A stretch of DNA of 33,359 nt from Bryobacterales bacterium. Its GTDB lineage: Bacteria; Acidobacteriota; Terriglobia; Bryobacterales; Bryobacteraceae. Below, in pieces: positions 1 through 33,359 of this stretch. Within the stretch, counting starts at the first letter, position 1; every line of letters begins with the position of its first letter. Where the stretch lies: contig PLEM01000111.1 of NCBI GenBank assembly GCA_003137035.1, positions 1 through 33,359 on the forward strand, given 5' to 3'. Both the position numbers and the translations under genes were made by a program. The notes beneath the pieces were generated by a model. It saw nothing but the letters and a program-made list of their open reading frames with translations, did not search any database and was not told where the DNA came from.

Positions 1-603
1 GTTACGACGAACAACGACCTGGTGCTCGACATGAGCGGGGTCGGGCAGTTCTTCGGGCTGGGCCCCGAAGTGCCGCTGGTTACGAGCTACGAGCAGCAAC
101 CCATCGTGCAGGATCTGAAAGGCGCGGCCACGGTGTTCCCGCTGGTGCGCTCCCTGGAACTGAAAGCGACCGCCAAGACCAATCCCGAAAAGCTATTCCA
201 GACCTCCGCGGACAGTTACGCCACCACCGATCTCTCTTCCCGTGAGATCCGCATCGATCCCAAGAAAGACAAGAAGGGTCCGCTGACGCTCGCCGCCGCT
301 TCCACATACAACACCGGAAAGAGCGGCGGCAGCCCAGCCCGCTTCGTGGTGGTGGGCGGCTCCGCCTGGGCCGCCAACAGCGTCCTCCCGTCTCGCAACT
401 TCGACAATCGGGACCTGCTGATGAACATGGTCAACTGGCTGACTTCCGACGAGGACCTGATTTCGATTCGCCCCAAGGAGCCTACTAACCGGCCGCTATC
501 CCTGAGCCAGCGCCAGATGAGCGTGATCCGCTACACCTGCCTGATCCTCATCCCGCTGGTATTCGTAGCCGGTGGCATCGGCGTCTGGTGGAAGAGGAGA
601 TAA
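1..603 (+). CDS. GldG-like ABC-type uncharacterised transport/auxiliary protein, C-terminal part (5' truncated by window)
   Basis: Frame open from base 1 (VTTNNDLVLDMSGVG...). Ends in a C-terminal TM helix (YTCLILIPLVFVAGGIGVWWKRR) with the '..DNRDLLMNMVNWLTSDEDLISIRPKEP.R' pattern typical of GldG/DUF4350-like proteins. Directly precedes a DUF4340 gene. Confidence 0.75.
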   Translation, partial: VTTNNDLVLDMSGVGQFFGLGPEVPLVTSYEQQPIVQDLKGAATVFPLVRSLELKATAKTNPEKLFQTSADSYATTDLSSREIRIDPKKDKKGPLTLAAASTYNTGKSGGSPARFVVVGGSAWAANSVLPSRNFDNRDLLMNMVNWLTSDEDLISIRPKEPTNRPLSLSQRQMSVIRYTCLILIPLVFVAGGIGVWWKRR

Positions 604-606
604 CCG

Positions 607-1935
607 ATGCGGAAGCGCGGTTTGTGGATTGGCGTCGTTCTGCTGGTCCTGCTGGCCGGCGGCATCTGGTGGTCGAACAAGTCCGACGAGGCCCGCGCGA
701 AGCGGCCCCCCGCCGACGCTCCGCCCAAAATCATCGACATGCCCGAGGGCCAGCTCCAGAAGGTCGAGATCCGCAGGGCCGTGGGCGAAACCACCGTGCT
801 GGAGTACAAGTCCGGCAAGTGGCAGATCACCGCTCCCCAACCCTTCGAGGTCGATCCGCAGGCTTCCAGCTCCCTGATCTCCAGCCTGTGCGCGCTCACC
901 TCCGAGCGCGTGGTCGAGCAGAAGACTTCCGACCTCTCTCCGTACGGTCTCGCCAAGCCTGCTCTGGAAATTGTCGCCATCAAAAAGGACGGCAAGAGCC
1001 TGCGCCTTTCCCTCGGCGACGAGACGCCCTCCGGCAACAGCAGCTACGCCAGCCTCCAGGGCGATCCGCGCGTTTTCACGATTTACAGCTACATCAAGAC
1101 CGCCCTCGGCAGGGACTCCAACGACCTGCGCGACAAGCGCCTGCTGACCTTCGATCCCGAAAAACTCGTCCGAGTGGAGCTCGCCGCTAAAGGGCAAGAC
1201 CTCGAGTTCGGCAAGAACAACCAGAACGAATGGCAGATCCTGAAGCCCCGCCCGTTGCGCGCCGACGGCGGCCAGGTCGAGGAGCTGGTACGCAAGCTCC
1301 GGGACGCCAAGTTGGACCTTCCGGTCTCCGCCGAGGATTCCAAGAAGGCCGCCGCCGCATTCGCCTCCGGTGCGCAGGTGGCCCTCGCCAAGGTCACCGA
1401 CGCGGCCGGCACGCAGCAGTTGCAGCTTCGCAAAGACAAGGACAAGAACGTCTACGCCCGGAGCAGCGCCATCGAGGGAATCTACAAAGTCGCCCCAGAG
1501 ACCGCCGACGGCCTCGACAAAGGCCTCGACGACTTCCGCAACAAGAAGGTCTTCGATTTCGGCTGGAACGATCCGGCGAAGATCGAGATCCGCGACGCCG
1601 CGAAGCAATCCACGTACCAGAAGTCCGGCGAGAAGTGGATGTCCGCGGGCAAGCAGATGGATTCCACCTCGATGCAGACGGTCATCGACAGGCTGCGCGA
1701 CCTGGCCGCCGTCAAGTTCCCGGACCAGGGCTTCACCACTTCCGCGCTCGAGTTTACCGTCGCATCGAGCGACGGCAAGCGCGTCGAAAAGGTGGCCCTT
1801 GCCAAAGCCGGCAACGACTGGCTGGCGCGCCGCGAGAACGAGCCCACTCTGTATCAGTTGGATGCTAAGGTGGTGGAAGAGCTGCAAAAGGCGATCGCCG
1901 GCGTGAAAGAAGCCGCGCCGCCACGCAAGAAATGA
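607..1935 (+). CDS. DUF4340 domain-containing protein
   Basis: N-terminal TM, repeated 'VEIRRAVGETTVLEYKSGKWQITAP..' and 'VRVELAAKGQDLEFGKNNQNEWQILKP' modules characteristic of DUF4340. Follows the GldG-like gene by 3 nt. Confidence 0.8.
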   Translation: MRKRGLWIGVVLLVLLAGGIWWSNKSDEARAKRPPADAPPKIIDMPEGQLQKVEIRRAVGETTVLEYKSGKWQITAPQPFEVDPQASSSLISSLCALTSERVVEQKTSDLSPYGLAKPALEIVAIKKDGKSLRLSLGDETPSGNSSYASLQGDPRVFTIYSYIKTALGRDSNDLRDKRLLTFDPEKLVRVELAAKGQDLEFGKNNQNEWQILKPRPLRADGGQVEELVRKLRDAKLDLPVSAEDSKKAAAAFASGAQVALAKVTDAAGTQQLQLRKDKDKNVYARSSAIEGIYKVAPETADGLDKGLDDFRNKKVFDFGWNDPAKIEIRDAAKQSTYQKSGEKWMSAGKQMDSTSMQTVIDRLRDLAAVKFPDQGFTTSALEFTVASSDGKRVEKVALAKAGNDWLARRENEPTLYQLDAKVVEELQKAIAGVKEAAPPRKK

Positions 1936-3236
1936 ACGGTCTGCTGACCGACCTCTACGAACTCACCATGAGCGCCGGCTATTTCGAAGCCGGCATCTCC
2001 AACCAGGTCGCCACTTTTGAGCTTTCCATCCGCCGGCTGCCCGATCGCCGCAACTTCGTCGTCGCCGCCGGCCTCCCCCAGGTGGTCGAGTATCTGCTCG
2101 GGTTCCGTTTCGCTTCCGAGGAGATCGACTATCTCCGGTCGCTGCCCCAGTTCGCCCGCGCGAGCGCTTCGTTCTTCGAGCGGCTGCACGATCTGCGGTT
2201 CGCTGGCGACCTGTTCGCAGTCCCGGAGGGCACCCCGCTGTTCGCCGGGGAGCCGGTCCTCAACGTGCGCGCGCCCATCATCGAAGCCCAGATCCCCGAG
2301 ACCTACCTGCTCGCGACCATCGGATTCCAGACGCTCATCGCCACCAAGGCCGCCCGAGTGGCCCAGGCCGCCGGCGGCCGCGCCGTGGTCGAGTTCGGCA
2401 CCCGCCGCGCTCACACGCCCGAGGCCGGCGTGCTGGCCGGCCGCGCCGCTTACATCGGCGGCTGCATCGGCACGAGCAACACGCTCACCGGCTTTCGCGC
2501 CGGCATCCCGGTCTACGGCACCGCGGCCCATTCCTGGGTGCTGGCCTTCCCGAGTGAACTCGAGGCCCAGCGCCGGCTTCAGGAACTCCTTGGCCCCAAC
2601 ACCGTCTACCTCATCGATACTTACGATACGGTCGAGGGCGCCCGCATCGCCGCCTCCCTGGGCCGCCCGCTCTGGGGCGTCCGCCTCGATAGCGGCGATC
2701 TGATCGAGTTCTCCCGCGCGGTGCGCCGTATCCTGGACGACGCGGGCCTGCCGGATGCCAAAATCATGGCCAGCGGCGACCTCAACGAGTACAAGATTCG
2801 GGAAATCGTAGCCGCCGGCGCCCCCATCGACGCCTTCGGAGTCGGCGCCGAGCTGGCCACTTCCGCCGATGCCCCCGCCCTGGGCGTCATCTACAAGCTG
2901 GTCGAGATCGACGGCCGCTACACCGCCAAGCTCAGCCCCGGCAAGGTCACTTTGCCTGGCGCGAAGCAGATCTATCGCTTCCCGGACCACGACCTGGTTG
3001 CCCTCGCCCAAGAGAACGTGCCGACGCCAGGCGCCGAGCCGCTGCTCCGGCCCGTCATTTTCCACGGCCGGCTCCTAGAGCCCCTGCCCGACGCCAAAAC
3101 CGCACGCGCCCGCTGCGCCGGCTCTCTCGAGCGCCTGCCCGAGGCCCACCGTAGCCTCGAGTCCGCCGCGCCCTACCCCGTCGAATACAGCCCCGGCATC
3201 GGCGCGCTGATCGAATCCGCGAGGCCACACGCATGA
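1932..3236 (+). CDS. pncB: nicotinate phosphoribosyltransferase
   Basis: MNGLLTDLYELTMSAGYF... ; GGRAVVEFGTRRAHTPEAGVLAGRAAYIGGCIGTSNTLTGFRAGIPVYGTAAHSWVLAF; VRLDSGDL; ATGA overlap with the upstream CDS. Confidence 0.93.
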   Translation: MNGLLTDLYELTMSAGYFEAGISNQVATFELSIRRLPDRRNFVVAAGLPQVVEYLLGFRFASEEIDYLRSLPQFARASASFFERLHDLRFAGDLFAVPEGTPLFAGEPVLNVRAPIIEAQIPETYLLATIGFQTLIATKAARVAQAAGGRAVVEFGTRRAHTPEAGVLAGRAAYIGGCIGTSNTLTGFRAGIPVYGTAAHSWVLAFPSELEAQRRLQELLGPNTVYLIDTYDTVEGARIAASLGRPLWGVRLDSGDLIEFSRAVRRILDDAGLPDAKIMASGDLNEYKIREIVAAGAPIDAFGVGAELATSADAPALGVIYKLVEIDGRYTAKLSPGKVTLPGAKQIYRFPDHDLVALAQENVPTPGAEPLLRPVIFHGRLLEPLPDAKTARARCAGSLERLPEAHRSLESAAPYPVEYSPGIGALIESARPHA

Positions 3237-3823
3237 AAACCGTTTTCTTCGACATCGACACTCAGATCGATTTTCTCTTCCCCGCGGGCGCGCTCTATGT
3301 CCCGGGAGCCGAGCGCCTGCTGCCTGCGCTCGCCCGACTCAATCGCTACGCCGCCGAACACTCGATCCCGGTGGTTTCGGACATGGACGCGCACGCCCAG
3401 GACGATCCCGAGTTCAAGGACTGGCCTCCGCACTGCGTCGCGGGAACCCTTGGCCAGCGGAAGCCCGCCGAACTGCTGCTCGAGCGCCGCGTGGCGATCC
3501 CGTCCGTACCCGGCGACTATGCGATCGGGGACGCCCAGCAGATCATCGTCGAAAAGCAGACGCTCGACGTGTTCAGCAACCCCAACGTTGCCGGGCTGCT
3601 CGAGAAGCTGGGCGCCGATCGCTACGTGGTCTACGGCGTGGTCACCGAGTACTGCGTCCACTACGCCATCACCGGCCTGCTGAAGACCGGCAAGCCCGTC
3701 GAGCTGGTGACCGACGCGATCCGGGAGATCGACCCCGCCGCCGCCCAGCGCACCCTCTCCGCCTTCGTCGCCGCCGGAGGCCGCCTCACCACCCTGGCCC
3801 AAGTCACCTCGGACACAGGCTGA
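3233..3823 (+). CDS. nicotinamidase-like cysteine hydrolase (isochorismatase fold)
   Basis: FDIDTQIDF (catalytic Asp region), DMDAH...DWPPHCVAGT metal-site/Lys region, VYGVVTEYCVHYAI (catalytic Cys). ATGA overlap with pncB. Confidence 0.85.
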   Translation: MKTVFFDIDTQIDFLFPAGALYVPGAERLLPALARLNRYAAEHSIPVVSDMDAHAQDDPEFKDWPPHCVAGTLGQRKPAELLLERRVAIPSVPGDYAIGDAQQIIVEKQTLDVFSNPNVAGLLEKLGADRYVVYGVVTEYCVHYAITGLLKTGKPVELVTDAIREIDPAAAQRTLSAFVAAGGRLTTLAQVTSDTG

Positions 3824-3867
3824 AGGCCTGTGCCACACCGAGCCGTGGCACAGGCCTTCAGCCTGTG
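3814..3867. repeat. long inverted repeat built from two opposed CTGAAG/CTTCAG hairpins (23-nt perfect arms, 8-nt spacer)
   Basis: CACAGGCTGAAGGCCTGTGCCAC (3814-3836) / accgagcc / GTGGCACAGGCCTTCAGCCTGTG (3845-3867). Each arm is itself a hairpin. No T-tract. Confidence 0.93.
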
Positions 3868-3962
3868 CTGAGGGAGCGGCTGCACCCGGCAACTGGTGTA
3901 TGATGAGTCCGATCCGGAAATCCAAGGCGGAAATCCTTGGCAAGAAATCCGAAGGTGAACTT

Positions 3963-5111
3963 ATGACCAGATGCACTCTTCTTCTTGTGGCCGCGCTGGC
4001 CGTGCCGTCGGCGCCCGCCGCGGACATGTTTGTCTACTTTGGCACCCACGCGGAGGGTCCCAACCGCGGCTTCTCTCTGGCGCGCTTCGACACCGCCACC
4101 GGCATCCTGACCAGGCCCGAGTTCCTGATCCAGGCGGCGGCTCCGGCGTTTTTCGTGATCCATCCCGACGGCCGGCATCTCTACGCCTCCAACTCGATCA
4201 AGACCTTTCGGGGCCGGCCGGGCGCCGCGGTGAGCGCCTATGCCATCGATCCGGCGACGGCGCGGCTGACCCTGGTCAACCAGCGGCCCAGTGGCGGCGC
4301 CGACGCGAGCTACGTCAGCCTGGATGCCACCGGACACTACCTCTTCGTCGCCAATTACGAGGGAGGCAACATCGCCGCCTTCGCCCTCCAGCCGGACGGC
4401 AGCATCGGCAAGCGCACCGCTTTCTTCCAGCACACCGGCTCGAGCGTCAATCCGCAGCGGCAGAAGCACGCCTATGCGCACTCGATCCAGGTTGACCCGA
4501 CCAACCACTTCGTTCTGGTGGCCGACCTCGGCCTCGACAAGCTGTTCGTTTACCGCTTCAACGCCCGCGACGGCTCGATGCAACGCAACGACCCGCCGTT
4601 TGCGAAGGTCGCCCCAGGCTTGGGCCCGCGCCACTTCACGTTTCACCCCAACGGCCGCTTCGTTTACCTGGTCAACGAGATGGGCAGCGCGGTTATCGCC
4701 TTCGCCTGGGACTCCGCCCGCGGAGCGCTGACCGAGATCCAGACCGTCTCCACGTTGCCCCCGGATTTCAAAGGCGTCAACAACTGCGCCGAGATTCGCG
4801 TGCATCCCGACGGCAAGTTCCTCTACGCTTCGAATCGGGGCCACGACAGCCTGGCCATGTTCGCCATCGACGCGGCCACCGGCCTGCTGACACTGGTCGA
4901 GCACATCCCCACCCACGGCAAGACGCCCCGGAACTTCGAGTTCGATCCCGCCGGCCGCTGGCTGCTGGTCACCAACCACGACAGCGACAACGCCGTGGTT
5001 TTTCGCGTCGGCAAGAACACCGGCCGGCTCACGCAGGTCGGCGAACCCGTCTATATTCCTTACCCTTTCTGCGAGCGGTTTCTGCCGATTCCGGAAGGGC
5101 AAAAGCGGTAG
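3963..5111 (+). CDS. secreted lactonase-fold (YbhE/6-phosphogluconolactonase-like 7-bladed propeller) protein
   Basis: Signal peptide MTRCTLLLVAALAVPSAPAA; YFGTHAEGPNRGFSLARFDTATG.., HPDGRHLYASN, YEGGNIAAFAL, 'GPRHFTFHPNGRFVYLVNE', 'TPRNFEFDPAGRWLLVTNHDSDNAVVF'. The ORF track start at 3900 is probably too early. Confidence 0.88.
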   Translation: MTRCTLLLVAALAVPSAPAADMFVYFGTHAEGPNRGFSLARFDTATGILTRPEFLIQAAAPAFFVIHPDGRHLYASNSIKTFRGRPGAAVSAYAIDPATARLTLVNQRPSGGADASYVSLDATGHYLFVANYEGGNIAAFALQPDGSIGKRTAFFQHTGSSVNPQRQKHAYAHSIQVDPTNHFVLVADLGLDKLFVYRFNARDGSMQRNDPPFAKVAPGLGPRHFTFHPNGRFVYLVNEMGSAVIAFAWDSARGALTEIQTVSTLPPDFKGVNNCAEIRVHPDGKFLYASNRGHDSLAMFAIDAATGLLTLVEHIPTHGKTPRNFEFDPAGRWLLVTNHDSDNAVVFRVGKNTGRLTQVGEPVYIPYPFCERFLPIPEGQKR

Positions 5112-5136
5112 CTGGCGGCGCGCTATACTGGGCGGC

Positions 5137-6534
5137 ATGTTCTCGCGCTTGGCGTGGGCAACCCTTGTTATCGGCTCGGCGGCGCTCGCGCAGCAGAATC
5201 CGGAAGACGCGCTGGTTCGCGACATTCTTCGCGAATTGATCGAGATCGATACGACCGCGCGGACGGGCAGCACGGGCAAAGCGGCCGAGGCGATGGCTGC
5301 GCGGCTGCGCGCGGCGGGCTTCCCAGAGGCGGACGTTCAGGTGCTCGGCCCGCGCCCCGAGCGCGCCAACCTGGTGGCCCGGCTGCGCGGCACGGGCGCG
5401 CGCAAACCGATTCTGCTCCTGGCCCACCTGGATGTGGTCGAGGCGAACCGCGCGGACTGGAGCACCGATCCGTTCCGGTTTGTCGAGAAGGACGGCTACT
5501 TCTACGGGCGCGGAACCATCGACATTAAGGACGGAGTGGCTGTCCTGGTTGCGGACTTCATTCGCTGGCGGCGGGAAGGCTACCGGCCGGATCGGGACCT
5601 GATCCTGGCGCTCACCGCGAACGAGGAGACCGGCGGGCCGGAGAACGGCGCCGCGTGGCTGCTCAGAAACCACCGCCCGCTCATCGAATCCGCGTACTGC
5701 CTCAACGTGGACGGCGGCGGCCTGGAAGTCAAGGGCGGCCGCAAGCTGCTCAACGAACTCCAGTACAGCGAAAAGGGCTTCCTGACCTTCGTGTTCGAGG
5801 CCCGGGACAAGGGCGGACATAGCTCGGTTCCGCGGAAGCAGAACGCGATCTACGAGCTCTCCCAGGCGCTGGTCCGGCTGAGCGCTCTCGAATTCCCGGT
5901 GATGCTGGATGCGGGCCGGCGCGCCTATTTCGAAGCCATTGGGGCTCAGGTAGGAGGGCAAGTCGCCCAGGCGGTCTCGAAGATGCTTTCGACCGACCCG
6001 CCGGATTCCGCCGCCGTCGCGTTGCTGTCAGCCGCGCCCGACTGGAACGCCATGCTGCGCTCGACCTGCGTGGCGACCATGCTCGAGGCCGGCCATGCCG
6101 AGAACGCGCTTCCGCAATCCGCCCGGGCCACCGTCAATTGCCGGGTTCTGCCCGGGCACGACCCTGCCGACCTCGAGCGCACATTGCGGCGCGCGATCGC
6201 CGACGATGCCATCAGCCTGACCCCGCAGAGCGCGCTGGATCGCGTCGGCAACTCGGTGTCGCCGCTCGATCCGGAGGTCATGCAGGCGATGAAGGCGACC
6301 ACCGAATCCCTCTGGCCGGGTGTGCCGGTGGTACCCATCATGTCGCAGGGCGGAACCGACGGCAAATCGCTGCGGCGCTCCGGCATCCCTACCTATGGCG
6401 TCTCGGGAATCGCCGACGACAGCGACGACATCCGGGCGCACGGCAAGGACGAGCGGATCGCCGCAACGGCGCTCTACGAAGGCCGCGAGTTCATGTACCG
6501 GCTGGTCAAGGCGCTGGCGCCGGCTACGCGGTGA
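5137..6534 (+). CDS. M20/M25/M40 family metallo-hydrolase (carboxypeptidase-like)
   Basis: LLLAHLDVVEANRADWSTDPF, YGRGTIDIKDGVAVLVADFI, ANEETGGPENGAAWLL, GGTDGKSLRRSGIPTYGVSG motifs. Confidence 0.9.
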   Translation: MFSRLAWATLVIGSAALAQQNPEDALVRDILRELIEIDTTARTGSTGKAAEAMAARLRAAGFPEADVQVLGPRPERANLVARLRGTGARKPILLLAHLDVVEANRADWSTDPFRFVEKDGYFYGRGTIDIKDGVAVLVADFIRWRREGYRPDRDLILALTANEETGGPENGAAWLLRNHRPLIESAYCLNVDGGGLEVKGGRKLLNELQYSEKGFLTFVFEARDKGGHSSVPRKQNAIYELSQALVRLSALEFPVMLDAGRRAYFEAIGAQVGGQVAQAVSKMLSTDPPDSAAVALLSAAPDWNAMLRSTCVATMLEAGHAENALPQSARATVNCRVLPGHDPADLERTLRRAIADDAISLTPQSALDRVGNSVSPLDPEVMQAMKATTESLWPGVPVVPIMSQGGTDGKSLRRSGIPTYGVSGIADDSDDIRAHGKDERIAATALYEGREFMYRLVKALAPATR

Positions 6535-7867
6535 GCACGGATTCGATTGTCGTTATGTCCACCAAGCCGGCGCAGCCGTAAAGCACGGGAAGCAACTGGC
6601 GCGGCGGGAAGCGGCGGCGGAGCGCGGCCACGTGCTCGGTGCCGGCGCGGTAGGCTGGCAGGTACATGCGCCCCAGCAGCGGGTGACGGCCCCAGGCGCC
6701 GGAGAGTTTTTCCGCGCGCTCGGCGGAAACCAGGAAGTCGCGGCGAAGCGCGGCGGCCACTTCGGGCTGCGGCAGGCCTTCCCTCCAGGTGAGATACGAA
6801 GATTGGTTCTTCGCGTCGTCCTGGAGCAGGGCCAGCAGCGCGCCAATCTGCAGGTCTTCGTCGGGCAGTTCGTCCACTTCATTGACTCCGTGCGCGATCA
6901 GGATGGCGTTGTTGGCGATGCCTTCGAACAACGCGGCGGCGCGGGTGTTCATCGTAAGCACGCTGGCTTCAAATCCGACCCGGCCGCGAACGTACAGGTT
7001 CTGAAGATAGGCGAAGGTGGTAACGTGGCCGGGCGCCACCTCGTGGCTCACCAGTTGCTCGAACTCGGGCACGGAGATTTCGAGCGAGGCGTTGATTTCG
7101 TAAGTGGCCTCGTACTCCGGCGCGCCGTCCGGGCGCCGTGCGCGGCCCAGGTAGTTCATCGAGCCGGAGAACCAGGCGTCCTGAATCGGCAGGAAGCGGA
7201 TGTTGGCGCGCGGCACCCCGTGGAGTTCGCCGGGCAGCCAGGGCAGCAGGTTCTCGGCGCTGAGGCGGTCGAACTTGGCGACGAAGGCCTCCCCGAGGGC
7301 GCGCACGGAGGCCATGGGGACGCCGCGGGGCCGGCGCCAGGCATCCACGGCCGCGAGCAGTTCGTCGCCGCAGCGCGAAGGGTGCCCGGCTCGCGCCAGC
7401 AACTCGGCCACGCGCTCGCGTTTCGCCTCGGGATGCGACGGCGCGGGGGCCTGGCCCGTCGAGGCCTGAACGCAGCGCTCGTAAGGCACGGGGTCGCCCT
7501 TGCCGAGCAGCTCCATGGCCAGGTCCCACATCGTTTCAAAGCACAGCGCCAGGCCGCGCACGTATTCGCCGCGCGGGCCGGGCATCGCGTGGCCCTCCGC
7601 AGCCAGACCCGCGATAGCGCCACGCACGTCGACCGCGGCGAGGTAGGCGTCAATGGCGGCGCGGTCCGGGCTCTTCGACGAAACTCCGCCGGAGGCGCGC
7701 ACGGGAGCCGCGGTGGGATCGGTGTAGGCGGGCGGAAGCGGCTCATCCGAAAACCAGGAATCCGCGATGAAGCGGCCCGTGCCCGACAGGCACATCACGT
7801 CGCCGCCCCACAGAGTGTCGATGCCCAGAATGGCGTTGCCAACGAGCGAGGGAAAAGATTCGCTCAT
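6524..7867 (-). CDS. gluzincin-like metallopeptidase with HExxPGH motif (DUF885-like, divergent)
   Basis: SHEVAPGHVTTFAYLQNLYV followed by FEGIANNAILIAHG. ATGA overlap with the upstream OPT gene. Ends in an 11-bp convergent overlap with the M20 gene. Confidence 0.7.
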   Translation of the reverse strand: MSESFPSLVGNAILGIDTLWGGDVMCLSGTGRFIADSWFSDEPLPPAYTDPTAAPVRASGGVSSKSPDRAAIDAYLAAVDVRGAIAGLAAEGHAMPGPRGEYVRGLALCFETMWDLAMELLGKGDPVPYERCVQASTGQAPAPSHPEAKRERVAELLARAGHPSRCGDELLAAVDAWRRPRGVPMASVRALGEAFVAKFDRLSAENLLPWLPGELHGVPRANIRFLPIQDAWFSGSMNYLGRARRPDGAPEYEATYEINASLEISVPEFEQLVSHEVAPGHVTTFAYLQNLYVRGRVGFEASVLTMNTRAAALFEGIANNAILIAHGVNEVDELPDEDLQIGALLALLQDDAKNQSSYLTWREGLPQPEVAAALRRDFLVSAERAEKLSGAWGRHPLLGRMYLPAYRAGTEHVAALRRRFPPRQLLPVLYGCAGLVDITTIESVLTA

Positions 7868-9852
7868 GCTTCCTCCTTATGGCCGCGGAGCGATCCGTAC
7901 CAGACGTAGATGCACAGCCCGATGAACAGCGCCGCCGAAACGAGCTGCGAAACGGCCTCGTTGCTGTAGAAAGGCGTCGTGATGAGTCCCTTCGAGAAGC
8001 CCGGCGCCAGACGCAGGCTGGCTCCGATGACCCCGCCGATCGCGCCGCCGGCCATCAGGCCGGAGGCGATGATCACCCCGCGCTCGCGAACCAGGGCGTC
8101 GCGCTTTCCGAGGTAGTGCGCCAGGAATCCGCCCACCAGCGCGGGCGTGTTCAACTCCAGCGGCAGGTACATGCCTAGCGCGAAGACCAGCGCCGGCACG
8201 CCCAGCATCTCCATCGAAAGCGCGATCATGGCCCCCGCGCCGAACAGAATGTATGCGATCGGCTGGTGGCTCATGAAACTCTGAACCAGCGCCTTCATGA
8301 TGGACGCCTGGGGCGCGGCCAGCACCGCGCGCAGGTCGCCGGGGACGGCTTCGCCAAACTGGAACGCTCGGGCCAGCAGCACGATGGTGAGGCCGCTCGC
8401 CACGGCCGCCGCCAGCACGCCCAGGAACTTCACCTTCTCCTGCGCGGCGGGCGTCGAGCCGAGCCAATAGCCGGTCTTCAGGTCGGTGATGGTCTGGCCG
8501 GAAACCGAGAGCGCCGTGCATACCATGCCCGCGATCGCCATCACGAAGAACATGCCCGCTGTTCCCGAGAAACCGAAGCGCAGCAGCACCGCCGAGGAGA
8601 TGATGATGGTCAGCATGGTCATGCCGGAGACCGGGTTCCGGGCCGTGGTGGCGATGGCGTTGGCCGCAACCGAGGTGAAGAAAAACGAGAACAGCAGGGT
8701 CATCAACAGGCCGGTGACGACAATGGCTATGGCCGGCGTCAGGCTCCCGAAGAAGATGCCGGCGCAAAGCGCGCTGAGAATCACGCCGAGCAGGATGGTC
8801 ATCACCGGGATGTCCCGGTCGGTGCGTTCCATGCCTCCACCCTCGCCGTGGCGGAAGGTGCGCGCGGCGATGGAGAACGATCCGGCGACGATCCTCAGCG
8901 ACTTGACGATGCCGAAGATGCCCGCCGTCGCAATCGCGCCGACCCCGATGTAGCGCACGTAATTGGAGTAGATGTCGCCCGCCGTCATCTTGGCAATCGA
9001 CTCGGTGGCCGGATAAACAGCGCCCGGAAGGTGGCTGCCGATCATCCAGATCAGGGGTACGAGCACGAAGTTCGCCAGCACGCCGCCCGCGCACAGAATC
9101 ATCGAGCTCCTCAAGCCCATGACGTATCCCAGGCCCAAAATGAAGGCGATGGCATCGAAGCTGAAGACCACCCGGCCGCGCTCGGTCAGCGCGCGCATGG
9201 CGGGAACGAACTGGAAGTCCACTTTCTCCTTCCACACCTGGAACGTGGTGGCGAAGAAATCGTAAACGCCCGAAATGGCGGTGGCCTGAAGCAGCAGCTT
9301 GGCCTGCGAGCCGCCTTTTTCTCCGGTGACCAGGACCTCGGTGATCGCCGTGGCTTCCGGATACGGAAACTTCCCGTGCATGTCGCGGACGAAATAGCGG
9401 CGCAGCGGGATGAGGAACAGAACGCCTAGGCATCCGCCGGCTAAGCAGATGAAGATGGTTTGCAGAGGATGGGGATCCAGCTTGAGGATGTAGAGCGCGG
9501 GCAGCGTGAAGATGGCGCCCGCGGCCACCGCGCCCGAGGCCCCGCCAATGCTGGTGATGATGACGTTCTCCAGCAGGCTCGAGCGGCGGGGGTAGACGCG
9601 CGCCAGACCGATCGCCAGGATCGAGATGGGAATGGCCGCCTCCATCACCTGCCCCACCTTGAGGCCGGAATAGGCCGAGGCGACGCTGAAAACGATGCAC
9701 AGCAGCACGCCCCAGCCCACCGAGCGCCACGTGAGTTCCGGCACAGCGGCGCCGGCGGGCACCACGGGCTTATAGACGACGCCCGGCGCGAGCGGCGTGT
9801 AGGCGTCCTCGGGAAGCGATTTGGTTTCGCGCGTCTCGTTGGTCTCCGGCAT
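7864..9852 (-). CDS. OPT family oligopeptide transporter
   Basis: MPETNETRETK start at 9852; AYIPLAPG-like N-terminus, ELTWRSVGWGVLLCIVFSVASAYSGLKVGQVMEAAIPISILAIG, >12 TM segments, GGFLAHYLGKR. The ORF track start at 9936 appears over-extended. Confidence 0.9.
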   Translation of the reverse strand: MPETNETRETKSLPEDAYTPLAPGVVYKPVVPAGAAVPELTWRSVGWGVLLCIVFSVASAYSGLKVGQVMEAAIPISILAIGLARVYPRRSSLLENVIITSIGGASGAVAAGAIFTLPALYILKLDPHPLQTIFICLAGGCLGVLFLIPLRRYFVRDMHGKFPYPEATAITEVLVTGEKGGSQAKLLLQATAISGVYDFFATTFQVWKEKVDFQFVPAMRALTERGRVVFSFDAIAFILGLGYVMGLRSSMILCAGGVLANFVLVPLIWMIGSHLPGAVYPATESIAKMTAGDIYSNYVRYIGVGAIATAGIFGIVKSLRIVAGSFSIAARTFRHGEGGGMERTDRDIPVMTILLGVILSALCAGIFFGSLTPAIAIVVTGLLMTLLFSFFFTSVAANAIATTARNPVSGMTMLTIIISSAVLLRFGFSGTAGMFFVMAIAGMVCTALSVSGQTITDLKTGYWLGSTPAAQEKVKFLGVLAAAVASGLTIVLLARAFQFGEAVPGDLRAVLAAPQASIMKALVQSFMSHQPIAYILFGAGAMIALSMEMLGVPALVFALGMYLPLELNTPALVGGFLAHYLGKRDALVRERGVIIASGLMAGGAIGGVIGASLRLAPGFSKGLITTPFYSNEAVSQLVSAALFIGLCIYVWYGSLRGHKEEA

Positions 9853-9871
9853 ATGCCCCCTACAGGCGGGA

Positions 9872-10489
9872 TTATACCGTGACGGGCAAGGGGCACGTCC
9901 CGCTGGCCGCTCCCGTCGAGAGCCTTCCCCGCACAAACTCGATCAACGGCGGGCAGGTGTACTCCGGCGGGGCCACGCGAAATACCGGCACTGCTTTCAG
10001 TGGAACCAGTTCCGCCCAGACCGGCCGGGCGCAGCCGCGGTCAATCAGGACGAAGGCGCTCGCGCGGCACAGGTTGCGCCGGGCGGACTCCTTGAAGTCC
10101 GGCACGGAGAAGTCCAGCACGACCAGATACAGATCCGGCGTTAAGATTTCCAGAATGCGGTTCGACTCCACAATGGCGTTGCCGCTGGCGGCGAGCGCCT
10201 CACCGAGCGCGGGCAGCGCATCTCCGAGCCTGCCGGCCGGGGCGCGCAATAAGAAGGCGCGGGCGGCGCCCGCTGCAAGGTACCGCGAGCTGTCTCCCGG
10301 GCCCAGAGGATCGTGTTCCTCGATGAGCGTGCCGTCGCGTTCGCCGTGGCCGTGCCGGGTGATCTTGATCGCCGTCCAGCGGAATTCCGGCAGCGCCCGG
10401 ATCAGCCCCGCGGCCACCGAGGTTTTGCCGATTCCGCGGCTATGCCCCCCGACCGCGATCAGCACCTTCGTCCCCCTCGAGATCCTCAA
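9872..10489 (-). CDS. P-loop NTPase of MobB/SIMIBI-like type, unknown function
   Basis: KVLIAVGGHSRGIGKTSVAAGLI Walker A; WTAIKITRHGHG; 5' end overlaps the lpxD 3' end (GTG at 10465 is an alternative start). Confidence 0.6.
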   Translation of the reverse strand: MRISRGTKVLIAVGGHSRGIGKTSVAAGLIRALPEFRWTAIKITRHGHGERDGTLIEEHDPLGPGDSSRYLAAGAARAFLLRAPAGRLGDALPALGEALAASGNAIVESNRILEILTPDLYLVVLDFSVPDFKESARRNLCRASAFVLIDRGCARPVWAELVPLKAVPVFRVAPPEYTCPPLIEFVRGRLSTGAASGTCPLPVTV

Positions 10490-11492
10490 GGCGGCGGCGC
10501 AGCTCCGCGAGTTCCTTGCGCATCCCGGGGAGGCGGGCTAGGCTGGCGAGCTGCTCCAGGTGCTCCTTGAGCGGACGCGCGGGCGTGCCCCACACCACCT
10601 GGCCGGCACGCACGATCTTCGAGCTCAGCACCCCGCAGCCGGAGCCCAGCACCGCCCGCGTCTCGATGCGCGCTTTGTCGCCGATGCCCACCTTGCCGCC
10701 AATGACGGCGTAGTCTTCGACCACTACCCCGCCCGAGAATCCGGTCTGCGCGGCCACCACCACGTGCCGGCCGATGCGGCAGTTGTGCGCCACGTGCACC
10801 ATGTTGTCGAGCTTCACGCCCTCGCCGATCCAGGTCACTCCGAGAGCGGCGCGGTCCACGCACGAATTGGCGCCGATCTCGCAATCGTCGCCAATCGCCA
10901 CCCGGCCGATCTGCGGGAATTTCTCGTAGTGATCGCCGGCCATCGCGAAGCCAAACCCATCCGCCCCAATCACGCTGCCGGAGTGCAGAACGCACCGCGC
11001 GCCGATGTCGCAATCGTCGTAGACGGTGACGTTTGCGTGCAGCACGCAGTCTTCGCCCAGCGTGACGCGCCGGCCGATGGCGCAGCCCGCCCCGATGCGC
11101 GTGCGCGCGCCGATTCGCGCCGACTCGCCAATGCTGGCATGCGGCCCTATCGCGACGCCGGGACCGAGTTCCGCGGTTTCGGCCACCACGGCCGTGGGAT
11201 GCACCCCAGGCTCCGCGGCAGCAGCGGGGTGAAGGCGGCTGACGGCCCGCGCGAATGCGGTGCGCGGCTCGGGGGCGCGAATGACGGTGCGGCCGGAGGG
11301 ATTGGGGAACTCCAGCGGCGCGATCAGGCAGCCCGCGGCCGAGGCCAGCGCCTGCCCGGCGGCTTTGCGGCTGCCCACAAACGCCAAATCGGCCGCCCCC
11401 GCGCTCTCCAGGCTGGCTGCGCGCGCCAGTTCCTTCTCTCCGTCACCCTCGAAGGTGGCGCCCAACCATTCGGCTAGTTCCCGGACTCGCAT
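10440..11492 (-). CDS. lpxD: UDP-3-O-(3-hydroxyacyl)glucosamine N-acyltransferase
   Basis: MRVRELAEWLGATFEGDGEKEL...; hexapeptide repeats; VLHSGSVIGADGFGFAMAGDHYEKFPQIGRVAIGDDCEIGANSCVDRAALG; HNCRIGRHVVVAAQTGFSGG. Start set at 11492. Confidence 0.92.
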   Translation of the reverse strand: MRVRELAEWLGATFEGDGEKELARAASLESAGAADLAFVGSRKAAGQALASAAGCLIAPLEFPNPSGRTVIRAPEPRTAFARAVSRLHPAAAAEPGVHPTAVVAETAELGPGVAIGPHASIGESARIGARTRIGAGCAIGRRVTLGEDCVLHANVTVYDDCDIGARCVLHSGSVIGADGFGFAMAGDHYEKFPQIGRVAIGDDCEIGANSCVDRAALGVTWIGEGVKLDNMVHVAHNCRIGRHVVVAAQTGFSGGVVVEDYAVIGGKVGIGDKARIETRAVLGSGCGVLSSKIVRAGQVVWGTPARPLKEHLEQLASLARLPGMRKELAELRRRLEDLEGDEGADRGRGA

Positions 11493-11538
11493 AGCAGGCG
11501 CGGCCCTCAACGCCGCCCGTGGTCTATCATACAAGGTT

Positions 11539-12327
11539 ATGGCTATCGACTCCTCGGCGGTGGTAGCGCCCACCGCGCGGGTCCATCCGAATGCCTCGAT
11601 CGGGCCGCAGACGGTGATCGGCGAATACTGCGTCGTCGAATCCGACGTGGAGATCGGCGCGTTCTGCCGGCTCGAGCCGTACGTCTACGTGAAGCGCTGG
11701 ACCACCCTCGGGGAGCGCAACGAGATCTCGTCCGGTACCGTGCTCGGCACCGACCCGCTCGACAAGGCGTTCACCGGCGAGCGCAGCTACCTGCGCATCG
11801 GCAACGGCAACCGCATTCGCGAGCACTACACCATTTCGCGCGGCACGCAGCCGGAGTCCGTCACCGGGATCGGCGACCGGAACTACATCATGACCTCGGG
11901 GCACGTCGCACACAACTGCAAGGTGGGCAGCGACACCGTCATTTGCAGTTGCGTGCTGGTGGCCGGCTACGTGGAGATCGAAGACCAGGCGTTCATCTCT
12001 GGCGGCGTGGCGATCCATCAGTACTCCAAGATCGGCCGCCTGGCGATGATCGGCGGCAATTCGCGGGTGAACAGCGACGTGCCGCCGTTTTTCCTCTACG
12101 TCGGATTCAACGTTGCGCCGGTAGGCCTGAACCTGGTCGGGCTGAAGCGGGCGGGTTTCCTGGCGGCCGATATCGCGGCTCTCAAAACCGCCTACCGCAT
12201 CCTCTACCGCTCCGGACTGAAGCTCCAGGAGGCGCTCGCGCGCATCGAGGCCGAAACCCCGACCGAGCACACGCAGCACCTGGTGAGCTTCATCCGCCGG
12301 AGCGAGCGCGGCATCTGCCGCGAGTAG
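11539..12327 (+). CDS. lpxA: acyl-ACP--UDP-N-acetylglucosamine O-acyltransferase
   Basis: IHP-like N-terminus 'VAPTARVHPNASIGPQTVIGEYCVVESDVEIGAFCRLEPYVYV', REHYTISRGT, GHVAHNCKVG, NLVGLKRAGF. Start at ATG 11539. Confidence 0.93.
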   Translation: MAIDSSAVVAPTARVHPNASIGPQTVIGEYCVVESDVEIGAFCRLEPYVYVKRWTTLGERNEISSGTVLGTDPLDKAFTGERSYLRIGNGNRIREHYTISRGTQPESVTGIGDRNYIMTSGHVAHNCKVGSDTVICSCVLVAGYVEIEDQAFISGGVAIHQYSKIGRLAMIGGNSRVNSDVPPFFLYVGFNVAPVGLNLVGLKRAGFLAADIAALKTAYRILYRSGLKLQEALARIEAETPTEHTQHLVSFIRRSERGICRE

Positions 12328-12348
12328 AATGAATCAAGGAGGCTCGCA

Positions 12349-13002
12349 GTGAAACAGACGCTTGGCTTGGTGCTCTTGTTGGCGGCGTGGGCTGGTGGCC
12401 AGACCGTCAATTTCGATTCCGCGAAGCCGGGCGCCCTGCCGCCGGGCTGGACCTCCGCGATGACCCACGCCGGCGGAGCGCCGAAATGGGAAGTCCTGAA
12501 GGATGAAACTGCGCCAAGCAAGCCCAACGTGCTGGCGCAAACATCCACCGACAAGACCGGGGGACGGTTTCCCTTGGCCACTCTCGACGGGGTGACCCTG
12601 AAAGACGGCGGCCTCAGCGTGAAGATCAAGCCCGTTGCCGGAGAAGTCGACCGGGCCGGCGGGCTCATGTGGAGATATCGCGACGCCGGCAACTACTACG
12701 TCGTTCGGGCGAACGCGCTGGAGGACAACGTGGTGCTCTACAGCGTCGTGGCGGGCAAGCGCACGCCGCTGGCGCCGAAAGGCGCACCACCGGGCACTTA
12801 CGGTGTCAAGCACAAGGTTCCACCGCAGGTCTGGAGCACGTTGCGCGTGACCTTTCAGGGGAATTTGTTCGCGGTGTACTTCGATGGGCAGAAATTGTTC
12901 GAGGTCGAGGATGCCGCTTTCACCGGCCTAGGCCAGGTGGGTGTCTGGACCAAGGCCGACAGCGTGACCTACTTTGACGACTTTGAGATTGCTCGCCGTT
13001 AG
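12349..13002 (+). CDS. secreted laminin-G/concanavalin-like (DUF1080-type) protein
   Basis: GTG start after AAGGAGG; signal peptide MKQTLGLVLLLAAWAGGQ; 'GLMWRYRDAGNYYVVRANALEDNVVLYSVVAGKRTPL...VWSTLRVTFQGNLFAVYFDGQKLFEVEDAAFTGLGQVGVWTKADSVTYFDDFEI'. Confidence 0.75.
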   Translation: MKQTLGLVLLLAAWAGGQTVNFDSAKPGALPPGWTSAMTHAGGAPKWEVLKDETAPSKPNVLAQTSTDKTGGRFPLATLDGVTLKDGGLSVKIKPVAGEVDRAGGLMWRYRDAGNYYVVRANALEDNVVLYSVVAGKRTPLAPKGAPPGTYGVKHKVPPQVWSTLRVTFQGNLFAVYFDGQKLFEVEDAAFTGLGQVGVWTKADSVTYFDDFEIARR

Positions 13003-13987
13003 TTTCACCGCCCTCCTGCTGTGCGCTTGCGCCGGCAGGCGGTCGCCAACGGAAGTTGTTGTGGTTTACGTGAGCCAGGACCGGGTCTTCGCGGAGCCCA
13101 TCCTCAAGGTGTTCGAAAAAGCGTCGGGCATCGCCGTCCAGGCGTTCTACGACAACCAGGATGCCAAGACCAGCCGGGTGATGGAGCGGCTGATCGCGGA
13201 GAAGGACAATCCGCGTGCGGACGTATACTGGGCGAGCGATCCGGTGCGCGCCGAGCTGCTGAGCCAGCAGGGGCTCTCCCAGCCATACCGTTCCACGAAT
13301 GCTGAGGGCATCCCGGATCAGTTCAAGAATCCGTCCGCAAATTGGACGGGATTCTCGGCGCGGGCTCGGGTGATCCTCGCCAAAAGCGGGCTCGCGGAGC
13401 GACCCGACAGCCTCCCGGCTTATACCGACCCTCACCATCGCGGCAGGGCGGTGATCGCCAACCCGCTGCAGGGCGCCAGCGCCATGCACATGGCCGCGCT
13501 GTTCAACCTCTGGGGCGACGAGCGCGCTCGCGCCTTCCTCGACGCGATGAAGAGGAACGGGGTCAAAATCTCCGCCAGCGACGCCGAAAGCGCCGACCTG
13601 GTGGTGTCTGGCGCCGCCGACTTCGCGCTGGTGGACAGCTACCACGCCGTCAGCCGGCTGCGACAGCACCACAATCTCGAGGTGATTTTCCCGGATCAGC
13701 ACGAGGGCGGAGGCGGCGTTCTGCTCATCCCGAACGCCGTGCTCATGGTCCGCGGCGCGCCCCACCAGAGAAATGCGCAAAGTCTGATCGACGACCTGCT
13801 TTCCAAAGAGACCGAACGAAGACTGGCCTTCGACGACTGCGCCCAGATCCCGCTGCACAGCGGCATCGAGACGCCTCCCGAGATCCGGCGGATCGAAGCG
13901 CTGCAAGTGATGAAGGTGGACTTCCCCGCCATCGCCCGCAAGATGCCAGAGATCCAGCCGCTGCTGAAGACCTGGGCCAGGCGCTGA
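12974..13987 (+). CDS. extracellular solute-binding lipoprotein (Fe3+/FbpA-type family), orphan
   Basis: TTG start; lipobox-like LLLCAC; VVVYVSQDRVFAEPILKVFEKASGIAVQAFYDNQDAKTSRVMERLIAEKDNPRADVYWASDPVRAELL; overlaps the upstream CDS by 29 bp. No permease or ATPase adjacent. Confidence 0.82.
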   Translation: MTTLRLLAVSFTALLLCACAGRRSPTEVVVVYVSQDRVFAEPILKVFEKASGIAVQAFYDNQDAKTSRVMERLIAEKDNPRADVYWASDPVRAELLSQQGLSQPYRSTNAEGIPDQFKNPSANWTGFSARARVILAKSGLAERPDSLPAYTDPHHRGRAVIANPLQGASAMHMAALFNLWGDERARAFLDAMKRNGVKISASDAESADLVVSGAADFALVDSYHAVSRLRQHHNLEVIFPDQHEGGGGVLLIPNAVLMVRGAPHQRNAQSLIDDLLSKETERRLAFDDCAQIPLHSGIETPPEIRRIEALQVMKVDFPAIARKMPEIQPLLKTWARR

Positions 13988-14025
13988 GTTGCAGGCCCCT
14001 GGGCAAGCTGTTGATGCTCCGCTTG

Positions 14026-14045
14026 GGACATGCTTCAGCTTGTCC
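14026..14045. repeat. degenerate CTTCAG-core hairpin
   Basis: GGACATGCTTCAGCTTGTCC: ggaca/tgtcc plus gct/agc around a TC loop with one t-t mismatch. Lies between the solute-binding and GH74-like genes. Confidence 0.55.
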
Positions 14046-14106
14046 TCTCCGGCGCTCCCAGGCGCAACGCAATGGTAAAATCGTAAATCCTGTGTGGGGA
14101 ATACTG

Positions 14107-16359
14107 ATGTCACTGAATAGAGTCGTTTTACTGGCCGTGCTGGCCACCACTGCATTCCAGTTCACGGGAACGGCGCAGAACCGGTCCGCGCCCTACCTCT
14201 GGAAGAGCGTGCAAATCGTCGGCGGTGGCTTTGTCGACGGAATCATCTTTCATCCCACCGCGAAAGGCGTGCGCTACTGCCGCACGGACATGGGCGGCGC
14301 CTATCGCTGGAACGACCAGATCAAGCGCTGGGAGCCGATCCTGGACTGGGTGTCCTACGAAGACCTCAACCTCATGGGAGTCGAGAGCATCGCGGTCGAT
14401 CCCGCGGATGCAAATCGCGTGTACCTGTCCTGCGGCACTTACACCGATCCGGATGTTCCCGATGGCGCGATCCTGCGCTCGAACGACCGCGGCAAAACCT
14501 TCCAGCGCACTAACGTCCCCTTCAAGATGGGCGGCAACGAGAACGGACGCGGCAACGGCGAACGCATGGCCGTCGACCCGAACGACGGCAAGGTCATCTA
14601 CGTCGGCACGCGCCTGGCGGGCCTGTGGAGGAGCACGGACCGCGGAGTGAAGTGGAGCAAGGTCGAGAGCTTTCCCGACCTGCTGGAACCGCGGCCCGCC
14701 AACGCCCCCTGGTGGAGCCGGCCAAGTGGCGTTGTGTTCGTGGTCTTCGATCCGCGCAGCGGTTCGCGCGGCAAGGCCAGCTCGACCATCTACGCCGGCG
14801 CTTCCGTGATGGGGAAGAACAACCTGTTCCGTAGCATCGATGGCGGCAGTTCCTGGCAGCCCGTCCCCGGCCAGCCGACCCAGTACCGGCCGAACCACGC
14901 CGTGCTGGCCTCCGACGGGACGCTGTACTTGTCCTACGGCACCGATCCCGGTCCGTGGCGGATGTCCAACGGCGGGGTGTGGAAGTTGAACACCGCGAGC
15001 AGCGAGTGGACCGAGATCACGCCGGACAAGCCTGCCCCAGATAGCGGGAAAGCGTTTGGCTACGCCGCGGTCGCCGTCGACGCGCACAACCCGCAAGTGG
15101 TCATCGCCAGTTCCTTCGGACGCCAGGGCAATGCCGGAGGCGAAGACATCTTCCGCAGCACCGATGGCGGCAAGACCTGGAAACCGGTCTTCGGCGGAGG
15201 CGGCACATTCGATTTCTCGCTCGCGCCCTACGTGGCCGCCACCGGGATTCATTGGCTGTTCGATATCGAGATCGACCCGCTGAATCCCGATCACGCGATG
15301 TTCACCACCGGTTATGGAGGCTATGAGACCTTCAACCTGACCGAAATGGATTCCGGCAGGCCGACCAGGTGGAGCGTCATGAGCACTGGAATCGAGGAGA
15401 CGGTCGCGTTGGACCTGCTCAGCCCTCCCCAAGGCGCGCACCTGCTCACCGCCGTCGGCGACTACGGCGGAGCCGTGCACTGGGACCTGGACAAGCCTGC
15501 GCCCGGAGGAAGTTACGATCACCCGCGTTTCGGCAACACCAATGGTCTGGCCTGCGCCGAGAACAAGCCCGAAATCATCGTGCGCGTGGGCCGGGCTGCG
15601 AACCGTCGCGAAGGCGCCAACATCGGCTACTCCCTGGATGGCGGCAAGTCCTGGCAGCCCACGGCGTCCACACCGAAACCCGGCGCCATGCTGGGGCACA
15701 TCGCGGTTTCTTCCGACGGAGCCACCTGGGTCTGGACGCCGGAGCGCAGCCCGGTCAGCTTCACCCGGGATCGCGGCGCAACCTGGGCGCCCTCGCAGGG
15801 AATCCCCAGCGATACGCGCGTCATTGCGGACCGCGTCAACCCGCTGAAGTTCTATGCGATCGCGTTGTTCGACGGGAAGCTCTTCGTCAGTACGGACGGA
15901 GCAGCGACGTTCGTCGCGCAGCCCCTGAATCTGCCCGACGGCCTGCCCAAGCGCCCCAGTCACCGCAACGAGCGCGGCGACGACCGCGGCGGGCAGGACC
16001 GCATCTACGCGGCTCCCGGTAGAGAGGGAGACCTCTGGCTGGCGGCCTTCAACGGGCTGTATCGCTCCACCAACACCGGAGCCAGCTTCGCCCGCTTCCC
16101 CCGCGTATCGGAGATTCACGGCTTCGGATTCGGCAAGGCCGCGCCCGGCGCTCCCTACCCGGCGCTGTATCTGATTGGCGTAGTGGACGGTGTCCGCGGC
16201 ATCTTCCGTTCCGACGACACCGCCCGAAGCTGGGTCCGCATCAACGATGACCAGCACCAATGGGGCTTGCTGCTGCACATCACCGGCGATCCAAAGCAAT
16301 ACGGCCGCGTCTATGTGGGCACGCACGGCCGCGGAACCCTCTACGGAGATCCATTGTAG
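14107..16359 (+). CDS. GH74 (xyloglucanase)-like / BNR-repeat secreted protein
   Basis: Signal peptide MSLNRVVLLAVLATTAFQFTGTAQ; IVGGGFVDGIIFHPTAKGVRYCRTDMGGAYRWN signature; multiple SxDxGxxW Asp-boxes. The ORF track start at 13342 reads through out-of-frame overlap. Confidence 0.82.
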   Translation: MSLNRVVLLAVLATTAFQFTGTAQNRSAPYLWKSVQIVGGGFVDGIIFHPTAKGVRYCRTDMGGAYRWNDQIKRWEPILDWVSYEDLNLMGVESIAVDPADANRVYLSCGTYTDPDVPDGAILRSNDRGKTFQRTNVPFKMGGNENGRGNGERMAVDPNDGKVIYVGTRLAGLWRSTDRGVKWSKVESFPDLLEPRPANAPWWSRPSGVVFVVFDPRSGSRGKASSTIYAGASVMGKNNLFRSIDGGSSWQPVPGQPTQYRPNHAVLASDGTLYLSYGTDPGPWRMSNGGVWKLNTASSEWTEITPDKPAPDSGKAFGYAAVAVDAHNPQVVIASSFGRQGNAGGEDIFRSTDGGKTWKPVFGGGGTFDFSLAPYVAATGIHWLFDIEIDPLNPDHAMFTTGYGGYETFNLTEMDSGRPTRWSVMSTGIEETVALDLLSPPQGAHLLTAVGDYGGAVHWDLDKPAPGGSYDHPRFGNTNGLACAENKPEIIVRVGRAANRREGANIGYSLDGGKSWQPTASTPKPGAMLGHIAVSSDGATWVWTPERSPVSFTRDRGATWAPSQGIPSDTRVIADRVNPLKFYAIALFDGKLFVSTDGAATFVAQPLNLPDGLPKRPSHRNERGDDRGGQDRIYAAPGREGDLWLAAFNGLYRSTNTGASFARFPRVSEIHGFGFGKAAPGAPYPALYLIGVVDGVRGIFRSDDTARSWVRINDDQHQWGLLLHITGDPKQYGRVYVGTHGRGTLYGDPL

Positions 16360-16360
16360 G

Positions 16361-16398
16361 GCGATCCTCCTGGATCGCGCCGGACCTCCTGGTCCGGC
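16361..16398. repeat. two abutting hairpins with identical CCTCCTGG core and different arms
   Basis: GCGATCC-TCCT-GGATCGC (16361-16378) directly followed by GCCGGACC-TCCT-GGTCCGGC (16379-16398), between convergent genes. Confidence 0.93.
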
Positions 16399-16403
16399 CA
16401 GAC

Positions 16404-18476
16404 TCAAAACCCAACCGCGACCAGGTGCTGGCCGCGGGGAAGTGAGAATGTGAAGCGGGCGGGACCCTCGTCGAGCAGTTCGAAGGGCGCGCCAGCGCCA
16501 TCGATTTCCATCCGCAAGGGGCGCTTGTCCAGAACAGCCAGCGCGCGGGAGCCGCTCGAGTACGCGAACTCGAGGCCATTCGCCCGCACGGCCGCGGTCT
16601 TGAGGTCCCCGTTGAAATCCAGCAGGTGCGCGGGCGCCTGGCTCGCCGCTTTCTCTACCAGGTGAGTTCCCGGCGGCAGCCACAACGTCGACCCGTCGGC
16701 CGCCGGCCAGACCGCGCCGTCCACCAGAGCCGGACCGTCCCAGGCCATTCCCACCCCGAACCGCGATTCCACCGCCAGCCTACCGCCAATCGCCTCGACC
16801 CGATCTACCGCCGAGGCGGCCGCCGGCAGCAGGGGCAAATCCACCGGCGCAATCGAGTTCTCGAAATACAGGGCCACACGGCCGAAGCTCCGTGCGGCCA
16901 GGCTCACCAATTGGTACAACTCGGAGCCGGTCTGCTGCTTGGTGGGGTACACGTCCTGGTAACGCTCCACCACGTTGATATCGATGGCCAGCTTTTCCGG
17001 GCGGCGGGTGAGGGGCTGGTAGCGCCGGGCGATTTCCGGGTAGCGTTGCGGGCCGAGGTGCCAGATGGTGGCCGGGTCCTCCACCAAAAAAGTGAAATCG
17101 TGCTGCTCGAGCAGCGGGAGCAGCCGGGCGGCGTCCGCGCCGATCGCGTCGCGCATGCCGGGATCGAAGCGGTCGTCGACGTGGGTGAGCGTGAGGTCCA
17201 GATCGGGCCGCTGGCGGCGCACTGTCTCGATTTCGGCGATCCACTCGGTCTGCATGCGGCGCGCCAGTTCGGCGCGGAAGTCGAGGAACTGCCGAAGGCG
17301 CTCGGGGCCGGCCTCGGGCGCGCGAAATAGCGGCAAGGGATCGAACCCGCGGGCTTGCTGGAACTCGCGGCGCACGTCGTCGTTCATGGGCGTGAAGCGG
17401 GAAGGGTTCGAGGCGCCCTCCAGCGACTCGAAGTACAGCTCGGCCAGGTTGACACCGTCCCAGTCGAAACGGTCCAGCAACTCGCGCACACCGCGGGAAG
17501 CAGCGCGGAAGCAGTCGCGATTGGCGAGATTCATCAGGCGGCGCCAGTCCAGGCGTGCGTCCTGGAGCACGGCGGTTTTCTCCCGCCACTCCGGATGGTC
17601 GTCCCAGAACCGCTCGCTGACGTGCGGCAGCTCCAGCCAGGCGTAAACCAGGATGGCGTTGCGGTGGCAGACCTTAACCAGCTCGCGGAGCCAGGCGTCG
17701 CGCTGCGGATCGGGCTCGTAGTAGTGCCACGCCGCCACGTGGAGTGCGCCAATGCCGGCTTTCCGCCAGCGCGGGGCCAGGTACTCGAGATCGGCGCGCG
17801 CCCGATAGGAAGAGTCGAAGAACGCCCACAGCCGGCGCGAGCGGAAGGGTGCACTCAGGCCGAGGTCGGAAAGCGCGTGCAGCAGATACGGGAAACGCTC
17901 ATAACCGCGCGTGCCCGGGGACGTCGCGACCCACAGTATTCCGCCCGCGCCGTGCCGGAAGCCCGCCACCATCGGCGCACCCTCCCAGCGCTCGCGCACA
18001 AAGACCCGCGCCGCTTTCGGAACCTCATAAACCGGGAGCTCCATCGCGCTCTCCCAGATCACCGCCAGCTCCGGCCGCCGGAGATCCTCGAGGTTTTGCA
18101 CCCGCACCCGCCGGTTCGAGGGCCGGAATCCCAAAGCCTCGGCAACAGCGCTTTGGCCTTCCAGAATCACAAATGCACCGGAGGCGGCACGAGCCAGCCA
18201 ATGCTCCGCGGGGAGTGCCGCCCCGGCGCGCAACACGCAGACCTCGGCGCGCCCTCCGGCGGCCTGCGGTTGGAATCCAATCGATGACAGGATCTCCGAC
18301 CAACTCCCCGGCTCCGCGCCCACCACCTGGAAGAACAGGGGCTTGGCGGCCGCGCTGGCGGCGAGGGCACAGGCTAGGAGGGCGGCCTTCAGGCCGCGCC
18401 GGGCTTGAGCCCGGCTGAAGCCGGACTGCGGACTGAAGTCCGCCCCCCTCCCGTCAGCGAGCGGATTCGCGGTCAT
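16404..18476 (-). CDS. secreted TIM-barrel glycoside-hydrolase-like protein (GHL10/PgaB-C/PelA-type resemblance)
   Basis: ATG at 18476 (5 nt after the TPR-barrel stop); signal peptide core AALLACALAASAAA; 'ARADLEYLAPRWRKAGIGALHVAAWHYYEPDPQRDAWLRELVKVCHRNAILVYAWLELPHVSERFWDDHPEWREKTAVLQ' and 'DWDGVNLAELYFES'. Confidence 0.65.
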   Translation of the reverse strand: MTANPLADGRGADFSPQSGFSRAQARRGLKAALLACALAASAAAKPLFFQVVGAEPGSWSEILSSIGFQPQAAGGRAEVCVLRAGAALPAEHWLARAASGAFVILEGQSAVAEALGFRPSNRRVRVQNLEDLRRPELAVIWESAMELPVYEVPKAARVFVRERWEGAPMVAGFRHGAGGILWVATSPGTRGYERFPYLLHALSDLGLSAPFRSRRLWAFFDSSYRARADLEYLAPRWRKAGIGALHVAAWHYYEPDPQRDAWLRELVKVCHRNAILVYAWLELPHVSERFWDDHPEWREKTAVLQDARLDWRRLMNLANRDCFRAASRGVRELLDRFDWDGVNLAELYFESLEGASNPSRFTPMNDDVRREFQQARGFDPLPLFRAPEAGPERLRQFLDFRAELARRMQTEWIAEIETVRRQRPDLDLTLTHVDDRFDPGMRDAIGADAARLLPLLEQHDFTFLVEDPATIWHLGPQRYPEIARRYQPLTRRPEKLAIDINVVERYQDVYPTKQQTGSELYQLVSLAARSFGRVALYFENSIAPVDLPLLPAAASAVDRVEAIGGRLAVESRFGVGMAWDGPALVDGAVWPAADGSTLWLPPGTHLVEKAASQAPAHLLDFNGDLKTAAVRANGLEFAYSSGSRALAVLDKRPLRMEIDGAGAPFELLDEGPARFTFSLPRGQHLVAVGF
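18382..18443. repeat. cluster of four hairpins with CTTCAG/CTTGAG/CTGAAG cores, inside the 5' end of a CDS
   Basis: GCGGCCTTCAGGCCGC (18382-18397), GCCGGGCTTGAGCCCGGC (18398-18415), CCGGCTGAAGCCGG (18411-18424), GCGGACTGAAGTCCGC (18428-18443). Confidence 0.92.
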
Positions 18477-18480
18477 GGGC

Positions 18481-20478
18481 CTAGTGCGTGAATGCATACC
18501 AGAAACCGGCCCGCAGGTCGAAGAAGTTCGGCCGGCGCGGATTGTCGATGTTTCTCGTGTAGACGCCGCGCAGCAGACTCACCGAGAAGACCAGCGACGG
18601 CGGCAGCCCTGCCCACCGGAAGCGCAGCCCGGGCCCGAACTCCGCGAAATTGGCCCAGTACTGGCGCTTGATGTCCAAGGTGATGTTGGTGTTGGCGAAC
18701 AACTGCGAGCGGAGTCCGCCGATCGCCGGCAGCGTGTACCCCGAGCGGTTCTGCGAGGTGACCAGGAAATCGTTTTGAAAGCGGCTGACGAAGACTCCAT
18801 CGTCGGCGGTTTCGGCGAACCAGCCGGGGACTTCCGCGCCCAACAGCCGGCCGGCGCCGCGGCTGAAGGAGAGCCCGCCCCGGTAATCCGGAACCATCCG
18901 GCCCCCGCTGCGGTGCGCCAGGTAGCCGATGGCCTCTCCAGCCTCTCCCCAAAGCATGGCCCCGTGCCAGGAGCGGCTGGCAACGCCAAGGCCGAGGATG
19001 AACGCGCTCTCCGAGAGGTACTGCGGGAAGGCCTCCCGGGTGGTTTGCCGGGTGTCGCCGATGAAGCGCAGGGAGACGTACGGCCGGAACGGCAGCCGGC
19101 CCAGGCGAACCTCGGTCTTCACCTGGGCATAGGAGAAAACGTCGTGCCAGCGCGTCGAGAAGAAGGGGAAGAGCCAGGCCGTGGTCCGCAGGCGGGCGAA
19201 AGCGGGGCGGAGGTTCTGGTATGCCTTTTTGGCCTCCGCTGAAATTTCCGGGTCCGGGCTCTTCTTTGCCAGGCTGAACCAGCGTATGGCCTGGTCGTCC
19301 TGGCGGAGGAGGTTGTAGGTCTGGCCGAGCCGCAGCATGACCGCGAAATCGACCGGGTCGGCCTCGTGCGCCGACTGCAAGTACTTCAAGGCGTCCTTGA
19401 GGTACCCGGCGCGGTAGCTGCGCTCCCCCATTTCCCTGGCGCCGGGTTCGGGGGCCGGCTCGCGAGGACGGCGGCGAAGGTCCGCGGGCAGACGCAGGGC
19501 GGTGCGGACGCGCTCGGCCAGCTCGCTGTCATCGGACTTGAGAACCATGTCGAACAGCGGCATGGCCGCCACGCGGTCCCCGCGGGCCAGAAGCAAAAGG
19601 CCCAACTGGGCTGCCGACAACACATCCCCGGGCGCGAGCCGAATGATGATTTTGAACTCGGCTTCCGCCTCCTGGGGCCGGTGCATTTCCAGCAGCAGGT
19701 AAGCCAGCTCGCGGCGCAGCTCGAGGTTGCCGTCGTCCACCGCTAGCGCCTCTCGGAACTCGCTGACATAGGGATAGCGGGAGGGGAGCAGCCCGCGCGC
19801 CGTTTCGGCCGCCCGCGGCGAGGAGCTGCGGGAGGCCGCGAGCAGGGCGGCATTGGCCTCGGCGCTTCGGCCAAGTTCCTTCCACACCCGGCCCAGATCC
19901 ACCAGCAGGGAACGCTCGTTGGGGCGCAAGCGCCAGGATTGCCAGTAGTTCTCGGCGGCCAGGCCGAGCCGGTCGCGCTGCTCGGCTTGGCGGGCAAGCT
20001 CCAGCCGGGCGCTGTAGTTCCCGGGGGACTGGGCGACGACTTCGGACCAGCGGGCCATGCCTTCCTCCAGCGGGCGGTCGATATTCTGGAAGGCCTGCTC
20101 GGCCGTGGCGCGGATGGCGGCGTCCGGGGAGACCCGCAGCCGGTCGAAGCTGCGGCGAGCCTCCGCGGTGCGGCCCGTTTCATGGCACAGGAAGGCGTAC
20201 TCGAGGGCCGTGTGGAGGTCCGCGGGATCCAGGCGCACGACCTCGGCGAACTGGTCCCGGGCGGTTTCCGTCTGCCCGATCTTCAGATAGGTGTAGGCCA
20301 GGTCCTTGCGCAGGCCGGCCCGCCCAGGGGCCGCCCGGATCGCATCGGTGAGGCACAAGATGGCTGCGTCGTAGTCCCGCTCGCGAAGCGCCTGGTAGGC
20401 CTGCTGGGCCGGGTCGGGCGTCTGCGCCCCGGCCAGCGCCCCCAGACACACCGCCACCAGAATCGCGTCACGGACCAT
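18481..20478 (-). CDS. TPR-repeat protein with C-terminal outer-membrane beta-barrel (PgaA/PelB/NfrA-like architecture)
   Basis: Signal peptide MVRDAILVAVCLGALAGAQ; many TPRs (AYQALRERDYDAAILCLTDAIRAAPGRAGLRKDLAYTYLKIGQTETARDQF..); final ~230 aa of alternating amphipathic strands ending ..FFDLRAGFWYAFTH (terminal aromatic region). Confidence 0.75.
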   Translation of the reverse strand: MVRDAILVAVCLGALAGAQTPDPAQQAYQALRERDYDAAILCLTDAIRAAPGRAGLRKDLAYTYLKIGQTETARDQFAEVVRLDPADLHTALEYAFLCHETGRTAEARRSFDRLRVSPDAAIRATAEQAFQNIDRPLEEGMARWSEVVAQSPGNYSARLELARQAEQRDRLGLAAENYWQSWRLRPNERSLLVDLGRVWKELGRSAEANAALLAASRSSSPRAAETARGLLPSRYPYVSEFREALAVDDGNLELRRELAYLLLEMHRPQEAEAEFKIIIRLAPGDVLSAAQLGLLLLARGDRVAAMPLFDMVLKSDDSELAERVRTALRLPADLRRRPREPAPEPGAREMGERSYRAGYLKDALKYLQSAHEADPVDFAVMLRLGQTYNLLRQDDQAIRWFSLAKKSPDPEISAEAKKAYQNLRPAFARLRTTAWLFPFFSTRWHDVFSYAQVKTEVRLGRLPFRPYVSLRFIGDTRQTTREAFPQYLSESAFILGLGVASRSWHGAMLWGEAGEAIGYLAHRSGGRMVPDYRGGLSFSRGAGRLLGAEVPGWFAETADDGVFVSRFQNDFLVTSQNRSGYTLPAIGGLRSQLFANTNITLDIKRQYWANFAEFGPGLRFRWAGLPPSLVFSVSLLRGVYTRNIDNPRRPNFFDLRAGFWYAFTH

Positions 20479-20490
20479 CGATAGGTAGTG

Positions 20491-20514
20491 CCGCGAGCGG
20501 GCGGATTCTCGCGG
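20491..20514. promoter_or_regulatory. 7-nt inverted repeat in divergent intergenic region (possible operator)
   Basis: CCGCGAG-cgggcggatt-CTCGCGG between divergent starts at 20478 (-) and 20529 (+). Confidence 0.3.
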
Positions 20515-20528
20515 GTTAAGATGAAATC

Positions 20529-21695
20529 ATGGAACCATTCCGGGGCGTGGACTTCCTTTCCATCGACGGCGAGTTCAGCGAGGAAGAGCTGCTGGTGCGG
20601 CAAACCGCCCGCCAGTTCGTGGACGACCGGGTCCTGCCGGTGATTCGCGACTGCTACCGGGACGCCCGCTTCCCGGCCGAGCTGGTCCGGGAAATGGGGC
20701 GGCTGGGGTTCCTGGGGGCCAACCTGGAAGGCTACGGCTGCGCGGGGATGAGCAACGTCGAGTACGGCCTGCTGATGCAGGAGCTCGAGCGCGGCGATTC
20801 GGGCATTCGCAGCTTCGTTTCCGTCCAGGGAGCGCTGGTCATGTACCCCATTCTGACCTTCGGCTCCGCCCAGCAGAAGGAGCGCTGGCTGCCTCGGCTG
20901 GCCACGGGGGAGGCGGTGGGCTGCTTTGGCCTTACCGAGCCGGACTTCGGCTCGAACCCCGCGGGAATGCGCACGCGCGCCCGGCGCGACGGCGGCGACT
21001 GGGTGCTCGACGGCGAGAAGACCTGGATCACCAACGGCACTGCGGCCGATGTGGCCCTGGTCTGGGCGCGGACCGAGGAAGGCTTCGGCGGGTTCCTGGT
21101 CGAGAAGGGCGCGCCCGGCTTCACCAGCTCGGATATTCACGGCAAGTGGTCCATGCGCGCCTCGGTGACCTCCAGCCTGTCGCTGGCCGATTGCCGCATT
21201 CCGGCGGAGAATCAACTTCCCGGCGCGCGGGGGCTGAAGAGCGCGCTCCTGTGCCTGACCCAGGCGCGCTACGGCATCGGTTGGGGAGCGATCGGCGCGG
21301 CCATGGACTGCTATGAGACCGCGCGGCAGTATTCCATCCAGCGCAAGCAGTTCAACGACCGGCCCATCGCCTCCCACCAGCTCGTGCAGGAAAAACTGGC
21401 CTGGATGATCAGCGAAATCAGCAAGGCGCAGTTGCTGGCCCTCCACGTGGGGCGCCTGAAGGACCGTGGAAAGGCCGAGGCGGCCCAGGTCTCCATGCTG
21501 AAACGAAACAACGTCGCCATCGCGCTGGAGTGCGCGCGCCTGAGCCGCGACCTGCTAGGGGCCAACGGAATCACCGACGAGTATCCCATCATGCGGCACC
21601 TGGCGAACCTGGAGACCGTGAAGACCTACGAGGGCACCGACCACATCCACGCGCTGATCATCGGCGAGGCCGTAACCGGGATCGCAGCATACTAG
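20529..21695 (+). CDS. acyl-CoA dehydrogenase, glutaryl-CoA dehydrogenase-like
   Basis: GCFGLTEPDFGSNPAGMRTRAR, GEKTWITNG, RYGIGWGAIGAAMDCYETARQYSIQRKQFN, LGANGITDEYPIMRHLANLETVKTYEGTDHIHALIIGEAVTGIAAY. Confidence 0.92.
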   Translation: MEPFRGVDFLSIDGEFSEEELLVRQTARQFVDDRVLPVIRDCYRDARFPAELVREMGRLGFLGANLEGYGCAGMSNVEYGLLMQELERGDSGIRSFVSVQGALVMYPILTFGSAQQKERWLPRLATGEAVGCFGLTEPDFGSNPAGMRTRARRDGGDWVLDGEKTWITNGTAADVALVWARTEEGFGGFLVEKGAPGFTSSDIHGKWSMRASVTSSLSLADCRIPAENQLPGARGLKSALLCLTQARYGIGWGAIGAAMDCYETARQYSIQRKQFNDRPIASHQLVQEKLAWMISEISKAQLLALHVGRLKDRGKAEAAQVSMLKRNNVAIALECARLSRDLLGANGITDEYPIMRHLANLETVKTYEGTDHIHALIIGEAVTGIAAY

Positions 21696-21705
21696 GACCA
21701 GTGGG

Positions 21706-21744
21706 GCAGGCTTTCAGCCTGCGGACCCGCTTTCCAGCGGGTCC
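21706..21744. repeat. two abutting hairpins with CTTTCAG and CTTTCCAG cores
   Basis: GCAGGCT-TTC-AGCCTGC (21706-21722) and GGACCCGCT-TTCC-AGCGGGTCC (21723-21744), immediately 3' of the acyl-CoA dehydrogenase. GTGG(GG/CA)CAGGCYTTCAGCCTG is shared with 3845-3867. Confidence 0.92.
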
Positions 21745-21760
21745 AGCCGCCCGGCTCCGA

Positions 21761-21928
21761 ATGTCGAGAAGCCAGTTCTACGCCACCGCGATTTCCGAGT
21801 TCCTCGACCGGCGGCAGACCGATGCCGTCACGGAACGCCTGAATGAAGTCTACGCTCGCCGGCCCGCGAAGGTCGATCCGGCTTTGCATCGCGCCCAACT
21901 TCGTTCCCTCGACAAGGACTCCTGGTGA
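21761..21928 (+). pseudogene. N-terminally truncated RHH/MazE-type antitoxin remnant
   Basis: MSRSQFYATAISEFLDRRQTDAVTERLNEVYARRPAKVDPALHRAQLRSLDKDSW matches the C-terminal two-thirds of RHH antitoxins. The usual N-terminal beta-strand/helix (~20 aa) is missing, and hairpin repeats lie just upstream. Confidence 0.65.
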
Positions 21929-21933
21929 CCGCG

Positions 21934-22276
21934 ATGGGCGACATCCAGCGCGGCGAGATCTGGTGGGCCGATCTCCCCGCGCCGCTCCGAGCCCGGATTC
22001 CACCGGCCGGTGCTCGTCGTGCAGGCCGACTCCTTCAATCGCAGCCGCAGTCAAACCGTTGTAGTCGCCGCGATCACCAGCGACATGGCGCTCGCCGACG
22101 CCCCTGGCAATGTGCTGCTGCCCGCCCGCTCCTCGGGGCTTCCCCACGACTCGGTCGTCAACGTCTCCCAAGTCCTGGCGCTCGACGGCGAGTTCCTCTC
22201 CGGGCACGCCGGCACGCTCCCGCCGCGCCTGCAAGGCGCCGTCGACGCGGGCTTGCGCCTGGTTCTGCAACTATAG
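21934..22276 (+). pseudogene. frameshifted MazF/PemK-family toxin
   Basis: MGDIQRGEIWWADLPAPL in one frame continues as SEPGFHRPVLVVQADSFNRSRSQTVVVAAITSDMALADAPGNVLLPARSSGLPHDSVVNVSQVLALDGEFLSGHAGTLPPRLQGAVDAGLRLVLQL in another. The shift is near 21984-21990 and GTG 22010 opens the residual ORF. Confidence 0.85.
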
Positions 22277-22449
22277 GCCGTCGCAGGGGCCAGCCCGAGA
22301 CGGCGAAGTTACCTCAAAGGGGAATCCTCTACGCTGCGGCGTCAGGGAGGATCTGACCACTGGTCGCTCCGTCAACTTCCGGATGGCGCGTGATCCGGCC
22401 AAAACCACGCACCTCGCGAAAACCACGCCACAGCCGACGCGAGCCGAAA

Positions 22450-23400
22450 TCACGTGTCGAGCCGCACCAGCAGGATCTGCCCTGCCGACGTGATGTAATT
22501 GCCATCCTCGTCGTAGAAGACCGCACGTCCCTCGGCTAGGTGTGAGTGGACATGTACCGGGAGCGACCAGCCACAGCGGGCCGCGATCTGAGGCGGTACG
22601 CCAGGGTCGTTTCGGGCGCGTTCTTTGGCGAACCCGAGCCTGGCCGCGTCTCCCGGCAAAGGCTTCTCGGGAAAGAATCTCCAGATTCCGGGCACCGTGA
22701 TCCACTGAAGTCGTCCGTTCAGCAGTAGCATGGGCGTTTCTTCGGAACCACCAGCCAGCACATCTTCTACTCGTTGGGCTGGCACGGTCAGGGTCTGTTG
22801 GTTCGAATCCTTCTCCAGCGTGACGACACCAGACTCCACGGACCTCACGTGGAAGGAGTTGTATGGGCACTCCGGTATCATCGGAAGGATCCTGACCGGA
22901 GTGTAGCTCCGAGCATATCCCCGTATCTGCGCCGCCCTTTCCCCAGGGCCGGCAGACCGGTCGCCGTCCCCGCGTATGAGCGTCAGCAGATGCACCCCGA
23001 GCGACCGCTGGAGTTTCTCCCGGAGTTCGGCTGCGTTCACGAAGGTATCGTACTTGACGTTCGCAGAATGGAGCAGTTGGTCGGCTTCGGGTTCACGCGA
23101 TGTCACGACCTTCGCGAATACCAGCATGGGCTTGCCGTGGTCGCACGCCGTGTCGAACTCAGCCTTCACCGGCGGTGTGAGGCGGGTGCCGATCAGGAGC
23201 ACGAACAAGTCACTACTCTTGACGCCATTGATGTAGAAGTCAAGCAGCGGTTTTGGCGATGCCGGCTCGGCCTCGAACGCCCATGGCGTCGTAATGGGAC
23301 CGAAATGGTCGACAGCGCTACGGGCAGCCTCGCGTTCGGCTAGCAGGTCCTCGGTCGCGCGGTTCATTATCGATGAGATGAAGACGCGGTACGGTTCCAT
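22450..23400 (-). CDS. DUF4062 domain-containing protein with uncharacterised C-terminal region
   Basis: MEPYRVFISSIMNRATEDLLAEREAARSAVDHFG...FYINGVKSSDLFVLLIGTRLTPPVKAEFDTACDHGKPMLVFAK. Start set at 23400. Confidence 0.8.
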   Translation of the reverse strand: MEPYRVFISSIMNRATEDLLAEREAARSAVDHFGPITTPWAFEAEPASPKPLLDFYINGVKSSDLFVLLIGTRLTPPVKAEFDTACDHGKPMLVFAKVVTSREPEADQLLHSANVKYDTFVNAAELREKLQRSLGVHLLTLIRGDGDRSAGPGERAAQIRGYARSYTPVRILPMIPECPYNSFHVRSVESGVVTLEKDSNQQTLTVPAQRVEDVLAGGSEETPMLLLNGRLQWITVPGIWRFFPEKPLPGDAARLGFAKERARNDPGVPPQIAARCGWSLPVHVHSHLAEGRAVFYDEDGNYITSAGQILLVRLDT

Positions 23401-23617
23401 GCGCAGCCTCAGTCTACTCGATTCACTAAGGTCGAACAACCCACTCCGGATCCTGGGTGGTTTGTCGCCCACCCAGAAGTTGAGCCCAAACCGGTGTTAC
23501 TTGGGATGGCTCCTTCCTAGTCGCCCAGTGCTTAAGAATCGCGGAACGGTCGTGGCGCCGGTCACCCGGACGCGAAACGCCCTTCTCGAAGCCCTACCCG
23601 CGCTCCCAATCCCCAGC

Positions 23618-23812
23618 TCACGCAGTTGGACTGTGCTCGGCGGCCGGAGGAGGCTCGGCCGGGTTCAACGGCACCTCGCATTCGCAGCAGTCGCTGCAGC
23701 GAAGGCACTTGCGGCAGATGTGGTTCGGGCAGGCGTCCTTGGTGCAGTAGACGCAGATGTCCACGGAGGAATCGCCGCAGATACTACATGAGAACGTGCG
23801 CACCTCGGTCAT
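23618..23812 (-). CDS. 64-aa Cys-rich zinc-finger-like protein (B-box/cross-brace-like spacing)
   Basis: MTEVRTFSCSICGDSSVDICVYCTKDACPNHICRKCLRCSDCCECE...: 11 Cys and 1 His in about 37 residues. ATGA overlap with the upstream CDS. Confidence 0.65.
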   Translation of the reverse strand: MTEVRTFSCSICGDSSVDICVYCTKDACPNHICRKCLRCSDCCECEVPLNPAEPPPAAEHSPTA

Positions 23813-24372
23813 TTGCGCTCCTCCTTCTTGGCGGCCTGCGGATGGCGGGAAAGCACGCTCCGGCACTGCTGCGCCTCCTGGTCGGCGACGCGAAACTGTT
23901 GTTCCTTGAAGGCCGCCAGGTCCACGATATACACGCGCAGTTTCTCGCGGTCGGCGGCGCTCGTCGAAAGCGCGCCTTGCAGCAGTTCGGCCAGCGCGGG
24001 ATTCTGGTACTTGCGAATGCCGTCGGCGTAGGACCGCAGCATCAGGTCGAGCGACTGCATCCGGAAGTAGGTCGTCAGGGCGGCGGTGAGCTTCTCCGGC
24101 TGGGCGGCCAGCGCCTGCGTCGCGGAGATCAGGTAGTCGATTTCGGCGCCGATGCGCTTGCCTTGCTCCACGTACGCGGCGGGCGCGTCCTGCCAGGCCT
24201 GCGGCTTCACCTGGTCCAGGATGGGCTTGAAGCGTTGGATGCGCTCAGCCAGGCCGGCAAGGTCCTGGCGCACCTCCCACTCCGGGGGCACCCCGCCGGA
24301 TTGCGCGGCCGCGGGCCAGCCGAGAAGCAGGACCGCGACGCCGCACATCTCCGCACCCATTCGCGCTGCCAT
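23809..24372 (-). CDS. hypothetical secreted alpha-helical protein
   Basis: Signal peptide MAARMGAEMCGVAVLLLGWPAAAQ followed by a helical, charge-rich domain. ORF track start at 24450 is probably over-extended into the divergent promoter. Confidence 0.65.
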   Translation of the reverse strand: MAARMGAEMCGVAVLLLGWPAAAQSGGVPPEWEVRQDLAGLAERIQRFKPILDQVKPQAWQDAPAAYVEQGKRIGAEIDYLISATQALAAQPEKLTAALTTYFRMQSLDLMLRSYADGIRKYQNPALAELLQGALSTSAADREKLRVYIVDLAAFKEQQFRVADQEAQQCRSVLSRHPQAAKKEERK

Positions 24373-24464
24373 TCCCGTTTCTACCCTCAAGCCTTCAGTT
24401 TCGCACAGCGCGGGGCTGGCGGACGATGCGTTCCCGCTTTCTGTTGACATCCAAAAGGAGCGAC

Positions 24465-24803
24465 ATGGGCCAGTCCAGGTCCGACGTGCTGCAAGGCGCC
24501 CTGGACCTCATGATCCTGAAGATCCTCGAGACGCTGGCAGCGATGCACGGATGGGGCATCGCCCAGCGCATCCGGCAGATGTCGGAAGACCTTCTGCAAT
24601 TGAACCAGGGCGCCCTCTACCCCGCTCTGCTGCGCGTCGAGCAGAAGGGATGGATTCGATCGGAATGGAGGGTCACCGAGAACAACCGGCGGGCCAAGTA
24701 TTACTCGCTGACCCGTTTGGGCAAGAAGCAACTGGAAACGGAGACCCTGGAATGGCAGCGCTTCGCCGGCTTCATGTCGCGCCTTCTAAACGCCGCCGAA
24801 TAG
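24465..24803 (+). CDS. PadR family transcriptional regulator
   Basis: AAAAGGAG RBS; VLQGALDLMILKILETLAAMHGWGIAQRIRQMSEDLLQLNQGALYPALLRVEQKGWIRSEWRVTENNRRAKYYSLTRLGKKQLE. Confidence 0.93.
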   Translation: MGQSRSDVLQGALDLMILKILETLAAMHGWGIAQRIRQMSEDLLQLNQGALYPALLRVEQKGWIRSEWRVTENNRRAKYYSLTRLGKKQLETETLEWQRFAGFMSRLLNAAE

Positions 24804-24813
24804 GAGAACGCCC

Positions 24814-25195
24814 GTGACCTGGGTTCGCGTGTTCGTCTCCCGCGTGCGCGCCCTGTTCGCCGCCCGCCGCCTCGACCGCGAACTCGACGAAGAGCTGCGG
24901 TCGCATCTCGAAATGGAGATCGAAGCGAATCTTCGGCGCGGCCACCACCAAGGTGACCTGGATGGTCCTGCGGGACGGTCTGCTTCTGATCGCGCTGGGC
25001 GTGGTGGTTGGGTTGCCCGTGTCGTTCGCCGCCGGGCGGATCACATCGTCGCTCTTGTACGGCATCCAGCCGCGCGATCCTCTGACGCTGGCGTTGACGG
25101 CCGCCGTGCTCCTCGGTGTTGGTGTGGTTTCCGCGGGGGCGCCGGCGCGGCGTGCCGCGCGGATCGACCCGATGCAGGCGTTGCGGCATGAATGA
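24814..25195 (+). pseudogene. internally deleted ADOP/MacB-FtsX-type permease remnant
   Basis: N-terminal MTWVRVFVSRVRALFAARRLDRELDEELRSHLEMEIEANLRRG, then a frame change near 24932-24945 to a C-terminal FtsX tail ATTKVTWMVLRDGLLLIALGVVVGLPVSFAAGRITSSLLYGIQPRDPLTLALTAAVLLGVGVVSAGAPARRAARIDPMQALRHE*. Confidence 0.85.
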
Positions 25196-25223
25196 ACAGG
25201 TTGTCTCAGGACCCGAATCCGGA

Positions 25224-26075
25224 TTACGGCGCAGCAGGTGCGGAGGGCGTGGTTCCTCCGCTCGGAGCTGGCGGAGCGGGTCCGCTACTGGGCGGCGGAG
25301 TCGGGGGCGGCGGGGTCTTCGAGCCATGGTCGCCCGGCAGAGTTCCACCGTTGCCTCCACCAGAGGTAGGCGTACCACCAGGAGTTGAGCTGGAATTCGT
25401 GAGAATCACATAGACCGCATCCGAGGCGGCCCGCAAGACCGCCTGAATGACCGAACCTTTCTCAACCCGGCGCGCCAGCGGTTCGTCCTTGCTCACCCGC
25501 AGCCATTCACCGGGACCAACCAGTTTCGAGCCGGGAATTCTCCGGTGCGCCACCTCGACCAGTCCCTCTTCCACCACCACCAGGGTCGAATCGCCGTCAT
25601 CGACGGTGACGTCGAAGATGGTCCCGCGCACCGAAATAATCGCGGTGGGAGTATGCACCCGGTTGGGATTGGGCTGCCCGCCCAGCTTCTGAATCTGCAC
25701 CTTGATCCGCCCCAGCACCAGGTCCAGCAGATCCTTCCAGTTGCCCGGATTGTTACGGAACAGGACCTTGGAGTTGGGGAACACTTCGAAGGTGCTGCCG
25801 TCGAAAACCTGGAACTTGGCGTAGCCGTCGGGGCCGGTGATGACCATCTGCCCGGGCCGGATGGGACTGCCCTCCGCCAATGCCCAGGGAGTCGAGTCGC
25901 GCATCACGGAGACACTGCCGGTCAGCGTGATTACGGTGGCCGCGGAATCGGAGGGAATCCCGGGGGCGGGCTGAGCGAGGCACACTCCCAGAGTGGCTGC
26001 CAGAAGCAGTCCACACGCCGCGAATGACCCCAAACCTCTCAACATCCGAGCCTCGATTAGCCGTGCCAATCGCAC
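25224..26075 (-). CDS. FecR domain-containing protein
   Basis: Signal peptide; ITLTGSVSVMRDSTPWALAEGSPIRPGQMVITGPDGYAKFQVFDGSTFEVFPNSKVLFR...HTPTAIISVRGTIFDVTVDDGDSTLVVVEEGLVEVAHR; Pro/Gly/Ser-rich tail. Confidence 0.85.
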   Translation of the reverse strand: MRLARLIEARMLRGLGSFAACGLLLAATLGVCLAQPAPGIPSDSAATVITLTGSVSVMRDSTPWALAEGSPIRPGQMVITGPDGYAKFQVFDGSTFEVFPNSKVLFRNNPGNWKDLLDLVLGRIKVQIQKLGGQPNPNRVHTPTAIISVRGTIFDVTVDDGDSTLVVVEEGLVEVAHRRIPGSKLVGPGEWLRVSKDEPLARRVEKGSVIQAVLRAASDAVYVILTNSSSTPGGTPTSGGGNGGTLPGDHGSKTPPPPTPPPSSGPAPPAPSGGTTPSAPAAP

Positions 26076-26107
26076 TGGCCCGTTTCGACACCCTAGTCTA
26101 CACTATA

Positions 26108-26120
26108 ATTGCATAGCAAT
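26108..26120. promoter_or_regulatory. AT-rich palindrome in the fecR-like/BNR divergent promoter region
   Basis: ATTGC-ATA-GCAAT within an AT-rich patch (26096-26150) in an otherwise GC-rich window. Confidence 0.3.
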
Positions 26121-26225
26121 ATTCTGTCCACGCAAGTTTTTTTGGGAAGCCGTTAGCATGAAAGCACTTCCCTGATAGTATCGAAGGCGGCGGGCGGCGC
26201 CGATAGGTTAGAATGGACTCAGCCG

Positions 26226-28049
26226 ATGTGTCATAGAGCCCCAGCCTGCGGTGGGACACTGCGTCGATGCGCTCTGCTGCTGGCCGCGCTGTTCCCGCTC
26301 GCCGTGGCCTTCGCGCAGGCTCCGGCCGCCTCCAGGAATCAACTTCACCCGGACTGGCGTCACATCGGAAACTCGACGGTCGATCTGGCGTTGGCCTCCC
26401 CGGCAACGGGCGCGGTCGAACGCGCCTGGTTCTCGCCCGACGGCGCCCGCCTGTTCGTGCGCACGGCGGCGGGACGGGTGTTCCAGACTGTGGATTTCGA
26501 GAAATGGCAACCCAGTGCGGCGACGCCCCCCGAGGCGCAGGATTCCGTGCGTGTGCCGCTGCCTGAGGGGGTCCGAGCGGTTCGCTCCAATCTCCTAAAC
26601 CCGCAGCGGCTGTACGCATTGGGGCAAAACGTCTTGCGCTCCGACGATGGTGGCGGCGCCTGGACCAGCGTGACCGCCTACCAGCGTTCCTCCATCATCG
26701 GCGGTGGGATGCACGACCTGGCCGTCTCGCCGCTGGACTCCGATGACGTGGTGGTGGCCAACGACGCCGGGGTTTGGCGGTCTTTGGATGGCGGCCTCAC
26801 CTGGACGGGGCTGAACGACTCGCTGCCCAACCTGCCGGTGCGCAAGCTGGCCGCGCTGCCGCAGGGCAGCCGCGGCGTGAGGCTGCTGGCCGACGGCGCC
26901 GGCGCCATCGAATGGGCGCCGGGAGAGAAGCAAGCCTGGCGCAGCGTGTCCGCCGAACCCATGGCCGCCGAGGAAACGTCCGCGCGGCGCGCCCTGGCCG
27001 CGACGCTCACCGCCGATCCCGCGGGCCTGGCGGCGGAGCGGGGAGCCGTCGAGGGCATCTGGGTGGATCCGAAAGATTCGCGCACGGCGCTGGCGGCGCT
27101 GGGCGGAGCCAAAGGGCCGCGCGTGCTGCGCACCATTAACGGCGGCCAGTTCTGGGACGACCTGACGGCGGACCTGCCGGAGGGCCGCGCGCACGGCGTG
27201 GTGGCCGACCGGGCCACCGGGGCCGTCTATGTGGCCACCGATCGCGGCGTCTTCTTCACCCGCTCGGACCTGAACGCGGCCGCGCCGCCGACCAACTGGT
27301 CTTCGCTCGCCGGGCTGCCCGAGGCGCCCGCGCTCGACCTCCGGCTGGATAGCGACGGCAACCAGTTGTTCGTCGCCCTGGAAGGCTACGGCGTTTATGC
27401 GGCGCTCGCGCCGCACCGGCTGGGCAGTCTGCGCCTGGTGAATGCCGCCGATTTCAGTCAGCGGCCGGCCGCGCCGGGATCGCTGCTGAGCGTGCTCGGC
27501 GGACGGGTCCGCACCGCCCGCGCGGGCGCCCTGGATTTCCCGGTGCTCGCCGCTACCGATAGCGAAACCCAAATCCAGGTTCCCTTCGCCGTCCAGGGCG
27601 GATCGCTCTTCGTGGCCCTCGAGACGGGACAAGGAAGCTTCCAGTTGGCGCTGCCTGTCGAGAACGTTTCGCCGGCTGTGTTCATCGACCGGGATGGCAC
27701 GCCGCTGGTGCTCAACGCCGATAGCGGAGTGCTGCTGGATGCGATGAGCCCGGCCCGCTCCAACGGACGGTTGCAGATCCTGGCCACCGGCCTCGGCAAG
27801 GTGCGCCCCGCCTGGCCCTCCGGCAGGGCTGGCCCGATCGACGAGCCGCCCCAGGTCGTCGCCGCGGTGCACGCATTCCTGGATCGCTCCCCGCTCGAGG
27901 TCACGCGCGCGGTTCTGGCCCCGGGCTATATCGGCCTGTACCTGGTGGAAGTCCAGCTACCCGCGTTGGTCAATGCCGGCCCCGCCGAGTTGCACCTGGA
28001 ATCCGAGGGGCACGAGAGCAACCGCGTCCGGGTGTGGCTGGAGCCGTAA
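26226..28049 (+). CDS. secreted BNR/YCF48-like propeller with TIGR03437-like (Solibacter C-terminal) domain
   Basis: 'VWRSLDGGLTWTGLNDSLPNLPVRKL' Asp-box repeats; C-terminus 'LVNAADFSQRPAAPGSLLSVLGGRV...VPFAVQGGSLFVALETGQGSFQLALPVENVSPAVFIDRDGTPLVLNADSG..GRLQILATGLGKVRP'. Confidence 0.8.
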   Translation: MCHRAPACGGTLRRCALLLAALFPLAVAFAQAPAASRNQLHPDWRHIGNSTVDLALASPATGAVERAWFSPDGARLFVRTAAGRVFQTVDFEKWQPSAATPPEAQDSVRVPLPEGVRAVRSNLLNPQRLYALGQNVLRSDDGGGAWTSVTAYQRSSIIGGGMHDLAVSPLDSDDVVVANDAGVWRSLDGGLTWTGLNDSLPNLPVRKLAALPQGSRGVRLLADGAGAIEWAPGEKQAWRSVSAEPMAAEETSARRALAATLTADPAGLAAERGAVEGIWVDPKDSRTALAALGGAKGPRVLRTINGGQFWDDLTADLPEGRAHGVVADRATGAVYVATDRGVFFTRSDLNAAAPPTNWSSLAGLPEAPALDLRLDSDGNQLFVALEGYGVYAALAPHRLGSLRLVNAADFSQRPAAPGSLLSVLGGRVRTARAGALDFPVLAATDSETQIQVPFAVQGGSLFVALETGQGSFQLALPVENVSPAVFIDRDGTPLVLNADSGVLLDAMSPARSNGRLQILATGLGKVRPAWPSGRAGPIDEPPQVVAAVHAFLDRSPLEVTRAVLAPGYIGLYLVEVQLPALVNAGPAELHLESEGHESNRVRVWLEP

Positions 28050-28062
28050 GACCTCAGTGGGG

Positions 28063-28410
28063 ATGAGCCCGGCGGAGTTCGACAAGCTGGTGGAGAAGGC
28101 CATGCGGGTAGTCCCGCTGAGCTTCCGCCGGCGGTTGAAGAACGTGGTGTTCATCGTGGAGCCCGAGCCTCCGTCGCCCAACCTGCTGGGGCTTTACCAC
28201 GGCCGCCCGCTGCCCCACCGCAGCGTGAGCGACAGCTTCACCCTGCCCGACCAGATCACGATCTACCAGGGCCCGCATGAGCGCCTGGCCCGGGACCGCC
28301 GCCACTTGCAGCGTTTGCTCGAAGAGACCGTATGGCACGAAGTGGCCCACTACTTCGGCATGGACGAAGCGCGGGTGCGGCGCGCCGAGCGTCGGCGCAG
28401 GCGGGGATAG
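28063..28410 (+). CDS. small zincin metallopeptidase family protein (DUF1025-like)
   Basis: MSPAEFDKLVEKAMRVVPLSFRRRLKNVVFIVEPEPPSPNLLGLYHGRPLPHRSV...LLEETVWHEVAHYFGMDEARVRRAE (HExxHxxGxxD). Start set at 28063. Confidence 0.85.
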   Translation: MSPAEFDKLVEKAMRVVPLSFRRRLKNVVFIVEPEPPSPNLLGLYHGRPLPHRSVSDSFTLPDQITIYQGPHERLARDRRHLQRLLEETVWHEVAHYFGMDEARVRRAERRRRRG

Positions 28411-28416
28411 AAGCAG

Positions 28417-29601
28417 CTACCTGGGGGACGGGCTCGACGGGGAGGAGGGCGCAAAAATCGAGGTGTTCGGCGTCGCCTGGAGGTTCTGTGCCGGGAGCCC
28501 GCCCGGCTGCAACCCCATCATCTGCATGGAGATATCTTTCCGGGGGTCGTAGATGAACTCCCACTCGTTGTACTTGGTGCGGTCGTGATAGGACATGATT
28601 CCCTGGGCTTCGAGGGTGCTGGCAACACCGGCGATGCCGGCGCCGATGGTCATTTGTCCCCCCAGTCCCGCGGGGCGCGCGCCGGGCTGCGTGAGCATGT
28701 TGTGGATCATGTCCGGGACGGGCGTGCTGCCCGGGCCGGTGACCGCCCCCATCCCCGCCCCCTGGTTGAATGACGAAGGGTTGGACGGGGACGGCGCGAA
28801 CGGCGACTGGTTCGGTGGATACTGTGGCTGCCCCGCCCCTCCGGGGTAACCGGTCGTCGCGCCGACGCCCGGCATGTTGGGCTGGTAGCCGGGCATGTTG
28901 GGCTGGTAGCCAGGTTGGCCCGGCTGCATGGGGGAATAGGGTTGACCGGGCTGGCCGGGTTGTCCGGGCTGCCAGGGCTGGCCCGGTTGTAGCGGCTGGC
29001 CGGGGGCTTGTCCAGCTTGCTCGAGATCGGGTTGGGGAGGCTGCTCCGGCAGGTCCTGCTGAGATGGATTCCACTGGGCGGCCTGGGGATCGGTCGAAGG
29101 CATCCCTCCGATGGCCCCGGGCCCCGTCCCTTGGGCGGAGTCGCTGGGCCTGCGCCGCGGAATCATGGAGACCACGGGCGTATCCGTAGTGGTGGTGGAG
29201 GTGGAGGAGGAATCCAAAGAAGTCGCCTGAGCGTCGACCTTCTTTTGCGGCGGCTTCTGGGTCAGCGAGTCCGTCAGGATGCCGCCGGGGCCGGCATGGA
29301 TCAGGCGCCACTCGTCCTTGCCGGTCATGGGGTCTTTATAGCGCCGCCGCAGGAAGCGGATGTTGTTGGTGTTCTCGAGCGCGTCGAGCGAGGGCGGATA
29401 GTGCTGGAACCTGCGGTAAAAGAGCTTGATGGCATGCTTGTACTCTTCGCCGCGCCGGATCAGCAGCTCCTCGCGGGTGCGTTGCGCCTCGAAGGCCACG
29501 CGGGGCAGTTCGAGGTAGAGCATCATCCCCACGATGGCGGCCATGGCGAAGACCAGCAGCAGCGCAAAGCCGGAGTCGCGGCGTTGACGGGGCGGGTTCA
29601 T
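28417..29601 (-). CDS. type II secretion/type IV pilus pseudopilin-like protein with long Pro-Gln-Gly-rich insert
   Basis: MNPPRQRRDSGFALLLVFAMAAIVGMMLYLELPRVAFEAQRTREELLIRRGEEYKHAIKLFYRRFQHYPPSLDALENTNNIRFLRRRYKDPMTGKDEW. Start set at 29601. Confidence 0.75.
   Translation of the reverse strand: MNPPRQRRDSGFALLLVFAMAAIVGMMLYLELPRVAFEAQRTREELLIRRGEEYKHAIKLFYRRFQHYPPSLDALENTNNIRFLRRRYKDPMTGKDEWRLIHAGPGGILTDSLTQKPPQKKVDAQATSLDSSSTSTTTTDTPVVSMIPRRRPSDSAQGTGPGAIGGMPSTDPQAAQWNPSQQDLPEQPPQPDLEQAGQAPGQPLQPGQPWQPGQPGQPGQPYSPMQPGQPGYQPNMPGYQPNMPGVGATTGYPGGAGQPQYPPNQSPFAPSPSNPSSFNQGAGMGAVTGPGSTPVPDMIHNMLTQPGARPAGLGGQMTIGAGIAGVASTLEAQGIMSYHDRTKYNEWEFIYDPRKDISMQMMGLQPGGLPAQNLQATPNTSIFAPSSPSSPSPR
28868..28909 (-). 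repeat. in-gene 21-bp tandem duplication encoding YQPNMPG x2 within a QPG-rich tract
   Basis: cc(c/g)ggcatgttgggctggtag repeated at 28868-28888 and 28889-28909. Confidence 0.85.
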
Positions 29602-30281
29602 CCGGGCTGCTCCTCGAGCTTGAGGGTCTGCTTGAGCTTGAATTCCGTGTCCTCGACCACGCACGAGTCGATCCCGATCCGCACCACCTTGTAGCGGCGT
29701 TGGATCAGCTCGCCCTCCGCGGCCACGACGATGTCGTCTCCCTGCAGGAAAAAGGCCTTTCTGGTTCCGGTCCGCGGATTGGTGGAATAGCCGTAGAACT
29801 TCAGCGGGATGGGCGGCGGCGGCGGAGCGACGGGGGCGGCCGGGGGGTCGCTCGGCGTTCCCGAGGTGACGGGGGGCGGCAGTGGCTGGACGGGTATCTT
29901 CCGCTCCGGGACAGGCGGCAGCGGCGCGGCGCCGAACTGGAACAGATTCCGCTCGCCGCCGGCCAGGTTGACGTTCTGCACCTTGGCGAGCAGGTCCAGG
30001 CGCAAGGAGGGATCCGTGGTGGTCGGATCGGCGTGCTTGTCCTTGAGGGTCAGGCGCAACTGGCGCGACTCGGAAGCTAGCGGCGGGCGAGAACGGGTCT
30101 CGGCGGCGGGCGGCCCGGGCACGAGGTCGGCGGGAGCGCCTCTGGGTGCCGTGCGCGGCGTGGCGGCGCGGGCCGAGGGCGGGCGGTCGTCGCTGGTGAG
30201 GTTCGAGTAAATGCCGTACCCCGCCCCGAGCAGCGCCAAGCCGAGAATGCCGAGTTTCCACGGACTTGCTCCGATTTTCAT
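29598..30281 (-). CDS. pilus assembly protein, PilP/GspC-like
   Basis: N-terminal TM, Pro-rich linker, C-terminal 'KFYGYSTNPRTGTRKAFFLQGDDIVVAAEGELIQRRYKVVRIGIDSCVVEDTEFKLKQTLKL'; position downstream of pilO; ATGA overlap. Confidence 0.65.
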   Translation of the reverse strand: MKIGASPWKLGILGLALLGAGYGIYSNLTSDDRPPSARAATPRTAPRGAPADLVPGPPAAETRSRPPLASESRQLRLTLKDKHADPTTTDPSLRLDLLAKVQNVNLAGGERNLFQFGAAPLPPVPERKIPVQPLPPPVTSGTPSDPPAAPVAPPPPPIPLKFYGYSTNPRTGTRKAFFLQGDDIVVAAEGELIQRRYKVVRIGIDSCVVEDTEFKLKQTLKLEEQPG

Positions 30282-31120
30282 CGCAGGCCCTTGTTCCTCC
30301 GCGGGTCGAATGGCACTGGTGAGGTTGGTGAGGTGATGGCCGGCGCGGGCGGCTCAAAAGCCGGTCCCGGTGCGGGCGGCGCCGGAGTGAAAACCATCGG
30401 GGGACGCGGCCTCATGAGTGGCGCGGCAGCCAGCGGCGGTGGTGCGACCACCGGCTTCGGTGCGGGTACCGGCGACCGGAGGGCCACTGGCGGCGGGCTG
30501 GCCGGCGTCTCCTGCCGGGCCGCAAACTCGGCGGGCGGCTCTCCGCCTTCCTGGATGAGCGCGCTCAGCTTCATGGTGACGCCGAGCAGAATTCCGCCTT
30601 GCTGCGGCGCGGCGCCCAGACTCTCGACGATGAGAAAGCGCTCGGAGCGGTCGAGCAGGTTGAGGAACTGCATCAGATCGGCGTAAGAGCCTTCGTAGAC
30701 GGCGGTGATGGCCACCTTGGTGAGGGTGTCGCTGCCCTCCACCGGCTCGAAGGAGAAGGTGGTGTCCTTCTGGCGGATGCCGGCCTTGCGGGCCATGCGC
30801 TCGAGTTCCTGCGTTAGCGTCGAGGCCATGGAGCGCTTGCCCAACAGGTACTTCTCCATGAAGCGGTCGCCGTCGACGCGCGCTCTCTCGACTTTGTCCG
30901 CCACTCCCCGCATCCTCTCGAGGGTGCTCTGTTGCTGGTGGACCTGCTGGCGCAGCGCGGCCGCCTGCCTCTCGAGATCCTCGACCGAACTGGCCCAGGG
31001 CTTGAAGACCACCGCGGCCGCCACCAGGTTGGCGAGGAGCAGCACGCCCAGGCCGAGGCGGACGAGAATCCGCGGGTCTTTTCGCCAGTTCGAGAGGTAG
31101 GGGATCAGGCGACGAGGCAT
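30278..31120 (-). CDS. pilO: type 4a pilus biogenesis protein PilO-like
   Basis: TM plus coiled coil plus 'STLTQELERMARKAGIRQKDTTFSFEP..YEGSYADLMQFLNLLDRSERFLIVESL'; order M-N-O. Confidence 0.82.
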   Translation of the reverse strand: MPRRLIPYLSNWRKDPRILVRLGLGVLLLANLVAAAVVFKPWASSVEDLERQAAALRQQVHQQQSTLERMRGVADKVERARVDGDRFMEKYLLGKRSMASTLTQELERMARKAGIRQKDTTFSFEPVEGSDTLTKVAITAVYEGSYADLMQFLNLLDRSERFLIVESLGAAPQQGGILLGVTMKLSALIQEGGEPPAEFAARQETPASPPPVALRSPVPAPKPVVAPPPLAAAPLMRPRPPMVFTPAPPAPGPAFEPPAPAITSPTSPVPFDPRRNKGLR

Positions 31121-31129
31121 AAGCGAAAG

Positions 31130-31157
31130 TACGAAGGACGAAATACGAAGTACGAAG
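31130..31157. repeat. 7-bp tandem repeat (TACGAAG-type, 4 units)
   Basis: TACGAAG GACGAAA TACGAAG TACGAAG, in the pilN-pilO gap immediately 5' of the pilO start. Confidence 0.9.
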
Positions 31158-31213
31158 TAAGGAGCCTCGGCTGGCCGCAGATCGTAGCTCGGAAGTCGCG
31201 CATCGTGCTTCTC

Positions 31214-31786
31214 CTAGAGTTTTTGCGCATAGTTTACGCTGAGCCGGAAGCGCAGCAGCGGGTCGGATTGCGAGGGCGGCATGCGGTTGTGGATGAGGGT
31301 TTCGCCGAACTGGGGCGAGCGCTCGAGCCGCGTCAGCATCTGAATGACGGGCTCGCTGGAATCCGCGCCCACCACCATCTCGAGCGAGATCTGGTTTTGC
31401 GAGTTGACCTGAGGGCGGATCTGGATGAGCCGCACGTTGTAGGGCAGCACCTTCTCGAGGTCGTCGAAGAGGCGGGTCCAACTGATTCCCTTGGCATAGA
31501 GCAGGCTGTTGAGGAACAGACTGCGATCAAGCACCTCCGCGTTTTCCGTTTTGCGCAGGACGGCCTCGAGCCTGGACTGCTCGGCGGAAAGCGTGCGCAT
31601 CTGCGCTTCCAGGCGCAAAATATTCTGGTGGACTTGGGCGGCTTGTCCCGTTTCCGCCACCGAGAGGGTAATCAGCAGGGCCAGCATGCCGGCGAGCAGC
31701 ACGGCGACGGCTCCAGAGGCGACCAGCATGGCCCGCGTCCTGCGGAACGGCTCGCTGGCCAGATTGACTGAGAGCTTCAGGCTCAT
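31214..31786 (-). CDS. pilN: type IV pilus assembly protein PilN-like
   Basis: MSLKLSVNLASEPFRRTRAMLVASGAVAVLLAGMLALLITLSVAETGQAAQVHQNILRLEAQM; 4-bp overlap with pilM. Start set at 31786. Confidence 0.82.
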   Translation of the reverse strand: MSLKLSVNLASEPFRRTRAMLVASGAVAVLLAGMLALLITLSVAETGQAAQVHQNILRLEAQMRTLSAEQSRLEAVLRKTENAEVLDRSLFLNSLLYAKGISWTRLFDDLEKVLPYNVRLIQIRPQVNSQNQISLEMVVGADSSEPVIQMLTRLERSPQFGETLIHNRMPPSQSDPLLRFRLSVNYAQKL

Positions 31787-32682
31787 GCAGCAAGCTCCTC
31801 GGCCGATTCCAGGTAGCCCAGCAGGCCGGCATCGTAAGGGTGGGGCGCTCCAAACCGCGACCGCAACGGCTCCACGGGGACCGCCGCCTGGCCCTCGAAC
31901 TCCTGGCGTAGTTCCTCGGCCAGCGCGCCCGGGCCGCACACCAGCACCTTTTCCGGCCGGGCTGCCAGGTGGTCTTCGATGTACGCAAATGTGGGATAGA
32001 GATGGGTGACGATTTCGGCGGCGGAGCCCTCGGCCAGCTCGAGGGTGCGGAGCAGCTTGAGGACGCCGCGGTCGGCCACCGCGAGAGTGAGCGTGCGGCC
32101 GCCGAGCTTGGCGAGGACAGCGAGGCCCGCGTCGCGCAACAGCTCCAGCGCGCAGAGCGCCGAAGTGGTGACCAGACCGGGGTGGAAGCCGGCCGCGCGG
32201 AAGGGCGCCTCGTATCGCGCCAGAATCTCCGTGGGCGCCACAGCCACCACCACATCCCGCTGCTTGCCGTTGTTCCCGCCAGGCTGCGGATAGTAGCTCA
32301 GGGCGGCGGACTCGACATCGAAGGGCAGGCTCTTGCGCAGGCGAAAGCGCACCAGCGAGAGCTGCTGCTCCCGATCGTCGGGGAAGGCGTCGAAATCGAG
32401 CACCACCACGCGGACGCTGTAATCGGGCAGGATCAGGACGGCGCGCTGGCGCTTCTTCTGGGCGGGGCCGGCCAGCGCCTGCACCTGGGCGGCGAGCGCT
32501 TCGGGGCGCAGCACGTTATCGCGGACCGGCGAGACCGAGATCACATCCGGGGCGAGCGGCTGGAAGCCGATGCGCGGCGGCCGGCCGCCGCTGGCCACCG
32601 CGATGCCGGCCTCGGAAAGCTCGAAGGCGAACTGGGGCGCAGGATCGTCGAACATCCTCCGGATGGATCTAGGCATTCGCAT
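31783..32682 (-). CDS. pilM: type IV pilus assembly protein PilM-like (actin-like ATPase fold)
   Basis: FAFELSEAGIAVASGG..; VVLDFDAFPDDREQQLSLVRFRLRKSLPFDVESAALSYYPQP; LTLAVADRGVLKLLRTLEL; order B-M-N-O. Confidence 0.8.
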   Translation of the reverse strand: MRMPRSIRRMFDDPAPQFAFELSEAGIAVASGGRPPRIGFQPLAPDVISVSPVRDNVLRPEALAAQVQALAGPAQKKRQRAVLILPDYSVRVVVLDFDAFPDDREQQLSLVRFRLRKSLPFDVESAALSYYPQPGGNNGKQRDVVVAVAPTEILARYEAPFRAAGFHPGLVTTSALCALELLRDAGLAVLAKLGGRTLTLAVADRGVLKLLRTLELAEGSAAEIVTHLYPTFAYIEDHLAARPEKVLVCGPGALAEELRQEFEGQAAVPVEPLRSRFGAPHPYDAGLLGYLESAEELAA

Positions 32683-32693
32683 AAGGCGCCGGG

Positions 32694-33359
32694 TCAGGTC
32701 TCGATGAAAGTGACCTTGTTGATCTCCTTGAGACTGGTGGCCCCGGCCTGCGCCTTCTCGAGCGCGCACTCGCGCAGGAAAGTCATGCCTTCCTCGCGCG
32801 CCACGCGCTTGATCTCCGAGGTGGGCCGCTTATTGAGAATCATCTCGCGGATCTGCTCGCTCAAATCCAGCAGCTCGCAGATGGCGGTGCGACCGCGGAA
32901 GCCGGTACCGCCGCACTCGAAGCAGCCGGCGCCCTCGTAGAAGGTGAAGTCGCGCCACTGGGCAGGGTCGAGGCCGCTCTCCTCGAGGTAGGAATCCGGG
33001 TGAATCGCGGGCCGCTTGCAGAAGGTGCAGATCACGCGCACCAGCCGCTGGGCCAGGATGCAGTTGAGCGCCGAGACGAAGTTGTAAGGCTCGACGCCCA
33101 TGTTCAGGAAGCGGCCGAGCACGTCGAAGACGTTGTTGGCGTGGACGGTGGTGAAGACCAGGTGGCCGGTGAGGGCTGCGTTGATGGCGATTTGCGCGGT
33201 CTCCTGGTCGCGGATCTCGCCCACCATGATCTTGTCGGGGTCGTGCCGCAGGATGGAGCGGAGGCCGCGGGCGAAGGTGAGACCCTTCTTCTCGTTGACC
33301 GGGATCTGCGTGATGCCCTTGATCTGGTACTCGACCGGGTCCTCGATGGTGATGATCTT
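32694..33359 (-). CDS. pilB: type II/IV secretion ATPase PilB/GspE, C-terminal part (5' end beyond window)
   Basis: [76 protein letters not shown]-x2-C...C-x2-C zinc motif; reads open to the window end. Confidence 0.93.

Follow-up and report, generated by a model that had tools for sequence, protein, structure and literature searches.

Two overlapping genes in a contig of a Bryobacterales bacterium, one encoding a TPR-beta-barrel protein and the other a TIM-barrel protein, probably form the outer-membrane end of an Nfr-type (N4 glycan receptor, NGR) synthase-dependent exopolysaccharide system that is scattered on the chromosome, with its synthase unlinked. The evidence comes from the conserved pairing of the two genes, the predicted folds of their products and the joint distribution of the pair and an NfrB-like GT2 gene. 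The analysed stretch of DNA, hereafter the window, is 33,359 nucleotides long.

Arrangement and conservation of the gene pair

Both open reading frames are present on the minus strand (Table 1), and the gene pair reported in the preliminary description was confirmed with two corrections, concerning the spacing of the genes and the number of barrel strands. The 4-nt gap that had been claimed between them arose because the start of gene 2 was taken at Met8; gene 2 instead starts at the ATG at 18497, 17 nt within gene 1, and the same start is found in 73 of the 74 relatives having both genes.

Table 1. Features of the gene pair, in window positions
Feature	Position	Strand	Basis
Gene 1 (P0001), TPR and outer-membrane beta-barrel protein, 665 aa, candidate exopolysaccharide porin	18481..20478	-	ORF, Pfam TPRs, AlphaFold2, conserved in relatives
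Gene 1 helical TPR solenoid, residues 23-427	19198..20412	-	Pfam TPR, AlphaFold2 model
Gene 1 C-terminal barrel, ~12 strands, residues 430-664	18487..19191	-	AlphaFold2 model; barrel-only alignment A5
17-nt overlap, gene 2 ATG within final gene 1 codons (TGG T-ATG-C...TAG)	18481..18497	-	
Gene 2 (P0002), PgaB/GHL10-like TIM-barrel glycosidase-like protein, 697 aa, putatively exported	16404..18497	-	ORF, GHL10/GHL6 family matches, AlphaFold2, Foldseek
REP-like cluster of short palindromes, in-frame insertion in gene 2 signal-peptide region	18382..18444	-	
Gene 2 N-terminal mixed alpha/beta domain, residues 55-222	17832..18335	-	AlphaFold2 model
Gene 2 (beta/alpha)8 catalytic-type barrel, residues 223-560	16818..17831	-	AlphaFold2 model; top TM = PgaB C-domain
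Gene 2 Glu353 codon, place of PgaB catalytic Asp by motif order	17439..17441	-	
Gene 2 C-terminal beta-sandwich, residues 566-697	16407..16802	-	AlphaFold2 model

The two genes are conserved as neighbours in relatives, a check proposed at the outset, and the pair is near-universal within its family, which is probably Bryobacteraceae. No other neighbour of the pair is consistently conserved; an acyl-CoA dehydrogenase is present at 5 of 21 loci. The convergent GH74/BNR-like gene described earlier does lie next to the pair in the window, but it is not a conserved neighbour in relatives, and a role with the pair is not supported. This bears on the alternative that the two make up a small polysaccharide-use module, in which gene 2 is degradative and gene 1 serves as a porin for docking or taking up environmental sugars, as the adjoining GH74/BNR-like gene and the Foldseek resemblance of the TIM-barrel and sandwich fold to secreted glycosidases of GH66 and GH20 would suggest. 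However, no conserved SusC/D or transporter was found near the pair, known TPR-barrels with such a layout are exporters, and the distribution of the pair tracks a synthase, so that such a module appears quite improbable.

Predicted structures of the two proteins

The TPRs of gene 1 are recognised by Pfam (TPR_19, E=5e-22), and its AlphaFold2 model (mean pLDDT 91.6) has helices up to residue 427 followed by approximately 12 strands over residues 430-664, which provides the predicted barrel that had been sought by structure prediction. Together with an N-terminus that looks like a signal peptide when read by eye, gene 1 thus has the order of signal peptide, TPRs and C-terminal barrel known for NfrA. 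The barrel itself, searched as the barrel-only alignment A5, had no sequence match in Pfam, NCBIfam or PDB. In Pfam searches NfrA_C (PF13283) was not found in gene 1 or any barrel relative, and the positive controls were detected (E. coli NfrA, E=1e-67; canonical NfrA of G336, E=2e-16). The G336 NfrA did not match the gene 1 barrel, sequence similarity of gene 1 to PgaA and to NfrA was confined to the TPRs, and no family profile match to PgaA/BcsC porins was obtained; a Foldseek search with the whole gene 1 model was dominated by TPR proteins. The approximately 12 strands of the model also differ from the 16 of NfrA (PMC8669472) and of PgaA/BcsC. Moreover, nfrB is unlinked in genomes with the pair, being linked only to the gene 1 relative in G261. 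Gene 1 was accordingly rejected as a member of the NfrA family (no NfrA_C, strand number, no nfrB operon) and as a PgaA/BcsC-type porin (strand number, no profile match). Of the PgaA/PelB/NfrA architecture assigned to it previously, the TPRs and the predicted barrel were retained; a 16-strand barrel of PgaA type is not supported.

A TPR domain combined with a barrel is also found in Slam-like protein exporters, and gene 2 might then be surface-displayed cargo. Slam genes adjoin their cargo genes, and TPR_Slam cross-matches were obtained for 15 of 16 gene 1 relatives (best E=1.5e-10). These matches, however, cover only the TPRs, which cross-match widely, the barrel alone gives no Slam barrel match, and no conserved lipobox was seen in gene 2 among the relatives compared; a Slam-like role is therefore very improbable.

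The AlphaFold2 model of gene 2 (pLDDT 89.8, pTM 0.89) has a (beta/alpha)8 barrel at its centre, preceded by an N-terminal domain and followed by a C-terminal beta-sandwich. By Foldseek, its best target-normalised TM in PDB is to the E. coli PgaB C-domain, a glycosidase (4p7q, 0.65), and Cwp19 is also among the closest structures. Most gene 2 relatives show weak to moderate matches over the TIM barrel to GHL6 (PF14871) and GHL10 (PF02638), families without a single known function; GHL10 matches 14 of 17 gene 2 family members (best E=1e-7), the window's own gene 2 giving no match. Glu353 is invariant among close gene 2 relatives and stands, by motif order (DGVNLAE vs DGILFHD) rather than by superposition, in the place of the HDD-motif catalytic Asp of PgaB, which is located according to PMC5933820 and is not present in gene 2. 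None of 17 gene 2 relatives matched a deacetylase domain, and an hhalign comparison of A4 with E. coli PgaB was not significant, although this is a weak test with a single sequence as target. Membership of PgaB/GH153 was thus rejected, with fold alone in agreement. The proposed likeness to the PgaB C-domain and GHL10 is supported by the fold and by the matches among relatives, and hydrolysis would be the expected activity. The window's copy, with the REP-like insertion, carries approximately 30 residues more than its relatives, and its signal peptide is disturbed.

An unlinked NfrB-like candidate synthase

The candidate distant synthase is an NfrB-like GT2 at G000:C398, which shares 36% identity with E. 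coli NfrB over 554 aa (E=1e-102) and has the DxD-type, TED and QxxRW motifs. The tandem MshEN motif aligns in this protein, although Pfam MshEN is not reported for this contig-truncated copy, and MshEN has been lost from several of the orphan NfrBs of relatives. NfrB is an orphan gene that lies megabases from the pair in near-closed genomes, and this missing linkage counts against a joint system. Among 61 relatives, the pair and NfrB were both present in 38, both absent in 18 and discordant in 5, and among 200 genomes the corresponding numbers were 167, 17 and 16 (Fisher p=5e-13). Discordant genomes are not all of low quality, as G315, which is 98% complete, has NfrB and lacks the pair. In the 18 genomes of family f3, 3 have both and 15 have neither, and both states occur within one genus. 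In a 349-genome sample of the class, NfrB was found outside family f1 only in G044, G057 and G261, each of which carries the gene 1 barrel. WecB, the epimerase for UDP-ManNAc (G000:C300), is distributed in family f3 in the same pattern as the pair and NfrB; it is absent from four family members (G012, G018, G024 and G028). As a control, GT2 genes of ~510-600 aa occur with or without the pair in nearly all genomes, because of which they cannot account for the pattern and were rejected as partners.

Elsewhere, homologues of each gene are linked to GT2 and WecB genes. In G261 (Acidobacteriaceae-like), a gene-1-type barrel gene (profile match E=1e-18) overlaps an NfrB-WecB fusion. Distant homologues of gene 2 form fusions with DUF2334, and GT2 and WecB genes lie next to them; such DUF2334-GHL10 loci, which also have a small barrel gene, were found in Acidobacteriota at L159, L160, L161, L162 and L136 and in split form at L131. 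Homology to gene 2 lies in the C-terminal part of the fusions, with E values as low as 1e-130. They differ from the pair in having the DUF2334 domain, an adjacent GT2 where the contig shows it, and no gene-1-type TPR-barrel seen beside them; P0006, the small barrel-like protein of one DUF2334 locus, did not match the gene 1 barrel.

It might be argued that the pair exports and trims the polymer of one or more different synthases, for example that of the DUF2334-GT2 locus (G000:C45) or one of Wzy type, and that it tracks NfrB only through shared lineage. The co-occurrence could indeed reflect shared ancestry because most positives belong to one family, and G000, G001 and G037 possess a GT2 locus with a gene 2 paralogue. 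Nevertheless, C45-type GT2 and DUF2334 are missing in most pair-bearing genomes, which led us to reject them as general partners, and the pair and NfrB are concordant in all f3 genomes, the split inside one genus included, as well as in the isolated G261; another synthase is thus unlikely. Overall, these data suggest that the NfrB-like GT2 is a strong candidate for the distant synthase of the pair, and the co-occurrence of the pair with this unlinked gene supports the earlier proposal that the two genes form a module served by a distant synthase.

Proposed pathway and implications

In the Nfr-type system that we favour, the inner-membrane NfrB-like GT2 would polymerise an amino sugar and push the chain into the periplasm. 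This sugar is probably a HexNAc, and perhaps the ManNAc that WecB would provide. Gene 1 would gather the polymer with its TPRs and let it out through the 12-strand barrel, and gene 2, co-translated with gene 1, may act in the periplasm as a PgaB-like glycosidase, either trimming the chain or setting it free, with Glu353 as its likely catalytic acid. Export, the identity of the polymer and its hydrolysis by the pair are what we infer from these relationships.

The E. coli NGR system (NfrB-NfrA-YbcH/WecB; PMC8669472, PMC8669469) likewise has a TPR and barrel outer-membrane protein, a GT2 of the same type with TED and QxxRW, and overlapping genes, and WecB is present in most genomes here. It differs in that the pore gene here is unlinked from the synthase, the barrel is smaller and has no NfrA_C, the pore gene is followed by a TIM-barrel gene rather than YbcH, and several orphan NfrBs do not have MshEN. 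The pgaABCD system for poly-N-acetylglucosamine export shares the order of a TPR porin gene and a TIM-barrel gene (E. coli pgaA then pgaB) and the nearest barrel fold, that of the PgaB C-domain, whereas gene 2 has no N-terminal deacetylase and carries Glu353 instead of Asp, neither pgaC nor pgaD lies near the pair, and the porin barrel is smaller. No literature on NfrB in Acidobacteria, or on DUF2334 with exopolysaccharide, was found.

We tentatively propose, at somewhat less than even confidence, a new Nfr-type branch in which a 12-strand TPR porin family in the role of NfrA is combined with a co-translated PgaB-like hydrolase and an orphan synthase, near-universal in an acidobacterial family. 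Exopolysaccharide systems are usually spotted as synthase-centred operons, and operon-based surveys would miss such a system because its export half and its synthase appear to be megabases apart yet inherited together. If this reading is true, it would add a porin family without any existing profile and extend the recently found NGR pathway past the groups reported in its 2021 survey. The polymer would then rank among the main glycans on the surface of these soil bacteria, and a common soil bacterial family would gain a defined pathway for its surface glycan.

The overlapping gene pair

Both minus-strand ORFs were present as initially described. Gene 1 has a signal-peptide-like start followed by many TPRs, and its C-terminal segment matched no family. 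In its AlphaFold2 model (55 sequences; mean pLDDT 91.6), residues 23-427 are helical and residues 430-664 form strands, counted as 12, of a putative barrel. This predicted fold is consistent with an outer-membrane pore, and it is very improbable that gene 1 is instead a Slam-like exporter with gene 2 as its cargo.

Both genes were present in 74 of the 80 relatives fetched, and 73 of these 74 have an ATG for gene 2 exactly 17 nt before gene 1 ends, inside the Tyr-Ala codon pair of its final barrel strand. The window shares this ATG, at 18497. The resulting 17-nt overlap of the pair suggests translational coupling; the 4-nt gap of the preliminary description came from starting gene 2 at Met8. 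The ATG requires the Tyr codon TAT, which serves 35% of Tyr elsewhere in gene 1 (628/1809), so that codon use does not explain it, a comparison given without a p-value as the relatives share descent.

Among 61 related genomes, nearly every member of the pair's family, which we infer to be Bryobacteraceae, has both genes. As neighbours they also proved conserved, side by side in 19 of 21 neighbourhoods examined, window included; they are separated in G016 and G057. No other gene was widely common to the 21 neighbourhoods, an acyl-CoA dehydrogenase occurring in five. In the window this gene is divergent from the pair and it lies near the pair in a few relatives too; its apparent homologue in genome G029 adjoins a 1110-aa GT2 protein (L192). 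The GH74-like propeller gene is not conserved beside the pair; its family matches begin near residue 323, so its true start is probably far downstream.

Features of the gene pair and related loci
Feature	Position	Strand	Description
Gene 1	18481-20478	-	665 aa ORF
Gene 2	16404-18497	-	697 aa ORF
Palindrome cluster	18382-18444	-	REP-like, in frame
Propeller ORF	13342-16359	+	BNR/Sortilin-type, GH74-like
Acyl-CoA dehydrogenase	20529-21695	+	
L131 (window genome, contig C45)	1053-6301		second polysaccharide-type locus: DUF2334 gene, gene 2 paralogue, QxxRW GT2, alpha/beta hydrolase
L160	6944-15675		candidate exopolysaccharide locus, distant Acidobacteriota: WecB, DUF2334-GHL10 fusion, GT2, small barrel-like protein
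L162	6985-15202		as L160
L177 (G261)	8781-13423		TPR-barrel gene overlapping the NfrB-like GT2-WecB fusion gene
L251 (G336)	5404-11336		canonical nfrB-nfrA operon
L216	8978-10651		orphan NfrB lacking MshEN
L220	9131-10798		orphan NfrB lacking MshEN
L222	9348-10847		orphan NfrB lacking MshEN
L252	7923-9380		orphan NfrB lacking MshEN

A predicted glycoside hydrolase

The proposed likeness to GHL10/PgaB was supported through relatives and predicted structure: gene 2 alone matched nothing in Pfam, NCBIfam or PDB sequences, whereas 14 of 17 close relatives in the alignment matched GHL10 (11 of 17, GHL6). Its AlphaFold2 model (54 sequences; pLDDT 89.8, pTM 0.89) comprises an N-terminal alpha/beta domain, a (beta/alpha)8 barrel and a C-terminal sandwich. 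The top Foldseek matches in the PDB by E-value were multi-domain glycosidases; by target-normalised TM, the best among the 50 matches listed was the E. coli PgaB C-domain (4p7q, 0.65), followed by Cwp19 (0.60-0.62). The probable catalytic Asp of PgaB is D474 in the Bordetella protein (PMC5933820), and we read the FHDD motif of E. coli PgaB as holding the corresponding Asp. DGVNLAE occupies this place in gene 2, matched by motif order; its Glu353 is invariant in close relatives and present in all distant relatives except one. From the predicted fold, gene 2 may be a hydrolase; that the pair is a degradative module appears rather improbable.

The palindrome cluster falls within gene 2's signal-peptide region, where it adds about 30 residues compared with relatives. 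Export of the window's copy is uncertain, as the N-terminus was predicted at very low confidence.

Elsewhere in the Acidobacteriota, proteins of ~1290-1660 aa contain the homologous region as their C-terminal part, together with DUF2334 (PF10096), which we take to be deacetylase-like; they adjoin a GT2 (PF13641). Two such loci (L160, L162) also have a WecB epimerase and a small barrel-like protein with no meaningful Pfam match, and in the window genome's C45 locus DUF2334, TIM-barrel and GT2 are separate genes. These loci apparently place the gene 2-type domain in polysaccharide synthesis. As a general partner of the pair, the DUF2334-type locus was rejected, being rare among genomes with the pair.

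An NfrB-like candidate synthase

In a 247-genome phylum sample, the only genome outside the family in which the barrel profile matched was G261 (family f8, at a guess Acidobacteriaceae). Its 434-aa, TPR-poor barrel protein matched the gene 1 barrel (E=1e-18), and the gene for this protein overlaps the start of an NfrB-like GT2-WecB epimerase fusion gene. The NGR exopolysaccharide of E. coli is made by NfrB, NfrA and WecB (PMC8669472, PMC8669469).

The distant synthase initially postulated found a candidate here, as an NfrB-like GT2 tracks the pair in two surveys. With the G261 GT2 part as query, 40 of 61 relatives had such a gene (both NfrB and the pair 38, gene 2 only 3, NfrB only 2, neither 18). 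With the window genome's own NfrB, which shares 36% identity with its E. coli counterpart and has TED and QxxRW, 200 genomes of the order gave both NfrB and gene 2 in 167, NfrB only in 8, gene 2 only in 8 and neither in 17 (Fisher p=5e-13, relatedness of genomes ignored). Family f3 had both in three genomes from three genera and neither in 15, its genus g41 containing one genome with both and two with neither; WecB splits there as NfrB does but is missing from four members of the pair's family. Outside family f1 in a 349-genome class sample, the genomes with NfrB were G044, G057 and G261 alone, each of which also has the barrel. That a different synthase serves the pair is unlikely.

The NfrB gene is an orphan. 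In single-contig genomes, G318 and G327 among them, megabases separate it from the pair, but in G352 and G358 the distance is 12-14 kb. In a small tree, orphan NfrBs formed a supported clade apart from those of E. coli, G261 and the canonical operon of G336. This operon, with MshEN and NfrA_C, is additional to an orphan nfrB, so that gene 1 is not just a local version of this NfrA. The MshEN C-terminal region is absent from several orphan NfrBs, which suggests loss of c-di-GMP control.

Relation to known export systems

The best reading, which we consider fairly probable as a whole, is that NfrB would polymerise the polysaccharide, gene 1 would export the polymer and gene 2 would trim or release it, the synthase link being suggested by co-occurrence and the one adjacent example in G261. 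A limited literature search found no paper joining NfrB and Acidobacteria, and an earlier description may exist. The system would work like Nfr/Pga export but fails defining tests for NfrA, PgaA and PgaB, and is therefore classed as a variant of known export systems.
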